From Promicromonospora sukumoe 327MFSha3.1 (GTDB lineage Bacteria; Actinomycetota; Actinomycetes; Actinomycetales; Cellulomonadaceae), in the NCBI RefSeq assembly GCF_000385135.1, contig NZ_ARQM01000010.1:2046001-2110000 (forward strand): a stretch of DNA of 64,000 nucleotides, read 5' to 3'. Below are positions 1 to 64,000 of this stretch, piece after piece. A program made the position numbers and the translations under genes. The notes under the pieces were generated by a model. That model was not told the DNA's origin, ran no database searches, and saw only the letters and a list, made by a program, of their open reading frames with translations. How positions within the stretch are numbered: the stretch's first letter is position 1; each line of letters starts with the position of its first letter.

Positions 1-334
1 AGCCTTGGCCCTGGCGGGGCGGACCCAGGTCCGGGTGGCGCCCGTGGCGTCCTGACCAAGGTCTCCGGAAGCGCCCGAGCGTGCGAGGTGACGGCCACCG
101 TGTGGGCCGTGGCTGGCACCGGACGGGTCATGACAGACCAACTTGGGTAGGTCGGGCTGTGATCCGGCCGGCGCCGGCCGTCGTTGTGACAGCAGCGACG
201 GCGGCGCGTCGGAATCGGGCGCCGAGGCCGGGAAGAACCGGACCTCGGTCCGGTCGACCGGGCCGCGACCCCAGTCGGGTCGTGGCCCGGTCGGGCCCGG
301 TCGGTCGGATCGTGGTGCGGTCGGGTCGTGGTGG
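1..334. other. Region without a confident gene, short G-rich repeats
   Basis: I see no convincing gene here. The open frames that cross it on the plus strand have low-complexity Arg/Gly/Pro composition, no ribosome-binding site, and run antisense into the HNH gene. The stretch next to the HNH gene carries three copies of a 12-mer, GTCGGGTCGTGG (274-285 and 320-331, with one mismatch at 304-315). It lies downstream of the minus-strand HNH gene and may hold its terminator, but I see no clear hairpin. Confidence 0.5.
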
Positions 335-2248
335 TCATGCGGCTGCGGCCGGTGGTGTGCCGGTCGGGTCGTCGGGCAGGCCGTAGCCCGGGGCCGGCTC
401 CAGGGGTTCGGGCAGGCCGATCCGGCGGCCGCGGGCGTCGGTGAACACCCATCCCGTCTCCAGCAGCACCCCCACCGTCGTGGTGGTGGTGGGTTTGCCG
501 GCCCAGTGCATCGTGATGCCTCGGGTATCGACCAGTTGATGATGGAACCAGCACAACAACGCACTGTTGGAGACCGAGGTGTCGCCACCGTCGGCCCAGT
601 GCGTGACCGCGTGATGCACCTCGCACCGCGACGGCGGCTGATCACACCCCGGGAACACGCAATGCCCGTCACGGGCGATGACCGCCTGACGCATCTGCCC
701 TGACACCGTCCGCTGCGCCCGCCCCACATCCAGCACCGCACCATCGGGACCGAACACGACCCGCGTCACCGCACTGTCACACGCCAACCTCCGCAACAAC
801 CCGCGCGGGACCCGGCCACCGGACTCGGTGAACACCGCACCACCCGAACCCAGCAAGCCCGACCCGACAACCGAAACCGAACCAGCACCAGCACCAGCAC
901 CAGCACCAGCACCAGCACCAGCACCAGCACCAGCACCAGGCATGCTCGACCCACCGGGCAGACCCGGCCAACCCGCGGTCCCGGTGGAAGGCGCCGTCCC
1001 TGTCGCGCCAGCAGGCGTCACCGAACCCGGCTTGGAGCTGCCGGCGCCCGACGCACCAGGCCCACCCACCCGGGCACCCTTCCCGGGGCGGCCCGACCGC
1101 GTTCTCCTCTCCGGGACCGCCTGCCCGCAGGTCAGGCACGACCCGTCCCGGGTCCGCGTGACCTGAGCGACCAGCTCCGACCAGGACACCGTCACGTTCA
1201 GATGCGGTGGGATCGCCGCACCCGGGGAGACCAGGTTCGCGTCCAGGGTCAGACGCGCCAGGTCCGCCAGACCCTGCGCCCGACGCTGCCCAGGGCTCCG
1301 GTCCTCCCCCGCGGCCGGGGCACCGATCAGTGCGGTGATCGCGGTGGAGAGCAGCAGGCCGTGCTCGTCCGTCAGGAAGCCCGCGACGTGGTAACCACCC
1401 AGCGTCTTGGACACGTCCAGGAACTCACCCCGGGCGGCCTTGTCGTCCTGCACGTCGTCCGTGTCCGGGTCGGTCACCGTCGCGAACCGGCGCGCCACGA
1501 CCCGGAACTGGTCCGCGTTCAACACCGGTGCTTCACGCAGGACCAGGCCCTCACCCGTGACCAGGGTCCCGTCCGTGATCGCGGACTCGAGGACCTTCGT
1601 GATCTGGTCGCGGGTGCGGGTGCAGTCCGGGTCCTCGGACGGATCGGGCAGATCCACCGCAACGGTCTGCACGAACGCCTCCGGGGTGGTGGTCTCCCCC
1701 GTGCGGGTATCGACCAACCACGCCAGGGCATCCTCACGGGTGGGGCTGGTGGGCGCGACCTCGCTCATCACGCGGGCGTGGTCCACACCCAGGGTGCCCG
1801 CGACAAGACGGGTCCGCGTGACCGGGAGGGCCTGGGCCAGGCGGCGGGCCGTGGTCACGTCCCTGCGAGCCGTGGACGCGGCGATACCCTCGCGCAGGCG
1901 CAGCCAGGACGTGAACGTGCGGGACATGCCACCAGTGCGCCAGGAACCGTCGTCCTCGATCCGCGGCAGCACCGTGAAACGCACACCCTCCAACCGACCG
2001 GTCACCTTACGAACCCGGGAGTGGGCCTGCATCAACCGGGTGATGGACGGGGCACCCCAACCATCCAGGACCTCCGGGGCGACCAGATCAGCCAGCTCCC
2101 CTACCGCGGCCTCGATCCGGTCCAACACACCCTCTAACGACAGCCCTCCACCAGTCGGGGGCATGCCTTCCGAGCCCGTCTCGTTCGTGGACTCCACTGA
2201 TGCCACCCCCTGCCTTCGTCGTTCGCCTGACACCATTGTCTCGAACAT
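335..2248 (-). CDS. DUF222 / HNH endonuclease signature protein (REP13E12-like)
   Basis: A 637-residue protein of the actinobacterial DUF222 family. The helical DUF222 region fills the N-terminal two thirds. The C-terminus holds an HNH nuclease-like module with CVFPGC, CEVHH and LCWFHH, the Cys/His pattern expected of a metal-binding HNH fold. The two parts are joined by a long low-complexity Pro/Gly/Ala/Ser linker that includes an Ala-Gly dipeptide run (bases 881-940). Members of this family are multicopy in mycobacteria (13E12 repeats), where several are under LexA control; their biochemical role is not settled. An actinobacterial SOS half-site, TCGAAC, lies at 2241-2246 over the start codon, but the second half does not match. 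The ATG at 2248 is supported by the MFE opening common in the family. Confident on family, not on function. Confidence 0.85.
   Translation of the reverse strand: MFETMVSGERRRQGVASVESTNETGSEGMPPTGGGLSLEGVLDRIEAAVGELADLVAPEVLDGWGAPSITRLMQAHSRVRKVTGRLEGVRFTVLPRIEDDGSWRTGGMSRTFTSWLRLREGIAASTARRDVTTARRLAQALPVTRTRLVAGTLGVDHARVMSEVAPTSPTREDALAWLVDTRTGETTTPEAFVQTVAVDLPDPSEDPDCTRTRDQITKVLESAITDGTLVTGEGLVLREAPVLNADQFRVVARRFATVTDPDTDDVQDDKAARGEFLDVSKTLGGYHVAGFLTDEHGLLLSTAITALIGAPAAGEDRSPGQRRAQGLADLARLTLDANLVSPGAAIPPHLNVTVSWSELVAQVTRTRDGSCLTCGQAVPERRTRSGRPGKGARVGGPGASGAGSSKPGSVTPAGATGTAPSTGTAGWPGLPGGSSMPGAGAGAGAGAGAGAGAGAGSVSVVGSGLLGSGGAVFTESGGRVPRGLLRRLACDSAVTRVVFGPDGAVLDVGRAQRTVSGQMRQAVIARDGHCVFPGCDQPPSRCEVHHAVTHWADGGDTSVSNSALLCWFHHQLVDTRGITMHWAGKPTTTTTVGVLLETGWVFTDARGRRIGLPEPLEPAPGYGLPDDPTGTPPAAAA
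881..940. repeat. Hexanucleotide microsatellite (ACCAGC)n inside the HNH gene
   Basis: Nine perfect copies of ACCAGC followed by a tenth with one mismatch. On the coding (minus) strand each unit reads Ala-Gly, so gain or loss of units keeps the frame. The other frames give Leu-Val and Cys-Trp runs, which are artefacts. Tracts of this kind change length by slippage. Confidence 0.95.
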
Positions 2249-2384
2249 TCATACGCACCGCGAGGGACATTTGAAATCTGTGGATAACCCTTCCACCTGC
2301 CTGCCGCGGGAACCACCGACCCGGCGTCACACCCGGTCGCCGTCAGCCCTCGCGGAACCCGTCCGACCTGGCGAGGCTGTGCTC

Positions 2385-2741
2385 ATGGACGAGTTCACCG
2401 AGTACATCGCCGGCCTGGACGGTCCGGCCAAGGACGCGGTCGAGCACGTGCGGTCCCGCGCGCTCGAGCTCGTGCCCGACGCCGACGAGGGCATGAGCTA
2501 CGGCATGGCCGCCCTGCGCTACCGCGGCAGCCCGCTGATCTCGGCGCGCGCCACCGCGAAGCACATCGGGCTCTACCCGTTCAGCCCGCCCGCGATCGAC
2601 GCGCTCGCACCCGACCTGGAGGGCTTCTCGACGTCGAAGGGCACCGTCCGGTTCACACCGGACAACCCGCTGCCCGACGACGTCCTGGACCGCCTCGTCC
2701 TGTTCCGTCGCGACGAGTTCGACGCCATGCGGTCGCGCTGA
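2385..2741 (+). CDS. DUF1801 / YdhG-like domain protein
   Basis: A 118-residue cytoplasmic protein covering one complete DUF1801 (YdhG/YjbR-like) domain. Recognisable features are the N-terminal helix with YIAGL, the strand AALRYRGSPLISARATAKHI followed by GLYPFSP, and the C-terminal KGTVRFTPDNPLP segment with a final helix. Bacillus YdhG has been discussed as an iron chaperone, but most members have no proven role. The ATG at 2385 gives the usual family length; an upstream in-frame extension only runs through low-complexity sequence antisense to the HNH gene. It stands alone: the HNH gene is divergent and the YrdB-like gene converges on it from the other side. Confidence 0.85.
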   Translation: MDEFTEYIAGLDGPAKDAVEHVRSRALELVPDADEGMSYGMAALRYRGSPLISARATAKHIGLYPFSPPAIDALAPDLEGFSTSKGTVRFTPDNPLPDDVLDRLVLFRRDEFDAMRSR

Positions 2742-2755
2742 CGGCGTCCACGGCC

Positions 2756-3124
2756 TCAGCGCTCCCGGGCCGCGCCCTCGGGCTCCAGGACGCTGGGCGT
2801 GCCGCGCGTCAGCCACAGCGCCACGCGGTCGACGATCCACAGCACCGCGAGCGCCGGTCCGGCGACCTGGGCTCCGGCGAGCCAGCACAGGTATCCGACG
2901 CCGCCGAAGAGGAGCGCTTCCAGGAGGATCTGCGACCACGGCGGGATCGCCACGAGCGCCTTCGGCGAGAGGAACGTCGCCCAGAGTGCGATGACGCTGA
3001 TCGGGGCGAGCAGGACGACGACGGCGCGCCATCCGCCGTCGGCCAGGTTCCAGGCGGCGTAGCCGGCTGCGGCGGCGAGGGCGAGCTCGAGGAGAAAGCG
3101 CACGACGAGGGCGGTTGTTCTCAC
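2756..3124 (-). CDS. YrdB-like (DUF2568) four-helix membrane protein
   Basis: A 122-residue integral membrane protein with four predicted transmembrane helices (roughly residues 8-28, 32-52, 64-84 and 88-108) and short loops. The sequence WATFLSPKA between helices 2 and 3 is typical of the YrdB/DUF2568 family, whose function is unknown. Length equals the family norm. The gene converges on the DUF1801 gene with a 14-bp gap and is divergent from the ECF41 sigma factor gene. It is unlikely to share the sigma factor's promoter, which points the other way. Confidence 0.8.
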   Translation of the reverse strand: MRTTALVVRFLLELALAAAAGYAAWNLADGGWRAVVVLLAPISVIALWATFLSPKALVAIPPWSQILLEALLFGGVGYLCWLAGAQVAGPALAVLWIVDRVALWLTRGTPSVLEPEGAARER

Positions 3125-3218
3125 GCGCGCAAGAGTACGGACCGCGGCGGGGCGGGCAACACGAGTACGCTCGCCGGGCGCGAAAGGGATCCGCGGACGA
3201 CGCCGGTCCCGGTCCCGC

Positions 3219-3245
3219 TGTCACGTTTCGCGCCGCTGTCCCGTC
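3219..3245 (+). promoter_or_regulatory. Candidate ECF41 autoregulatory promoter
   Basis: The sequence is TGTCACG (3219-3225), exactly 16 bp, then CGTC (3242-3245). As I recall it, the published ECF41 target promoter has a TGTCACA-like -35 and a CGTC -10 about 16 bp apart, so this fits an autoregulated sigma gene. Transcription would start close to the ATG at 3254, giving a leaderless or nearly leaderless mRNA. Confidence 0.7.
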
Positions 3246-3253
3246 AAGGGGGC

Positions 3254-4519
3254 ATGACGCGAGAGCATGTGCGCATGACGGATCATGAGGCCCCGGCGGG
3301 CCCCTCGACGCCCTCGACGGGTACGGACCGGCCCGGTACGTCGTTCCTGGACGACGCCGCGCTGGAGCGCCTCCGTCCGCTGTCGTTCACGGTGGCGTAC
3401 CGGATGCTCGGCAGTGTCGCCGAGGCGGAGGACGTGGTGCAGGAGGCGCTGACGCGCGTCGCGCAGGCGCCTGACGTCCGTAACCCGGACGCGTTCGTCA
3501 CCACGGTCACCACGCGGATCGCGATCGACGTGCTGCGCTCGGCGCGGGTCCGGCGGGAGTCGTACGTGGGTGAGTGGCTGCCCGAGCCGTTGGTCGGCGC
3601 GGTGCCGTACCTCCCGGTGGCGATGGGCACGCCCGCGCCCGACGTCGCCCGTCATGCCGAGCTCGCCGACGATCTCTCGACCGCGTTCCTGGTGCTGCTC
3701 GAGACCCTCACCCCCACCGAGCGGGCGGCGTTCCTGCTGCACGACGTGCTCGGCTTTCCGCACAGCGAGGCCGCCGGGGTGATCGGCACCAGCGAGGTCG
3801 CGGCGCGGCAGCTGGCATCACGTGCCCGACGTCGCATCGCGGCGAGCGCCCCGGCCAGGGTCACGGCCCCGACCGAGCCCCACCCCCAGGCGCAGGCGCA
3901 GACAGAGACACAGACACGTACCCAGGCCCGCACAGAGACGCAGGCCCACACCCCCACCGCCTCACCGCGCACCGCCACCGACCGGGCTCGCGCCGAGCAG
4001 CTCGTGTCCCGGTTCCTGGCCGCGTGCGAGGAGGGTGCGGTGGACTCGTTCCTCGAGCTCCTGACCGAGGACGTCGTGCTCACGGGCGACGGCGGCGGGA
4101 ACGTGCCGCAGGGCATGTCGATCGTCCGGCCGGTCGCCGGGCGGGCGACGGTCGCCCGCATGCTGGCGTCCTTCATCAGCCGGGGCGCGCCGCTCCACTT
4201 CGAGCGGGCGCTCGTGGGCGGCGAGCCAGGGCTCCTCATCGTGGCCGACGACGCCGTCGGCGGTGGCCTGATCGGCACCTGGTCGTTCGAGGTCTCGGAC
4301 GGGCTGCTCTCGGGGATCCGCGGGGTGATCAACCCGAACAAGCTCGGGCACCTGGGGCCGCTCGCGGACCTCGACCGGCTCCAGGCCGCGCTCCGGCACG
4401 CGCTGGAGGAGCGGACGGCGGTCCGGCGCGCCGCAGCGCACCGGACCGCCGAGAACGAGGCGCACGAGAACGAGGCGCCCGAGAAGACAGCGCCCGAGAA
4501 CAAGACCCCCGAGGTCTAG
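3254..4519 (+). CDS. ECF41-group RNA polymerase sigma factor (SigJ-like) with SnoaL-like C-terminal domain
   Basis: A 421-residue sigma-70-family factor. Region sigma-2 covers about residues 35-105 (FTVAYRMLGSVAEAEDVVQEA), and sigma-4 follows at about 135-195 (LGFPHSEAAGVIGTSEVAARQL). The linker carries WLPEPL at about residue 108, the hallmark of ECF41. The C-terminal SnoaL/NTF2-like domain holds the two other group motifs, GDGGGN and NPNKL (usually NPDKL). In ECF41 this extension tunes sigma activity in place of a classical anti-sigma factor. Between sigma-4 and the SnoaL domain is an unusual Gln/Thr-rich insert, and the C-terminus ends in an Ala/Glu/Asn-rich tail; both exceed the family's usual length. 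The carboxymuconolactone decarboxylase-type partner gene often found beside ECF41 is absent. A second in-frame ATG at 3275 is possible, but the promoter position favours 3254. Confidence 0.9.
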   Translation: MTREHVRMTDHEAPAGPSTPSTGTDRPGTSFLDDAALERLRPLSFTVAYRMLGSVAEAEDVVQEALTRVAQAPDVRNPDAFVTTVTTRIAIDVLRSARVRRESYVGEWLPEPLVGAVPYLPVAMGTPAPDVARHAELADDLSTAFLVLLETLTPTERAAFLLHDVLGFPHSEAAGVIGTSEVAARQLASRARRRIAASAPARVTAPTEPHPQAQAQTETQTRTQARTETQAHTPTASPRTATDRARAEQLVSRFLAACEEGAVDSFLELLTEDVVLTGDGGGNVPQGMSIVRPVAGRATVARMLASFISRGAPLHFERALVGGEPGLLIVADDAVGGGLIGTWSFEVSDGLLSGIRGVINPNKLGHLGPLADLDRLQAALRHALEERTAVRRAAAHRTAENEAHENEAPEKTAPENKTPEV

Positions 4520-4527
4520 GCCAACCG

Positions 4528-5988
4528 TCAGACCGCGGACCGGTCGCCCGTCGGTTCCGCCGTCGGACCGGCCGGGCGGCCGGCGTCGGCCAGGGGCGCC
4601 TCCCGGACGAACCACATCATCACCAGGCCGATGAGCACCACCGCGACGATGCCGAGGGTGCCCCAGATGGTCGCGCCCGTCACGGCGATGGTGATCGTCC
4701 ACAGGGCGCTCGACATCCAGGACGTGGCGCGGCCGGTCGTGGCGTAGAGGCCGAAGATCTCGGACTCCTTGCCTGCGGGCGTCACGCGGGCGAGGTAGGA
4801 CCGGGACGCCGCCTGCGCAGGGCCGACGCACGCGGAGAGGATCAGGCCGCCCACCCAGTAGACGACGGGTCCGAGGTCGCGCAGGAACACGACGCCGAGC
4901 CCGGCCACGACGATGACGCCGAGCGTGCCCAGGATGACGGAGCGCGGGCCGAAGCGGTCGTCGGCGAACCCCACGAGGACCGTGCTCGCCCCGGCCACGA
5001 GGTTGGCGGCGATGCCGAAGACGATGACCTGGTCGGCGGAGAACCCGAAGCTGACGCCGCCGATGATCGCGCCGAACGCGAAGACGCCGCTCAGGCCGTC
5101 GCGGTACACGGCGCTGGCCAGCAGGAACCAGAAGGTGCGGCGCGAGGTGTGCCACAGGGCCTTGATGTCGCGGTACAGCACGCCGTAGCTGGCGAAGAAC
5201 CCGACGGTGGCGCGGCCCTTGGTGGGCGGGAGCTCCGGTACGAAGGCCAGGATCGGCCAGGCGAACGCCAGCGCCCAGAGCGCGCAGCCCACGGCGATCA
5301 CGCGGAAGGCGAGGCCGTTGTCGGTGGGCATGCCCCACCACTCGGCGCCGTTGGCGATCACCACGAACAGGAGCGCCAGGATGCCGCCGACGTAGCCGAG
5401 CCCCCAGCCGAGCCCGGACACCTTGCCGACGGTCTTCGGCGTGGCGACGGAGACCATCATGGCGTTGTAGTTCACGCCGGCGATCTCGTTGAGCACGCTG
5501 CCCAGGCCGATCAGCGCGGCGCCGAGCACGAAGTAGGCCGGGTCGGCCTCGACGAACCACAGCGCGAGCATGCACAGGACCATGCCCGCCGTCCCGCCGG
5601 CGAGCCACGCCTTGCGCCGTCCGGTGGCGTCGGCGCGCTGCCCGAGCACGGGCGCAAGGAAGAGGATGAGCAGACCCGCGAGGGTGTTCCACAGGCCCAC
5701 CCCGCTGCTCAGCTCGGCGAGGCCGTGCTGGTAGGCGGGGTCGTCCTCGCCCAGCGCCACGACGGCCGGGTCGAGGAACGACTCCGTGGTCAGGTACAGC
5801 GCGGTGAAGACGAACGTGAGGATCACCGTGTTGAACGGCTGGGTACCCCAGTCCCACAGCGCCCAGGAGATCACCTGGCGGCGCGGGATCCGCGCCCCCT
5901 CCTGCAGCTCGAGGCCCATCTTCGGGGGCTTCGGGGTCTCGCCGGCAGAGTGCGCCTGCGAGTCGGGTCCGGGAAAGGCGTCGGTCAT
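4528..5988 (-). CDS. MFS transporter, UMF1 / Atg22-like family
   Basis: A 486-residue polytopic membrane protein with about 12 predicted helices. The first helix opens with WALWDWGTQPFNTVI, the signature of the Atg22-like/UMF1 branch of the major facilitator superfamily. The loop between helices 2 and 3 carries GQRADATGRRKAWLAG, the MFS motif-A region. Substrates of bacterial members are not known; yeast Atg22 exports amino acids from the vacuole. The gene converges on the ECF41 gene with an 8-bp gap. It lies downstream of the lactate monooxygenase-like gene on the same strand, separated by 157 bp that contain a perfect inverted repeat. Confidence 0.85.
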   Translation of the reverse strand: MTDAFPGPDSQAHSAGETPKPPKMGLELQEGARIPRRQVISWALWDWGTQPFNTVILTFVFTALYLTTESFLDPAVVALGEDDPAYQHGLAELSSGVGLWNTLAGLLILFLAPVLGQRADATGRRKAWLAGGTAGMVLCMLALWFVEADPAYFVLGAALIGLGSVLNEIAGVNYNAMMVSVATPKTVGKVSGLGWGLGYVGGILALLFVVIANGAEWWGMPTDNGLAFRVIAVGCALWALAFAWPILAFVPELPPTKGRATVGFFASYGVLYRDIKALWHTSRRTFWFLLASAVYRDGLSGVFAFGAIIGGVSFGFSADQVIVFGIAANLVAGASTVLVGFADDRFGPRSVILGTLGVIVVAGLGVVFLRDLGPVVYWVGGLILSACVGPAQAASRSYLARVTPAGKESEIFGLYATTGRATSWMSSALWTITIAVTGATIWGTLGIVAVVLIGLVMMWFVREAPLADAGRPAGPTAEPTGDRSAV

Positions 5989-6075
5989 GGCCGCAGTCTG
6001 CCCGGGCAGCGTGAACCGTGGGTGCTGGAGCGGTCACGATCTCATACCGACCCGCAGGTCAGACACGAGTCCACC

Positions 6076-6117
6076 TGTCAGACGTACAGATCCCCCGGGT
6101 GACCTGTACGTCTGACA
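6076..6117. promoter_or_regulatory. 14-bp perfect inverted repeat (operator or terminator)
   Basis: Arms TGTCAGACGTACAG (6076-6089) and CTGTACGTCTGACA (6104-6117) are perfectly complementary across a 14-nt spacer. It lies between the stop of the flavoenzyme gene and the start of the MFS gene, both minus strand. The modest G+C of the arms, the long spacer and the lack of a U-tract make an operator as likely as a terminator. A related half, GGTCAGACAC, occurs just upstream at about 6057-6066. Confidence 0.6.
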
Positions 6118-6145
6118 CCGGGCGGGTGGGGGGTCGCGCGGGCTC

Positions 6146-7627
6146 TCACAGCGCGAGGTTGTGCCGCCCGATCTGCTCGACCCCGGACACGCCCGCGAGC
6201 GCCATGGTCAGGTCGAGCTCGGCGAGCACGTGCTCGGCGACGGCGCGGACGCCGTCGGCCCCGGCCAGGGCGAGGCCGTAGACCCAGGGGCGGCCCAGGA
6301 GGACGGCGTCGGCGCCGAGGGCGAGGGCGGTGAAGACGTCGGCGCCGGTGCGGATGCCGGAGTCGAAGAGGACGGGAACCTCGGCGTCCGCCCCCGAACC
6401 GGACGCCCCCGTCCACTCCCGCACGGCGTCGACCACGGGGCCGAGGGCGTCGATCGAGGCGATCGCGTTGTCGACCTGGCGGCCGCCGTGGTTGGACACG
6501 ATGATGCCGGCGGCGCCGTGGTCGAGGGCGGCGCGGGCGTCGTCGGGGTGCTGGATGCCCTTGACCAGGATGGGCAGGGTGGTGCGTGCGCGCAGCCAGG
6601 CGAGGTCGGCCCACGTGAGGGTGGAGCGGGAGAAGACGTCGAGGAAGGTCTCGACGGCGGCGCGGGCGTGTGGCTGGGCCAGGTTCCGCAGGGTGGGGCC
6701 GGGGTGGTGGCGCGCCATGGACAGCAGGGAGCGGACGGCGGCGGGCGTGGGCCGCTCCGAGGTCGCCTGCTCCCCCGTGGATTCCTCCGCCGACGCCGCG
6801 GCCCCCGCCTGCACCCGGGCCTCGACGAGCCCGCGGAAGACCGGGTCGCTGAGGTACTGGGCGATGCCCTCGGCGCGGGCGAACGGCAGGTAGCCCAGGT
6901 CGAGGTCGGCGGTGCGCCAGCCGAGCACGTGGGTGTCGACGGTGACGACGATCGCCTCGCAGCCGCTGGCCTCGGCGCGGGACACGAAGGACTCGACCAG
7001 CGCGTCGTCGGACGACCAGTAGAGCTGGAACCAGCGCGGGCTGTCGCCGAGGTCGGCGGCGGTCTGCTCCATGGGCGTGGAGGCCTGGGACGAGACGACG
7101 ACGGGCAGGCCGAGGTCGCGGGCGGCGCGGGACAGGGCGGGCTCCGCGTTGCCCGGCGCCGCGGCCCGGCCGCCGCGCTGGTGCTGCACGGCGAGCTCCA
7201 GCGCGCCGACCGGGGCGAACAGCACGGGGGCGGGCAGTTCGCGGCCGAGCAGGGTGGTGCGCAGCGACCGTTCGCCGACGTCGACCAGCTGGCGCGGCAC
7301 GATGCGGTACCGGCCGAACGCCTCCCGGTTGGCCACCACGGTGCGCTGCGCGCCGGCGCCGCCGGCCACGTACGACCAGCCGGTGCGGGTCATGCGGCGG
7401 CGGGCGGTGTTGGCGAGCGCGTCGGGGCTGGTCGGCACGACCGGGCGGCGGCCGTAGACGCCGGCGCGGTAGATCGCGGACTGGACGGTCCGGCCGAGAT
7501 TGATCCGGCCCGCACCGCTCTCACCGGCACCGCCCTGACCGGCACCGCCCTGTCCCGCACCGCTCTGACCTGTACCGCTCTGACCTGTACCGCTCTGACC
7601 TGTACTGATCCCACCGTTAGTAGGCAT
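6146..7627 (-). CDS. FMN-dependent alpha-hydroxy-acid oxidase, lactate 2-monooxygenase-like
   Basis: A 493-residue TIM-barrel flavoenzyme. The active-site signature SNHGGRQVDN contains the catalytic His and Arg. FDSGIRTGADVF and ALGADAVLLGRPW bind the FMN phosphate. Strand segments VVSSQASTPME, WFQLYWSSDD and VTVDTHVLGWR, plus the YLPFARAEGIAQYLSDPVF segment, resemble mycobacterial lactate 2-monooxygenase more than L-lactate dehydrogenase LldD. The expected reaction is oxidation of L-lactate (or a related 2-hydroxy acid) with O2. The N-terminus is odd: a run of Gly-Thr/Ala-Gly-Gln-Ser-type pentapeptides encoded by 15-bp tandem repeats (7511-7615). A variable loop with STGEQATSERP sits before the catalytic half. 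I chose ATG 7627, which has AGGA eight bases upstream; an ATG nine bases earlier is also in frame. Confidence 0.85.
   Translation of the reverse strand: MPTNGGISTGQSGTGQSGTGQSGAGQGGAGQGGAGESGAGRINLGRTVQSAIYRAGVYGRRPVVPTSPDALANTARRRMTRTGWSYVAGGAGAQRTVVANREAFGRYRIVPRQLVDVGERSLRTTLLGRELPAPVLFAPVGALELAVQHQRGGRAAAPGNAEPALSRAARDLGLPVVVSSQASTPMEQTAADLGDSPRWFQLYWSSDDALVESFVSRAEASGCEAIVVTVDTHVLGWRTADLDLGYLPFARAEGIAQYLSDPVFRGLVEARVQAGAAASAEESTGEQATSERPTPAAVRSLLSMARHHPGPTLRNLAQPHARAAVETFLDVFSRSTLTWADLAWLRARTTLPILVKGIQHPDDARAALDHGAAGIIVSNHGGRQVDNAIASIDALGPVVDAVREWTGASGSGADAEVPVLFDSGIRTGADVFTALALGADAVLLGRPWVYGLALAGADGVRAVAEHVLAELDLTMALAGVSGVEQIGRHNLAL
7511..7615. repeat. 15-bp tandem repeat coding the N-terminus of the flavoenzyme
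   Basis: Seven adjacent 15-bp units (7511, 7526, 7541, 7556, 7571, 7586, 7601) of the type TGTACCGCTCTGACC. The units at 7571 and 7586 are identical, and the outer ones diverge. On the coding strand each gives a Gly-Thr/Ala-Gly-Gln/Glu-Ser/Gly pentapeptide. Because the period is a multiple of three, unit changes keep the frame. Confidence 0.9.
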
Positions 7628-7687
7628 GTCGGACATCCTGCCATGTGGTGGACAGCACGGCAGTTGGCGGCAGCCGCCGCCGAGCGC

Positions 7688-8713
7688 CTACCGTCGGGCG
7701 GCCTCTTCCCCCGCCGGGGCCGGGACCGTCAGGGGCAGGCCCGCGAGGTCCTCGACCTGGGCCCACACGCGCGCGGCGAGGTCGCCCTCGGGCGTCGCGG
7801 TGCGGGCGGTCGGCTCCACGAGCACCGGCGCTCCCCGCAGCGATCCGGAAGGTGCGTAGTACTGGCCGTTGCGCGCGTCCGGGTCGGTCAGGGCGCGCAC
7901 CGCCGACCACGCGGCGCCGTCCTTGCCCTGGGCCCACGGCGTGTACGGGTTGGGACGGTAGGTCGTGGTCGCGTCCCGGATACCGGCGCGGTGCGGCGTG
8001 CGGGCGTCGACGCCGACCCCCGGCCGGGTGACGAGCGAGGCGACCGGTGTCCCCGCTGCCTCCAGGCGGCGGGCGAGCTCGAACGCGAGCACCTCGGTCA
8101 CCGTCTTCGCCTTGGTGTAGGCGGCCACGCCTGTGAACGGGACCCGGGCGACGTCGTCGACGGCCATCGGGAACTGGGCGACGAAGCCCGTGGAGGTGTG
8201 CACCACCCGGGACGGCACGCCGAGCCGTTCGCCGGTGGCCGCGAGGGCCGGGAGGACGCCGGCCAGGAGCGCCGCGCTCGCGACGGTGTGGGTGCCGAGC
8301 AGCATCGGGAGGCCGTCGGCGGTGCGCGCGCGGCGCTTCATGTCCATGGTTCCGCCGTTCAGCAGCAGGCCGTCGATGCGGGGCAGCGCGGAGATCCGCT
8401 CGGCGGCGTCCGCCACGGAGGCGAGGGAGGCAAGGTCGATCACGACGGTGTCGAGCCGCGCGCCCGGCACCTCCCGCTCGATGGCGGCGACGGCGGTCGC
8501 GAGCTTGGTCGCCGACCGGGACGCGAGCACGACGTGCGCGCCGGCGGCGGCGAGCTGCTCGGCGGCGAAGTAGCCGATGCCGGCGGTGGCGCCGGTCACG
8601 ACGTGCGTGCGGCCGGTCTGGTCGGGCAGGCGGGCGGGGTCCCAGCCCGTGGCGGGCACGGGGACGGCGGGCACAGGGGCGGGCACAGGAGTAGCGGGCA
8701 CAGGGGTGGTCAT
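7688..8713 (-). CDS. Short-chain dehydrogenase/reductase
   Basis: A 341-residue SDR-family NAD(P)-dependent oxidoreductase. The Rossmann nucleotide-binding motif VTGATAGIGYFAAEQLAAAG is near residue 40. LLLNGGTMD stands where NNAG is usual. The catalytic Ser lies in VVHTSTGFV and the YxxxK pair in YTKAKTVTE. The N-terminus has a short Pro/Val/Ala repeat before the domain. The ATG at 8713 is preferred over one 39 bases upstream: it has GAGG in front, and the upstream choice would place the start inside an operator. The gene is divergent from a TetR gene, and two copies of the same dyad lie between them, so TetR control is likely. Substrate unknown. Confidence 0.85.
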   Translation of the reverse strand: MTTPVPATPVPAPVPAVPVPATGWDPARLPDQTGRTHVVTGATAGIGYFAAEQLAAAGAHVVLASRSATKLATAVAAIEREVPGARLDTVVIDLASLASVADAAERISALPRIDGLLLNGGTMDMKRRARTADGLPMLLGTHTVASAALLAGVLPALAATGERLGVPSRVVHTSTGFVAQFPMAVDDVARVPFTGVAAYTKAKTVTEVLAFELARRLEAAGTPVASLVTRPGVGVDARTPHRAGIRDATTTYRPNPYTPWAQGKDGAAWSAVRALTDPDARNGQYYAPSGSLRGAPVLVEPTARTATPEGDLAARVWAQVEDLAGLPLTVPAPAGEEAARR

Positions 8714-8753
8714 GGGGTCCTCGGTCTCTGCTCTGCGGGCTCGGCGGCCCATC

Positions 8754-8803
8754 CGGATTAACTATCCATTTGAGCGTAGCACCCGAAACGGATTCTCCAT
8801 CCG
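8754..8803. promoter_or_regulatory. Two TetR-type operators, CGGAT-N5-ATCC
   Basis: Site 1 is CGGAT-N5-ATCCA at 8754-8768 and site 2 is CGGAT-N5-ATCCG at 8789-8803, 35 bp apart. Site 2 extends to an imperfect 23-bp dyad (8785-8807, outer arms GAA and TTC). They lie between the divergent SDR and tetR starts. Two sites of the same pattern, placed over both promoters, are what a self-regulating TetR repressor would use. Confidence 0.75.
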
Positions 8804-8812
8804 CTTCTGCGG

Positions 8813-8818
8813 TAGGCT
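8813..8818 (+). promoter_or_regulatory. -10 element of a leaderless tetR transcript
   Basis: TAGGCT lies six bases before the tetR ATG (8825), which puts the expected transcription start on the start codon. No Shine-Dalgarno sequence precedes the ATG. I see no good -35 hexamer; operator site 2 occupies that position. Confidence 0.5.
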
Positions 8819-8824
8819 CACCCC

Positions 8825-9364
8825 ATGCCCGTTCTCCGGTCCGACGCCGCCCGCAGCCGCGCGCGCATCCTCGACGTGGCCCGGCGCCACGACCCCGGTG
8901 CCCTGCGCTTCAACGACCTGGCCCGGGAGGCCGGGGTCGGGGTCGGCACGGTCTACCGCCACTTCCCCACCACCCATGCCCTGGTCGAGGCGCTCACCCT
9001 GGACACGCTCGAGCGGCTGCGCGTGCTGGTGCGCGCCGCGCTCGCCGAGTCCGACGCGGGCACGGCGATCGCGGACCTGCTGCGCGCCGCGCTCGACCTG
9101 CAGCTCGAGGAGGGCGGGCTGCAGCCGGTGCTGCTGTCGGCCGAGGACGAGTCCGACGAGGTGCACGAGGCCAAGCAGGAGATCCTGGGCGGCTTCGAGC
9201 AGATCCTGGTCCGCGCCCGCGCCGCCGGCGTCGTCCGGCCGGACCTGTCCACCGAGCAGGTCGAGCACCTGGTGTGCGGGATGGAGCACGCCGTACGGCT
9301 GGGCGCGTCGTCGGACCGCGAGCCGTACCTGGAGATCCTGCTGGCGGGGCTGCGGCCCGTGTGA
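8825..9364 (+). CDS. TetR/AcrR-family transcriptional repressor
   Basis: A 179-residue regulator. The N-terminal helix-turn-helix covers about residues 10-55, with SRARILDVARRH, then LAREAGVGVGTVYRHFPTTH as the recognition helix and the usual YRHF anchor. The C-terminal ligand-binding and dimerisation domain is all helical and shares no feature that identifies a ligand. It is divergent from the SDR gene, with a 111-bp gap holding two matching dyads, so its most likely targets are its own gene and the SDR gene. The start at 8825 fits a leaderless promoter. Confidence 0.9.
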   Translation: MPVLRSDAARSRARILDVARRHDPGALRFNDLAREAGVGVGTVYRHFPTTHALVEALTLDTLERLRVLVRAALAESDAGTAIADLLRAALDLQLEEGGLQPVLLSAEDESDEVHEAKQEILGGFEQILVRARAAGVVRPDLSTEQVEHLVCGMEHAVRLGASSDREPYLEILLAGLRPV

Positions 9365-9413
9365 TCGTGCCCGCCTGACCTGCGACCGGACGCGCCGACT
9401 ACGCCCGGCAGCA

Positions 9414-9419
9414 TACGAT
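9414..9419 (+). promoter_or_regulatory. -10 element of a leaderless hydrolase transcript
   Basis: TACGAT ends six bases before the GTG at 9426, and there is no ribosome-binding site between them. The pattern is the same as at the tetR gene just upstream. No convincing -35 is visible. Confidence 0.45.
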
Positions 9420-9425
9420 CCGCAG

Positions 9426-10418
9426 GTGCCTGGTTCCCCGGAAGACGCGCTCGACTGGCGCACCGACCACCTGCTCGGCGAGCCGTTCCAGGAGGCGGCG
9501 CTCGGGCCCGCCACCCTGGTGCGCTACCCGCACCCGACGGACCGGCCGCCGCCGCGGGCGGCCGTGATCCACGTGCACGGGTACAACGACTACTTCTTCC
9601 AGGAGCACCTGGCCCGCACCTTCACGGCGGCCGGCTACGCGTTCTACGCCGTCGACCTGCGGGCCGCCGGGCGGTCCCTGCAGCCCGACCAGATCCCGCA
9701 CTTCGTGCTCGACCTGCGCGAGCAGGCGACGGACATCGCGGCGGCCGCCCGCACGGTGCGCGGGCTGGAGCCCGGGCTGCCGCTCGTGGTGCACGCCCAC
9801 TCCACGGGCGGGCTCACGGCGTCCCTGTGGGCCCACGCGCACCGCAACGCCGCCGGGGCCGACGCCGGTCCCGACGCGCTGGTGCTGAACTCGCCGTTCC
9901 TCGACCTGCGGGCGCCGTACTGGCAGCGCACCGTCGGGACGCGGTTCCTGGACACGGTCGGGCGGCTGGCGACCACGGCGATCATCAGCGACGGGCCCTC
10001 CCGGTACGCCGAGCACCTGCTCGCCGCGAACGGCGGGCGGTGGGAGTTCGACACCACCCTCAAGCGCCCCGAGGGCGTGCCCGGGCGTGTCGGCTGGTTC
10101 GTCGCGATCCGGCGCGGGCAGGCGCGCGTGGCCGCCGGGCTGGAGATCGCGAGCCCCGTGCTACTCGCGCGGTCGGACTCCTCCGGTCCTGACTCGCTCG
10201 ACAACCCGCTGCTCGACGCGCAGGACACCGTGCTCGACGTGAAGCAGATGGCGGCGCTCGCCCCGGACCTCGGCCAGGACGTCACCGAGCTGGTCGTGCC
10301 AGGTGCCGTGCACGACCTGTCGCTGTCGGCACGGGGGCCGCGCGAGGCGTACCTCGACGGCATGTTGAAATGGACCCAGAGCAGCATCGACGGACATATC
10401 GACGAACCGATCGACTGA
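9426..10418 (+). CDS. Alpha/beta hydrolase, lysophospholipase / serine aminopeptidase S33-like
   Basis: A 330-residue cytoplasmic alpha/beta hydrolase. HVHGYNDY forms the oxyanion-hole loop. The nucleophile Ser sits in HAHSTGGL (a GxSxG elbow with His at the first position), and the catalytic His is probably in VPGAVHDLSLS. The cap region between the elbow and the His contains FLDLRAPYW, as in PldB-like lysophospholipases and monoacylglycerol lipases. The GTG start is set by a -10 box six bases upstream. The glycerophosphodiesterase gene follows 41 bp later on the same strand. A lysophospholipase plus a glycerophosphodiester hydrolase would make a sensible two-step lipid head-group recycling pair, which is an inference. 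Confidence 0.8.
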   Translation: MPGSPEDALDWRTDHLLGEPFQEAALGPATLVRYPHPTDRPPPRAAVIHVHGYNDYFFQEHLARTFTAAGYAFYAVDLRAAGRSLQPDQIPHFVLDLREQATDIAAAARTVRGLEPGLPLVVHAHSTGGLTASLWAHAHRNAAGADAGPDALVLNSPFLDLRAPYWQRTVGTRFLDTVGRLATTAIISDGPSRYAEHLLAANGGRWEFDTTLKRPEGVPGRVGWFVAIRRGQARVAAGLEIASPVLLARSDSSGPDSLDNPLLDAQDTVLDVKQMAALAPDLGQDVTELVVPGAVHDLSLSARGPREAYLDGMLKWTQSSIDGHIDEPID

Positions 10419-10459
10419 CACAGCGTCGAGATCGGCACCACTACGTGAGGGACGAGCCA

Positions 10460-11233
10460 GTGACCTATTTCGAGGGGCCGTTCCAAGCCCTCGCCCACCG
10501 CGGTTTCGCGCACGCCTCGGCCGGAACCGAGGGGCTGGAGAACTCGCTGGCGGCGTTCGGCGCCGCCGTCGACCTCGGCTACAGGTACGTGGAGACGGAC
10601 GCGCACGGGACGGTCGACGGCGTGGCCGTCGCGCTGCACGACGAGTCGCTGGACCGCACCACCGACGGCACCGGCCTCGTGGCCGAGCTGCCGTGGTCCG
10701 AGGTGAGCGAGGCCCGCATCGGCGGCGTGGAGCCCGTGCCGCTGCTCGAGGACCTGCTGGCCGGCTGGCCCGAGCTGCGGGTCAACATCGACGTCAAGCA
10801 CAGCTCCGGCGTCGGCCCGGTCGCGCGGGCCATCGAGAGGACGGCGTCCTGGGACCGGGTCTGCGTCACCTCGTTCGAGGTGGCCCGGCGCCGGGCCACG
10901 CTCACCAAGCTGTCGCACCCGGTGGCGACGTCGGCCGGGCGCCGGGAGATCGCCAGCTTCCTGACCGGGGTGCGCCTGCGCCTGCCGGCCCTGTCCCGGC
11001 GTGCGCTGCGCGACGCCGACGCGCTGCAGGTCCCGGTGCGCGAGGGCTCCGTCACGGTCGTGGACCGCGCGTCCGTCGCGGCGGCGCACGCGCTCGGCAA
11101 GAAGGTGCACGTCTGGACCGTCAACGAGCCGGACGAGATGAACCAGCTCATCGACGACGGCGTGGACGGCCTGATCACCGACCGCGCCGACCTGCTCAAG
11201 GACGTGCTCCTGGAGCGGGGGCTCTGGGGGTAG
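10460..11233 (+). CDS. Glycerophosphodiester phosphodiesterase family protein
   Basis: A 257-residue protein with a complete GDPD TIM barrel. The metal- and substrate-binding residues are visible: LAHRG at the start, EGLENSLAAF, then YVETDAHGTVDGVAVALHD followed by LDRTTDGTG. At the C-terminal end KVHVWTVNEPDEM and GVDGLITDRAD are typical. There is no signal peptide, so it is the cytoplasmic type that splits glycerophosphodiesters to glycerol-3-phosphate and an alcohol. The GTG at 10460 has GAGGGA seven bases upstream. It is probably co-transcribed with the preceding hydrolase and converges on the Excalibur gene (6-bp gap). Confidence 0.9.
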   Translation: MTYFEGPFQALAHRGFAHASAGTEGLENSLAAFGAAVDLGYRYVETDAHGTVDGVAVALHDESLDRTTDGTGLVAELPWSEVSEARIGGVEPVPLLEDLLAGWPELRVNIDVKHSSGVGPVARAIERTASWDRVCVTSFEVARRRATLTKLSHPVATSAGRREIASFLTGVRLRLPALSRRALRDADALQVPVREGSVTVVDRASVAAAHALGKKVHVWTVNEPDEMNQLIDDGVDGLITDRADLLKDVLLERGLWG

Positions 11234-11239
11234 GCGCGC

Positions 11240-12016
11240 TCACTCGCAGCCGACGCCGTCGCCGTCCCGGTCCAGGTGCGAGGCGTAGCCCGGGTCGCCC
11301 CGGTGCACGGGCGCGGCGCCCGCGGCCCGGGCCGCGTCGCAGTTCTCGTAGTAGGTCGTGCCCGAGGTGTCGTCGGCGGTGTCGGCCGAGCCGCCGGAGC
11401 CGCCGGAGCCACCGGACCCGCCGCCCGCCGCGCCCCCGCCCGCGATGCCCGCCGCCTCCGCGGCCTCGACGGCCGCCTCACGGTCCGCGACGTCGGACTC
11501 CCGCGAGTCGACCTTGTCCTCCTGCTTCTTGACGGCGGAGGCGCGAGCCCTGACCTCCTTCTGGTCTGCCTTCAGCGCAGTCTGGGCCTCGGCGAGGGCG
11601 GCCTGCTCGCTCTCCAGCTCCGCACGCTCCTCCGCGACGACCGCGGCCGCCGCGGAGGCGGACGCCGCAGCCGACGCCGCCGCTGACGCCTCGGCCTCGG
11701 CGTTCGGAGAACCGCCCTGACCGTTGTCGCCGCCCCCGCCGACGCCGATGCCGACGCCGAAGAAGAAGGCCACGACTGCCGTCGCCAGCCAGCCGACCAC
11801 CCGCCACGGGTGACGGGTACGGGGCGGGGCGGCCTCCTCGTCGGGGACGGCGACCGCGACCGCGTCCGTGCCGATCAGCGCCGTGTCCGGGACATCGACC
11901 CACAGCCGCCAGCCGGCGGGCACCGACCAGTCAGGGTTGGGCTGCCAGTCGGGATCCGGGTTCCAGTCCGTGGGCGGGACCGGCCAGCCGGGCGGGGGGT
12001 TGTAGATCCTGCGCAT
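11240..12016 (-). CDS. Excalibur calcium-binding domain protein, membrane anchored
   Basis: A 258-residue protein. The N-terminal part is rich in Pro and Trp (NPPPGWPVPP and similar), as in DUF2510-like cytoplasmic tails. One transmembrane helix follows at about residues 80-100 (VVGWLATAVVAFFFGVGIGV). The outer part has an Ala/Ser-rich stretch, a charged coiled-coil of Glu/Lys/Ala heptads, a Gly/Ser linker and, at the extreme C-terminus, an Excalibur domain with YYENCDAARAAGAAP and DRDGDGVGCE. The DxDxDG loop binds calcium and the two Cys probably form a disulphide. Its location is outside the membrane with the coiled coil reaching into the wall. ATG 12016 has GGAAGG nine bases upstream; a GTG 24 bases earlier is in frame. 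Confidence 0.85.
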   Translation of the reverse strand: MRRIYNPPPGWPVPPTDWNPDPDWQPNPDWSVPAGWRLWVDVPDTALIGTDAVAVAVPDEEAAPPRTRHPWRVVGWLATAVVAFFFGVGIGVGGGGDNGQGGSPNAEAEASAAASAAASASAAAAVVAEERAELESEQAALAEAQTALKADQKEVRARASAVKKQEDKVDSRESDVADREAAVEAAEAAGIAGGGAAGGGSGGSGGSGGSADTADDTSGTTYYENCDAARAAGAAPVHRGDPGYASHLDRDGDGVGCE

Positions 12017-12163
12017 GACGGGGCACCTTCCGGTCGGCACGCGGCCGCACCGCGCACGCTGTCCGCCCCTGCCCTTCGACCGTAGGCACCGGACGTCCCG
12101 GATTGCATAGAAAATAGGACAAGATCACCCAGTTATCCCCCACCCGGGCCGACGACGACGCGG

Positions 12164-12218
12164 GCCGGGCGGGGCAGCGCCGGGCGGGGCAGCGCCGACC
12201 GCCGCGACGCCGGCGCTG
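12164..12218 (-). terminator. Direct repeat and hairpin after the Gly-rich gene
   Basis: A 15-bp unit, GCCGGGCGGGGCAGC, occurs twice in tandem (12164-12178 and 12179-12193). Overlapping its end, CAGCGCCG (12190-12197) can pair with CGGCGCTG (12211-12218). The hairpin lies just downstream of the minus-strand Gly-rich gene and is a plausible terminator without a U-tract. Confidence 0.4.
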
Positions 12219-12238
12219 CTCCCGAGACGGACGTCGTC

Positions 12239-13297
12239 CTAGTCGCCGCCGCCACCGCCGCCCGAGTCGCCGCCACCGCCGCCGGAGTCACCGCCCGACC
12301 AGCCGCCGGAGTCGCCCCCGCCGAACCAGCCACCGCCGCCGCCGGAGTCACCGTCCGAGCCGCTGCCGCCGCTGCCGCCGCCGCCGTCCGAGCCCGTCCA
12401 GGTCGGGTCGCCGTCCCAGGACCTGCCGCCGGTCCAGCCGTCGCCGCCGGCCCACACAGCGCTCGACGCCGCCGCACCGGACACTGCGGCACCCGACGAA
12501 CCTGCGCTCGAGGATCCCTGGTTCGAGGATCCCGGGTTCGAGGATCCGGCGTCCGACGAGCCGCCGTGCTCCGTCGCGGACGGCGACGGGTCCGGGTCGC
12601 CGGGCCGGTCGTCGCCCCGCCCGCGGTCGTCGCCCCGCCCGCGGTCGTCGCCTCGCCCGCGGTCCTCGCCGTGGAGGCCGGGGACCACGACCGCCGGGAC
12701 CACGGCGCTGTCATCGGAGGTACCGACCACCGTCGTGTCGGAGGACCGTCGCGCACGGGACCGGGGCTGGGCAGCAGCTGCCCCGAGCCGGGAGGAGAAC
12801 GCCCACAGCGTGCGGCCGTCGGCCAGGAGCAGCCGCGCCGGGCCCTCGGCGGTGTCCCCGGCGAAGAACTCGACCGTCACCCAGCCGGGACCCATGGTCT
12901 GGGCAGGCGCACCCGGCGCGAACAGGAGGTGCAGGTACTGCCGGCTGCCGCCGTGCTCGACCACGACCGTCCGCATGGGCCGGCCCGAGACCGTCCGCTC
13001 CACGGCGACGGCCTCGCCACGGAGCGTCAGCGACACCGCCCCGCGCCCGGCCCGGGACCAGGCGCTCCGGTTGCGGGACCAGCGGCGAGCCCTCGTAGCG
13101 AAGATCAACAGCACGATCACGGCGACGATCACCGCCACGACGAGGAACGGCGTCGACATGCCGAACCTCTCGCCGGACGAGAACGGGCCCGCGAAGAGGA
13201 CCAGGAAGCCGAGGAGGAACAGCGGCGGGAAGAACAGCCGGAACGCGCCCTGCGCACCGGCCTTGCGTGCGGCCCGGAAGCCGGGATCGGAGGTCAT
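12239..13297 (-). CDS. Unrecognised membrane protein with Gly/Ser/Asp-rich C-terminal tail
   Basis: A 352-residue protein I do not recognise. Two hydrophobic helices lie near the N-terminus (about residues 19-40 and 48-68). A folded segment follows (about 85-175; LTLRGEAVAVERTVSGRPMR, VVVEHGGSRQYLHLLF, WVTVEFFAGD) that could be a small beta-rich domain. The rest is low complexity: an Arg-Gly-Arg-Gly-Asp-Asp hexapeptide three times (18-bp DNA repeats, 12608-12670), Ser-Ser-Asn-rich repeats, and a Gly/Ser/Asp/Trp tail ending in GGGGGD. Composition of the tail resembles DUF2207-type or TPM-type membrane proteins that end in GGGGS-like runs, but the core differs. It stands alone, flanked by terminator-like hairpins. 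Confidence 0.6.
   Translation of the reverse strand: MTSDPGFRAARKAGAQGAFRLFFPPLFLLGFLVLFAGPFSSGERFGMSTPFLVVAVIVAVIVLLIFATRARRWSRNRSAWSRAGRGAVSLTLRGEAVAVERTVSGRPMRTVVVEHGGSRQYLHLLFAPGAPAQTMGPGWVTVEFFAGDTAEGPARLLLADGRTLWAFSSRLGAAAAQPRSRARRSSDTTVVGTSDDSAVVPAVVVPGLHGEDRGRGDDRGRGDDRGRGDDRPGDPDPSPSATEHGGSSDAGSSNPGSSNQGSSSAGSSGAAVSGAAASSAVWAGGDGWTGGRSWDGDPTWTGSDGGGGSGGSGSDGDSGGGGGWFGGGDSGGWSGGDSGGGGGDSGGGGGGD
12608..12670. repeat. 18-bp tandem repeat in the Gly-rich gene
   Basis: Three units of GTCGTCGCCCCGCCCGCG (12608, 12626, and 12644 with one mismatch) plus a half unit, coding Arg-Gly-Arg-Gly-Asp-Asp on the minus strand. A second family of 15-bp units with GGATCC (about 12511-12549) codes the neighbouring Ser-Ser-Asn-Pro-Gly repeats. 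Confidence 0.85.
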
Positions 13298-13344
13298 GTG
13301 CTGAGGCTAATGTCCGCTTCGTTCCCGCGCTGCGATTCTCGCTG

Positions 13345-13410
13345 CCCTTTGAGGCCTAAGTTTCTTCGCTTTGGGCTACGTCAAAGCGAAGAAACTTAGG
13401 CCTCAAAGGG
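13345..13410. terminator. 29-bp perfect hairpin after aroB
   Basis: Left arm 13345-13373 and right arm 13382-13410 are perfectly complementary over 29 bp across an 8-nt loop (GGCTACGT). The arms are A+T-richer than their surroundings (core TAAGTTTCTTCGC). Position, 25 bp after the aroB stop and upstream of the Gly-rich gene, fits the terminator of the aroC-aroK-aroB unit. The arm length and perfection are more than a terminator needs. Confidence 0.75.
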
Positions 13411-13434
13411 GACGGCTCGAGCCGAGGGCGCGGC

Positions 13435-14592
13435 TCAGCCCAGGGTCAGCGTGACCGGGGTGCCCGGGCCCCTGGTCGGCGGCTCCTTGGACACCTCGGC
13501 GTAGGCAGCGGCCAGCAGCGTCGGGTCGGGGCCCTCCAGGCGCACGGGCTTGGCGACGTCGTCGAGCACCACGAACCGCAGCAGGTCGCCGCGGGACTTC
13601 TTGTCGCGGCGCATCGCGGCCAGGAGCTGGTCCCAGCGGTCGCCGCGGTAGTGCACGGGCAGCCCCAGCGAGTCGAGGATCGACCGGTGCCGGTCGGCGA
13701 CGTCGTCGGGCAGCTTGCCCGCCATCCGGGCGAGCTCCGCGGCGAAGATCATGCCGACGCTGACAGCGGCGCCGTGGCGCCACTGGTAGCGCTCGACGAG
13801 CTCGATCGCGTGCCCCAGCGTGTGCCCGTAGTTGAGGATCTCGCGCAAGCCGGCCTCCTTGAGGTCCTCGCCCACGACCTCGGCCTTGACCCGGACCGAC
13901 CGCTCGACGAGCTCGGCCACGACGGCCCAGGTCCCGTCGGTGGTGGCCGGGCCGGCCCAGTTCCGCAGCTCGTCGACGTGCGCCTCGACCAGGTCGAGGA
14001 TCACCGGGTCGGCGATGAAGCCGGTCTTGACCACCTCGGCCAGGCCCGCCACGAGGTCCCACTTGTCGAGCGACCCGAGCGCCGCCAGGTCGCACAGCAC
14101 GCCGGCCGGCGGGTGGAACGCGCCCACGAGGTTCTTGCCCTCGGACGTGTTGATGCCCGTCTTGCCGCCCACGGCGGCGTCGACCATCGCGAGGAGCGTG
14201 GTCGGCACGTGCACCACGCGGATGCCGCGCAGCCAGGTCGCCGCCACGAACCCGGCGAGGTCGGTGGTCGCTCCCCCGCCGACGCCGACGATCGCGTCCG
14301 AGCGCGTGAAGTCGAGCTGGCCCAGCAGGCCCCAGAGGAAGGCCGCGACCTGCGGCGTCTTGGCCGACTCGGCGTCCGGCACCTCCGCGACGTAGGCCTC
14401 GTAGCCGGAGGCCTTGAGGTCCTCGGCGATCGCGTCCGCCGTCGCCGACAGCGCGGCCGGGTGGATCACCATGACCTTGGCGGCCTCGCCCACCAGGCCC
14501 GGCAGCTCGGCCAGCAGGTGCCGGCCGATGACGACGTCGTAGGGCGCCTCTCCCCGGACGGTGATCCGGGTGGGGGCGCTGTCCGTGCTCAC
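13435..14592 (-). CDS. aroB: 3-dehydroquinate synthase
   Basis: A 385-residue enzyme for the second step of the shikimate pathway, converting DAHP to 3-dehydroquinate with NAD and a divalent metal. The NAD-binding [18 protein letters not shown], the substrate-binding [18 protein letters not shown] with [10 protein letters not shown], and the metal ligands in GLAEVVKTG and [11 protein letters not shown] are all present. Length is normal. The GTG at 14592 overlaps the aroK stop as GTGA, so translation is coupled. A long upstream in-frame extension is only the antiparallel reading of aroK and is not used. Last gene of the unit. Confidence 0.97.
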
Positions 14593-15239
14593 GAGATGCT
14601 CTCCTCGGTCTTGTTCTCGGGCGGGTTGTGTTCCTCCGCCCGCTTCGGGTCCACGAGCTCGGGGACGCGCAGCTCCAGGCCGAGCGCCTCGATGATCTCC
14701 GCCGCGACCTGCTCGCCGGGCCGGTCGCTCGAGACGATCGTCAGTGTCGCGAGCCGCTCGTAGGTAGGCCGCCGCTCGTTCATCAGCTTCTGCCACTGCG
14801 CCCGCGGGTTGCCCAGCAGCAGCGGCCGGGCCTGGTTCATGCCGACGCGCTGCGCGGCGATCGCCAGCGGCACGTCGAGGAAGACGACGTGCCCGCCGGC
14901 GGCCGCGTACCGCGTGAGGGCCGCCTGGGTCGTCAGGCTCATGACGGCGCCGCCGCCGAGCGACACGACGCCGTCGTGCTCGGTCAGCGCGGCGAGCACC
15001 GCCGCCGACTCCAGCTCGCGGAAGTGCGGCTCGCCGTCGTCCACGAAGATCTCGCTGACGGGCTTGCCCGCGTGCGCCTCGATGTCGGCGTCCGTGTCGC
15101 GGATGGTGACGCCGAGCCCGGCGGCCAGCGTGCGGCCCACCTTCGACTTGCCGGAACCAGGCGGCCCGATCATGACGGCGACCGGACGGGTCGCGCCCGC
15201 CGAACCCGCCGAACCCATCGAGCCGGTCGTGCCCGTCAC
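14589..15239 (-). CDS. aroK: Shikimate kinase
   Basis: A 216-residue P-loop kinase that phosphorylates shikimate at the 3-OH. Walker A is [12 protein letters not shown] near residue 20, the shikimate-binding Asp lies in RDTDADIE, and [10 protein letters not shown] is the Walker-B-like GGG loop. [10 protein letters not shown] holds the lid Arg. The C-terminus carries about 30 charged residues beyond the domain ([18 protein letters not shown]). The GTG start overlaps the aroC stop (GTGA); an ATG 21 bases downstream is an alternative that would trim seven residues of Gly/Ser/Ala sequence. The end overlaps aroB. Confidence 0.95.
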
Positions 15240-16465
15240 TGCAGCAGCTCCGGGATGGCGGCCACGTACGAGTCCAGGTTGCGGCGCACCTCGGCGACGG
15301 AGTCGCCGCCGAACTTCTCGACGGCGGCCTCGGCCAGGGTGAGCGCGACCATCGCCTCGGCGACGACGGCGGCCGGCGGCACGGCGCACACGTCGGACCG
15401 CTGGTGGTGGGCCGTGACCGGCTCGCCCGTGGCGGTGTCGACGGTCGGCAGTGCGCGGGGCACGGTCGAGATGGGCTTCATCGCGGCGCGCACGCGCACG
15501 ATCTCGCCGTTCGACATGCCGCCCTCGATGCCGCCCGCACGGTTGGTGGTGCGCTCGATGCCGGGGCGCCCGTCGGGCGCGGTGCCGCGGACGATCTCGT
15601 CGTGCGCGGCGCTGCCGCGGCGGCGGGCCGTGCGGAAGCCGTCGCCGACCTCGACGCCCTTGATCGCCTGGATGCCCATCAGGGCCGCGGCCAGGCGCGC
15701 GTCGAGGCGGCGGTCGCCCTGCACGTAGGTGCCCAGGCCGGACGGCACGCCGTAGGCCAGCACCTCGACCACGCCGCCGAGGGTGTCGCCGTCCTTCTTG
15801 GCCAGGTCGATCTCCTCGACCATCAGCTTGGACGACGCCGCGTCGAAGCAGCGCACGGGGTCGGCGTCGAGCGCGGCGACGTCGTCGGGCGTGGGCAGCG
15901 CGGCGTCGTCGGGCGCCTCGGCCTCGCCGATCGCGACGACGTGCGACACCAGGCGGATGCCGAGGGCCTGCTCGAGGAACTTCGCGGCGGCCACGCCGAG
16001 CGCCACCCGGGCCGCGGTCTCGCGCGCGGAGGCACGCTCCAGCACGGGCCGCGCGTCCTCGAAGCCGTACTTGCGCATGCCGATCAGGTCGGCGTGGCCG
16101 GGACGCGGTCGGGTCAGCGGCCGGTTGCGGGCCACCTCGCGCTCGTCGCCGGTGCCGGCGTCGACCAGGAGCGCGTCGGCGGGCACCGGGTCGGCCGACA
16201 TGACGTCGGTCCACTTGGGCCACTCCGTGTTCGCGATCTCGATCGCGAGCGGACCGCCCTGCGTGAGGCCGTGGCGCAGCCCGCCGAGCACCCGCACCTG
16301 GTCCTGCTCGAACTTCATCCGGGCACCGCGGCCATAGCCGAGGCGGCGGCGCGCGAGCGCCCCCTGGATGTCGGACGTGGTCAGCTCCACCCCGGCGGGC
16401 AGACCCTCCATCACGCCCACGAGAGCAGGACCGTGCGACTCACCCGATGTCAACCAACGCAGCAT
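15236..16465 (-). CDS. aroC: Chorismate synthase
   Basis: A 409-residue flavin-dependent enzyme converting EPSP to chorismate. Signature segments are [11 protein letters not shown] at the N-terminus, the [14 protein letters not shown] loop, and [14 protein letters not shown]. Near the end [19 protein letters not shown] is conserved. Length is normal. It is the first gene of the aroC-aroK-aroB unit. Its start follows a 196-bp gap after aroE that contains two hairpins, so it probably has its own promoter. No Shine-Dalgarno stands out before the ATG at 16465. Confidence 0.97.
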
Positions 16466-16514
16466 GGTCGGATTGTTTCACGCGCGTGACGAGGTCGGCG
16501 CACCGGTCCGGTGG

Positions 16515-16557
16515 GCGACACACCGAAGGTCGCACCGCTCGGGCTTCGGCGTGTCGC
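16515..16557. repeat. Imperfect 14-bp inverted repeat in the aroE-aroC gap
   Basis: GCGACACACCGAAG (16515-16528) and CTTCGGCGTGTCGC (16544-16557) are complementary at 13 of 14 positions with a 15-nt loop. It lies between the perfect hairpin and the aroC start on the minus strand, so it is in the likely aroC leader or promoter. An operator or attenuator is possible. Confidence 0.5.
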
Positions 16558-16579
16558 GCGGGGTGAACATGGTGCCCCG

Positions 16580-16626
16580 GAGGGGGTAACGGAGAGTGCA
16601 CGATGTGCACTCTCCGTTACCCCCTC
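16580..16626. terminator. 22-bp perfect hairpin after aroE
   Basis: Arms at 16580-16601 and 16605-16626 are complementary over 22 bp with the 3-nt loop GAT; the core is TAACGGAGAGTGCAC. It lies 35 bp downstream of the aroE stop and upstream of aroC, both minus strand. It would end the alaS-to-aroE unit, or cruciform extrusion could matter, given the tiny loop. No U-tract follows, as is common in actinobacteria. Confidence 0.75.
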
Positions 16627-16661
16627 GGGAGCACAGGTCTTGCCCCGACGGGCCGGACGGC

Positions 16662-17612
16662 TCAGGCGGCCGGGACGGCCAGCGCGGCCTGGAGCGCCTG
16701 GTCCATGGCCGCCAGCGGCGCCGGCTGCCCCGTCATGAGGCGCACCTGCTCGGCGGCCTGGTGCAGCAGCATGCGCTCGCCGCCGACGGCGTGCGCCCCG
16801 AGCGCCGTCCACGCGGACTGCAGGGCCGTGGGCCGGGGGTCGTAGACGACGTCGAGCAGCACGCCGCGCGGCGCGCCGGACCCGTCGGCCGTGATACCCC
16901 CGGCGGCCGCGCCGTCAGCCCCCGGCACGCCGTCCGTCAGCAGCTTGGCCCAGACGTCGGCGGCGTACTTCGGCGTCGTGGAGACGACGGCGTCCGCGCT
17001 CACCAGCGCCGACGTCGTCGCCGCGTCGTCGAACACCTCGAACGACGGGCTGACGCCCATCCGGGCGACGGCCTCGCGCAGCGGGCCGATGCGGTCCAGG
17101 GAGCGGACGAAGACCCGCGCCGAGGCGCAGCCGAGCTCCGCCAGCGCGGCCAGGGCCGACGCCGCCGTCGCTCCCCCGCCGAGCACCACGGCGTCGGCGA
17201 CCGGGCGCCCGCCCGGGCCCGTCCCCAGCCCCTCGCGCAGGGCCGCGACGATGCCGTGGACGTCCGTGTTCGTGCCGGTGGTGGTGACCGTGCCGCCGAC
17301 CGCCGTGAACAGCACCGTGTTCACGGCCCCGACCGCCGCGGCGAGGGGCTCCACATGGTCGAGCAGCGGGAAGACGGCCTGCTTGAGCGGCATGGTCAGG
17401 CTCAGACCCGCCCACTCGCGACCGAGCCCGCCCAGGAAGCCCGCCAGGGTCTCCTCGGTGACGTCGTGCACCCCGTAGTCCCAGCCCTCAAGGCCGAGCG
17501 CCCGGTAGGCGGCGCCGTGCAGCACCGGGGACAGGGAGTGCGCGACGGGGTGGCCGAGCACGGCGGCCCTGCGCGGAGCGGGGGTGGTGAGGGTGCTAGG
17601 GGTGGTGCTCAT
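16662..17612 (-). CDS. aroE: Shikimate dehydrogenase
   Basis: A 316-residue NADPH-dependent enzyme reducing 3-dehydroshikimate to shikimate. VLGHPVAHSLSPVLHGAAY binds the substrate, LTMPLKQAV carries the catalytic Lys, and GTNTDVHG carries the catalytic Asp. The Rossmann loop VVLGGGATAASALAALAELG follows, then GGERMLLHQAAEQVRLMTG at the C-terminus. The ATG at 17612 starts 2 bp after the stop of the second mltG gene, so the two are translated together. The unit probably ends at the 22-bp hairpin downstream. Length is a little above the norm because of Ala/Thr-rich termini. Confidence 0.95.
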   Translation of the reverse strand: MSTTPSTLTTPAPRRAAVLGHPVAHSLSPVLHGAAYRALGLEGWDYGVHDVTEETLAGFLGGLGREWAGLSLTMPLKQAVFPLLDHVEPLAAAVGAVNTVLFTAVGGTVTTTGTNTDVHGIVAALREGLGTGPGGRPVADAVVLGGGATAASALAALAELGCASARVFVRSLDRIGPLREAVARMGVSPSFEVFDDAATTSALVSADAVVSTTPKYAADVWAKLLTDGVPGADGAAAGGITADGSGAPRGVLLDVVYDPRPTALQSAWTALGAHAVGGERMLLHQAAEQVRLMTGQPAPLAAMDQALQAALAVPAA

Positions 17613-17614
17613 GC

Positions 17615-18832
17615 TCAGTAGCCGTTCTCCGCTGCCCAGGCCTGGTACTCGTCCTTGAAGGCCAGGAACTCGTCGTAGTCGTCCGTGAACTTGGTCTCCT
17701 GGGACTCCAGGTTGACCGTGACGTACCAGATCCACGGACCCTCCGGCGGGTTCATGACCGCCTCGACCGAGGCGTTGCTCGGCGCGCCGATCGCGGTCGG
17801 CGGCAGACCGGCGACCACCCGGGAGGCGTACGGGAACGACTTGTCCCGGAACTCCTCGGTGGTGATGAGGTGGGACGGCTTGTTGCGGCCGTAGGAGTCG
17901 ATGGCGTCCAGGCCGAGCGGCTCGTTGGCGGCCAGGCGGTTGTCGATCACCCGGGCGACCTCGCCGCGGTACTTGTCCGGCGCCTCGCGCTCGACCAGCG
18001 ACGCCTTGATGATCAGGTCGTTGCGCTGCTCGGTCGGCACCTCGAGGGCGTCGAGCTCCTCGATCGTCAGGGCGACCATCTGCTTGAGGACGTCGGCGGC
18101 GCTGGTGGACTCCGGCTTGGCGTCGTACGTGCTGGCCGCCAGCCAGCCCTCCAGCTCGCCCTTGGCCTCCGCGGGCAGACCGAGCGCCTTCGTGTTCGCG
18201 AGGGCCGCGTCGACGTCGGCCTCGGGCCAGCCCTGCTCGACCATCGTGTCCTTGATCTGCGCCACCGTGTAGCCCTCGACGACGGTCAGGCCGCCCCGCT
18301 TGACTTCGTTCGCCGCGAGCAGCGCCACGGCCGACTCGGCGCTCATCTGCAGCTTCATGGTGTGCGTTCCCGGCTGGATGCCCGCGGCGTCCGGGTTGGC
18401 GTTGAAGGCGCGCACGAACGCCTCGGCGCTCGCCACCACGTCGGCCTCCGCCAGCTCCGCGCCGATCGTGTACCCGTTGGCGGCCTCGGGGACGTCGATG
18501 TCGACCGGCTCGCCGCCCGTGCCCTCGTAGTCCGCCGCAGCGAGCGGGGTCTTGATGCCGAACAGGTAGCCGTCGTTCTTCACCGTCCACGCACCGAGCG
18601 CGCCGAGGACGACGAGCAACGCCACGACGGCGATGATCACCGTGCGCAGCGAGCCCCGCTGACCGCCGCCGCGCCCCCCACGGCTGCGTCCGCCACGTCC
18701 CCCGCTGCTCCGTCCCCCGCTGCTCCGCCGCCCCCTGCGGTGCTGCCCGTCGCGGTCCCCCCGGCCTCCGCGTCGGCCGCTGGCGTGCCTCGGTGGCCCC
18801 TGATAGTCCACTCCGGGAAGGGCCTCGGTCAC
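17615..18832 (-). CDS. MltG/YceG-like endolytic transglycosylase, divergent second copy
   Basis: A 405-residue membrane protein. A cytoplasmic N-terminus rich in Arg and Gly (GRRSSGGRSSGGRGG) precedes one transmembrane helix (about residues 65-85) and an extracellular YceG domain. The catalytic Glu motif is kept (IKASLVEREAPDKYRG). The second conserved block, normally YNTYxxxGLPPGPI, reads YASRVVAGLPPTAIGAPS, so part of the substrate cleft differs from the neighbour. Enzymes of this family cut nascent peptidoglycan strands and set glycan length. The gene lies downstream of a canonical mltG with a 175-bp gap and is joined to aroE. GTG 18832 has GGATGGAG five bases upstream; a longer frame to 18925 lacks this. 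Confidence 0.85.
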   Translation of the reverse strand: MTEALPGVDYQGPPRHASGRRGGRGDRDGQHRRGRRSSGGRSSGGRGGRSRGGRGGGQRGSLRTVIIAVVALLVVLGALGAWTVKNDGYLFGIKTPLAAADYEGTGGEPVDIDVPEAANGYTIGAELAEADVVASAEAFVRAFNANPDAAGIQPGTHTMKLQMSAESAVALLAANEVKRGGLTVVEGYTVAQIKDTMVEQGWPEADVDAALANTKALGLPAEAKGELEGWLAASTYDAKPESTSAADVLKQMVALTIEELDALEVPTEQRNDLIIKASLVEREAPDKYRGEVARVIDNRLAANEPLGLDAIDSYGRNKPSHLITTEEFRDKSFPYASRVVAGLPPTAIGAPSNASVEAVMNPPEGPWIWYVTVNLESQETKFTDDYDEFLAFKDEYQAWAAENGY

Positions 18833-19007
18833 GCTCGCTCCATCCTCTACGGTGCGCGGATCACTGGCCGATCCACACTGGTCACCTACCGGGAACACGA
18901 CTATGCAACCAGAATTCAGCCACATGTCACGATCGCATCACAGCCCGGGTGCGGCGAACGCTACCCCGATCTGCACATTCCCGGCCAACTCCCGGGATTA
19001 GTCACCC

Positions 19008-20147
19008 TCAGCTGTTGGCGGCCTGCCAGTCGCGGAGCTCCTGCTGGTAGGCGAGGTGCTGCTCGTAGGTCTCGGAGAACTTGGTCTCGCCCGTGTCGAG
19101 GTTGACCGTGATCCAGTACTTCCAGTCGCCCGGGGTCGGGTTCAGCACGGCGTCGATCGAGGTTTCGCCCGGGGTCGCGATCGGGCCCGGCGGGAGACCC
19201 GTGTGCTGGTAGGTGTTGTACTTGTTCTTCCCGTTGGCGAGGTCCTTCTTGGTCAGCTCGGTACCGGGCTTGCCGGCCCCGTAGGCGACCGCGGCGTCGA
19301 TCTGCAGGATCATGCCGTCCTCGAGCCGGTTCTCGATCGCCCGGGCGATCTTCGGCTTGTCCTCGGCGTGCAGGCCCTCCCGCTCGACCAGCGAGGCCTT
19401 GGTCAGCACGGTCTGCCAGCCGCCGGTGGGGATGTCCTTCTTCCGCAGGGCCTGCTCGGTGCGGTCGACCATCTGCGTGAGCAGCCCGACGGCGGTGTCC
19501 TTGTCCGGCTTGAGCTCGTACGTGCCGGCGGAGAGCCAGCCCTCGGCGTTGCCGCCGGCCTGCTTCGGCAGGCCGAACTCGGACGGCTTGCCCAGCGCGG
19601 CCTCGAAGTCCTCGGCGGGCACGCCCGTGACCTGCACCGCGCGCTCGACGATCTGCTTGACCGTGTAGCCCTCGGGGATGGTGAGCTGGAGGTCCACCCG
19701 CTCGCTCTTGACGAGCAGCGCGACGGCGTCCTTCGCGGGCATCTCCTCGAGCATGTTGTAGGTGCCCGGCCGGATCGACACGGAGTCCGGGTTCGCCTCG
19801 AAAGCCGCCTTGAAGGCCGACACGCTGGCGACCACGCCCGCCTCGTACAGCTGCTGGCCCATGACCGTGCCGGTCGCGCCCTCGGGGATCTCGACGTCGA
19901 CCTGGTCGCCGCCCGGTCCCGGGAAGTCCTTGGACTCCAGCGGGTTGGTCAGGCCGGTCAGGGAGTCGAGGTTGGTCCAGATCGCGTAACCGGATCCGCC
20001 GACCAGCACGAGGGCGACGAGCAGCACGACCAGCGCGCGGCCACGCCGGTTCCGCCGGCGCCGCCGCTGCGCCCGCCGGTCCGATCGCGGCCCGGGGAAC
20101 GAGGGATCTGCCTGGGGGCGCGGGGGCGCCGTGAAGAGGTCCGTCAC
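19008..20147 (-). CDS. mltG: Endolytic transglycosylase MltG
   Basis: A 379-residue single-pass membrane protein. The basic cytoplasmic tail (RRAQRRRRRNRRG) is followed by a helix at about residues 37-58 and the YceG domain. A LysM-like first part (VDVEIPEGATGTVMGQQLYE) precedes the catalytic part with TKASLVEREGLH (catalytic Glu) and YNTYQHTGLPPGPIATPG. It cleaves nascent glycan strands within the chain to release them from synthesis. The position between ruvX and aroE is the normal actinobacterial one, so this is the orthologue and the following copy is the extra one. It starts 43 bp after ruvX. Confidence 0.93.
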   Translation of the reverse strand: MTDLFTAPPRPQADPSFPGPRSDRRAQRRRRRNRRGRALVVLLVALVLVGGSGYAIWTNLDSLTGLTNPLESKDFPGPGGDQVDVEIPEGATGTVMGQQLYEAGVVASVSAFKAAFEANPDSVSIRPGTYNMLEEMPAKDAVALLVKSERVDLQLTIPEGYTVKQIVERAVQVTGVPAEDFEAALGKPSEFGLPKQAGGNAEGWLSAGTYELKPDKDTAVGLLTQMVDRTEQALRKKDIPTGGWQTVLTKASLVEREGLHAEDKPKIARAIENRLEDGMILQIDAAVAYGAGKPGTELTKKDLANGKNKYNTYQHTGLPPGPIATPGETSIDAVLNPTPGDWKYWITVNLDTGETKFSETYEQHLAYQQELRDWQAANS

Positions 20148-20190
20148 CGGAGACTCACTGTCCTTCGTCGGGGGGTGTAGGGGGGTGGCG

Positions 20191-20778
20191 CTACGGTCGG
20201 TCGTGCGTGTCGTGCACGGTCTCCACCACGACGAGCTCGCCGGCGCGCTCCCCCTTCGCCCGCTCCGCGTCGAGTGCAGATTGCAGAATGATAACGGCTG
20301 CTGCCTGATCGATCACGGACCTGTGCTTCTTGGTTTTGCGGCCTGCCGCATGGAGGGCCTGGTGTGCCGAGACCGTGGTCATCCGCTCGTCCACGAGGCG
20401 CACCGCGGTGTGCTCCCCCGCGGCGGCCAGCGCGACCGTCAGCCGGGCCGCGAACCGGCGGGCGTCGGCGGTGGCCGCGCCCTCCTTGCCGGACAGGTGC
20501 CGGGGCAGCCCCACGTAGACGACGGCGGCGAACCGCTCGACCACCTCGTCCACGATCCGCCGCACGTCGGCAGTGGTGCCCGTCGCGCTCTGCGCCTGCT
20601 GCTTCGCGCTCGGTGCCCCCTGCTTCCCCGAGCCCGCCAGCACGCGCGGCACGGTCTCCACGGGCGTGGCGACCAGGCCGTCGGGGTCGCTCGCGGCCAG
20701 CCCGATCCGGGCCATGCCGACGTCGACCCCGAGCCGGGCCCCCCGTGGGAGGCCCGGCTCGGTACCGGTGTCCGTCAT
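20191..20778 (-). CDS. ruvX: Holliday junction resolvase-like RuvX (YqgF)
   Basis: A 195-residue RNase H-fold protein. LGVDVGMARIGLAASD gives the first catalytic Asp, VVYVGLPRHLSGKEG the middle strand and VRLVDERMTTVSAHQAL the second acidic pair. DQAAAVIILQSALD is the C-terminal helix with the last acidic residue. In E. coli the orthologue acts in 16S rRNA maturation; a resolvase role has also been reported. An Ala/Gln/Ser-rich loop (residues about 50-65) is an insertion. The ATG is 4 bp after the alaS stop, so the two are co-translated. Confidence 0.95.
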   Translation of the reverse strand: MTDTGTEPGLPRGARLGVDVGMARIGLAASDPDGLVATPVETVPRVLAGSGKQGAPSAKQQAQSATGTTADVRRIVDEVVERFAAVVYVGLPRHLSGKEGAATADARRFAARLTVALAAAGEHTAVRLVDERMTTVSAHQALHAAGRKTKKHRSVIDQAAAVIILQSALDAERAKGERAGELVVVETVHDTHDRP

Positions 20779-20782
20779 GACG

Positions 20783-23476
20783 TCAGGCGCCGACGGCGAC
20801 CAGGCGCACGCCCTCGGCGATGCCCGCGAGGGCCTCGCCGAGCTTGGCGGGGTCGGTGCCGCCGCCCTGGGCCATGTCCGGCTTGCCGCCGCCACCGCCG
20901 CCGAGCGTCTGGGCGGCGGTGCGCACCAGGTCGCCGGCCTTGTAGCCGGCCGCACGGGCGGCGGCGTTGGTCACGACCACCACGACCGGGCGGCCGCCCG
21001 ACACGCCGCCGGCGGCGGCCACGACCGGCTCGGCCTCGCCGAGGCGGCCGCGCACGTCGAGCACGAGGGCGCGCAGGTCGTCGGCCTGGGCCTCGCCGGC
21101 GTCGTGCGTGACGACGCGGACGTCGCCCACCCGCGGGGCCTCGGCGGCGAGCTTGCCGGCGACGGCCAGGAGCTGGCCCTGCCGCAGCGTGGCGAGCTCC
21201 TTCTCGGCCTCCTTCAGGCGCGTCACGAGCGAGCCGACCCGCTCGTGCAGGTCCTCGGGGCGCGTGTTGAGCAGGCCGGTGAGCTGGCCCACCAGGGCGT
21301 GCTCCTTGGCCTGGAAGCCGTAGGCGCCGTCGCCCACCAGGGCGTCGACGCGGCGCACGCCGGAGCCGATCGACGACTCGCCCAGCAGCGTGACCCGGCC
21401 GAGCTGGCCGGTCTGCTTGACGTGCGTGCCGGCGCACAGCTCGCGCGACCAGTCGCCGCCGATCGAGACCACGCGGACGACGTCGCCGTACTTCTCGCCG
21501 AACAGCGCCATGGCGCCGGCCTCGCGGGCCTGGGCGATCGGCATGAGCTGGTCGGTGACCTCGAGGTTGTCGGCGAGGCGCACGTTGACGCGCTCCTCGA
21601 TCTCCGTCAGGGCGGACGCCGAGACGGCCGACGGCGAGCGGAAGTCGAACCGGATGCGGCTCGGGGCGTTCTCCGAGCCGGCCTGGGTGCGGTCCGGGCC
21701 GACGAGCTCGTGCAGCGCCTTGTGGATCATGTGCGTGGCCGAGTGGGCGCGGCTGATGGCCTTGCGACGGGCCGTGTCGATCTGCGCGGTGCCCGGGTCG
21801 CCCAGGGCGGCCGTGCCCTCGACCAGGCGGCCGCGGTGCACGTTCAGGCCCTTGATCGGGCGCTGGACGTCGTCGACCTCGATGGTGGCGCCGCTGTCGA
21901 GCACGATCGTGCCGTGGTCGGCGAGCTGGCCACCGGCCTCGGCGTAGAACGGCGTGCGGTCCAGGACCACCTCGATCTCGGCCGGGGCGGTGACGGCGGG
22001 GACGGGCACGCCGCCGCTGAGCAGGCCCACGACGCGCACGGTGGCGTCGGTCTGCGTGTAGCCGAGGAACTCGACGGGAGCGGTGAGCTCCTTCTCCAGG
22101 GCCTCGTAGGCGGCGACGTCGGCCCCGCCGGTGCGCTTGGCGAGCGCGTCGGCGCGGGCGCGCGTGCGCTGCTCCTGCATCAGCGAGCGGAAGGCCTTCT
22201 CATCCACCTGGACGCCCTGCTCGGCGGCCATCTCGAGGGTCAGGTCGATCGGGAAGCCGTAGGTGTCGTGCAGCTGGAAGGCGGCCTCGCCGGGCAGCAC
22301 CAGGTGCTCGCCGCCCTGCTTCTTCAGGCCGGCCACGGCGCTGTCCAGGATCGTGGTGCCCGAGGCCAGCGTGCGGCGGAAGGCCTCCTCCTCGGCGTAG
22401 GCGACGGCCGAGATCTGCTCGAAGTTGGTGCCCAGCTCCGGGTAGGAGGGGGCCATCGCGTCCTTGGAGACCGGCAGCAGCGACGGCAGGGCGACGCCGT
22501 CGACGCCCAGCAGGCGCATGGCGCGCACGGAACGGCGCAGCAGGCGGCGCAGCACGTAGCCGCGGCCCTCGTTGGAGGGGCGCACGCCGTCGCCGATGAT
22601 CATCAGCGCGGAGCGGACGTGGTCGGCCACGACGCGCATGCGCACGTCGTCGTCGTGGTTCTCGCCGTACTTCTTGCCGGACAGCTGCTCGGCGGCCTCG
22701 ATGACGGGGAAGACCTCGTCGATCTCGTACATGTTGTCCTTGCCCTGGAGCAGGAAGGCAACACGCTCGAGGCCCATGCCGGTATCGATGTTCTTCTTGG
22801 CGAGCTCGCCGACGATCCGGAAGTCCTCCTTGGACTTCACGTCGTCGATGGCGTACTGCATGAAGACCAGGTTCCAGATCTCGACGAAGCGGTCGCCGCC
22901 CTCGTCGATCAGCGGGCCGCCGTCAGGCCCGAAGGCGGGGCCGCGGTCGTAGAAGATCTCCGAGCACGGGCCGGCCGGGCCGGGCTGGCCGGTGGACCAG
23001 TAGTTGTCCTTCTTGCCGAGGCCCTGGATGCGCTCGTCGGGCAGGCCGACGATGTCCTTCCACAGCTGGCGGGCCTCGTCGTCCTCGTAGTAGACGGTGA
23101 CCCACAGCTTGTCGGGGTCGATGCCCAGCTTGCCGTCGTCCAGGGAGCCCGTCAGGAAGTCCCAGGCGAACCGGATGGCGTCGGCCTTGAAGTAGTCGCC
23201 GAACGAGAAGTTGCCGTTCATCTGGAAGAACGTGCCGTGCCGCGTCGTCTTGCCGACGTCGTCGATGTCGAGCGTGCGCACGCACTTCTGCACGCTGGTG
23301 GCGCGGGTCCACGGCGGGGTCTGCTGGGCCGTCATGTACGGGATGAACGGCACCATGCCCGCGATGGTGAACAGCGTCGACGGGTCCGGGGAGATCAGCG
23401 ACGCCGACGGCACCACCGCGTGGCCCTGAGCTTCGAAGTAGTCGAGCCAACGCTTGCGGATCTCGGCGGTGCGCAT
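20783..23476 (-). CDS. alaS: Alanyl-tRNA synthetase
   Basis: An 897-residue class II synthetase of full length. The catalytic core includes [20 protein letters not shown] and the WNLVFMQY segment. The editing domain has the zinc-binding pair SATHMIH and CAGTH. The C-terminal C-Ala domain ends with a Gly-rich stretch ([16 protein letters not shown]) that binds the tRNA elbow. It charges tRNA-Ala and clears mischarged Ser and Gly. The gene follows DUF6167 after 146 bp that I cannot assign, and it is tightly linked to ruvX downstream. AAGGA lies 12 bases before the ATG, which is rather far. Confidence 0.98.
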
Positions 23477-23622
23477 GAGGTCAGTGGTCCTTCTTCTCGG
23501 TCGTACTGATGGATCGTGATGATGGGTGCACGAATACTGGTGCGGGACCGTGGTCCGGGCACGTGCCTATTCTGCCGCTGGTAGCGCGGCAGACGGAAAC
23601 TGAAAGATCGGGCGGTGTCCCG

Positions 23623-23877
23623 TTACCGCTGGTCGCCCGGAAGCTCGCCGCGCAGGGACGCCATCAGCTGGGCCTCCCGCTCGGCGCGCGCCGTCGCGAA
23701 GTCCGACCGGAACGTGTGCGCCATGCGGTTCAGCCGCACGCCGGCGTCGTCCACCGCGGCGGCCGCGCGCTCGCTGACGGCCTCGGGCGTGTACCGGGCG
23801 ACGATCTGGCGGCCCTTGTGGATCACGACCACGGTGACCGCGACGCCGACGCCGACCCAGAACAGGCGGCGGATCAC
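23623..23877 (-). CDS. Small DUF6167-type membrane protein
   Basis: An 84-residue protein with one N-terminal transmembrane helix (RRLFWVGVGVAVTVVVIHKG) and a cytoplasmic helix of mixed charge (LNRMAHTFRSDFATARAERE). It matches my memory of the DUF6167 family that sits between DUF948 and alaS in many Micrococcales. Function is unknown. The ATG overlaps the DUF948 stop (ATGA), so the two products are made together and may form a membrane complex. Confidence 0.75.
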   Translation of the reverse strand: MIRRLFWVGVGVAVTVVVIHKGRQIVARYTPEAVSERAAAAVDDAGVRLNRMAHTFRSDFATARAEREAQLMASLRGELPGDQR

Positions 23878-24284
23878 GCCTCGGCCCCGTTCGTGCCCGC
23901 GTCACTGTCGGCGTGCCGGCCGGACCGGCCCTTGGCCTGGCCGAACGCCTGCCGCACGCCGTACGAGAACGCCGCGACCTTGACGAGCGGCTTGCCCAGC
24001 GTGGCCGCGTACAGGCCCGTCAGCGCGGACACGTTCTCGCTGACCGAGGCCGCGGAGGTCGTGATCGTGTCGACCTTGACGAGCTGCGTGTTCGCGGAGG
24101 CGACGGTGCTCGCGGCCTCGTCGAGGATCGGCACCGAGTGCTCGGTGACGTCCTTGACGCTCAGCCGCGCCTCGTCCAGGAGCTTGCCCAGCTTCCACAA
24201 CGGGACGGCGAGAAAGCCCACGAGGAGCACGAACGCGATCGCCGCGATCAGTCCCGCCACGTCTCCGAGGTCGCCGAGGGTCAT
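23874..24284 (-). CDS. DUF948 domain membrane protein
   Basis: A 136-residue protein. An N-terminal transmembrane helix (VAGLIAAIAFVLLVGFLAV) is followed by a long amphipathic helix (LLDEARLSVKDVTEHSVPIL, then Ala/Ser/Thr heptads), which is the DUF948 pattern. Members are related to methyl-accepting-type coiled coils and general-stress membrane proteins, but the role is unproven. ATG 24284 has AGGAG eight bases upstream and starts at MTLGDLGDVAGL, the family opening; a longer frame to 24323 lacks this support. It is the first gene of the alaS operon and is preceded by the palindromic repeat array. Confidence 0.85.
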   Translation of the reverse strand: MTLGDLGDVAGLIAAIAFVLLVGFLAVPLWKLGKLLDEARLSVKDVTEHSVPILDEAASTVASANTQLVKVDTITTSAASVSENVSALTGLYAATLGKPLVKVAAFSYGVRQAFGQAKGRSGRHADSDAGTNGAEA

Positions 24285-24408
24285 GCGTGAGCTCCTGCCT
24301 GAAGGTCCGCGGATGTCCGGCACGGACGTCTCACTGACGACTGCCGGGGGTCGACGATCACCCTATCCCCCTGGCGGCCCCCCTCGCCCGTCGCCCCGCG
24401 GTGCGCCG

Positions 24409-24960
24409 GGTTCCCGTCCCCGGCACGGGAACCTGGCACGGGAGGACCGGCCGGGCGTCGAACGTAGGGTTCGTCGGCTCCTGCGCCTCTATGGAGCGAC
24501 GAACCCTACGTTCGACGGCGCCTGAGGCGACGCAGCCTACGTTCGACGGGGGCTGGCGTGGCGCAGCGCGGTGTGGCGTCGTGTGCACCTGGCGTGGACG
24601 CCCGCTGCTGGAGTACTGGCGCGGCGTAGGAACTGGTACGGCGTAGTGCTGGCACGGCGTCGGAGTACCGGCCCGGCGTCGAACGTAGGGTTCGTCGGCT
24701 CCTGCGCCTCTATGGAGCGACGACCCTACGTTCGACGGCGTCGAAGCCGACCAACTCAACGTTCGACGGCGGGCTGGCCTGGTGGGGCGCGGAGCGGCGC
24801 CAGGCGCAACTAGCGCGGACGCCCGCCGCTGGAGCACTGGCACGGCGTAGTACTGGCACGGCGTCGGAGTACGCGTACGGCGTCGAACGTAGAGTTCGTC
24901 GGCTCCCGCGCGTCTATGGAGCGACGAACCCTACGTTCGACGGCGCCTGCGGCGTCGCGG
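24409..24960. repeat. Palindromic repeat array, about 2.5 units of 204-221 bp
   Basis: Three copies of a long palindrome lie at 24456-24517, 24677-24737 and 24881-24942. Each has 21-bp arms of the type CGTCGAACGTAGGGTTCGTC and a 20-nt centre (GCTCC...GGAG) that pairs further with one bulged G. Copy 1 arms are perfect; copy 2 lacks one A in its right arm; copy 3 has one mismatch in its left arm. After copies 1 and 2 comes a degenerate third arm ending ACGTTCGACGG (about 24539 and 24759). Spacers between copies are also alike (GGACGCCCGC, CTGGCACGGCGTCGGAGTAC), so the whole is a tandem array. A 9-bp hairpin (24409-24417 with 24425-24433) opens it. The gap from 24285 to 25080 has no convincing gene. 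Confidence 0.9.
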
Positions 24961-25024
24961 CGCTGGCGCGCGTGGGCAGCAGGCCGCCGCCGGGGGGTGT
25001 GGGGTGCCACCCTCCGGGAAAGCA

Positions 25025-25062
25025 GACGGCCCCGGCCGCGCCGTGGCGCGGACGGGGCCGTC
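25025..25062 (-). terminator. rpsD terminator
   Basis: GACGGCCCCG (25025-25034) pairs with CGGGGCCGTC (25053-25062). After one mismatch, CCGCGCC (25036-25042) pairs with GGCGCGG (25045-25051). It starts 19 bp after the rpsD stop and gives a strong GC hairpin without a clear U-tract. Confidence 0.8.
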
Positions 25063-25080
25063 CGGTACTGCTGAACGAGA

Positions 25081-25707
25081 TCAGCGAGCGTAGAACTCGA
25101 CGACCATCTGCACGTCGCAGGTCACGGGGACCTCGGCGCGCTTCGGCTGACGGGTCAGCGTGGCGGTCAGCTTCTCGAGCTGGACGTCCAGGTAGCCCGG
25201 GAGGGCCGGCAGCACGTCGCGGTGCGCGCCCGCGGCGGCGACCTGGAACGGCACCGTGGTCTGGCTCTTCGGCTTGACCTGGATGGTCTGCCCCGGCTTC
25301 ACGCGGAACGACGGGCGGTCCACGATCTTGCCGTCCACCAGGATGTGACGGTGGGTCACGTGCTGGCGGGCCTGCAGGATGGTGCGGCCGAAGCCGGCAC
25401 GCAGCACCACGGAGTCCAGACGGGTCTCCAGGTCCTCGACCATGACCTCACCGGTCAGGCCGGCCTGCTTGCGGGCGTTCTCGTACACCTTGAGAAGCTG
25501 CTTCTCGCGAAGCATGTACTGCGCACGCAGACGCTGCTTCTCGCGCAGACGCACCGCGTAGTCCGACTCGGTGCGACGACGGGCACGACCGTGCTCGCCG
25601 GGCGGGTACGGACGCTTCTCGAAGTGCTTGACGGCCTTGGGCGTGAGCGCGAGGCCCAGCTTGCGGCTCAGGCGCACCTGACGGCGCGCACGGGTCACAG
25701 AAGTCAC
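25081..25707 (-). CDS. rpsD: 30S ribosomal protein S4
   Basis: A 208-residue primary rRNA-binding protein of the small subunit. The N-terminal basic domain ([18 protein letters not shown], then [15 protein letters not shown]) lacks the four zinc Cys, so it is the C-minus form. The S4 RNA-binding domain runs from about residue 98 ([20 protein letters not shown], then [20 protein letters not shown]). Starts with GTG, with AGGACA seven bases upstream. It is a single-gene unit with a strong terminator; rarA lies upstream on the same strand. Confidence 0.97.
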
Positions 25708-25740
25708 TGTGATGTCCTGTCCTGTAGATATTGAAGGTCA

Positions 25741-25783
25741 CACCCGGACACGGCTCCCCCACGAGGAGGGAACACACCGGGTG
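25741..25783 (-). promoter_or_regulatory. Hairpin between rarA and rpsD
   Basis: CACCCGG (25741-25747) pairs with CCGGGTG (25777-25783), enclosing a C-rich/G-rich inner pair (CTCCCCC with GAGGAGGG). On the minus strand it lies about 125 nt after rarA and about 35 nt before rpsD. It could terminate rarA or form part of the rpsD leader; the sequence does not decide which. Confidence 0.4.
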
Positions 25784-25907
25784 CGGGACCAGCCGATGGA
25801 GCGAGGTGCGTGAGCACCGTGCTCGCGGGGCCGAGGTCCCAGGGCGTTGCCATGGGCAACCTGACGATCTTACCGCACGGGGGCGTTCCGGCTCGCCGTG
25901 GGGCTGC

Positions 25908-27314
25908 TCACTTCCCGCCGGCTCCGCTGCTGCCGTCGCTCCCGAGAATCCCCCGGATGCGCTCCAGGCGCTCCCCCACCTGCCGCTCGTACCCGCGGTC
26001 GCTGGGGTCGTAGTAGCGCGAGCCGGCGAGCACGTCGGGCAGGTACTGCTGCGGCGCGACGCCGTGCGGCCAGTCGTGCGCGTACCGGTACCCCTCGCCG
26101 TGGCCCATCTGCTTGGCCCCGGAGTAGTGCGCGTCGCGCAGGTGCGGCGGAACCGTGCCCACCTTGCCCGCGCGCACGTCCGCCAGGGCGGCGTCCACGC
26201 CGAGGTAGGCGGCGTTCGACTTGGGGGCCGTGGCCAGGTGCACCACGGCCTCGGCCAGCACGATGCGCCCCTCGGGCATGCCGATCAGCTGGACGGCCTG
26301 GGCCGCGGCGACGGCGGTCTGCAGGGCGGAGGGGTCGGCCATGCCGACGTCCTCGGCCGCGGAGATGACCAGGCGCCGGGCGATGAACCGCGGGTCCTCC
26401 CCTGCGGCGACCATGCGGGCCAGGTAGTGCAGCGCGGCGTCGACGTCGGACCCGCGGATGGACTTGATGAACGCCGAGATGACGTCGTAGTGCTGGTCGC
26501 CGTCGCGGTCGTAGCGGACGGCGGCGACGTCGACGGCGCGCTCGACGTCGGCCAGGCCGATCAGCGGGGTGGTGCCGTCCGCGCCGGTGGGCGGGTCGTC
26601 GTCGGACAGCACCGCGCCCGCGGCGGCCTCGAGGATCGTCAGGGCCTTGCGGGCGTCGCCGCCGGCGAGCCGCAACAGGTGCTCCGTGGCGTCCTCGACG
26701 AGCTCGACCGAACCGTCCAGGCCGCGCTCGTCGGTGACGGCCCGCTGCACGAGCCCGCGCACGTCCTCGGTCTCCAGCGGTTTGAGGGTCAGGAGCAGGG
26801 AGCGCGACAGGAGCGGCGAGTTGACGGAGAAGCTCGGGTTCTCGGTGGTGGCGGCCACGAGGGTGACCCACCGGTTCTCGACGCTGGGCAGCAGGGCGTC
26901 CTGCTGGGACTTGGAGAAGCGGTGCACCTCGTCGACGAACAGCACGGTCTCGTCGCCGCCCGTGGCGAGGCGGCGCCGGGCGTCCTCGACCACCTGGCGC
27001 ACGTCCTTCACACCGGCGGTGACGGCACTGAGCTCCACGAAGCGGCGCCCCGAGACGGTGGCCACCAGGTAGGCGAGCGTGGTCTTGCCCGTGCCGGGCG
27101 GGCCCCAGAGGATGACCGACGACGGCGCGGCGCGGCCGCCCCCGCCGGGTTCGATGAGCCGGCGCAGCGGCGAGCCGGGCACCAGCAGGTGCCCCTGCCC
27201 CGCTATCTCGTCGATCGAGGCCGGGCGCATCCGCACGGCGAGGGGCGACGACGCGCGCGCGGTCGGGGTACCCGCGCTGTCGGTCGTCACCGTACTGAAG
27301 AGGTCGTCGAACAC
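25908..27314 (-). CDS. rarA: Replication-associated recombination protein A (RarA/MgsA AAA+ ATPase)
   Basis: A 468-residue AAA+ ATPase related to clamp loaders. Walker A is [17 protein letters not shown], Walker [20 protein letters not shown], sensor 1 [11 protein letters not shown] and sensor 2 [12 protein letters not shown]. The C-terminal tetramerisation domain has [20 protein letters not shown] and PQQYLPD. The protein acts at stalled replication forks. The N-terminal MFDDLF is the clamp-type motif common in this family and fixes the start. It lies in the expected actinobacterial order ahead of rpsD. The C-terminus ends in a Gly/Ser tail. Confidence 0.95.
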
Positions 27315-27340
27315 CGCCCCAGCCTACGGATGCTCACTGA

Positions 27341-27398
27341 CACCCACGTGCCGGGCACCCACGTGCCGGGCACTCACCTGCCGGGCACTACCTGCCGG
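27341..27398. repeat. 15-bp tandem repeat across the end of the acetyltransferase gene
   Basis: CACCCACGTGCCGGG occurs at 27341-27355 and 27356-27370, then with two changes at 27371-27385 and as a shorter copy at 27386-27398. The acetyltransferase stop codon (27374) lies inside, so the repeat supplies its last residues (GRQVVPGR). Confidence 0.85.
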
Positions 27399-27991
27399 CC
27401 GGGCGCATCCGCGGGCCACGGCTCGTTGGGCTCGCGCGGGTCCTCGGGCAGCAGCGTGCCGACCCAGGCGTCCCGCCGCACCCCGCGCTGCAGCCCGTGC
27501 CGGCGCAGGGTGCCCTCGAGCTGGAACCCGAGGCGCCACGCGACGCGGCGGGAGGCCCAGTTGCCGACGTAGGCGACCCAGCTCACCACGGACAGGCCGA
27601 GACCCTCGGGGTCCAGCGCCCAGTCGAGCACCAGGCGTGACGCCTCGGTGCACAGCCCCCTGCCGCGCGCGTCCGGCGTCATCCAGAAGCCGAGCTCCCC
27701 CGCGCGCTCCTCGGCCGGGGTGCCCTCGTTGGTGAGGCCGACCATGCCGATCAGCGGCCCGTCGGCGTCGCCGGGGGCACGCACGGCCCACGTGTAGACG
27801 GAGCCCTTGGCCCAACCCTCGGCCACGTGGTACCCGACGAAGCTCTCGGCGTGCCGCCGCTCGTACGGCACGGGGACCACCGTCCACTCGGCCACCGCGG
27901 GGTCCTGGCAGGCCGCCGCGATCGCGTCGACGTCCGCGTACGTGGGGACGGACAGGCGGACGTGCTCCGTGGCCAGGACGAACGGTTCCAT
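27374..27991 (-). CDS. GNAT-family N-acetyltransferase (RimJ/RimL type)
   Basis: A 205-residue GNAT enzyme of the RimJ/RimL branch, which transfers acetyl from acetyl-CoA to an amine, often an N-terminus. The N-terminal strand VRLSVPTYADVDAIAA, the motif-A acetyl-CoA loop MTPDARGRGLCTEASRLVLD and the YVGNWASRRVAWRLGFQLEG segment are typical. The substrate cannot be read from the sequence. The C-terminus is extended and ends within a 15-bp tandem repeat. It lies between the AI-2E pair and rarA on the same strand; the 59-bp gap to rarA is mostly repeat. Confidence 0.88.
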   Translation of the reverse strand: MEPFVLATEHVRLSVPTYADVDAIAAACQDPAVAEWTVVPVPYERRHAESFVGYHVAEGWAKGSVYTWAVRAPGDADGPLIGMVGLTNEGTPAEERAGELGFWMTPDARGRGLCTEASRLVLDWALDPEGLGLSVVSWVAYVGNWASRRVAWRLGFQLEGTLRRHGLQRGVRRDAWVGTLLPEDPREPNEPWPADAPGRQVVPGR

Positions 27992-28078
27992 CTCTCGATG
28001 GTCCCACAGAAATAGGCCCCCACCTGCAGGTTTACAGATCCGTGGCCGACGTCGCGGGGGTCGGGCGCGTGACGTCGG

Positions 28079-29308
28079 TCACGCCTCGCCGACGTCGTCG
28101 TCCGCGTCGTGGGGCGCGTCGCCCGGCGTGTCCCCCGCCGCCGCGACGGCCTCCTCGGGGGGCTTGCGCAGCGTGCTGTAGACCGCCCAGGCCACGGCGA
28201 TGAGCGGCACGGCGACGATCGCGCCCAGGATGCCGCCGACCACGGTGCCGCACGTGACGCCCAGGGCGACGACGACGGGGTGCAGCGAGACCTGCTTGCC
28301 CATGATGAGCGGCTGCAGCACGTGCCCCTCGAGCTGGCCGATGCCGGCGATGCCGAGCGTGACGATCAGGGCGGTCAGCAGCCCGTCGGCCGCCAGCGCC
28401 ACGACGGCGGCGATGATCATGGCCAGGGGCGCGCCGATGAGCGGGATGAACGTGCCGATGAAGACCAGCACCGCCAGCGGGGCGGAGAGCGGCACGCCGA
28501 GGATCGAGAGGAAGATCCCGGCGAGGATGCCGTTGGTGATCGCGACGAGCACCGTGCCGCGCGTGTAGCCGGAGAAGGTGTACCAGCCGGCGCCCGCGGC
28601 GTCGTTCCAGCGGCCGCGGGTGCGGGCGGGGACCTGCTGCATGAACCAGCGCCACATGGCGCCGCCGGACGCGAGGAAGAAGACGGTGCAGAAGATCGCG
28701 AGCGCGAGGACGGCGATGCCCTCGACGATCGAGCCGGCGCTCTCGGCGGCGCGGCTCACGAGGGTCTGGGAGTTCTCCTGGATCCAGTTGGCGGCGTCGT
28801 CGATCCACTGGTCGCGCCGGTCGAGCTCGACGTCGAACGGGAACCGGTTGTTCTCGATGAGGCCGACGATCTGGTCGATGCCGGTGTTGAACTCCCCCGC
28901 GAGCCGCTCCCACTGGCCGGCGACCGAGACGACGACGTACGTCACGAGGCCGCCGACCACGAGGATGCCGGACAGGATGGCCGCCGCGGTGGCCAGGGCG
29001 CGGGGCATCACCCGGTCGTAGAGGTCGGTGAGCGGGTTGAGCACGGCGGTGAAGACCAGTGCCAGGAAGACCGCGACGAACACGATCAGCACCTGGGTGA
29101 CGGCCCAGAAGACCAGCGCGACGCCGGCGACGACGAGGATCAGGCGCCACGACCAGCCCGCGGAGGTGCGCAGCCACGGCGGCGGCGCCGAGTCGCGCTG
29201 CCCGGATGCACGCTGCACAGGGTCCCGGTGGGGAACACCGGGCTGCGTCACATCGGGCCGTGGGGCTGGTCGTGGTGCGGGGTCAGGCACCGAGTCAGTC
29301 TGCCCCAT
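28079..29308 (-). CDS. AI-2E family transporter, copy 1
   Basis: A 409-residue polytopic protein of the AI-2 exporter superfamily. A Pro-rich cytoplasmic N-terminus is followed by about eight helices in the family pattern: three near the N-terminus (LILVVAGVALVFWAVTQVLI and next), a long extracellular or amphipathic region (residues about 125-190), then the C-terminal set with GTFIPLIGAPLAMIIAA and LQPLIMGKQVSLHPVVVAL, the most conserved family segment. Members are linked to AI-2 export (TqsA), Na+/H+ antiport or no known role. Its start overlaps the end of copy 2 by 14 bp, so copy 2 is transcribed first. Confidence 0.88.
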   Translation of the reverse strand: MGQTDSVPDPAPRPAPRPDVTQPGVPHRDPVQRASGQRDSAPPPWLRTSAGWSWRLILVVAGVALVFWAVTQVLIVFVAVFLALVFTAVLNPLTDLYDRVMPRALATAAAILSGILVVGGLVTYVVVSVAGQWERLAGEFNTGIDQIVGLIENNRFPFDVELDRRDQWIDDAANWIQENSQTLVSRAAESAGSIVEGIAVLALAIFCTVFFLASGGAMWRWFMQQVPARTRGRWNDAAGAGWYTFSGYTRGTVLVAITNGILAGIFLSILGVPLSAPLAVLVFIGTFIPLIGAPLAMIIAAVVALAADGLLTALIVTLGIAGIGQLEGHVLQPLIMGKQVSLHPVVVALGVTCGTVVGGILGAIVAVPLIAVAWAVYSTLRKPPEEAVAAAGDTPGDAPHDADDDVGEA

Positions 29309-30467
29309 CGACGGCCGGCGCGCCGGGTGCCGGAGCCGTCCGGCGCATCGTGCAGTAGACGGCCCAGGCCACCGCGGTGAGCGGGACGGCCACGACGGCG
29401 CCCAGCAGGCCGCCGAGCACGGAGCCGGCGGCCACCACGAGCGCCATGACCACGGGGTGCAGCGAGACCTGCTTGCCGGTGATGAGCGGCTGGAGCACGT
29501 TGGCGTCGATCTGGGCGACGACGACCATGCCGATGAGCACGACCAGCGCCAGCACGGGGCCCTTCGCGGCCAGCGCGACGAGCACGCTGATCACGATGGC
29601 GGCGACGGGGCCGATCATGGGGATGAACGCGCCGAGGAACACCACGACCGACAGGGGCAGGGCGAGCGGCACGCCGACGACGGACAGGAAGATCCCGGCC
29701 AGGATGCCGTCGGACAGCGCGACGAAGAACATGCCCCGGGTGAAGCCGGAGAACGAGTTCCAGCCCGCGGCGGCCGCGGCCTCCCAGCGGTCGTGCCGGT
29801 CGGCGGGCACGAAGTCCAGCGCCCAGCGCCACATGCGGCCGCCCTGGGTCAGGAAGAACACGGTGCAGAAGATCGCGAGGACGACGGCGGTCGCGCCCTC
29901 CGCGATCGACCCGGCGCTCTGGGCGGCGGTACCGGCGTAGTCGCCGGCGTGGGCCTGGAGCCAGGCGCCGCCGTCCTCCAGCCACTTGTCCGGACCGCCG
30001 AGGCCGGCCAGCATCGGGATGCCGGTGAGCAGCTCGGCGAGGTCGGTCAGGCCGGTGGCGAACTCGGTGGCGAGGTCCTCCCACTTGCTCACCACGGACG
30101 AGACCACGTAGGTGACGAGCGCGCCGACGGCGAGCACCGCCGTCAGCAGCGACGCCGCCATGGCCAGGCCGCGCGGCATGACCCGGTCGTAGAAGTCGCC
30201 CAGCGGCAGCAGCACGGTGGTGAACACCAGGGCCAGGAACAGGGCGACGAACACCACCTGGACCAGGCCCACCACGTAGAACACGACCGCGACGGCGGCC
30301 ACGATCCCGACCAGCTTCCAGGCCACCTCGCCCGCGGAGCGGATCCACGGGGCGCCGAAGGTCGTGGGCGGGCTCTGGGGTACGGCCTGTTCCGGAGCCG
30401 GGTCCTGCGGGGTGGTGGGCGGCTCAGCCGCCGTCGTCGGCGCTACCGTCGGCGCTTGTGCCGTCAT
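29295..30467 (-). CDS. AI-2E family transporter, copy 2
   Basis: A 390-residue paralogue of the following gene with the same layout: Pro/Thr/Ala-rich N-terminus, three helices, a long middle region, and the signature GAFIPMIGPVAAIVI plus LQPLITGKQVSLHPVVMAL. The two are alike along most of the membrane region (LALVFT, DRVMPR, SAGSI, AIFCTVFFL, GILAGIFLS) but differ in the extracellular middle segment. They arose by tandem duplication and might form a heteromer. GGGAG lies before the ATG at 30467. First gene of the pair. Confidence 0.88.
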   Translation of the reverse strand: MTAQAPTVAPTTAAEPPTTPQDPAPEQAVPQSPPTTFGAPWIRSAGEVAWKLVGIVAAVAVVFYVVGLVQVVFVALFLALVFTTVLLPLGDFYDRVMPRGLAMAASLLTAVLAVGALVTYVVSSVVSKWEDLATEFATGLTDLAELLTGIPMLAGLGGPDKWLEDGGAWLQAHAGDYAGTAAQSAGSIAEGATAVVLAIFCTVFFLTQGGRMWRWALDFVPADRHDRWEAAAAAGWNSFSGFTRGMFFVALSDGILAGIFLSVVGVPLALPLSVVVFLGAFIPMIGPVAAIVISVLVALAAKGPVLALVVLIGMVVVAQIDANVLQPLITGKQVSLHPVVMALVVAAGSVLGGLLGAVVAVPLTAVAWAVYCTMRRTAPAPGAPAVDGAD

Positions 30468-30572
30468 CGCCTTGCTCCCGATTTTGTTATGGGCGAATTG
30501 TCCAGGGCGGACCCTAGCGGCGGCCCGCTTCTCCCGACAACTCCCGCCCGACGGGCGGTCACTCCCGGAGAG

Positions 30573-31298
30573 TCACTCCCGGAGCGGCCGCCCGGTCAGC
30601 GCCGCGACGTCGCGCGGGGCGGCCTGGGCGACGACGGCGTCGCGCCGGTCATCCTGCCCGGTGGCGCCCGGCGGGAGCAGGGCGGCGACGGCGCGCGCCA
30701 CCTCCGGGTCGCCCGCGGCGTCGGCCAGCGCGCCGGTGCGGCCCAGGGCGAGGTTCGCCGCGGCGGACGTGCCGGCGTCGGGCGAGGCGGCCAGCAGCTC
30801 CAGCGACAGGGCCGCTGCGCCCAGCACGCCGGCGCCGAGCACGGACTGCAGCACGTCACGGTCGCCGAGCAGGCCGGCGAGCACGGCGTCGTCGGGCGCC
30901 GTGCGGACGAGCGCGACGGGAGGCGACTCGACGGTCTCGCCCCGCCGCGCCGCGAACCGCGCCGTCAGCTCGTACCTGCCGGGCGCGGGGAACAGGGGTG
31001 CGCTCCCCGACGTCAGCAGCGGCACCGAGGCGACCAGGCGCCCGCCCGCGGGCAGGTCGACGGACCTCGGCGCCGAGTCGGCGGGCCACGGCCACGTCGC
31101 GGGCACGGGCGTGCCCCCGGCAGCCGCGACCAGGATCTCGAGGTCGCCCTCGACGAGGTTCAGCCGGGCGCTGACGGTGGCCGGGCTGCCGGTGGCGACC
31201 AGCTCGACGTCGGCGAACGCGATGCGGTCGAGCGGCAGGGCGGCAGCGGCGGGCCGGAGCCGCAGCTCCAGCCCGCCCGCTGTCTCGTGCGTGCTCAT
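30573..31298 (-). CDS. Unrecognised protein partnered with the metzincin
   Basis: A 241-residue protein with no signal peptide or membrane helix. The first half looks like a beta-sandwich (LELRLRPAAAALPLDRIAF, SARLNLVEGDLEILV, SGSAPLFPAPGRYELTARFA) and the second half is Ala-rich and helical (LLGDRDVLQSVLGAGVLG, then repeats with AANLALGRTGALADAAGDP). The same order, an Ig-like part followed by Ala-rich helices, is seen at the C-terminus of the upstream metzincin. ATG 31298 lies 7 bp after that gene's stop, so the two are made together. I do not recognise a named family. It may be a chaperone, inhibitor or structural partner; this is inference. Confidence 0.6.
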   Translation of the reverse strand: MSTHETAGGLELRLRPAAAALPLDRIAFADVELVATGSPATVSARLNLVEGDLEILVAAAGGTPVPATWPWPADSAPRSVDLPAGGRLVASVPLLTSGSAPLFPAPGRYELTARFAARRGETVESPPVALVRTAPDDAVLAGLLGDRDVLQSVLGAGVLGAAALSLELLAASPDAGTSAAANLALGRTGALADAAGDPEVARAVAALLPPGATGQDDRRDAVVAQAAPRDVAALTGRPLRE

Positions 31299-31305
31299 CG
31301 CGCCC

Positions 31306-33645
31306 TCATCGCGCCTGCGGCTCGACGAAGTCCGCCGCGACGCGCTGCGCGGCCGCGAAGTCCTTCCCCGCGGCCGTGCGGGCGCCGCCCTTCGCACGCG
31401 ACTTGAGCGCCGCGATCGTGTCGGCCACGACCGGGGCGTTCCGCTCGGTCGGGCTCGCCACGGTGACCGCGAGCGCCGCCGCGCGTTCGGCCGAGCGGCC
31501 CGTGAGGGCCAGGTCGAGGAAGCGAGCGGCGTCGTCGGGGGCCGCGGCCCGGACGTCCTGGGCGCGGACGTCGGTGAACGGGCGGGTGAGCGCGTTCGCG
31601 AGGACGAGGGCCCCGGCCGCGCCGGTGTCGGTGTCGCTGTGCTGCTCGGCGAGCTCGGTGAGGACGGCCCGGGCGGATTCGTCCGTGGCGAAGTCGCCCA
31701 GGGCCATGGCCCGCCCGACGCCGGGGGTGAGTGTCTTGGCGCTGATGTCGACCTCGGCGGCGGAGGCCGGGCCGCGGACGTCGACCGTGACGGACGCGGA
31801 GCGCACGGTGGTCAGCGGGTCCACCTCGAGCTGCGCGGCGACCGTGTGGCGGCCGGGTTCGGTGAACGTGACGCCCTGGTTGGTGAAGAACACCTGGACA
31901 TGGTTGCGCACCGACTCCCCCGGCTGCAGCACGACGGTGGGGCGCGGGCCGCAGCCGACGGCGACGTCGACCAGGTGCTGCACCGTGCGGTCGGGCGGCG
32001 TGTGGAGGAACACGAGGTCGCCCTCGGACAGGTTGATCAGCGTGGTGACGGTGCGCGGCTGGTCGGAGACGTTGGTCAGGGCGACCTCGGCGGTGACGTA
32101 CTCCCCCACGTACGCCTGCGCGGGCATGGTGACCGTGAGCTCGAGCCCGTCGTCGCCCGTGTCGCCGCCGAGCCCGGCGACGTCGACCGGTGCGGGCAGC
32201 CCGGCCGACAGGTTGCCGTGTCCCCAGCCGAAGTTCTTCCAGCCGGGCCGCACCTGCGGGTCGGGCGAGTGGATCAGTGAGGTGCGGTCGTGGTCCGAGA
32301 ACACGAACGCGGCGTTGTTCGGGTAGGGGTTGGCCGCGGTGGCGAAGCCCATGACGTCGCCGGTCTGGTTCATGATCTCGATGCCGATGCCCGGGTTGTG
32401 GACGTCGTGCTTGGGGTGCCACAGGTTGAACGCGTGGCCGGCCTCGTGCACGAGCGTGCGCAGGAACGCGGCGGGCACCTCGTCGAGCGGGCGGCCGCGG
32501 GCCGACGCCGCGATGAAGGCGTCGTTGCCGAGCTGCACGTCGGCGAACCCGGCGGCGCCCTCGCGCGGCACGGTGTCGTCGTCGAACATGATCCCGAACA
32601 GGCCGCCCTGCGAGGAGCCGACGAACAGCCACAGCCGCCAGCCCTCGCCGGGGACGGTCTGGCGGTGGCCCGTCATGAGGGTGGCGAGCTCGGCGTTGGT
32701 GAGGTCGTTGTCGTTCGGCACGTTGATCTCGTCCGTCACGACCGTGACGTCCCAGCCCGCGGTCGCGTAGACCGAGCGCACCGTGGCGGTCGCGCCGGAG
32801 CCGATGGTGGCGGAGGCCGGGAAGACGCGGTTGACCATGGCGTCGACCTCGATGCGGCAGCCGCGGTACATCGGCGACGTCTTGCGCGCGGTGACGTCGG
32901 TGACGCTGCCGCCGATCGACAGCGTGCCCGTCATGCGGTCGGACGGGCCGAGGAACCGGGACGCCGTCGTGACGACCAGCGGTCGCCGGCAGCTCAGGGT
33001 GAGCGTGCCCGTGTCGGTCGAGACGAACTCCTGGGTGGTGCGGTTCCACAGGTGCCGGACGATCTGCACGGTCAGCGTGCCGCCGGAGTAGGTGGAGCCG
33101 TTCGAGCGGAAGTACCAGGAGTACTCCGAGGCGGGGAAGGCCGGGTACCAGCGGAAGCTCAGCGACGGGATCTCGCCCAGGATCCCGGGGTCGATCCCCT
33201 GGGTGTCCGCGCCACCGGTGTCGCCGGTGTCACCGCCCGGCGTGCCGCCGGCGACGCCGCCCGGGACGCCGCCGGCGAGGGGCCCTGGGTCGGGGACCGG
33301 GAACGGGCTCGGGATCGGCAGGCGCGGTTCGAGGACCGGCGGGAAGACCCGGCGGGAGTACATGTCGCCCGAGACGCGCAGCGACGAGGTCCCGACCTCG
33401 ATGCGCATCGCACCGCGCACCTCGGGGCCGAACACGGTGCGGCGCTCCAGCTCGAGCAGCCACGAACCGTCCAGGGTTCCGATGGGGCACGGCCGGGTGA
33501 GCAGCTCCGGCCGGATGACGGGGCCGACGACGAGCTGGCCGCCGGCGTCGAACTCGAGGGGCGCGCTGTGGTGCCCGGCGTGATGCGAGTGGTGCGAGTC
33601 GTGCGCGGCCCGGGCGTCGTTGCCGCAGCCGCAGTCGTTGTCCAT
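31306..33645 (-). CDS. Putative zinc metalloprotease (metzincin-like) with C-terminal Ig-like and helical regions
   Basis: A 779-residue protein. Residues 400-410 read HEAGHAFNLWH, the extended metzincin zinc site HExxHxxxxxH, with Asn where Gly is usual. IEIMNQTGDVMGF at about 422-434 supplies a plausible Met-turn. There is no signal peptide or membrane helix, unlike most bacterial metzincins. The N-terminus is Cys/His-rich (CGCG, then seven His between residues 15 and 26), which suggests metal binding. A Pro/Gly-rich segment (about 120-165) precedes the catalytic domain. After it come an Ig/CARDB-like part (about 500-660; VEVALTNVSDQPRTVTTLI and similar) and an Ala-rich helical end. ATG 33645 has GAGGG eight bases upstream; a longer frame lacks support. 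The next gene follows after 7 bp. Specific function unknown. Confidence 0.7.
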   Translation of the reverse strand: MDNDCGCGNDARAAHDSHHSHHAGHHSAPLEFDAGGQLVVGPVIRPELLTRPCPIGTLDGSWLLELERRTVFGPEVRGAMRIEVGTSSLRVSGDMYSRRVFPPVLEPRLPIPSPFPVPDPGPLAGGVPGGVAGGTPGGDTGDTGGADTQGIDPGILGEIPSLSFRWYPAFPASEYSWYFRSNGSTYSGGTLTVQIVRHLWNRTTQEFVSTDTGTLTLSCRRPLVVTTASRFLGPSDRMTGTLSIGGSVTDVTARKTSPMYRGCRIEVDAMVNRVFPASATIGSGATATVRSVYATAGWDVTVVTDEINVPNDNDLTNAELATLMTGHRQTVPGEGWRLWLFVGSSQGGLFGIMFDDDTVPREGAAGFADVQLGNDAFIAASARGRPLDEVPAAFLRTLVHEAGHAFNLWHPKHDVHNPGIGIEIMNQTGDVMGFATAANPYPNNAAFVFSDHDRTSLIHSPDPQVRPGWKNFGWGHGNLSAGLPAPVDVAGLGGDTGDDGLELTVTMPAQAYVGEYVTAEVALTNVSDQPRTVTTLINLSEGDLVFLHTPPDRTVQHLVDVAVGCGPRPTVVLQPGESVRNHVQVFFTNQGVTFTEPGRHTVAAQLEVDPLTTVRSASVTVDVRGPASAAEVDISAKTLTPGVGRAMALGDFATDESARAVLTELAEQHSDTDTGAAGALVLANALTRPFTDVRAQDVRAAAPDDAARFLDLALTGRSAERAAALAVTVASPTERNAPVVADTIAALKSRAKGGARTAAGKDFAAAQRVAADFVEPQAR

Positions 33646-33769
33646 GGGTTCTGCCCTCTTCCCGACCGCGGACGCGGCCGCTACAGGAGGAGAGGGGCCG
33701 ACGGACGGTGCTGATCGTCCCGGCGGCGGCAATCACCCGGGTGAGCTCCCGGGGACCACGCCGCCCCGC

Positions 33770-34597
33770 TCAGCTGCGCGACGTCCGCCCCGCCAGCGCC
33801 CGGAAGGCGACGGTGAAGCTGACCAGCGCGACCGCGGCGATCGAGGCGGCGCCCTGCCAGAGGGCGGTGCCGTCCCAGCCGTCCATGATCAGGGACCGCA
33901 GGGCCGCGAGCAGGTAGGTGACGGGGTTGTAGACCGCGATGGTGGCGAGCCACCCGGTCAGGGCGTCCAGCGGGAGGAAGGACGTGGTCAGGAACGCGAA
34001 CGGGAAGAACAGCAGGAAGCTGGAGCTGACGGCGGCAGGATTCCCGGTGCGGAGCGCGATGGCGTACGGGAACCCGGTGAAGGCGAGACCCCAGAACCCG
34101 GCCAGCAGCAGGAAGGCGACGACGCCGGCCACCCCCGTGGCGAACCGCACCCCGAGGGCGAAGCCGAGCGCCAGCACGGGCACCGACAGGGCGATGACCA
34201 GCACGAGGTCGGCCACCATCAGCCCCAGCAGCAGCGAGGTGCGGTGCATCGGCGCGAGCAGGAGCCGGTCGAAGTAGCCGCCGGTGATGTCCGTGACCAG
34301 CGCGCTGGCCCGCGAGACGCCGGTGACCGCGAACACGATCGCGACCGGGATCTGGAACGCCTTGAAGTCGTCGATCCCGGCCACCGTGGCGACGTCGGAC
34401 AGCGCCCCGACGTTGACGACGAAGAAGAAGACCGGGATGACGAGCGCGGGGATGATCGCCTCCGGCTCCCGGGGGATCTGCCGCAGGGCGCGGATCGCGA
34501 CGGAGGCGAGGTCGTGCCAGAAGCCGGCGGGGCGGCCCTTGACGGTCTGCTGCCGGACGTCCTGCGTGCTCCGGCCGGTGCTCCGGTCCGTGGTCAT
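33770..34597 (-). CDS. ABC-2 type exporter permease (DrrB-like)
   Basis: A 275-residue permease with six predicted helices and a basic cytoplasmic N-terminus (WHDLASVAIRALRQIPREPE). The segment GGYFDRLLLAPMHRTSLLLG after helix 2 is typical of DrrB-type permeases paired with drug-resistance or lipid-export ATPases, and FPFAFLTTSFLPLDAL with NPVTYLLAALR is the conserved end. It overlaps the ATPase stop as ATGA, so the two form one exporter. The substrate is not evident. Confidence 0.9.
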   Translation of the reverse strand: MTTDRSTGRSTQDVRQQTVKGRPAGFWHDLASVAIRALRQIPREPEAIIPALVIPVFFFVVNVGALSDVATVAGIDDFKAFQIPVAIVFAVTGVSRASALVTDITGGYFDRLLLAPMHRTSLLLGLMVADLVLVIALSVPVLALGFALGVRFATGVAGVVAFLLLAGFWGLAFTGFPYAIALRTGNPAAVSSSFLLFFPFAFLTTSFLPLDALTGWLATIAVYNPVTYLLAALRSLIMDGWDGTALWQGAASIAAVALVSFTVAFRALAGRTSRS

Positions 34598-35556
34598 GGC
34601 CGGCCCTTCTCCTCGTCGTCCAGGATCCGCTCGCCCGTGACCCGGAAGAAGACGTCGTCGAGCGTCGGGCGGCGCAGGGCGAGCTCGCGGACCCCGATGC
34701 CCGAGCGGTCGAGCGCGAGCGCCACCGGGCTGATGGCCCGGGCGCCGTCCTCGACGGAGACCATGAGCCGGTGGGCCTCGACGTCGATGCTCCGGATGCC
34801 GCCGAGGCCGGCCAGCGCGGTGCGCGCCGCGTCGGGCCGGTCCGCGACCTCCACGACGACGACGTCGGTCCCGATGGTGCGCTTGAGATCCTCGGGGGTG
34901 CCCTCGGCGACGATCAGGCCGTGGTTGATGATCCCGACGCGGCCGGCGAGGGCGTCGGCCTCCTCGAGGTACTGGGTGGTCAGGAAGACGGTCATGCCGA
35001 GGTCGCGGTTGAGCCGCCGGATCTCCGCCCAGACGGCCGCGCGGCTGAGCGGGTCGAGCCCGGTGGTGGGTTCGTCGAGGAAGAGGACCTGCGGGTTGTG
35101 CACCAGCGCGAGCGCGACGTCGAGGCGGCGCTTCATGCCCCCGGAGTAGGTCGCCACGCGGTCGTCGAGGGCGTCGCCGATGTCGATGAGCTCGCGCAGC
35201 TCCGCGACCCGCTGCGCCGTCTCCCGCGCGGTCAGCCCGTAGAACCGGCCCTGCAGGCGCAGCAGCTCCAGGCCGGTCTGCTTGTCGTCGAGCGCCGCCT
35301 CCTGCAGCGCCACCCCGATGCGCAGCCGGACGGCGGTGGCGTCGTCGACCACGTCGTGCCCCGCGACCTTGGCCGTGCCCCGGGTGGGCGCCAGGAGCGT
35401 GCAGAGCACCCGGGTCAGCGTCGACTTCCCGGCGCCGTTGGGCCCCAGGAACCCGTAGACCTCACCCGCCTCGACGCTCAGGTCGACGCCGGCCACCGCC
35501 CGCTTGTCACCGAAGTGCCGCTCGATGCCGCGGGCCACGACTGCCTGCTCTGGCAT
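34594..35556 (-). CDS. ABC exporter ATPase (DrrA-like)
   Basis: A 320-residue nucleotide-binding protein. Walker A is FLGPNGAGKSTLTRVL, the Q-loop GVALQEAALDDKQTG, the signature YSGGMKRRLDVALAL, Walker B VLFLDEPTTGLDPLSRAA, and the switch region LTTQYLEEADALA carries Gln where His is usual, as in DrrA-type proteins. A C-terminal domain of about 90 residues with DDVFFRVTGE is the DrrA extension. It powers the permease encoded immediately downstream (4-bp overlap). ATG 35556 begins MPEQAVVARG; the longer frame to 35988 is antisense to the neighbouring hydrolase. Confidence 0.93.
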   Translation of the reverse strand: MPEQAVVARGIERHFGDKRAVAGVDLSVEAGEVYGFLGPNGAGKSTLTRVLCTLLAPTRGTAKVAGHDVVDDATAVRLRIGVALQEAALDDKQTGLELLRLQGRFYGLTARETAQRVAELRELIDIGDALDDRVATYSGGMKRRLDVALALVHNPQVLFLDEPTTGLDPLSRAAVWAEIRRLNRDLGMTVFLTTQYLEEADALAGRVGIINHGLIVAEGTPEDLKRTIGTDVVVVEVADRPDAARTALAGLGGIRSIDVEAHRLMVSVEDGARAISPVALALDRSGIGVRELALRRPTLDDVFFRVTGERILDDEEKGRP

Positions 35557-35632
35557 GCCCGTCCCTCCCGTGACACCACTGTGGCAGGCCGGGGCACGGG
35601 GAGCGCGCGGAGCGCGAGGCCGCCTGTCTTCG

Positions 35633-35661
35633 TTGTACCCGCCCGGCGGTCCTGTCAGGAT
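35633..35661 (+). promoter_or_regulatory. Promoter of a leaderless hydrolase gene
   Basis: TTGTAC (35633-35638) and CAGGAT (35656-35661) are 17 bp apart. The -10 ends six bases before the ATG at 35668, so the mRNA probably begins at the start codon. It lies between divergent genes (ABC ATPase start at 35556). Confidence 0.6.
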
Positions 35662-35667
35662 GCCGGG

Positions 35668-36621
35668 ATGGTGGAGATCGTCGCGTCCTCGGGTTCCGTC
35701 ACGCTCTCCGGGACCCTGTGGCTGCCCGACGACGCCCCCACCGCCCTGCTGGTCATGCACCCCGGGTCCGGGCCGTCCGACCGGCACAACGACGTGTACT
35801 TCCCGCCGATCCGGAACGCGCTGCTCGCCGCGGGGGTCGCCGTCGCGGCGTTCGACAAGCGCGGCGTCGGCGGGTCGACCGGTTCGTGGCTGGCGGCCGG
35901 GATCGAGGACCAGGCCGACGACCTGCTGGCCGGGCTGGCGGCCGCCGTGGATCGGGTGCCCGGGGTGCCCGCGGGTGTCTTCGGGCACAGCCAGGGCGGC
36001 TGGGTCGTGCTGGAGGCGTGCCGCCGCGCGGGTCTCGGTTCAGCGACACTGCCCGGGCCGAGGTTCGCGGTGACCAGCTCAGGTCCCGCCGTCAGCGTGA
36101 TCGAGCAGGAGCGGTACTCAGTGCGCAACGCCGTCCGCGCCCTGCCGGAGGCCGACCGAGCGAGCGCGGTGGCGGCCGCCGACCAGGTGCTCGACCTGAT
36201 GCGGGACGGGGCGCCCCACGCCGACCTGACCGAGCTCCTGTCGGCCTACCCCGCCGAGGCCGAGGGACTGGCCGGGGTCTGGGGCATCAGCACCGGCATC
36301 ACCGCGGAGGAATGGACGCACCTCGTCCTGGTCGGTGCCTACGACCCGCTGCCGGCGCTGCGCTCGCTGTCCGTGCCGCTGCTGGCCGCGTTCGGGGGCG
36401 ACGACCCGGTGACGCCGTCGGTCGCGAGCGTCGAGGTGCTGCGGCGCGAGGTAGCGGCCGGGCTGCTGAGCACGGAAGTGCTGGCGGGCGGGAACCACCG
36501 GATGGCGGCACCGGGCGCGGTGGACGACGGGGCGGGACCAGGGGCGTTCGTGCCCGGATTCCCGGAGGTCGTGGTCGAGTTCGCGGTCGCGCAGGCGAAG
36601 CAGGGCGTCGTCGGGCGGTAG
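35668..36621 (+). CDS. Alpha/beta hydrolase
   Basis: A 317-residue alpha/beta hydrolase. LVMHPGSGPSDRHNDVYFPP forms the oxyanion region, VFGHSQGGWVVLEACR is the nucleophile elbow (GHSQGG), AAFGGDDPVTPS holds the acid and VLAGGNHRMAAPG the catalytic His. The opening strands LSGTLWLPDDAPTALLVMHP and the FDKRGVGGSTGSW block are like those of peptidase S9-related and dienelactone hydrolase-type esterases. No signal peptide, so cytoplasmic. It is monocistronic, with a leaderless promoter before it and hairpins after it. Confidence 0.85.
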   Translation: MVEIVASSGSVTLSGTLWLPDDAPTALLVMHPGSGPSDRHNDVYFPPIRNALLAAGVAVAAFDKRGVGGSTGSWLAAGIEDQADDLLAGLAAAVDRVPGVPAGVFGHSQGGWVVLEACRRAGLGSATLPGPRFAVTSSGPAVSVIEQERYSVRNAVRALPEADRASAVAAADQVLDLMRDGAPHADLTELLSAYPAEAEGLAGVWGISTGITAEEWTHLVLVGAYDPLPALRSLSVPLLAAFGGDDPVTPSVASVEVLRREVAAGLLSTEVLAGGNHRMAAPGAVDDGAGPGAFVPGFPEVVVEFAVAQAKQGVVGR

Positions 36622-36622
36622 T

Positions 36623-36680
36623 GCTCGTGCCGCGGCCACCCGAGCCGGGCGATTCACCGGGAACGGGTGAGGGCACGAGC
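36623..36680 (+). other. Nested inverted repeats upstream of the DUF7144 gene
   Basis: GCTCGTGCC (36623-36631) pairs with GGCACGAGC (36672-36680). Inside, TCACC (36654-36658) pairs with GGTGA (36666-36670). The structure follows the hydrolase stop directly and could be part of its terminator or of a structured leader for the next gene. Confidence 0.4.
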
Positions 36681-36712
36681 CCACCGGCGCACTGGAGTGA
36701 GGAGGGAACGGG

Positions 36713-36735
36713 AGACCGCGCGCTCCGCGCGGTCT
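36713..36735. terminator. Short-loop GC hairpin
   Basis: AGACCGCGCG (36713-36722) pairs with CGCGCGGTCT (36726-36735) around CTC. A plausible terminator between the hydrolase and the DUF7144 gene; TCTTC follows on the plus strand. Confidence 0.6.
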
Positions 36736-36780
36736 TCGGCGAGGACTGACCTCGTCGTTCCTGCCCGACAAGGAGCGAAC

Positions 36781-37230
36781 ATGACCAGCGCACAATCCTC
36801 CGGGCCCGACCCCTACCCCGGGATGACCCCGGTCGCCTACTACGGCCCTCCACCTGACGCCCCCAGCCCCGCGGGCTTCGGGGGCGCCATGCTCATCGTG
36901 GTGTCCCTGTTCCAGATCCTGCAGGGGATCTCCGCCGTGGCCCAGGACACGGTGTACGTGACGGGCGTGGACTACGTCTACGCCTTCGACGTGACGACCT
37001 GGGGCTGGATCCACATCGCCCTGGGTGTGCTCGCCCTGATCGCGGGGATCGGGGTGCTGGGCCGCCAGACCTGGGCGTTCGTCACCGGGATCGTGCTCGC
37101 CGGCCTGGCGTGCCTGGCGAACTTCGCGTTCATCCCGTACTACCCGATCTGGAGCCTGATCATCATCGCCTTCTACCTCCTGGTGATCTGGGCGCTGAGC
37201 ACCCGCTTCTCGCGGCGTGCCGAGGCGTGA
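36781..37230 (+). CDS. DUF7144-type four-helix membrane protein
   Basis: A 149-residue membrane protein. A Pro/Tyr-rich N-terminal tail of about 35 residues precedes four helices: AMLIVVSLFQILQGISAVA, WIHIALGVLALIAGIGVL, WAFVTGIVLAGLACLANFAF and SLIIIAFYLLVIWALS. The short segment between helices 1 and 2 with YAFDVTTWGW and the IPYYPIWS turn are the family's fixed points. Function unknown. AAGGAG lies five bases before the ATG. It converges on the SulP gene (28-bp gap). Confidence 0.8.
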   Translation: MTSAQSSGPDPYPGMTPVAYYGPPPDAPSPAGFGGAMLIVVSLFQILQGISAVAQDTVYVTGVDYVYAFDVTTWGWIHIALGVLALIAGIGVLGRQTWAFVTGIVLAGLACLANFAFIPYYPIWSLIIIAFYLLVIWALSTRFSRRAEA

Positions 37231-37258
37231 CGACCACATACCGCCGACCGAGGTCCTC

Positions 37259-38752
37259 TCAGAGCCGCTGCGCGAACCGCACCGGCTCCACGGTCTCCGC
37301 GCTGTGCCGGGCCGCCCAGTTCTCCAGGGAGGCACGGCAGGCGTGGTCGAGGTGGTGCAGGTCCGCCAGGTCCACCTCGACGGGGCGGTCCTGCGGGAGC
37401 GCCTCCAGCTGGTCGAGCAGCTTGGGCAGCCGCAGGAACGTCGCGCTGCCGCTCAGGCGCACGGTGAGCGGGCCGGTGCCCGGGTCGGTCACGTCCAGGT
37501 GCACGCGCGAGGTGTCCCAGGCGGTCTTGACCACCGAGAGCGCCAGCCCGACCAGCACGCCCTCGAACATGCCCACCGAGACGATCGCCAGCGCGGTCGC
37601 CGTCAGGACGAGGGCCTCGCCCCGGTGCTCCCGCCACAGCCGCCGGATCTCCGCCAGCGGGATGAGCTTGAAGCCCGCGTGCACCAGCACGCCGGCCAAC
37701 GCCGCCACCGGGATGAGACCGAGTGCCGCCGGCACCAGGGCCGCGAAGAGCAGCAGCCACACCCCGTGCAGCACGCGGGACGCCTTGGTCCGCGCCCCCG
37801 CCTGGACGTTGGCCGCGCTGCGGACGATGACGGCGGTCAGCGGCAGGGCGCCGAGCACACCGCACACCGCGTTGCCCGCGCCCTGCGCCATCAGCTCCTG
37901 GTTGTAGCGGGTGCGCGGCCCGTCGTGCAGCCGGTCGACGGCGGCCGCGCTGAACAGGCTCTCGGCCGACGCGATCAGCGTGAAGGCGAGGATCGTGCCG
38001 AGCACCCCGAGCTCGGCGAGCCGGCGGAAGTCCTCGGGCCCGGGCGGCTGGATCGAGTCGAGCAGGCCCTGCACCTCGACCATCGCCACCGACGGCTCGA
38101 GGAACGCGCCCGCCACGATCGCCAGGCCGACGGCCACCAGGGGTGCGGGGACTACCCGCAGCCGGCGTGGCATCCGCGCCCACAGGACGAGCACGGCGAT
38201 CGTGCCCAGCCCGAGCGCGAAGGACGTGAGCGCGGCGGGCGAGCGGACGACGTCGACCAGCATGCCGGGCAGGCCGGCGATCTTCGCGAGGCTCGTGGCG
38301 GGCGCGCCCAGCCCCGCCATCGAGTAGAGCTGGCCGGCGATCAGCACCAGGCCGATGCCGGCGAGCATCCCCTCGACGACCGAGACGGAGATGGCGCGGA
38401 ACCAGCGGCCCACCCGGAGCGCGCCCATCAGCAGCTGGAGCAGCCCGGTGGCGAGCACCAGCACCCCGAGCACCGGGAGGCCGAACTGCTGCACGGCCTG
38501 GTAGACCAGCACCGTCAGGCCGGCGGCCGGACCGCTGACCTGCAGGCTGCTCCCCGGGAGGAACCCGGTCACCAGCCCGCCGACGATGCCCGTGACCAGG
38601 CCCAGCTCCGCCGGGACGCCGGAGGCGACGGCCACCCCCACGCACAGCGGGACGGCGACGAGGAAGACGACGAACGAGGCGGTCAGGTCCGCCAGGAACG
38701 TCCGGCGGCGCGACGACGGCGGGGCGGCCGCCGCACTCCCGGGCGCGCTCAC
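37259..38752 (-). CDS. SulP-family inorganic anion transporter
   Basis: A 497-residue transporter. The membrane domain (about residues 20-385) contains FVVFLVAVPLCVGVAVASGV and the SSLQVSGPAAGLTVLVYQAV segment, conserved in the SulP/SLC26 fold, plus TLIASAESLFSAAAVDRLHD, which matches the BicA-like/SulP signature. The C-terminus carries a short STAS domain (about 405-490; PVEVDLADLHHLDHACRASL). Substrate may be sulphate or bicarbonate; BicA-type members open with similar sequence, and I cannot decide. The gene is divergent from the two-component system. Confidence 0.88.
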   Translation of the reverse strand: MSAPGSAAAAPPSSRRRTFLADLTASFVVFLVAVPLCVGVAVASGVPAELGLVTGIVGGLVTGFLPGSSLQVSGPAAGLTVLVYQAVQQFGLPVLGVLVLATGLLQLLMGALRVGRWFRAISVSVVEGMLAGIGLVLIAGQLYSMAGLGAPATSLAKIAGLPGMLVDVVRSPAALTSFALGLGTIAVLVLWARMPRRLRVVPAPLVAVGLAIVAGAFLEPSVAMVEVQGLLDSIQPPGPEDFRRLAELGVLGTILAFTLIASAESLFSAAAVDRLHDGPRTRYNQELMAQGAGNAVCGVLGALPLTAVIVRSAANVQAGARTKASRVLHGVWLLLFAALVPAALGLIPVAALAGVLVHAGFKLIPLAEIRRLWREHRGEALVLTATALAIVSVGMFEGVLVGLALSVVKTAWDTSRVHLDVTDPGTGPLTVRLSGSATFLRLPKLLDQLEALPQDRPVEVDLADLHHLDHACRASLENWAARHSAETVEPVRFAQRL

Positions 38753-39084
38753 AGCGGCGCGCCCTTGCCGGCGGAGGGACGGGCCTTGAGAGCTCGAGCC
38801 CGGCGAGCACGAGCCCCGAGAGCCCGTTCCCGGAAGAAACGAGCCTGGTCAGCGAAGGAACCGGCATGAACGAGTAGATGCTGCATCAGATACCCCCTGG
38901 TGCGCCCCCTGAGCGCATCGGTCGTCGACGAAAGTGCGGAACGTCGGGTAGGTGAGGTGCATGTGGTGACCCGGTACGAGCCCCGGTACGGATCGAGGCC
39001 GTGATTCGGCGTGTCCCTGCTGAGACCAAGTCTTGGGACTGAATCTCAGAGCAACCTCAGAGGGCGGGTGAAACAATCGGGCGC
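38753..39084. other. Divergent regulatory gap between the SulP gene and the two-component system
   Basis: 332 bp with no convincing gene. On the SulP side there are imperfect GAGCCCGnGAGnACGAGCCC-type repeats (about 38796-38850). A minus-strand frame of 75 codons crosses it but has no ribosome-binding site and no family resemblance. The right end holds the direct repeat and -10 described separately. Confidence 0.5.
39045..39077 (+). promoter_or_regulatory. OmpR-type direct repeat and -10 upstream of the response regulator
   Basis: CTCAGAG occurs at 39045-39051 and again at 39056-39062, an 11-bp period as used by OmpR/PhoB-family dimers. AACAAT (39072-39077) stands at -10, seven bases before the ATG at 39085, giving a leaderless transcript. 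The repeat covers the -35 position, which fits activation by the regulator itself. Confidence 0.6.
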
Positions 39085-39753
39085 ATGGACCTCGACGCCC
39101 GCCGTCTCCTGCTGGTCGAGGACGACAGGCGCCTCTCGCAGCTGCTCGTCCGACTGCTCACCGCGGAGGGCTACGACGTGGTCCCCGTCTACGACGGCCA
39201 GGCCGGGCTGCACCACGGGCTGACGGGCCGGTGGGACGCGCTCGTCATCGACCGCACGCTGCCCGCCATGGAGGGCGTCGACCTGGTCCGCCGGCTGCGC
39301 TCGCGGGGCATCACGACGCCGACGATGCTGCTCACCGCCCGCGGCACCACCGAGGACCGGGTGGAGGGCCTCGACGCCGGCGCGGAGGACTACGTCGTCA
39401 AGCCGTTCGACAGCGACGAGCTGCTGGCGCGCCTGCGGGCGCTCCTGCGCCGGCACACCGACACCTCCCCCGTGATCGACCTCGGGGGACGGCGCCTCGA
39501 CGTCGCGTCACGGCGGGTGCTCTCCCCCGACGCCGATCCCGTCGAGCTGTCCGCCCAGGAGTGCGCGCTGCTGCGGATCATCGCCGCCAACCCGGGCCGC
39601 GTGCGCAGCCGCGAGGAGCTGCACCGGCGCATCTTCCAGAACGCGGACAGCCCGAACGCCGTCGACACCTACGTCTACTACCTGAGGCGCAAGCTCGGCG
39701 CCGGCATGATCCGCACGGTGCGCGGCCTCGGCTACCAGCTCGGCGCCACGTGA
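39085..39753 (+). CDS. OmpR-family response regulator
   Basis: A 222-residue two-domain regulator. The receiver has the acidic pocket VEDDRR (Asp13, Asp14), phosphoacceptor Asp56 in LVIDRTLPAMEG, the switch Thr in LLTARG and the Lys in VVKPFD. The winged-helix output domain (about 130-222) includes LSAQECALLRIIAANPG and NAVDTYVYYLRRKLGAGMI. It forms a pair with the next gene through a GTGA overlap. An 11-bp-period repeat upstream suggests autoregulation. The stimulus is unknown; the divergent SulP gene is a possible target. Confidence 0.95.
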   Translation: MDLDARRLLLVEDDRRLSQLLVRLLTAEGYDVVPVYDGQAGLHHGLTGRWDALVIDRTLPAMEGVDLVRRLRSRGITTPTMLLTARGTTEDRVEGLDAGAEDYVVKPFDSDELLARLRALLRRHTDTSPVIDLGGRRLDVASRRVLSPDADPVELSAQECALLRIIAANPGRVRSREELHRRIFQNADSPNAVDTYVYYLRRKLGAGMIRTVRGLGYQLGAT

Positions 39754-40985
39754 GCGCTGCGATCAGCGACCGCCGGCTGCTGCGCAAGGCGTCCCTCGCC
39801 GTCGCCCTCCAGACCGGCGCCGCGGTCGGGATCGTCGTCTCCGCGGTGATCGCCCTGGTGTACGTCGTGGGGCTCGAGGCCCGGCGGGACGCGTCCGAGG
39901 TGAAGCTGCAGGCCAAGGTCGCCGAGGCCGGGAGCCACCACGTGACCCTGGACGGCACCGACACCGTCGTCGTGGACGGCATGCCCACGAACTGCCCGGA
40001 GCGCCACGTGCGGGAGACCGCGGCTCGGCTGCCCGACGGCCAGTCCCGGGTCGAGGTCTGCGGCAACCCGTTCCTCGCCTATGTCGGCGAGTCGCCCGAC
40101 GGCACCCGCGTCACCGCGATCATGAACTTCGTCGAGCAGCAGGAGGAGACCGAGCGGCTCACCCGGTTCTCGCTGGCGGCCGGCGCCCTCGGCGTCCTCG
40201 CCTCGGCGGTGCTCGGCTGGGCGTTCGGCCGCCGGGCCGTCCGGTCGCTCGGCGACGCCCTGGCGTCCCAGCGGCGGTTCGTCTCCGACGTCAGCCACGA
40301 GCTGCGGACGCCGCTGGCGATCCTGCTCACCCGGGCCCAGCTCCTGCAACGCGGTCCGGCGCACGACGAGGCCCAGCGGCTGGAGCTGGAGCAGCTGACC
40401 CAGGACGCCAAGATCGCCGCGGAGGTGGTCGACGACCTGCTCCTCGCCGCGGAGATCCAGCACCGGCCGCTCCCCCGGGTGCCGGTCGACCTGGGCGCGG
40501 TGGCCGGCGAGGTCCGGGCCTCGTTCGCCACGCGGGCGCAGCTCGCGGGCGTCGACCTGCTCGTCGACGCCCAGCCGGGTACCGACTACGTGGTCACGGG
40601 CACCACCACCGCCCTGCGCCGCGCGCTGTCGTCGCTCGTCGACAACGCCCTGGCCCACGTGGACGACGGCGGCCGGATCGTGATCTCGCTGCGGCCGCGC
40701 GGCGCGGGGATCGCCGTGGCCGTGATCGACGACGGCGAGGGCCTCGACCCCGCCCGGGCACGCGAGCTGACCATGCGGTTCCGGCGCGGGTCGCACGACA
40801 AGGCGGGCAGCGTGCGGCTGGGACTGGGTCTCTCGCTCGTCAGCGAGATCGTCACGGCCCACGGCGGGGAGCTGACGATCGACGGCGCGCCCGGGTCCGG
40901 TGCGACGTTCGCGCTGTCGTTCCCGGCGTCGAGCATCCCGCGCGGGAACCGGGAGGCGCCCGTGCACCTGTCACCGAGCGTGTGA
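39750..40985 (+). CDS. Sensor histidine kinase
   Basis: A 411-residue membrane kinase. Two helices (about residues 18-40 and 145-165) enclose an extracellular sensor of about 105 residues with two Cys (MPTNCPERHV and VEVCGNPFL), which might form a disulphide. No clear HAMP domain follows; the HisKA box FVSDVSHELRTPLAILLTRA comes about 35 residues after the second helix. The HATPase has LVDNALAH (N box), VIDDGEGLDPARARELTMRF (G1) and RLGLGLSLVSEIV (G2). It starts with GTG overlapping the regulator stop. Confidence 0.93.
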   Translation: MSAAISDRRLLRKASLAVALQTGAAVGIVVSAVIALVYVVGLEARRDASEVKLQAKVAEAGSHHVTLDGTDTVVVDGMPTNCPERHVRETAARLPDGQSRVEVCGNPFLAYVGESPDGTRVTAIMNFVEQQEETERLTRFSLAAGALGVLASAVLGWAFGRRAVRSLGDALASQRRFVSDVSHELRTPLAILLTRAQLLQRGPAHDEAQRLELEQLTQDAKIAAEVVDDLLLAAEIQHRPLPRVPVDLGAVAGEVRASFATRAQLAGVDLLVDAQPGTDYVVTGTTTALRRALSSLVDNALAHVDDGGRIVISLRPRGAGIAVAVIDDGEGLDPARARELTMRFRRGSHDKAGSVRLGLGLSLVSEIVTAHGGELTIDGAPGSGATFALSFPASSIPRGNREAPVHLSPSV

Positions 40986-41091
40986 GGGGCCCGGGTCTGG
41001 ACTACCGTGGCTGCGCCGGGGTGACGCTGCCCGTCCGCGTGACCGGGCAGGTTCCGTGGCGCACGTGCGCCGGACTACCGGGGAGGCGCTC

Positions 41092-42372
41092 GTGACCGAC
41101 CATGACGTGGTGATCGTCGGCGCGGGGCTGGCCGGTCTGGTGGCCGCGCTCGACCTGACGCGAGCCGGGCTCGACGTGCGGCTCCTGGAGCGGGCCGCGG
41201 AGCCCGGCGGGCGGGTCGCCGGCGAGATCGTCGACGGCTTCGTCGTCGACCGCGGGTTCCAGGTGCTCAACACCTCCTACCCCCAGGTGCGCCGCCGGCT
41301 CGACCTGACCGCGCTCGACCTGCGGCAGTTCGTCTCGGGCGCGCTGGTGCGCCGGGACGGCCGGCTGCACCGGCTCGTCGACCCGCGCCGGCACCCGGGC
41401 GGCCTGGTGAGCACCCTCGCGTCGGGCCTGCTGCCCTGGCGGGACAAGCTGGCCCTGGCCCGGTACGCGGCGCGGGCGGGCTACCGGCCCGTCGCCGAGC
41501 TGCTCGCCGAGCCCGAGACCACCGCAGCGCAGGCCCTGCGGCGGCGCGGCATCGGGGACGCCGGGATCGAGCGCTTCCTGCGGCCCTTCCTCTCGGGCGT
41601 GCTGGGCGAGGACGAGCTGGAGACCTCCAGCCGGTACGTGGACCTGGTCTGGCGCAGCTTCGCGCGCGGGCGTGTGGGCGTGCCGGCCGCGGGCATGTCC
41701 GCGATCCCGCGGCAGCTCGCCGCCCGGCTGCCGGACGGCGTGCTCATGTGCGGCGTGGACGTGCACCGGGTCGACGGGGCCGACGCGAGCAAGGCCGGCA
41801 CGAACGGGTCCGACGGCGCCCAGGTGCAACACTCCGGCGGGCGCCTGCGGGCCCGCGCGGTGGTCGTCGCGACCGACCCGCGGACGGCGGGCCGGCTCCT
41901 GCCCACGCTGGCCGTGCCGCCGATGCGCCCGCTCACGACCGTCTACCACGCCGCGCCGGAGCCGCCGGGCACGGGACCGATCCTGCTGCTGGAGGGCGGC
42001 GACGACCGGCTGGTCGCCAACTCCGTGGTCCTGACCGACGCCGCGCCGGAGTACAGCCGCGACGGCCGGGCGCTCGTCGCGACGTCGCTGGTGGGCGCCG
42101 CCGCGGCCGACGTCGACGAGGCCGCCCTGCGCCGGCGCCTCGCCCGCCTGTACGGCACGCCCACCGACCGGTGGGCGCACGTGCGCACGGTGCACGTGCC
42201 GGACGCCCTGCCCGCCGCGCAGCCGCCGCTGGGCGACCTGCGCCGGCCCGACGACCTCGGCGACGGCCTCTTCGTCGCGGGCGACCACCGCGACACGCCC
42301 TCGATCCAGGGCGCGATGGCCAGCGGGACCCGGGCCGCCCGCGCCGTCCTTCAGGCGATCGGGCCCGCGTAG
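41092..42372 (+). CDS. FAD-dependent amine oxidase / protoporphyrinogen oxidase-like oxidoreductase
   Basis: A 426-residue flavoprotein. The N-terminal dinucleotide fold VVIVGAGLAGLVAALDLTRA is followed by ERAAEPGGRVAGEI (the GG motif after the ribose-binding Glu). The C-terminal FAD contact is GLFVAGDHRDTPSIQGAMAS. The middle domain (LRPFLSGVLGEDELETSSRY) resembles carotenoid desaturase and PpoX-like oxidases. Substrate cannot be told. GGGAGG precedes the GTG start, which lies 106 bp after the kinase gene, so shared transcription is possible. Its end overlaps the end of the convergent carboxylesterase gene by 22 bp. Confidence 0.85.
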   Translation: MTDHDVVIVGAGLAGLVAALDLTRAGLDVRLLERAAEPGGRVAGEIVDGFVVDRGFQVLNTSYPQVRRRLDLTALDLRQFVSGALVRRDGRLHRLVDPRRHPGGLVSTLASGLLPWRDKLALARYAARAGYRPVAELLAEPETTAAQALRRRGIGDAGIERFLRPFLSGVLGEDELETSSRYVDLVWRSFARGRVGVPAAGMSAIPRQLAARLPDGVLMCGVDVHRVDGADASKAGTNGSDGAQVQHSGGRLRARAVVVATDPRTAGRLLPTLAVPPMRPLTTVYHAAPEPPGTGPILLLEGGDDRLVANSVVLTDAAPEYSRDGRALVATSLVGAAAADVDEAALRRRLARLYGTPTDRWAHVRTVHVPDALPAAQPPLGDLRRPDDLGDGLFVAGDHRDTPSIQGAMASGTRAARAVLQAIGPA

Positions 42373-44216
42373 CCCATCCAGTAGTCGACGGCCTCGGGGC
42401 GCGGCCGGGCCGTCATGCCGCTGGGGACGCCGAGCTCCATGACCCGGTCCGCCGACCGGTCGAACGCGGGCCAGCCGGGCAGGCCCGGGCCGTTGGGGTC
42501 CCCGGTGCGGACGAAGTTGAGCCAGTACCCGCTGAGCTGGTCGCGCAGCACGTGGTCGGCCGGGCCGTAGTCGGCGTCGCCGTCCGCGCCCAGGTTGTCA
42601 AAGGCGTACATCACCTCGGCGCCGTGGTACGCCCCGAACTCCCGGAGGCCCGGGTCCGGCGGCGTGTGCGTGAAGAAGTACAGGTACGCGGGCGCCTGCC
42701 CGGAGCTCGTCTGCAGGTGCGCCCACCGGTACATCGCGCGGGTGAAGACCCGGTCGGTCTGGGCCTGGAGCTGCGAGTCGAGCACCTGGTCCTCGGTCTC
42801 GCCGGGGTACAGGTCGAGGAACTCCTCGGCGTCCGCGCCGTGGTCCTCCCGCGCCGTGGCGCGGTACTCCTCGGGGGTCATCGGTTCCGGCGGGAACGCC
42901 CGGATCAGGGAGTCCTCGTCCGCGTTGCTGCCCACCAGCGTCGGCACGTCGAGCTGGTCACCCGCGGCGTAGATCTCCGCGGGGCTGCGGTCGAGCACGT
43001 GCCCGTCGACGGACGGCCGCCAGTGCGGGCCGACGGCGGCGGCCGCCTCGACGATCCGGTCGACGGGCAGGTCGCGCACCTCGTCGACCGTGTCGACGCC
43101 GAGCTCCCGGAGCAGCCGCGCGCCCGCGTCCTCCGCGACGGCCCGCGAGTCGCTCTGGTCGCCGTCCTCGGTGTTCCCCTCCGTGCCCATGCAGGCCCCG
43201 CTGCTGCCGATGATGCCGTCGACGAGGCCCTCGGCCAGGGGTGTCGCCCCCAGGATGCAGACGCTCTCGCCGCCCGCGGACTCGCCCGCGACGGTCACCC
43301 GGTCGGGGTCACCGCCGAACGCGGCGACGTTCTGGCGCACCCAGTCCAGGGCGGCGATCTGGTCCAGGATCCCGTAGTTGCCCGACGCGCCGTACGCCGA
43401 CTCCGCCGCCAGGTCCGGGTGCGAAAGGAAGCCCAGGACCCCGAGCCGGTAGTTGATCGTGACCACGATCGCCTCGCCGCTCGCGGCGAGCGCCTCGCCG
43501 TCGTACAGGGGCAGGGCTCCCGAGCCGGTGGCGAAGCCGCCGCCGGGCACGTGGACGAGCACGGGCAGGTCGGCGGACGCCCCCGTGGGACGCCAGACGT
43601 TGAGGTAGAGGCTGTCCTCGCTGACCGGGAAGGGGTTGAGGAACGTCTCCTCCAGCGGGATGTCGACGACCTTGGTCAGGGCCCGGGTGGTGAACGTCGT
43701 GGTGCCCTGGACCGGCACGGCCGAGAAGCGGTCGGCGACCAGCACCTCCGAACGCGGCTCGGGCGGCCGGGGCGCCTGCCAGCGCAGCTCCCCGACCGGG
43801 GGCTGCGCGTACGGCACGCCGGCGAAGATCTCGACCGTGCCGGCGTCGTTGCGCACGCCCGTCACCGGGCCCTCCCTGGTCTCGACCGGCGCCGTGGCCG
43901 CACGGTCCGCGCCCCCGGCCACCCGGACCTGCGGGCCCGGATGGGCGAGCACGGCCGTGCCGCACACGAGCGCGGCGGCCACCAGCCACGCCCCCGCCCG
44001 GAGCAGTGCTCCGCGCCGCAGCCACCACGGGGCGGTCAGCACCACGACCAGCAGGAGCGCCACAACCAGGGCCCAGCCCCACCACAGGGTCCCGTTGAGC
44101 CAGCCGAGCACCAGCGCCGCCACGCCCAGGAGCGCGAACGGCGCCCAGAACCAGGCCGAGCGCCCTGAGGCACCAGATCGGGTCGTGCGAGGTGTCGCCT
44201 GCTCGGTGGTCGCCAC
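42351..44216 (-). CDS. Type-B carboxylesterase / lipase, membrane anchored
   Basis: A 621-residue protein. Three hydrophobic helices at the N-terminus (about residues 22-40, 46-64 and 72-90) precede the type-B carboxylesterase domain, an unusual arrangement, since most bacterial members are soluble or have a single signal peptide. The catalytic Ser is in VTVAGESAGGESV, the acid Glu in VGSNADEDSLIRAF and the His in FGAYHGAEVMYAF. EDSLYLNVWRP and LVHVPGGGFATGSG are family signatures. The catalytic domain should face outside. It is divergent from a MerR gene; a triple direct repeat lies between them. Confidence 0.9.
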   Translation of the reverse strand: MATTEQATPRTTRSGASGRSAWFWAPFALLGVAALVLGWLNGTLWWGWALVVALLLVVVLTAPWWLRRGALLRAGAWLVAAALVCGTAVLAHPGPQVRVAGGADRAATAPVETREGPVTGVRNDAGTVEIFAGVPYAQPPVGELRWQAPRPPEPRSEVLVADRFSAVPVQGTTTFTTRALTKVVDIPLEETFLNPFPVSEDSLYLNVWRPTGASADLPVLVHVPGGGFATGSGALPLYDGEALAASGEAIVVTINYRLGVLGFLSHPDLAAESAYGASGNYGILDQIAALDWVRQNVAAFGGDPDRVTVAGESAGGESVCILGATPLAEGLVDGIIGSSGACMGTEGNTEDGDQSDSRAVAEDAGARLLRELGVDTVDEVRDLPVDRIVEAAAAVGPHWRPSVDGHVLDRSPAEIYAAGDQLDVPTLVGSNADEDSLIRAFPPEPMTPEEYRATAREDHGADAEEFLDLYPGETEDQVLDSQLQAQTDRVFTRAMYRWAHLQTSSGQAPAYLYFFTHTPPDPGLREFGAYHGAEVMYAFDNLGADGDADYGPADHVLRDQLSGYWLNFVRTGDPNGPGLPGWPAFDRSADRVMELGVPSGMTARPRPEAVDYWMGYAGPIA

Positions 44217-44252
44217 GCGGTGTTCCTTCGTCGTGCAGTCGTCGTCGCTGGC

Positions 44253-44294
44253 GAGGATCGTCAGCCGGGAGGATCGTCACCTGGGAGGATTGTC
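44253..44294. promoter_or_regulatory. Three 10-bp direct repeats with 16-bp period
   Basis: GAGGATCGTC at 44253-44262 and 44269-44278, and GAGGATTGTC at 44285-44294. They lie in the divergent gap between the carboxylesterase (start 44216) and the MerR gene (start 44359). Same spacing and strand orientation suggest binding sites, although a MerR site would be a dyad. Confidence 0.65.
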
Positions 44295-44358
44295 GCCACG
44301 GACAAGCACAGCGCGACCGCGGGTATTCCGCTCGGCCGCGGACAGGGGGAGGCAGACC

Positions 44359-45096
44359 GTGCTCAGCAGCGAGCTCGCCGAGCTGGCGGGCGTCACGGTC
44401 CGGACGCTGCGCCACTACCACCAGGTCGGGCTGCTGCCCGAGCCCCCGCGTACCTCCGGGGGCTACCGGCACTACGACGTCGGCCATCTGGTCCGGCTCC
44501 TGCGCATCACCCGGATGACGGCGCTCGGCCTCCCCCTGTCCGCGCTCCCGGAGGTGCTGGACGACCCGGCGGCGGCCGACGAGCTGCTCGACGAGCTGGA
44601 CCGCCGGGCCGCCGCCGACATCGAGCGCCTGAACGCCCGCCGGGCCGACATCGCGGCGCTGCGCCGCAGCGGCGCACCGCCCGACCTCCCGCCCGAGCTC
44701 TCGGCGCTGCGCTCCCCCGCGGCCGGGCTGTCGGCGGGCATGGCCCGCTACGAGCACGAGCAGCTCGTCCTGGCCGGCCACCTGATCGGCGGGGGCGACG
44801 CCGCGGGGCTGGCCGCACTGCTCGGCGACGCGGACCAGGAGCCGGCCGTGTCCGCGGCCCTGACGGCCCGCTTCTACGCCTTTCCCGACGACGCCCCGGA
44901 CGACGACGTCGCGGCGCTCGCCGGTGAGCTCGTGGCGCACCTCGGGCCGGCACTGGCGCGGCTGACCGGCCTGCCCCCGGTGGACGCGCGGGCCGCGGCC
45001 CTGCTGGACGAGCTGGCCGAGCGCACGCTCCGCCCTGTGCAGCGCGACGTGCTGCGCCGGGTCCAGCGGCGGCTGGCACGGCTCGGCAAGGTGTGA
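44359..45096 (+). CDS. MerR-family transcriptional regulator
   Basis: A 245-residue regulator. The N-terminal winged helix (SSELAELAGVTVRTLRHYHQ, then PRTSGGYRHYDVGHLVRL) is complete and is followed by the dimerisation helix with Asp/Glu/Leu heptads (LLDELDRRAAADIERLNARR). The long C-terminal helical region (about residues 125-245) could be a TipA-like ligand-binding domain; I see no metal-binding Cys. GGGGGAGG precedes the GTG start. It is divergent from the carboxylesterase and 88 bp upstream of the S9 peptidase, so either may be its target. Confidence 0.88.
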   Translation: MLSSELAELAGVTVRTLRHYHQVGLLPEPPRTSGGYRHYDVGHLVRLLRITRMTALGLPLSALPEVLDDPAAADELLDELDRRAAADIERLNARRADIAALRRSGAPPDLPPELSALRSPAAGLSAGMARYEHEQLVLAGHLIGGGDAAGLAALLGDADQEPAVSAALTARFYAFPDDAPDDDVAALAGELVAHLGPALARLTGLPPVDARAAALLDELAERTLRPVQRDVLRRVQRRLARLGKV

Positions 45097-45184
45097 CCCG
45101 GGTCACTCGGCCACGTGTTGAGTCCGACGCGGCGTCGGGGTCTGGACTCGGGGGTGACCCACCCACCGAGAGCGAGGACCTGCC

Positions 45185-47188
<2,004 letters not shown>

Positions 47189-48023
47189 CGAACTCGTAGC
47201 CGCGGTCGCGGAGCCGTTCGATCAGCGGTCCCACCGCCCGGAGGCTCTGCTCGCGGCTCGGGTACATCGCGTGCAGCAGGATGATCGAGCCGGGGCGGAC
47301 GTGCTCGTCGGCGTGGTCCACGATCCGCGCCGGGCTGGCCGCGACGTCGGGGTAGGAGTCGGGCTCGACGTCCCACGTGATCGTGCGCCGCTCGTGCTCC
47401 GCGAGATACCGGGGCAGGGCCAGCAGCTTCTTCCCGTTGGGCGGGCGGAAGGTGATCTCGCCCGCGTAGCCGGTCGCCCGGATCAGCGCGTCCGTGTCCT
47501 CGATCTCGCGCGCGACGAAGTCGGGCGACACCAGCACCATCCGCTCGTGGGAGTAGGTGTGGTTGCCGATCTCGTGCCCGTCGGCGGCGATCCGCGCCCC
47601 GAGCTCCGGGTGCTGCGCCAGCTCGCGGCCGGTCAGGTAGAAGGTGGCGGGGACGCCGGCCTCGGCGAGCGTGTCGAGCAGCGGCCCCGCCCCCGCGGGA
47701 TCCGGGCCGTCGTCGAACGTCAGCGCGACCACCTTGGCCGAGGTCTCGACGCGCGGGGTGATGCCGCCGTAGAGCTGGAAGCCCCTGGCGTTGACCAGCC
47801 GGTCCAGGCCCAGGGCGGACACGGCGAGCAGGACGATCACCACCGCTCCGCCGAGCGCCCACCTGAGGGCGGGTCGCGATGCGGGTCGTGCTGCGGGTCG
47901 TGCGTGCATGGCGCCGACCATAGGGGACCTGACCTGCGGCGACGACGAAAGTCCTGGGGCAGGGGGCGACCGCGTGCGCGCCGGCCAGCGCACACCTGAC
48001 GCAATCTTGCAGTATTCATTTGC

Positions 48024-48058
48024 CAGACATTGTCTGCATGGGTGAAATCTCCTATAAA
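48024..48058 (+). promoter_or_regulatory. Strong promoter of the SGNH hydrolase gene with overlapping dyad
   Basis: TTGTCT (48030-48035) and TATAAA (48053-48058) are 17 bp apart, close to the vegetative consensus. A dyad CAGACA-T-TGTCTG (48024-48036) covers the -35 and may be an operator. The leader is about 50 nt, with GGGAG before the ATG. Confidence 0.7.
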
Positions 48059-48114
48059 GGTAGCGATCGGGTCACAACTGGAGTGCCCCGACCCACCTTC
48101 AGGGAGCTGCCCAC

Positions 48115-49149
48115 ATGAAGCAACGCCTGTTGAGCATCGTCGCCACCTTCGCGGCCACCACCCTCGCCACCGTCGGGCTCGTGACGACGCCGGCCGAACC
48201 GTCGTACGCCGCCGGGGAGTCCTACGTCGCCCTCGGCGACTCCTACTCCTGGGGTACCGGAACCCGGTCCTACATCGCCGACGGCACCGAGTGCCTGCGC
48301 TCCACCTACGCCTACGCCAGCCTGACCGCGGCGGCCAAGGGCTACAGCCTCAACTTCCGGGCCTGCTCCGGAGCCGTCGTGTCCGACGTGACGAGCACCC
48401 AGCTCAGCGCGCTGGGCACGGGCACGCGGTACGTCACGATCTCGGTGGGCGGCAACGACGCCGGGTTCGCCGACGTGCTGACCGAGTGCGCCCTGCCGGC
48501 GTGGGCCAGCGACTGCGCCGGCGCGGTCGGTGCCGCGCGCTCGTTCATCTCCGGCACGCTCCCGGGCCGGCTCAGCACGCTCTACGCCGCCATCCGGACG
48601 AGGGCGCCGGGCGCGAAGGTGGTCGTCGTCGGCTACCCGAAGATCTTCATGGGCGAGGACTGCAACGTGGCCACCTTCTTCAGCCCGGAGGACGAGGCCG
48701 CGCTGAACGACGCCGTCGTGCACATCAACTCGGTCACCCAGGCGGCCGCCTCCGCCCGGGGGTTCACCTTCGTCAACCCGGTCAGCCGGTTCACCGGCCA
48801 CGCCGTGTGCGACTCGACGGAGTGGATCAACGGCTTCTCCAACCCCGTCCAGGAGTCCTACCACCCGAACCGGCTCGGCCACGCCAACGGCTACCTGCCG
48901 CTGGTCAGCGGCGTGCTGACCGGCGCGAGCGTCGCGGCGACCAGCACGGTGGTGGCGAAGGCGGAAGACGACGCGGCGGAGCAGGCCGAGCTCCAGCAGA
49001 AGTACGCGGCCGCCGACCGCAGGATCGAGCCGAAGCTCTTCCAGCCCCCGACCAAGGCCCGCCTCGAGGAGCTGGCGAAGGAGCGCGACGTCGACTTCGA
49101 CGCCTGGTGGGCCCGGACGCAGTCGTCGGACCGGTCCCACCGAGGCTGA
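48115..49149 (+). CDS. Secreted SGNH/GDSL hydrolase
   Basis: A 344-residue exported esterase or lipase. A Sec signal peptide (about residues 1-32, ending EPSYAAG) precedes the SGNH domain: block I YVALGDSYSWGTG (nucleophile Ser), block III ISVGGNDAGF, and block V SYHPNRLGH (Asp/His pair replaced by YHP, as in Streptomyces SGNH lipases). Six Cys in the mature part suggest three disulphides. A charged helical tail of about 65 residues (KAEDDAAEQAELQQKYAAAD) follows the domain and is unusual. Monocistronic, with a consensus-like promoter and a hairpin at 49197-49247. Confidence 0.92.
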   Translation: MKQRLLSIVATFAATTLATVGLVTTPAEPSYAAGESYVALGDSYSWGTGTRSYIADGTECLRSTYAYASLTAAAKGYSLNFRACSGAVVSDVTSTQLSALGTGTRYVTISVGGNDAGFADVLTECALPAWASDCAGAVGAARSFISGTLPGRLSTLYAAIRTRAPGAKVVVVGYPKIFMGEDCNVATFFSPEDEAALNDAVVHINSVTQAAASARGFTFVNPVSRFTGHAVCDSTEWINGFSNPVQESYHPNRLGHANGYLPLVSGVLTGASVAATSTVVAKAEDDAAEQAELQQKYAAADRRIEPKLFQPPTKARLEELAKERDVDFDAWWARTQSSDRSHRG

Positions 49150-49196
49150 GCCCACTGAACCGAGCCCACTGAGCTGAGCCGCTGAACCGAGCCACC

Positions 49197-49247
49197 GGCC
49201 CGGGGGCCGCGTGCCACGTCCGTCGACGTGCGCGCGGCCCTCGGGCC
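49197..49247. terminator. Bidirectional terminator between the SGNH gene and citB-like gene
   Basis: A 15-bp stem (49197-49211 with 49233-49247, one G-T pair) encloses a smaller CACGT/ACGTG stem. It lies 48 bp after the SGNH stop and abuts the stop codon of the convergent response regulator gene, so it can serve both. Confidence 0.75.
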
Positions 49248-49939
49248 TAGGTCCGTCCGGCCGTCCGGTAGCGGTGCTCGGGACGGCCCGTGGAGCCGTA
49301 GCGGAGCTCGACCACGAGGTGCCCCTGGTGGGCGAGCGTCGAGAGATAGCGCTGGGCCGTCGCCCGGGACACCCCGACCCGGTCGGCGACCATCGGGGCC
49401 GAGAGCGCCGCCCCGGCCTCGGCGAGCGCCCCCAGGACCGCGGTCTCGGTGGGCGACCGGCGCGAGGCGCCGTCGCGGCTCCCCGCGCCGTGCAGGACCC
49501 GGCGGGCGCGGTCCACCGCCTCCTGGTCGAGCTCGGCCTGCGAGTCGACCAGGTTGCGGTAGCGGCCGTAGGCGCGGAGCAGCTCGGTGAGGTCGTCGTC
49601 GGCGAAGGGCTTGATGAGGTAGCCGAACGCCCCGCGCTGGAGCGCCTTGCGCACGGCCGCGGTGGCAACGGCGGCCGACAGCACGACGGCGTCGACGTCC
49701 CGTCCCGCGATGAGGTCGAGCCCGGAGCCGTCCGGCAGGTAGATGTCGGCAAGCACGAGGTCCGGCTGCTCGGCGTCGATCACGGCGGCCGCCTGCGCCG
49801 CCGTGCCGGCGGTCGCGACCACGCCGAAACCCTCGACCGACTCCACGATGCGCGTGTGCAGCCGGGCCACGTGGAAGTCGTCGTCGACCACGACGACGCG
49901 GAACCGCACCCCCGCGCCCGCGTCCCTCGTCGTGCTCAT
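49247..49939 (-). CDS. CitB/DcuR-family response regulator
   Basis: A 230-residue regulator. The receiver has VVVVDDDFHVARLH, phosphoacceptor Asp65 in LVLADIYLPDGSG and the Lys in LIKPFADDDL. The C-terminal helix-turn-helix (SAPMVADRVGVSRATAQRYL) is the type found in CitB, DcuR and MalR. It pairs with the sensor kinase through an ATGA overlap. Orthologous systems respond to citrate or C4-dicarboxylates and switch on their transporter; the divergent CitMHS gene is the obvious target. Confidence 0.93.
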   Translation of the reverse strand: MSTTRDAGAGVRFRVVVVDDDFHVARLHTRIVESVEGFGVVATAGTAAQAAAVIDAEQPDLVLADIYLPDGSGLDLIAGRDVDAVVLSAAVATAAVRKALQRGAFGYLIKPFADDDLTELLRAYGRYRNLVDSQAELDQEAVDRARRVLHGAGSRDGASRRSPTETAVLGALAEAGAALSAPMVADRVGVSRATAQRYLSTLAHQGHLVVELRYGSTGRPEHRYRTAGRT

Positions 49940-51723
49940 CGGCCGTCCTCCTGTTCGAACTGGTGCTCCAGGCGCGCCACGAAGACCGCGCCGTGCCGCT
50001 CGGTGCGGCCCATCGCGAGCCGCAGCTCGCCGCCATGCCGCCGGGCCACCTCGGCCGACAGGCGCAGCCCGATGCCGTGACCGTGCGCGGGCCCGGCCGC
50101 GCCGGACTCCCCCGGCCCCGCGGTGCCGCCCGCGCCCACGAGCTCGGCGGGTCGCGCCTCGGGGGTGAACGGGTCGGCCGCCGCGCCGTCGCCGGAGTCC
50201 ATGACCGACAGGTGGAGCTCGTCGCCGTGCCGCAGCGCCTCCACCTCGACCCAGCGGGGCGTGCGCCGCGAGGCCACCGCCGCCGCGATGCCGTTGTCCA
50301 CGAGGTTGCCGAGCACGGTGGTGACGTCCTCGGGGTGCAGCAGCGACCCGGCCACGTCGGCGTCGGGGCCGACGCGCAGCGTCACGCCCTGGCGTTCGGC
50401 CTCCAGCGCCTTGGCTCCCAGGAACGCCTGCAGGTAGGGCTCCCGGACGAGGCCCGCGTTGGCGACGGGGAAGCGCACCGGGCCGTGCTCGCCGATGCGG
50501 TCGAGGTAGTCGAGGGCCTCGGCCGTGTCCCCGGCCCGCACCAGCCCCGTGACCACGTGGATGCGGTTGGCGAACTCGTGCCGCTGTTCCCGCAGGGCCC
50601 CGGCCAGGGTGCCGACGGCGGTCAGGCGGCGGGTCAGGTCCTCGACCGCCGTCACGTCGCGCACGATGACGACCCGCCCGAGCAGCCGGCCCTCGCGCCG
50701 CACCTCGTGCACGTCCACGTAGACCAGCCGGCCGTCCACGACGAGCGGCGGGAGCGGCTGCTCGGGCGGCTCGGGCTGCTCGGCCGACTCAGTCGGCTCA
50801 GTCGGCTCAATCGGTCGGCCCTTGATCCGCGCGAGGACGCCCGCGTGGCCGACCGCCTCCTCGACCGGGCGCCCCACGGCGTCGTGCAGGCCCAGCAGGG
50901 CCGCGGCGCGGTCGTTGCACACCGTGACGACGTCGGCGGCGGACAGCCCGACCACGCCGTCGTCGACCCCCTGGAGCACGGCCTGCTGGTCGTGGACCAG
51001 CACGAGCAGCTCCTCGGGCTGGAGGCCGAGCGTCTTCTCGCGCAGCCTGCGCGTGATGAACCGGGCGAGCAGTCCCCCGACGGCGAGCGCCAGCGCCGTC
51101 GAGAGCACCACGGGGACGGCGTCGGTGAGCACGGTCGACCACACCTCGGTGGGCGGCAGCCCGACGCTCACCTCCCCCACCACGGTGTCGGGACGGTCGA
51201 GCCCGTACACGGGGACCTTGGCCCGGGCCGAGTCGCCGAGGGTGCCGCGCTCCCAGCTCACCGTCTCCTCGCCGCGCAGCGCGGCGTCGGGGCTGGTGGA
51301 GACCGGGTCGCCGATCTCGTCGGGGCTGGGGTGGGCCAGCCGCCGCCCCGTGTCGTCCGTGATCACCACGAACAGGGCGCCGGTGCGGTCCTCGACCTCG
51401 CGGGCGTAGTCGTCGAGCGTGCCGGCGACGAGCTCGGCGTCGGTCGACGGCGGCTGCCGCTCCGACTCCGCCTCGGCGCCCGCCCGCACGCCGGGGGTCT
51501 GCGCCACGGTCTGCGCGATGCGCAGCGCGGACTCCTGGGTCTGCTGCACGAGCCGGTTGAACCCGGTGACCGCGAACAGCCCGAGCGTGATGAGCGACAC
51601 CACGATCATCGCGGCCACGATCGACCGGTTGACCTGGGAGGTGAAGGGCCTGGCCGAGCGCCGGGCCGGGGGCGCGTCCGCGGCCGCCCGGGCGGGCTGC
51701 TGGAGCGGGTGCGGCGTCGCCAT
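49936..51723 (-). CDS. CitA/DcuS-family sensor histidine kinase
   Basis: A 595-residue kinase. Helix 1 (about residues 32-54) and helix 2 (about 200-222) enclose an extracellular sCACHE-like citrate/dicarboxylate sensor (TPGVRAGAEAE, VVITDDTGRRLAHPSPDEIG). A cytoplasmic PAS domain follows (VLQGVDDGVVGLSAADVVTV), then the CitA-type H box LREQRHEFANRIHVVTG and an HATPase domain. The PAS domain holds a Glu/Pro/Thr repeat insert (PTEPTESAEQPEPPEQ). It probably binds citrate or a related acid outside. Overlaps the regulator gene by 4 bp. Confidence 0.93.
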   Translation of the reverse strand: MATPHPLQQPARAAADAPPARRSARPFTSQVNRSIVAAMIVVSLITLGLFAVTGFNRLVQQTQESALRIAQTVAQTPGVRAGAEAESERQPPSTDAELVAGTLDDYAREVEDRTGALFVVITDDTGRRLAHPSPDEIGDPVSTSPDAALRGEETVSWERGTLGDSARAKVPVYGLDRPDTVVGEVSVGLPPTEVWSTVLTDAVPVVLSTALALAVGGLLARFITRRLREKTLGLQPEELLVLVHDQQAVLQGVDDGVVGLSAADVVTVCNDRAAALLGLHDAVGRPVEEAVGHAGVLARIKGRPIEPTEPTESAEQPEPPEQPLPPLVVDGRLVYVDVHEVRREGRLLGRVVIVRDVTAVEDLTRRLTAVGTLAGALREQRHEFANRIHVVTGLVRAGDTAEALDYLDRIGEHGPVRFPVANAGLVREPYLQAFLGAKALEAERQGVTLRVGPDADVAGSLLHPEDVTTVLGNLVDNGIAAAVASRRTPRWVEVEALRHGDELHLSVMDSGDGAAADPFTPEARPAELVGAGGTAGPGESGAAGPAHGHGIGLRLSAEVARRHGGELRLAMGRTERHGAVFVARLEHQFEQEDGR

Positions 51724-51775
51724 GTTCGCATGCTAACCACGCGCGGGGCGGGTTCCCGAGCGGTGAGCAGAATGC

Positions 51776-51809
51776 GCACAACGAGTTCTGTGCGGTATTC
51801 CGCCAGAAC
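51776..51809. promoter_or_regulatory. Dyads in front of the CitMHS gene
   Basis: GTTCTG-T-GCGG / CCGC-CAGAAC (51785-51809) is a 10-bp dyad with one bulged base and a TATT centre. It overlaps a second dyad, GCACA-N8-TGTGC (51776-51793). Both lie in the 180-bp divergent gap between the kinase and transporter genes and are candidate CitB-type regulator sites. TAGGGT at 51844-51849 may be the transporter's -10. Confidence 0.55.
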
Positions 51810-51903
51810 GCGCAGTAGCGCGCGCAGGGGGCCGACCGGTTCCTAGGGTGACCGGGTCATCGCACCCGCCGTCCCCCCAGCCGGCCAGACGAAGGAGTCT
51901 CCC

Positions 51904-53325
51904 GTGCTTGTTCTGCTCGGATTCGGAATGGTCGCCACCTTCATGGTGCTGATCATGACCAAGCGCATGACCCCGGTGCTCGCGCTCGTCATCGTGCCCA
52001 CGGTCTTCGGGCTGTTCGCCGGGGCCGGGCTCGGGATCGGCGACATGGCGCTGGACGCCATCGGTGGCCTCGCCCCGACGGCGGCCCTGCTGATGTTCGC
52101 GATCATCTACTTCGGCCTGATGATCGACGTCGGGCTGTTCGACCCGCTCGTGCGCGTCATCCTGCGGGTGGTGGGCCACGACCCGGTGAAGGTCGTCGTG
52201 GGTACCGCCCTGCTCGCGGCGGTGATCTCGCTCGACGGCGACGGCTCCACGACCTTCATCGTCGTGACGAGCGCCATGCTGCCGATCTACCTGCGGCTCG
52301 GCCTGAGCCCGGTGGTGCTCACCTGCGTCGCGGGCCTCGCGAACGGCGCCATGAACATCCTGCCCTGGGGCGGCCCGACAGCCCGCGCCGCGGCGGCCCT
52401 CGACCTGTCGCCGAGCGACGTGTTCGTGCCGATGGTGCCCTCCCTGCTGGCCGGGCTCGCCGTGATCTTCGTCTTCTCGTGGCACCTCGGCCTGCTGGAG
52501 CGGCGCCGGCTCGGCACGATCGACCTGCCCGGGGAGGGTGTGGGTTCGGGGTCGGGCGGCGGCGTGGGCTCCGGCTCGGGCCCGCGCGGCGGCGGCGGGA
52601 CCGTCACCCAGGTCGAGCGCATCTCGACCGTGGCCGTCCAGACGCTGGTGAAGCCGGACGACACCGCGATGGCCGACAGCATGCTCGACCCGCAGCGCTC
52701 CACGCTGCGCCCGAAGATGTTCTGGTTCAACCTGGCGCTCACGGCCGTCGTGATGGTGCTGCTCGTCGCCGACGTGCTGCCGCTGGCCTACGTGTTCATG
52801 GCCGGCAGCGCCGTCGCGGTCATCGCGAACTTCCCCCGGGTCTCGGACCAGGCGCAGCGCATCGTGGCCCACGCCCCGTCCATCGTCGGCGTGGTCTCGA
52901 TGGTGCTCGCGGCCGGCGTGCTGATCGGGGTGCTGGAGGGCACGGGGATGGTCGACGCCATGGCCGCGTGGGTCTCGGGCAGCATCCCCGACCAGCTCGG
53001 CGCGTTCTCGGCGGTGATCACGGGGCTGCTGAGCATCCCGATGACGTTCTTCCTGTCGAACGACGCCTTCTACTTCGGCATCCTCCCGGTGCTCGCGGAG
53101 AGCGCCGCGGCGTTCGGCGTCGACCCGGTCGACATGGCGCGGGCGTCGATCACGGGCCAGGTGGTGCACATGCAGAGCCCGCTGGTGCCGGCCATCCTGC
53201 TGCTCATCTCGCTCGCCGGCGTCAACCTGGGCGACCACCACAAGAAGGTGCTGTGGCGGGCCGTGGTGGTGGCGCTGGTGATGCTCGTGGTCGGGATCGC
53301 GGTCGGTTCGATCGGCATCGCCTGA
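51904..53325 (+). CDS. CitMHS-family citrate transporter
   Basis: A 473-residue transporter of the CitMHS family, which takes up metal-citrate complexes with protons. About 12 helices are visible, with the family segments SLDGDGSTTFIVVTSAMLPI, LPWGGPTARAAAAL and FLSNDAFYFGILPVLAESAA. A Gly/Ser-rich cytoplasmic insert (GSGSGGGVGSGSG, about residues 215-235) divides the two halves. AAGGAG precedes the GTG start. It is divergent from the CitA/CitB-type system, which probably controls it. It ends 4 bp before the convergent glycohydrolase gene. Confidence 0.95.
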   Translation: MLVLLGFGMVATFMVLIMTKRMTPVLALVIVPTVFGLFAGAGLGIGDMALDAIGGLAPTAALLMFAIIYFGLMIDVGLFDPLVRVILRVVGHDPVKVVVGTALLAAVISLDGDGSTTFIVVTSAMLPIYLRLGLSPVVLTCVAGLANGAMNILPWGGPTARAAAALDLSPSDVFVPMVPSLLAGLAVIFVFSWHLGLLERRRLGTIDLPGEGVGSGSGGGVGSGSGPRGGGGTVTQVERISTVAVQTLVKPDDTAMADSMLDPQRSTLRPKMFWFNLALTAVVMVLLVADVLPLAYVFMAGSAVAVIANFPRVSDQAQRIVAHAPSIVGVVSMVLAAGVLIGVLEGTGMVDAMAAWVSGSIPDQLGAFSAVITGLLSIPMTFFLSNDAFYFGILPVLAESAAAFGVDPVDMARASITGQVVHMQSPLVPAILLLISLAGVNLGDHHKKVLWRAVVVALVMLVVGIAVGSIGIA

Positions 53326-53329
53326 GCCG

Positions 53330-54337
53330 CTAGCGCGCCTGCTCCGCCAGCGCCGTCGCCAGGGCGGTGAGCGACCGCCCGGCGACGGCCGGGACGGTCA
53401 CGCCCTGCAGCACGTCCAGGTCCGCCGCCTCCGGGGCGCTGCCCGCGGCGCCGCACAGCGCGCCGACCAGGGCGGGCAGGCTGTCCTGGTGCCGGGTGAC
53501 CGACAGCGCCAGCGGCAGGGCCGCCGCGTGGTCGCCGTCGGTCAGGACGAGGAGCGCGACCGCGAGCGGCAGGGTCTCGGCGACCGTACCCGGGTGGCTG
53601 TAGGTGCGCGGCGCGAACCGGGCCACGAGCGCGGGGACCGCCCCGAAGGGCGTACGGGCGCCGTCGGCGATCGCGAGGGCATCGCGCACGCCGTCGGCGA
53701 GCCAGTCGTCGGCGGCGAGGTCCTCGTCGGCGGCGGCCAGGGCGTCCCGGACGGGCACGCCCTGGAGCAGGTGGCCCACCAGGCGCGCGAACGCCGCGGC
53801 CGCGTGGACCCCGATGCCGTCGTGCGTGATGGTCGCGTAGGTGCGCGCGAGCGCGGCCGCTGCGGCCGGGTCGGCCGTCGCGATCGCCACGGCCAGGGCG
53901 CCGGGCAGCGCCGTGTCGTCGTAGAACGCCGGGTTGTCGGCGCCGGTGTGGGGCGGGCGCAGGCCCGCCTCCGCGTTGAGCAGCGCGGACCGCTGCGCGG
54001 CGCTGGTCCAGGTGTCGGGGGTGTCGAGCAGGGCGCGCCACGTGTCGAACAGGGCGTCCTGGTCGCGGCCCGGGGCCCCCAGCAGCACGCGGGCGGCGAC
54101 GGCGAAGGTGTCGGCGTCGTCGGTCGCCACGAGCGCCGGCGCGTCGATGGCCGTCAGGACGAACGGCACCACCGGCCGGAGCACCCGGGACTCGTCGAGC
54201 TCCAGCGCACCCTTGCGGAGCATCTGCCGCACCCAGGGGTCGCGGACGGTCCGGTGCTCGCTGGCCGGCGCACCGAGGGCGTCGCCCAGGGCCAGCCCGC
54301 GCACGGCGCCCAGGGCGCGGTCGAGACGGTCGGTCAT
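53330..54337 (-). CDS. ADP-ribosylglycohydrolase-family protein, divergent copy
   Basis: A 335-residue, all-helical protein of the DraG/ARH family. The opening VRGLALGDALGAPASEHRTV matches the family, and Asp pairs occur in ATDDADTFAVAAR and AFYDDTALPGALAVAIA. The C-terminal metal motif, normally GxDxDT, reads RHQDSLPALVGALCGA, so one conserved Asp is missing. Activity may be altered or the substrate different. Its ATG overlaps the stop of the canonical copy (ATGA), so the two are produced together and may act as a pair. Confidence 0.82.
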   Translation of the reverse strand: MTDRLDRALGAVRGLALGDALGAPASEHRTVRDPWVRQMLRKGALELDESRVLRPVVPFVLTAIDAPALVATDDADTFAVAARVLLGAPGRDQDALFDTWRALLDTPDTWTSAAQRSALLNAEAGLRPPHTGADNPAFYDDTALPGALAVAIATADPAAAAALARTYATITHDGIGVHAAAAFARLVGHLLQGVPVRDALAAADEDLAADDWLADGVRDALAIADGARTPFGAVPALVARFAPRTYSHPGTVAETLPLAVALLVLTDGDHAAALPLALSVTRHQDSLPALVGALCGAAGSAPEAADLDVLQGVTVPAVAGRSLTALATALAEQAR

Positions 54338-55377
54338 GCTCGGGTCTCCTTGCCACGGTCCGCGTCGCCGCGGACATCGTCGGTGGTCACGCGGTCGGTG
54401 GTCACGCGGTCGGCAGCCGCCCGCTCGGCCAGGGCGTCGGCCAGGTCCACGAGGTCGGTGCCGGCCGTCGCCGCGATGCACTGGCCGGTCACGGACCGCA
54501 CCTGGGCGACGTGCGCCGGGTCGAGCGCGCTCGCGCCGTGCAGGGCGCCGGCCACCGCGCCGGCCATGGCCGCGATGGTGTCGGAGTCCCGGCCGATGTT
54601 CACGCCGGACTCGATGGCGCCGAGCGTGCCGTCGTTGGCCCGCAGCAGGCCGATGGTGAGCGCGACGGCCTCGGGGGCGACGTCGGCCCACATGTAGTGC
54701 CGCAGCGGGATGGTCGCGAAGAGGGCCTCCTCGGCCTGCTCCGGCGAGCCGGCGCGCGCGGCGACGTCGAGCGCGCGGCGGGCCAGGCGGGCCGCCCACG
54801 AGTCCTCGGGCATCGCCGCGAGCATGGCGGCCAGCACGGGGTCGACGTCGTCCGCGACCATGGCGACGGCGACGCCGGCGGCGATCGCCTGGGCGCACCA
54901 GATGCCGTCGCGCGAGTGGCTGACCTCGGCGTCGGCCCGGGCCATGCGGATCGCGAGCGCGGGGTCCCCGGCGGCGTAGACGCCGATCGGGGCGACGCGC
55001 ATGGCGGCGCCGTCGCTCCAGGTCTCGGCGTTGCGCTGCCCGCTGGCGGGCGGCGCCATGCCGGCGTGGAGGTTGGCGATCGCGATCATCTCGCTGAAGC
55101 CGGCCCGGTTGAACCCGGTCCGCTGCGCGCGCAGGGCCTCCAGCCAGGTGTCGGCCACCACGGCGGACGTGAGGTCCGCGCCCGCCCGCAGCACGCCGCG
55201 GGCGCACAGGACGGCGTACTCGGTGTCGTCCGTGCCGGCGGCGTCGGGGTCGACGAAGCCGCGTACCCGGCCCCACTTCTCGCGGATCGCGGGAAGGGTC
55301 ATGCCCTCGGTCGGGGCGCCCATGGCGTCACCGATCGCCAGGCCGAGCAGCGCTCCGCGCGCACGGTCGTTGTTCAT
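54334..55377 (-). CDS. ADP-ribosylglycohydrolase-family protein, canonical copy
   Basis: A 347-residue DraG/ARH-family protein. GALLGLAIGDAMGAPTEG opens the fold, GTDDTEYA (residues 48-55) and GRDSDTIAAMAGAVAG (about 270) supply the metal ligands; both motifs are intact. The family hydrolyses ADP-ribosyl-protein or other N-/O-ribosyl bonds with Mg or Mn. It is divergent from lacI and the sugar ABC operon across a gap full of LacI-like half-sites, so it is probably induced with that transporter. GGAGGAG stands right before the ATG at 55377; the longer frame to 55578 crosses the operators and is rejected. Confidence 0.88.
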   Translation of the reverse strand: MNNDRARGALLGLAIGDAMGAPTEGMTLPAIREKWGRVRGFVDPDAAGTDDTEYAVLCARGVLRAGADLTSAVVADTWLEALRAQRTGFNRAGFSEMIAIANLHAGMAPPASGQRNAETWSDGAAMRVAPIGVYAAGDPALAIRMARADAEVSHSRDGIWCAQAIAAGVAVAMVADDVDPVLAAMLAAMPEDSWAARLARRALDVAARAGSPEQAEEALFATIPLRHYMWADVAPEAVALTIGLLRANDGTLGAIESGVNIGRDSDTIAAMAGAVAGALHGASALDPAHVAQVRSVTGQCIAATAGTDLVDLADALAERAAADRVTTDRVTTDDVRGDADRGKETRA

Positions 55378-55448
55378 GCTCCTCCGGTCCTCAGCCTCTC
55401 GTCCGCCCGGCGACGTCTTCCGTGAACGTCGCCTCGAAACGTAACGTT

Positions 55449-55564
55449 TTGCATGCAACAGCCAGGCGAGCATGCGTGTCGCCGAGGTGTTTGCGCACCT
55501 TTTTGCGCTTGTGTCTTGCATCACAGGGTGACTTTGCAGGATGCTACTCCAAAACCTTTTGCGC
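55449..55564. promoter_or_regulatory. LacI-type operator cluster
   Basis: A perfect palindrome TTGCATGCAA lies at 55449-55458. TTGCGC half-sites follow at 55491-55496, 55503-55508 and 55559-55564, and TTGCA at 55516 and 55534. AACGTT (55444-55449) adjoins the palindrome. The cluster fills the divergent gap between the glycohydrolase pair and lacI and is unusually A+T-rich for the window. LacI-family operators are dyads of this kind (TTGC/GCAA ends). Confidence 0.6.
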
Positions 55565-55601
55565 ACGCCGAGGCGCACGACGGGTCGACGAGGAGCGGGT
55601 G

Positions 55602-56588
55602 ATGGTCGGAATACGCGAGGTGGCCGAGGTCGCGGGCGTGAGCATGTCGACGGTCTCGCAGGTCGTCTCGGGCAACCGGCCCGTCTCGGCGGCCACCCGG
55701 GCCCGGGTGGAGGCCGCGATCACCCACCTCGGGTACCGCGCGCACCCCGGCGCGTCCCAGCTCCGTGGCGGCCGCACCGGCACGATCGCCCTGATCGTGC
55801 CGACCCTGGAGAACCCGTTCTACCCGCTGGTCGCCGCCGGCATGCAGGACGTGCTCGTGCCCCGCGACATCCTGCTGACCGTCACGGACGCCAGCGGCAT
55901 GGACCGCTCGACCAACGCCATCCACCGCCTCCTGTCGCGGCGCGTCGACGCGATGGTGGCCGCGCCGTTCGGCATCCCGGCGGCCGGCCTCGCCGAGCTG
56001 CACGACGCCGGCATCCCCTTCGTCACCCTCGGCGAGGAGCCGCCGGGCGGCGGCGACTACGTGCACAGCGACGACGTCCGCGGCGCCCGGGACGTCACCG
56101 AGCACCTGATCGCCCGCGGCCGCCGGCGCATCGCCTTCCTGGGCGGCGAGGAGTCGGTGATCCCGACCCAGCAGCGCCTGGCGGGCTACCGCGCCGCCCT
56201 GCAGGCGGCCGGCCTGCCCTTCCGGGACGACGACGTGGTGTGCACGGAGTTCACGCGGCAGGGCGGCCGAGACGGCGCCGCGCTGCTGCTGGACCGCGAC
56301 GAGAAGCCCGACGCGATCGTCGCGGCCAACGACCTGATCGCCATCGGCGTGCTCGACGTGACCAGGGCCCGCGGCCTGCGCGTGCCGGAGGACGTCGCGC
56401 TGACCGGCTACGACGACATCGACGCGGCGTCCCTGGTCAGCCCGCCGCTGACCACCATCGAGAACCCGGCCCGCGAGATCGGGCGCGCGTGCGCGCGCCT
56501 GCTGCTCGAGCGGCTCGACGGCGACGTCACCGAGGTGACCCGCGCCGTCGCCCTGTCCAACCGGCTGGTCGTGCGCGACTCGACCTGA
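55602..56588 (+). CDS. LacI-family transcriptional regulator
   Basis: A 328-residue repressor. The N-terminal helix-turn-helix IREVAEVAGVSMSTVSQVVS with the hinge helix RPVSAATRARVEAAITHLGY is canonical. The periplasmic-binding-protein-like effector domain has TGTIALIVPTLENPFYPLVA, GRRRIAFLGGEE and DAIVAANDLIAIGVLDV. The effector is probably the solute imported by the ABC system 73 bp downstream, or a breakdown product. GAGGAG precedes the ATG at 55602. Targets: the divergent glycohydrolase genes and its own operon. Confidence 0.93.
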   Translation: MVGIREVAEVAGVSMSTVSQVVSGNRPVSAATRARVEAAITHLGYRAHPGASQLRGGRTGTIALIVPTLENPFYPLVAAGMQDVLVPRDILLTVTDASGMDRSTNAIHRLLSRRVDAMVAAPFGIPAAGLAELHDAGIPFVTLGEEPPGGGDYVHSDDVRGARDVTEHLIARGRRRIAFLGGEESVIPTQQRLAGYRAALQAAGLPFRDDDVVCTEFTRQGGRDGAALLLDRDEKPDAIVAANDLIAIGVLDVTRARGLRVPEDVALTGYDDIDAASLVSPPLTTIENPAREIGRACARLLLERLDGDVTEVTRAVALSNRLVVRDST

Positions 56589-56661
56589 CCCGCTCCCCCG
56601 GCTCGTTCCACCTGTTCTATCCGCCTGGCACCATCCACCCTCGCGAGAGAGACACGAAACT

Positions 56662-58005
56662 TTGAGAATCACCAAGCGCGCACTGGCTCCGATCGGCTTC
56701 GCCGCCGCGGTCTCGGTCGCCCTGGCCGGCTGCGTGAGCGGCGGCGGCAGCGGCGGCGACGCGGTCACCTACTGGGGGGCGTTCTACGCGCCGAGCACCG
56801 AGGAGGCCTTCCAGGAGATCTTCGTCGACGGGTTCAACGCCGACGGCGACGCGCAGGTCGACATGGAGGTCAAGGAGCTGACCACGATCGGGCAGCTCAC
56901 CGACACGGCGGTCTCGGCCGGGCAGGCACCCGACATCGTGTACTCGGACGGCCCGTCGTCGGCCTCCGACTTCGCCCGCGCGGACCGCACCATCCCGCTC
57001 GACGAGTACGCGAAGGAGTACGGCTGGCAGGACACGTTCCTGCCCTGGGCCTACGAGCTCAGCGCCGTCGACGGCAAGGTCTCCTCCGTGCCGGCCAGCT
57101 ACGGGTCGATGGTCCTGTACTACAACTCGGCGGTGTTCGAGGAGAAGGGCTGGACCCCGCCGACCACGCTCGCGGAGTTCGAGCAGGTCGCCAAGGAGGC
57201 CGACGAGGCGGGCATGGTGCCGCTCGGCGGCGGGAACGCCGGCTACCAGGGCATGAGCGAGTGGCTCGTCACGGCGGTCTTCAACGCCGCCGTCGGGCCC
57301 GAGAAGATCCACGACGTCCTGACCGGCGAGGCGTCCTTCACCGACCCGGAGTTCGTCTCGGCGATCGAGCTGATCCAGGACTGGATCGACAAGGGCTGGC
57401 TGGCCGGCGGCGCGGAGTCGTACTTCACCACGGACGACACCGCGAACGTCACCGGCCTGGCCAACGGCACCACCGCCATGTACCTCAGCGGCACGTGGTC
57501 GTTCAACTCCCTCTCGGAGGTGTTCGAGGACCCATCGCAGTGGGCCTGGGCGCCGCTGCCGTCACTGAGCGACTCCGTCGAGCCGGGCGTGTTCCCCCTC
57601 GCGATCGGCACCGCGCTGTCCGTCAGCGCCTACTCCGCCGACCCCGACGCGGCCGCCGGGTTCATCGACTACGTGGCCGGCGACGTCGACCGGGCGCTGG
57701 AGTACACGGCGCGCACGGGCGAGAACCCGCCGCCGCTGGCGGTCAGCGCCGACCAGTTCCCCGACGAGGTCGACGACCGCACCGTGGACCTCTACAGCCA
57801 GATCCCCGAGTCGACCAACGTCGGCTACGCGACCTGGACCTTCTTCCCGCCGAAGACCGACTCCTACCTCATCACCGAGTTCGACAAGGTGGTGACCGGC
57901 GACAGCACCGCGGAGCAGTACCTCGCCGGGATGCAGGACGTCTTCGACGAGGAGTTCGACGCCGGTACGACCCTGACTCCTTTCACCCCCCAGAGCCAGG
58001 GCTGA
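56662..58005 (+). CDS. ABC transporter substrate-binding lipoprotein (CUT1 type)
   Basis: A 447-residue extracellular solute-binding protein. The signal peptide ends in the lipobox LAGC (Cys24), followed by a Gly/Ser linker. The mature domain looks like cluster-B sugar-binding proteins (VTYWGAFYAPSTEEAFQEIF, SSVPASYGSMVLYYNSAVFE, GTTAMYLSGTWSFNSL). The start is TTG, confirmed by the lysine-rich n-region (RITKRALAP). It is followed after 3 bp by the first permease. The bound solute is not evident; the linked glycohydrolases hint at a ribosyl or nucleoside compound, which is inference. Confidence 0.93.
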   Translation: MRITKRALAPIGFAAAVSVALAGCVSGGGSGGDAVTYWGAFYAPSTEEAFQEIFVDGFNADGDAQVDMEVKELTTIGQLTDTAVSAGQAPDIVYSDGPSSASDFARADRTIPLDEYAKEYGWQDTFLPWAYELSAVDGKVSSVPASYGSMVLYYNSAVFEEKGWTPPTTLAEFEQVAKEADEAGMVPLGGGNAGYQGMSEWLVTAVFNAAVGPEKIHDVLTGEASFTDPEFVSAIELIQDWIDKGWLAGGAESYFTTDDTANVTGLANGTTAMYLSGTWSFNSLSEVFEDPSQWAWAPLPSLSDSVEPGVFPLAIGTALSVSAYSADPDAAAGFIDYVAGDVDRALEYTARTGENPPPLAVSADQFPDEVDDRTVDLYSQIPESTNVGYATWTFFPPKTDSYLITEFDKVVTGDSTAEQYLAGMQDVFDEEFDAGTTLTPFTPQSQG

Positions 58006-58008
58006 CCG

Positions 58009-58977
58009 GTGACCACAGAGACAGCGACCACCGGGGCCTCGCTGGCGGCGGCCCCGGTGCGTCGCGAACCGCGGCCGGCCCTCCGGGGCCGGCCGCTGGG
58101 GGCCAGGCGACAACGCCGGCTCCTGGCGTGGCTGTTCGTGGCTCCGCTGCTCGTGGTCAACCTGCTCGTCATCACCGGGCCCGGCCTGGCCTCGGTGTTC
58201 TACTCGTTCACCGACTGGGACGGGCTGAGCACGCCCCGCTTCGTAGGGCTGGCGAACTACGCCGAGATGCTCCGCTCCGGCGCGGTCGGCAGCGCGCTGC
58301 TGCACAACGTCCTGTGGACCCTGTTCTTCCTCGTCGTGCCCATGGGGATGGGCCTGGTGGGCGCGTTCCTGTTGTCCCGGCTGCGCCGGTTCCAGGCGGT
58401 CTTCCGAGTCCTCTACTTCATCCCATACGTATTGGCGACGGTCGTCTCCGCCACCGTCTGGCGGCAGATCCTCGATCCCGACGGCGGGATCGGCGCCGCC
58501 CTGGCGACCCTGGGCCTCCCGTTCCTCGAGGACGTGAACTTCCTCGGCAACCCGTCGCTCGCCCTGGGCTCGGTCGCCTTCGTGAACACCTGGCAGTGGT
58601 GGGGCTTCCTGCTGGTGATCTTCCTGGCCTCGATGCAGTCGGTGGACCCCGCCCTGTACGAGGCCGTACGGCTCGACGGCGCCGGGCCGGTGCGCGAGTT
58701 CTGGCACATCACGCTGCCGATGATCCGCCCGACGCTGGTCTTCCTGGGCCTGATGACGATCATCTGGTCGTTCCTCGTCTTCGACTACGTCTACGTGCTG
58801 ACGCAGGGCGGGCCGGCCGGGTCCACCGACGTGCTCAGCACGGTGCTGTACCGCGAGGCCTTCCAGAACCAGCGCCACGGCTACGCCTCCGCCGTCGCCA
58901 TGCTGCTCTCGGCGATCAGCGCCGCGACCGTGCTCGGCTACCTCGCGCTGCGCCGACGACTGCGATGGGACATCTGA
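58009..58977 (+). CDS. Sugar ABC transporter permease (MalF-like)
   Basis: A 322-residue permease with six predicted helices after a basic cytoplasmic N-terminus of about 40 residues. LPFLEDVNFLGNPSLALGSV resembles the MalF-type periplasmic loop, and the EAA motif reads YEAVRLDGAGPVREFWHITL, the site that docks with the ATPase. Starts with GTG 3 bp after the binding-protein gene and overlaps the next permease by one base. No ATPase gene is present in the operon, as is usual in actinobacteria, where a shared MsiK-type ATPase serves. Confidence 0.93.
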   Translation: MTTETATTGASLAAAPVRREPRPALRGRPLGARRQRRLLAWLFVAPLLVVNLLVITGPGLASVFYSFTDWDGLSTPRFVGLANYAEMLRSGAVGSALLHNVLWTLFFLVVPMGMGLVGAFLLSRLRRFQAVFRVLYFIPYVLATVVSATVWRQILDPDGGIGAALATLGLPFLEDVNFLGNPSLALGSVAFVNTWQWWGFLLVIFLASMQSVDPALYEAVRLDGAGPVREFWHITLPMIRPTLVFLGLMTIIWSFLVFDYVYVLTQGGPAGSTDVLSTVLYREAFQNQRHGYASAVAMLLSAISAATVLGYLALRRRLRWDI

Positions 58978-59807
58978 TGGGCACCACCGCCCGCCGCGCC
59001 CAGCCCGTGAGCTGGATCGTCCTGGGGCTGCTCGCCCTGTACGCGCTCGGCCCGCTGCTGGTGTTCGCGTTCAACTCGCTCAAGTCCGCCCGCGAGATCG
59101 ACAGCAACCCGCTGGGGCTCCCGCAGTCGTGGAGCTGGGGCAACTTCGCCGTGGCCTGGGAGCAGGCCCACATGGGCGGGGCGCTCCTGAACAGCCTGGT
59201 CATCGCGGTGGCCACCGCGGCGGGCGTCGCACTGATCGCCACCATGGCCGCCTACGCCATGACCCGCCTGGACCTGCCCGGCGGCGGCGCGTGGATCCTG
59301 TGGCTGCTGGTGTCCTCGTCGCTGCCGATCCAGCTGTTCCTGGTCCCGCTGGTGAGCTGGTGGTCGACGCTGGGGCTCTACAACCAGCCCATCGGCCTGA
59401 TCATCATCTACTGGGCCGTGTACAGCCCGTTCGCCACCCTGCTCGTACGGGCGTTCCTGATCGGCATGCCCAAGGAGTACGAGGAGGCCGCCCGGCTGGA
59501 CGGCGCCGGCGAGCTCGGCGTGTTCGCCCGCATCGTGCTCCCGATGATCCGGCCCGCGGTCCTGACGGCGGCCCTCGTGTCCGGGCTGCAGGCCTACAAC
59601 GAGTTCATGCTCGCCGTCACGTTCATCCAGGACCGCGACTTCCAGCCCGTCGCGCTCTCGCTCTACTCGTTCCAGCAGGGATTCACGACCGACTGGTCCC
59701 TGGTCAGCGCGGCCGGGCTGCTCATGGCCCTGCCCGTCGTCGTGCTCTTCCTGACCATGCAACGCACCTTCATCGACGGCTACGTCTCCCGCGGCATCGC
59801 CGTATGA
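58977..59807 (+). CDS. Sugar ABC transporter permease (MalG-like)
   Basis: A 276-residue partner permease with six helices. LVFAFNSLKSAREIDSNPLG opens the periplasmic loop and YEEAARLDGAGELGVFARIV is the EAA motif. It ends TMQRTFIDGYVSRGIAV, the MalG-type tail. The ATG at 58977 overlaps the previous stop (TGATG); an in-frame ATG 12 bases earlier would add four residues. Confidence 0.92.
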   Translation: MGTTARRAQPVSWIVLGLLALYALGPLLVFAFNSLKSAREIDSNPLGLPQSWSWGNFAVAWEQAHMGGALLNSLVIAVATAAGVALIATMAAYAMTRLDLPGGGAWILWLLVSSSLPIQLFLVPLVSWWSTLGLYNQPIGLIIIYWAVYSPFATLLVRAFLIGMPKEYEEAARLDGAGELGVFARIVLPMIRPAVLTAALVSGLQAYNEFMLAVTFIQDRDFQPVALSLYSFQQGFTTDWSLVSAAGLLMALPVVVLFLTMQRTFIDGYVSRGIAV

Positions 59808-59854
59808 GCCGACCGTCATCGCCCCGGGATCCCCGACCAGACCAAGGAGTGTCC

Positions 59855-60196
59855 ATGCCTTCCGCGAAGGAAATCCTGCACTCCACCGCGGCCGACCAGA
59901 TAGACCTCGGCCTGGTGGACCTCGTCACCGTCGAGAACTACAACCGTCTGGTCGGAGCGATGCTCGTGGCCAGCGACAACCACCGCCTCATGATGGAGGA
60001 CCTGGGCGACGACGAGATACACGCGTGGTCCTGGACCCCGTGGGTCGACGGCAGGTTCGGCAAGACCAGCGTCACCCGGGACGAGCTTGTCGCCCGGCTC
60101 GCGGTCGAGCGCTGGCTCACGGACGCCCCGCCCATCCAGCGCGAACCCGAGTGGGACATCTCCACCGTGCTGTCGGCCGACGAGGACTGGCGCTGA
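59855..60196 (+). CDS. Unrecognised 113-residue protein at the end of the ABC operon
   Basis: A small acidic protein with AAGGAG five bases before its ATG, 47 bp after the last permease gene, so it is a real member of the operon. I do not recognise a domain. It has no signal peptide or membrane helix. The first half looks helical (SAKEILHSTAADQIDLGLVD, YNRLVGAMLVASDNHRLMME). The second is rich in Trp (HAWSWTPWVDGRF, VERWLTD, EPEWDIST) and ends with EDWR. A cytoplasmic accessory for the transporter or the glycohydrolases is possible. Confidence 0.7.
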   Translation: MPSAKEILHSTAADQIDLGLVDLVTVENYNRLVGAMLVASDNHRLMMEDLGDDEIHAWSWTPWVDGRFGKTSVTRDELVARLAVERWLTDAPPIQREPEWDISTVLSADEDWR

Positions 60197-60214
60197 GGCA
60201 GTACGCCGTCCCGT

Positions 60215-61162
60215 AGTGGCGGCAGCTGGGGCGACGTGGCGCCCCGGCTTGCCCTCACACCGGTGTGAACGTCGCTCCCCGCCGGCGTGCTCCCCCAGAT
60301 GAGCCAGGCGCTGGGCGTGTCCCAGCCCGTCGCCGGGCAGACCGTCACCATCTACGCGGTCGCGACGATGCTCACGGCGATCCCGGTGTCGATCGCCACG
60401 ACCGGCTGGCCGCGGCGCCGCCTGCTCGTGCTCGCGCTGGCCGGGTTCCTCGTCGCCAACCTCGTCACGGCCGTCTCGCGCGACTACGCCCTCACGATGG
60501 CCGCCCGCTTCATCGCCGGCGCGGCGTCCGGCGTGACCTGGAGCCTCCTCGGGGGCTACGCGCAGCGCATCACGCCCGACGCCCTGAAGGGGCGCGCGAT
60601 GGCGTTCGCCTTCGCCGGCACGCCCGTCGCCCTGCTGGTGACGGGCCTCTACGTGCTCGCGCACACGATCCTCTACACCTACATCGCCCCGGTGCTCGCC
60701 GGGGTCGGCCTCGAGGACCAGGTCCAGTGGATCCTCCTCGACTTCGGCATCGCGTCGATCGTGAGCATCTGGCTCACGGGCGTCTTCGTCGACCGCTACC
60801 ACCGCCGGCTCGTCATCCTCAGCACCACGTTCTTCGCGGCGGCCGCCGTCACCCTGACGCTCTGGTCGGCGAACCCCGTCGTCGACTACGTCGCCGTCGG
60901 CGTGTGGGGCCTCGCCTTCGGCGGGGCGGCCACCCTGTTCCAGGGGGCGCTCATGGCGGCCTCCCGGGAGCACGCCGACGCCGCCCAGCCCCTGCAGGTG
61001 ACGATGTGGAACGGCGGGATCGGGCTCGGCGGGCTGATCGGCGGGGTACTCCTCGCGGGCCTGGGGTCCGGGTCGCTCATGATCGCCGTCGCTCTGCTCG
61101 TGCTCGTCACGGTTGTGGTCGTGGTGCTCGCCCGCGGCCATGCGTTCCCCGGGCGGCGCTGA
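60215..61162 (+). pseudogene. Decayed MFS (DHA1-type) transporter
   Basis: From 60287 an open frame of 291 codons matches a DHA1-type MFS protein starting at what is normally about residue 35 (PAGVLPQMSQALGVS). Upstream, fragments that look like the missing first helix lie in different frames (LALT before a stop, then GVNVA), so the 5' end has frameshifts. Inside, GTPVALLVTGLYVLAHTILY joins the end of helix 5 to helix 7; about 70 residues usual in this family between TPVAL and LAHTILYTYIAP are missing. The rest, to GHAFPGRR, is normal. No ribosome-binding site precedes the GTG at 60287. I call it a pseudogene. Confidence 0.65.
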
Positions 61163-61172
61163 AACAGATTTA

Positions 61173-61191
61173 TAACCACTGTTGTTACACT
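61173..61191 (+). promoter_or_regulatory. Dyad and -10 upstream of the PNPOx/FNR gene
   Basis: TAACCA-CTG-TTGTTA (61173-61187) is a dyad with one mismatch, and TACACT (61186-61191) fits a -10. The segment is A+T-rich. It lies after the MFS remnant and may be bound by the MerR-type regulator encoded at the end of this operon; its length fits MerR dyads only loosely. Confidence 0.45.
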
Positions 61192-61252
61192 AGCCGGTTA
61201 GAAGACACTGTCGCGCACCATCGATCAGCGGGGATGCCCCCGGGGACGGCTC

Positions 61253-63214
61253 ATGCACACACATCACCCGCGACCACCGGCCCAGTGGCACCCCGGGGAG
61301 GCGGCGATGCACCGCCTGCTCGGCGTGCCCCCGCAGGACAACCCGACCATCCCCGGCCTGCCCGCCGCGTACGCGCAGTGGATGGCGCAGAGCCCGCTCC
61401 TGGCACTGGGGACAGTCGACCGGGACGACCGGATCTGGACCACCGTGCTCGGCGGACGGGCCGGGGTGGTCAGGCCGATCGCCCCCGGCGTGCTGGGGCT
61501 GTCCACGCCCGCGCACCTCGGGGCCCCGGTCGACGGCGGCAGCGACGGTGACGGCGACGGCGACGGTGACGGTTCGAGTCGGACGGGGTTCGACCCCGTC
61601 CTGGAGGCCCTGTTCCCGGGCCCCCAGGACGGGAACGCCGTCGACCACGCCGACGGGAAGCTGGTCGCCGGCCTCGCGATGGACCTGGAGCAGCGGACCC
61701 GGGTCAAGCTCGCGGGGCGGATGCTGCGGGGCGTCGTCCTGGAGCAGGACGCGACCGCGACCACGGGCCCGACGGATCCGTCCCGCGTGGACCTGCAGCT
61801 CGCCCTGGCGATCGACGAGACCCTCGGCAACTGCCCGAAGTACCTGAACCGCAAGGCCGTGTGGCCCCACGAGGCGGCACCCCGCCTGGTCAGCGACTCG
61901 CTCCCCCTGAGCGACGACGCCGTGCGGCTCGTCGGCCGGTCGGACATCTTCTTCCTCTCCAGCCGGCACGGCGCCGAGAGCATGGACACGAACAACCGCG
62001 GCGGCGCGCCGGGTTTCGTGCGGGTCCTCAGCAACTCCGCCGACGACGGGGTGAGCCTGGTCTACCCGGAGTACTCGGGGAACCGGCTCTTCCAGACGCT
62101 GGGAAACCTGCGGGCCGACCCGGCCGTCGGGATCACGTTCCCCGACTTCGAGACCGGAGACGTCCTCTACCTCACGGGGCGGGCGGAGATCCTCGTCGGC
62201 GCCGACGCCGCCGCGGTGCTGCCGCACAGCCGGATGGCGGTCAAGGTCACGGTGGACGCGGCCCGGTTCGTGAGCGACGGGCTGCCGTTCCGCGGCCGCC
62301 TGCTGGACCCCTCCCCCTACAACCCGCCGGTGCGCCGGCTGGCGAGCGAGATCGACGCTACGGGCGAGGCCGACGCACGACCCGACGGCCGGTCCGGAGC
62401 CGTCGCGGTCGCGACCCTGGTCCGCTCGGCCCGGATCACCCCGACGGTCACGCGCCACACCTTCCGGCTGTCGCCGGACCCGTCGTCCCCGCGGGCGCGT
62501 GAGGAGTTCCCGCGCCTCGCCGCGTGGCAGCCGGGACAGCACGTCACGCTCGACTTCTCGGGCCACCTCGACCAGGGGTGGTCGCACATGCGCGACCACG
62601 ACCCGGCGTCGCTCAACGACGACTACGTCCGGTCCTTCACGGTCTCGAGCCCACCCCCGCAAGGGCCCGCTTCCCTGGCCGACGTCGAGCTCGACGTCAC
62701 GGTCCGCCGGAACGGCCCGGTCACGCGCCTGCTGGCGGGGTGGCCAGCGGGGGCGACGCTGACGGTTCCCGTCCTCGGGTTCGACGGCGCAGGGTTCGAC
62801 GGCGCAACGGATCACCCGGCACCGGACGAGGACCTGGTGATGGTGGCCGGCGGCGTCGGCATCACGCCCTTCATGACGCTCGCCGGGCAAGGCGGCCCAC
62901 GCTCGTCGCTCCTGTGGAGCCTGAACGCCGACGACCTGCCGCTCGCCGTCGACGTCGCCGAGAAGATCGGGACCCGCTCCAGGGTCACGCTGTTCGTCAC
63001 CGGCGAGGTCGCCGCGAGCGGGCAAGGCGACCTCCGCGCACTGGCCCGGCTCGGCGTCGACGTCCGCACCCGGCGGATGAGCAGGGACGACGTCGTGCAC
63101 GCCGGGACCGAGGGACACCGGCGGTTCCGGGTCTGCGCCGGGCCGGGCCTGCGGCGGTCCCTGCTGGACTGGCTGGCCGGCGAGCAGGTCAGCCTCGTGG
63201 ACTTCGACTACTGA
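61253..63214 (+). CDS. PNPOx-like split-barrel / ferredoxin reductase-type fusion flavoprotein
   Basis: A 653-residue fusion. The N-terminal half (to about residue 360) is a pyridoxamine-phosphate-oxidase-like split barrel opening with QWHPGEAAMHRLLGVP and including GNCPKYLNRKAVWP and DTNNRGGAPGFVRVLSN. The C-terminal half (about 385-653) is a ferredoxin-NADP reductase-like module with RSFTVSSPPPQ (flavin) and VMVAGGVGITPFMTLAG (nucleotide). The [2Fe-2S] domain found at the end of some relatives is absent. A (Asp-Gly)n loop from a GACGGC-type repeat lies near residue 100. Role unknown; an NADPH-driven flavin or haem-type reductase is plausible. The conserved WHPGE supports ATG 61253 over an ATG at 61307 that has a better Shine-Dalgarno. 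Confidence 0.85.
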   Translation: MHTHHPRPPAQWHPGEAAMHRLLGVPPQDNPTIPGLPAAYAQWMAQSPLLALGTVDRDDRIWTTVLGGRAGVVRPIAPGVLGLSTPAHLGAPVDGGSDGDGDGDGDGSSRTGFDPVLEALFPGPQDGNAVDHADGKLVAGLAMDLEQRTRVKLAGRMLRGVVLEQDATATTGPTDPSRVDLQLALAIDETLGNCPKYLNRKAVWPHEAAPRLVSDSLPLSDDAVRLVGRSDIFFLSSRHGAESMDTNNRGGAPGFVRVLSNSADDGVSLVYPEYSGNRLFQTLGNLRADPAVGITFPDFETGDVLYLTGRAEILVGADAAAVLPHSRMAVKVTVDAARFVSDGLPFRGRLLDPSPYNPPVRRLASEIDATGEADARPDGRSGAVAVATLVRSARITPTVTRHTFRLSPDPSSPRAREEFPRLAAWQPGQHVTLDFSGHLDQGWSHMRDHDPASLNDDYVRSFTVSSPPPQGPASLADVELDVTVRRNGPVTRLLAGWPAGATLTVPVLGFDGAGFDGATDHPAPDEDLVMVAGGVGITPFMTLAGQGGPRSSLLWSLNADDLPLAVDVAEKIGTRSRVTLFVTGEVAASGQGDLRALARLGVDVRTRRMSRDDVVHAGTEGHRRFRVCAGPGLRRSLLDWLAGEQVSLVDFDY

Positions 63215-63227
63215 CCGGGAGGGCCCG

Positions 63228-63590
63228 ATGAGGATCAAGGAGCTCTCCGACCGCGTCGGCGTCTCCGCACGGCTCCTGCGGTACTACGAGGAGCAGGGGC
63301 TGCTGTGCCCGCTGCGCGAGGAGAACGGGTACCGCTACTACGACGAGGCGATGGTCGCCCAGGTGGAGCAGATCCGCGGCCTGCTGGCAGCCGGACTGAC
63401 GACCGAGATCATCCGGGAGGTACTGCCGTGCCTGGCGGAGGCCGCGTGCTCGCGGTACGACGACGCGGCCTTCGTGCGCCGGATCGCCGCGGAGCGGGAC
63501 CGCCTCCAGGAGCGCGTCGCCCTGCTGTCGCGGAACCTGCGGGCCCTGGACGACTACCTGGACGCCGTCGCCGGATCACACGTCGCCTGA
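63228..63590 (+). CDS. MerR-family transcriptional regulator
   Basis: A 120-residue regulator. The winged helix IKELSDRVGVSARLLRYYEE with QGLLCPLREENGYRYYDE is canonical, followed by a dimerisation helix (FVRRIAAERDRLQERVALLS). Two Cys in VLPCLAEAACSRYDD could sense oxidants or metals, but the position differs from CueR or SoxR. It starts 13 bp after the flavoprotein gene and probably regulates that operon. Confidence 0.9.
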   Translation: MRIKELSDRVGVSARLLRYYEEQGLLCPLREENGYRYYDEAMVAQVEQIRGLLAAGLTTEIIREVLPCLAEAACSRYDDAAFVRRIAAERDRLQERVALLSRNLRALDDYLDAVAGSHVA

Positions 63591-63605
63591 GGCGGAACCC
63601 AGAGA

Positions 63606-63646
63606 CGCCGCGTCCCGGGGTCGGCACCCGACCCCGGGACGCGGCG
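63606..63646. terminator. Bidirectional terminator after the MerR gene
   Basis: A 19-bp perfect stem (63606-63624 with 63628-63646) with a CAC loop; the core is GTCCCGGGGTCGG. It lies 15 bp after the MerR stop and 15 bp before the stop of the convergent hydrolase gene, so it can end both transcripts. Confidence 0.85.
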
Positions 63647-63661
63647 CTCACGCTACCGGCC

Positions 63662-64000
63662 TCAGCCGATCTTGCGCGCGAGGAAGTCGTGGACGAGCGG
63701 GAAGACCTCGTCGGGGCGGTCCTCGAGCAGGAAGTGCCCGCTGTCGAACACGTGGAACTCGATGTCCTTCAGGTCGCGCTTGTAGGGGTGGGCGCCGGCC
63801 TCGGGGAAGATGACGTCGTTCGAGCCCCAGACCACGAGCGTCGGCGGCTGCTTGGCGCGCAGCCACTCCTGCACCGCCGGGTACAGGCCGGGGTTGGTGC
63901 CGTAGTCGAGGAAGTAGTCGAGCTGGATCTCGTCGTTGCCCGGCCGGTCCATGAGGGCCTGGTCGGTGACCCAGTTGTCCGGCGAGATCCGCGCGAGGTG
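63662..64000 (-). CDS. Alpha/beta hydrolase, 3' part only
   Basis: The C-terminal 112 residues of a hydrolase whose start lies beyond the window edge. It contains LVVWGSNDVIFPEAGAHPYK, holding the catalytic acid, and FHVFDSGHFLLEDRPDEVFP with the catalytic His. It resembles epoxide hydrolase/haloalkane dehalogenase-type proteins (FLDYGTNPGLYPAVQEWL). The frame is open up to base 64000; the ATG at 63952 is internal. Confidence 0.85.
   Translation of the reverse strand, partial: HLARISPDNWVTDQALMDRPGNDEIQLDYFLDYGTNPGLYPAVQEWLRAKQPPTLVVWGSNDVIFPEAGAHPYKRDLKDIEFHVFDSGHFLLEDRPDEVFPLVHDFLARKIG

Follow-up and report, generated by a model that had tools for sequence, protein, structure and literature searches.

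Introduction

Repeats of the REP type are usually explained by RAYT transposases. In the parts of the literature available to us, the nearest published systems are the REPINs (PMC3116915), the tagged REPs (PMC3733652), and the elements covered by a TnpA-Y1 survey (PMC6006769). In the portions of these sources at hand, the REPINs of Pseudomonas fluorescens SBW25 are described as inverted REP doublets (PMC3116915), and CGTC REPs as stems of 8-9 bp with loops of 4-5 nt and an unpaired CGTC tag plus tail (PMC3733652). The latter source also mentions untagged REP-like palindromes in M. tuberculosis, D. radiodurans, Bordetellae, Brucellae, and Cyanobacteria. The word Actinobacteria was not found in the main text of either PMC3733652 or PMC6006769.

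Here we describe a palindromic repeat, termed family A, from a window of 64,000 nucleotides of the Promicromonospora sukumoe 327MFSha3.1 genome, where three copies form an array between rpsD and the alaS operon. Going by the same portions of the sources, family A resembles the SBW25 REPINs (PMC3116915) in its two invariant inverted ends, less conserved spacer and predicted hairpin, and also in its many extragenic copies and the presence of several families per genome. REPINs, however, are associated with RAYT genes and have ends that overlap REPs, whereas none of the 13 genomes with family A yielded a Y1 gene, and the 56-bp unit of family A is shorter than the SBW25 REPINs. Like the CGTC REPs (PMC3733652), family A consists of dispersed palindromes near gene 3' ends without a dedicated transposase, but on inspection it carries no such tag, its stem exceeds 20 bp, and the loop of the window copies measures 11 nt. 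It shares the lack of conserved terminal tags with the untagged REP-like palindromes (PMC3733652), a likeness at the level of description. Because neither the defining RAYT gene nor the unpaired tag was found, we refer to family A as REPIN-like and not as a REPIN.

Results

Anatomy of the array

The array and its neighbors have the following coordinates in the window.

24409..24960, no strand assigned: whole array, three tandem units with one family-A palindrome each
24459..24514, no strand assigned: first family-A palindrome (copy 1), 56 bp; with 3 flanking nt counted per side, its arms pair perfectly over 21 nt
24680..24734, no strand assigned: family-A palindrome copy 2, 55 bp; right arm one base short
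24884..24939, no strand assigned: family-A palindrome copy 3, 56 bp; left arm with one unpaired change
24536..24545, plus strand: orphan right half-arm, CCTACGTTCG
24757..24766, plus strand: degenerate orphan right half-arm, one mismatch
25025..25062, minus strand: separate hairpin, probable rpsD terminator, 18 bp past the rpsD stop, -36.7 kcal/mol
25081..25707, minus strand: rpsD, with Ribosomal_S4 and S4 domains; upstream neighbor of the array in transcription
23874..24284, minus strand: DUF948 gene, the nearest gene transcriptionally downstream of the array
23623..23877, minus strand: gene of 84 aa without Pfam match
20783..23476, minus strand: alaS, assigned as alanyl-tRNA synthetase on its translation and the initial annotation only

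The initial annotation had described three palindromes in units of 221 and 204 bp together with extra arms, and this was borne out, with palindrome starts at exactly these distances and half-arms at 24536 and 24757. Its arm length of 21 bp is accurate for copy 1 (24456-24476 and 24497-24517, perfect over 21 nt each and separated by 20 nt), while copies 2 and 3 deviate as listed. It had further reported both compensating and non-compensating changes between the copies; the non-compensating ones were seen, but compensating changes are not visible among the three copies by direct reading and only appear against other family-A copies and other species. In the predicted folds of the window copies, pairing extends beyond 21 bp via a one-base bulge, and folding energies on the minus strand range from -42 to -47 kcal/mol for the three copies.

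Along the minus strand, rpsD is followed by the hairpin at 25025-25062, the array, the DUF948 gene, the 84-aa gene, and alaS. The rpsD stop and copy 3 are 138 bp apart with the hairpin in between, and copy 1 lies 171 bp upstream of the DUF948 start codon. By reading, the displayed sequences of relatives carry a similar GC-rich hairpin after rpsD, with or without family A. A CACCCTATCCC motif at 24359-24369 is retained in most of the relatives displayed and may be a promoter region.

The lone 12-nt arm is not over-represented in the window, because its 13 matches at up to two mismatches (shuffle mean 8.3) were reached in 8 of 100 shuffles; the improbable feature of the array is the exact paired arrangement of the arms. 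Rfam gave no match in the window at gathering score. The single sub-threshold match (20.4 vs 59.8 bits) was taken as chance, and a T-box, riboswitch, or known RNA was rejected.

Family A is dispersed in the genome and found throughout the genus

The family-A unit has a near-fixed length of ∼56 bp, CGAACGTAGG-N4-GTCG-N20-CGAC-N4-CCTACGTTCG, which amounts to two inverted conserved half-sites of 18 nt (CGAACGTAGG-N4-GTCG) flanking a variable center of 20 bp. A covariance model built from 38 copies gave 118 strand matches in the P. sukumoe genome, corresponding to at least 59 places, a lower bound with the best 150 of 7178 first-look candidates scored. The arm pair CGAACGTAGG-N34..38-CCTACGTTCG occurs exactly 43 times genome-wide vs 0 times for the backward pattern. 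Model matches were present in all 13 Promicromonospora genomes, and outside the genus few weak ones were found, in 3 of 26 other genomes. The initial annotation had considered that the arm might occur nowhere else, which would have made the array a local duplication only; with these copy numbers, that reading was rejected.

Among the matches listed for named genomes, the arm pattern was found at 80 or more loci of 93 stretches, with those listed comprising 59 in Promicromonospora, 20 in Saccharothrix, and 1 in a Promicromonosporaceae MAG. Saccharothrix belongs to a different actinobacterial order. Its repeats (20 loci fetched) have the same end of 10-11 nt, CGAACGTAGGA, and the same inverted organization as family A, but on reading consist of a 34-bp palindrome surrounded by 22-bp half-arm repeats, and it is because of this nesting of half-arm repeats that 56-bp matches arise there. 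The nested pattern can be seen at locus L032 (568-645) and at other loci.

Several other origins were considered. The exact family-A pattern had no match in viral_contigs, and plasmids and phages contained no family-A match; a phage or plasmid origin was rejected. DNA uptake sequences occur as very many single, unpaired copies, genes included. Here, 121 arm matches (15-mer, up to two mismatches) stood against 118 strand matches of the paired element, so that the arms are nearly always paired, and a DNA uptake sequence was therefore rejected as well. In open-licence literature, the arm letters turned up in 9 papers, none of them on bacterial repeats as judged by title.

Tandem copies were also seen elsewhere in the P. 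sukumoe genome: locus L183 5614-6339 (C10:375613-376338) contains six family-A copies at a spacing of ∼133 bp, and the matching site in G007, one of the related genomes, has a single copy.

The genus contains further palindrome families. TGTCAGACG palindromes are present in 10 of 13 genomes, with 65 exact copies in P. sukumoe and 125 in G006, and AGTTTCTTCGCT palindromes in 6 of 13 (46 and 56 exact copies, respectively). A GAGAACGNG pattern, comprising two sequence types, had 0 matches in P. sukumoe but was matched in 5 of 13 genomes, although the one G006 match looks non-palindromic. The TGTCAGACG and AGTTTCTTCGCT families resemble family A in fixed length, conserved outer arms, and a co-varying stretch, in a comparison that includes a set of only 9 and 11 distinct copies, and still more palindrome types were seen as single cases. 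The window itself holds a TGTCAGACG...CGTCTGACA palindrome at 6076-6117 (28 bp off a gene stop) and a AGTTTCTTCGCT...AGCGAAGAAACT palindrome at 13345-13410 (24 bp off a gene stop). Long palindromes also lie just past gene stops at 16572-16634 and 63606-63646, the second between convergent genes. A palindrome census of the window found 6 vs 0 in each of three shuffles; it missed the family-A copies themselves and is no control for family A.

Copies lie mostly near gene ends, and slots without them often hold another palindrome

The initial annotation had also pointed to the position of the copies relative to gene ends. Of 40 family-A clusters, 17 lie between convergent genes, 15 between tandem genes, and 4 between divergent genes, and the other 4 fall within predicted genes, based on a codon-usage gene finder with which single convergent, tandem, or inside labels may err. 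A gene 3' end was at most 60 bp away in 25 of the 36 intergenic clusters. For 60 named loci with 61 copies, the distribution was 15 convergent, 24 tandem, 8 divergent, 6 inside, and 8 at an edge. Of the two features of an intrinsic terminator, family A thus shows the hairpin just past the stop codon; a U-tract was not found, with 1.72 T per 15 nt after the element (n=184) vs 1.96 at random.

At the focal site in 12 relatives, one family-A copy was present in G006 and G011, a deletion remnant in G007, and another palindrome, of GAGAACGNGG type, in G001, G002, and G009. No copy was present in G003, G004, G005, G008, and G012, and G010 has an assembly gap. This distribution does not support a conserved role in the leader of the alaS operon, where the initial annotation had placed the array, and it is unlikely that the array is a conserved alaS regulator or a requirement of the alaS operon.

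At 28 more sites, for which 80 regions from four relatives were read, family A was present in 37 regions and absent from 43. It was present at 15 of 19 slots in G010 (P. kroppenstedtii), 9 of 21 in G006, 8 of 21 in G007, and 5 of 19 in G003, where the absent calls for G010 include sites beside runs of N, two of which were dropped from the slot comparison below (43 to 41). With this many slots in common with P. kroppenstedtii, movement is therefore slow or old. In the part of the alignments viewed, no insertion showed a clean empty site or a target duplication, two features by which a MITE with terminal inverted repeats would be recognized. Another long palindrome occupied 21 of the 41 slots that lacked family A, vs 14 of 62 control 3' slots in these relatives (odds ratio 3.6, p 0.003), a small and rough control made up of loci that had been fetched for holding family A. 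Within the P. sukumoe genome, long palindromes were found in 23 of 109 family-A-free 3' slots and in 4 of 93 divergent 5' regions, but in none of 65 coding stretches and none of 120 shuffles. At one G006 locus (L254, site C10:285590), the palindrome has a family-A-like interior, and both of its outer arms have changed, to TGAGCGCGGG.

The arms combine invariant letters with a co-varying spacer

Across 119 copies, conservation falls into two blocks per arm, one at positions 1-10 (CGAACGTAGG) and one at 15-18 (GTCG). Most positions between and within the blocks vary, yet they pair with the opposite arm above independence. In 117 distinct copies, observed vs expected pairs were 70 vs 47.1 at position 11, 84 vs 41.5 at position 12, and 89 vs 46.3 at position 14, and beyond the second block 83 vs 54.8, 68 vs 50.3, and 61 vs 40.3 at positions 19, 20, and 21, respectively. 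Co-variation was weak in the center (positions 22-28). A first alignment had 60 cells changed on both sides vs 31.9 in shuffles, and 0 of 500 shuffles were as high.

The same trend was observed between orthologous copies. In the 27 usable pairs of 37 (array sites and odd lengths were left out), 57 of 675 stem positions were altered on both sides where 12.8 were expected, and 50 of these 57 double changes were Watson-Crick in both species. The 20 closest pairs contained 17 double changes vs 3.6 expected, of which 16 were Watson-Crick. Since double changes exceed expectation, either the folded-back hairpin or arm-to-arm copying matters; a spacer that is paired but otherwise free means that either selection or such copying maintains a fold-back state.

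We also compared sense-strand G-U with A-C mismatches in 71 oriented distinct copies. These were 77 vs 68 (p 0.51), 28 vs 25 in positions 1-18 only, and 55 vs 37 (p 0.076) for tandem copies alone. Because the overall counts show no G-U excess, RNA is not clearly the folded molecule, and a DNA hairpin that would be read by a protein is favored.

One copy, C11:842194, differs from its P. kroppenstedtii counterpart at 17 of 36 interior positions, with flanks that are 95-97% identical. Random family-A copies within the P. sukumoe genome differ at 13.1 interior positions on average, and the interior of this copy may thus have been replaced. The other 11 G010 pairs differ at 1 to 7 interior positions.

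Search for a mobilizing enzyme

The initial annotation had noted that no transposase is nearby. In agreement, the Y1 transposase of REPs (PF01797) was found in 0 of 13 genus genomes, the P. sukumoe genome and the 83% complete G010 included, and the control matched in 5 of 14 named genomes. The TnpA-Y1 survey, in the part available to us, also relied on PF01797 (PMC6006769). The REP/BIME likeness proposed initially therefore holds as far as a dispersed REP-like family is concerned, but not for strict RAYT-linked REP/BIME elements.

A predicted gene at L176 8427-9425 is bracketed by family-A copies in the P. sukumoe genome and several relatives. It has no Pfam match and was set aside as a candidate mobilizer, as was its suspected identity as DUF559, since PF04480 has no match in the genome. 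Pfam searches of 8 further family-A neighbors, chosen non-systematically, gave no transposase, and no candidate enzyme emerged among those neighboring genes that were checked with Pfam.

Discussion

We conclude that the array is a REPIN-like palindromic repeat without RAYT that was triplicated locally between the terminator-like hairpin of rpsD and the alaS operon. The best explanation, to which we assign a probability of roughly 0.55, is that family A is a REPIN-like DNA repeat whose hairpin is read by a protein and which is spread by an enzyme, and that the window array is one copy tripled. The conserved letters would be read by a protein, and this protein would recognize the folded-back hairpin, as single-stranded DNA or as a cruciform. 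The folded form is the likely target because in a duplex the spacer would pair whatever the other arm says. Copies would spread through an enzyme and be tolerated just past stop codons, with termination or insulation of transcription as a possible side effect there. The window array would then have formed by amplification of one copy to three tandem units, behind the terminator-like hairpin of rpsD. Arm-to-arm mutational copying could also be the source of the covariation, without a hairpin-binding protein.

If taken further, such copying leads to an explanation in which the arms are kept alike neutrally, via template-switch or cruciform-linked correction of one arm by the other, and in which neither a function nor an enzyme is involved. 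The fast and sometimes adjacent double changes between close species, nearly all of them Watson-Crick (16 of 17 in the 20 closest pairs), are what this would produce, but it leaves unexplained both the invariant outer letters at about 60 dispersed places and the amplification of several families, and we regard it as quite improbable. The invariant letters are equally a problem for the view that the copies are long bidirectional terminators or 3'-end stabilizers without a U-tract, selected on RNA structure and with families that are interchangeable in a terminator slot. Their placement just past stops and between convergent genes, the stable predicted folds, the other palindromes in 21 of 41 slots without family A, and the lean of tandem copies towards G-U all agree with it. 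It is weakened by the balanced G-U and A-C counts, both overall and in positions 1-18, by the absence of T-richness after the element, and by rpsD at the focal site already having its own hairpin, and the slot control that speaks for it is small and drawn from loci fetched for family A. Altogether, we consider selection as terminators somewhat unlikely.

The arms could also be sites at which a sequence-specific regulator or a nucleoid protein binds duplex DNA, which would be consistent with conserved blocks about one helical turn apart at nearly fixed spacing. However, duplex binding does not require the observed co-variation of the inter-block spacer with the opposite arm, and the copies occur at the ends of genes and not at promoters (only 4 of 40 clusters are divergent), making this improbable. 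Ordinary mobilization by RAYT, with family A as a GTAG REP or BIME, would account for the copy number, the extragenic placement near 3' ends (36 of 40 clusters outside predicted genes), the inverted organization, and the GTAG within the conserved arm. It is nevertheless largely refuted and very improbable: PF01797 had no match in any of the 13 genomes, the GTAG at arm positions 6-9 is paired in 114-119 of 119 copies instead of forming an unpaired GT[AG]G at the hairpin foot, and by reading the half-elements have no hairpin of their own.

The preferred reading of family A as a REPIN-like, enzyme-spread repeat may extend to the genus as a whole. Tentatively, and we think this unlikely as a complete account, Promicromonospora would have a RAYT-less REPIN-like class, with several families of one design (near-fixed length, invariant outer arms, and a spacer that needs only self-complementarity), a non-Y1 enzyme that reads the hairpin, and unrelated families that swap at 3' slots between species. 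With at least 59 copies of family A, 65 and 46 exact copies of two other families, and no Y1 transposase found, the spread of palindromic repeats by means other than RAYT becomes testable in this genus. The slot comparison, in which families differ between species at the same gene end, offers a natural experiment to distinguish whether these elements act as parasites, as terminators, or as both.
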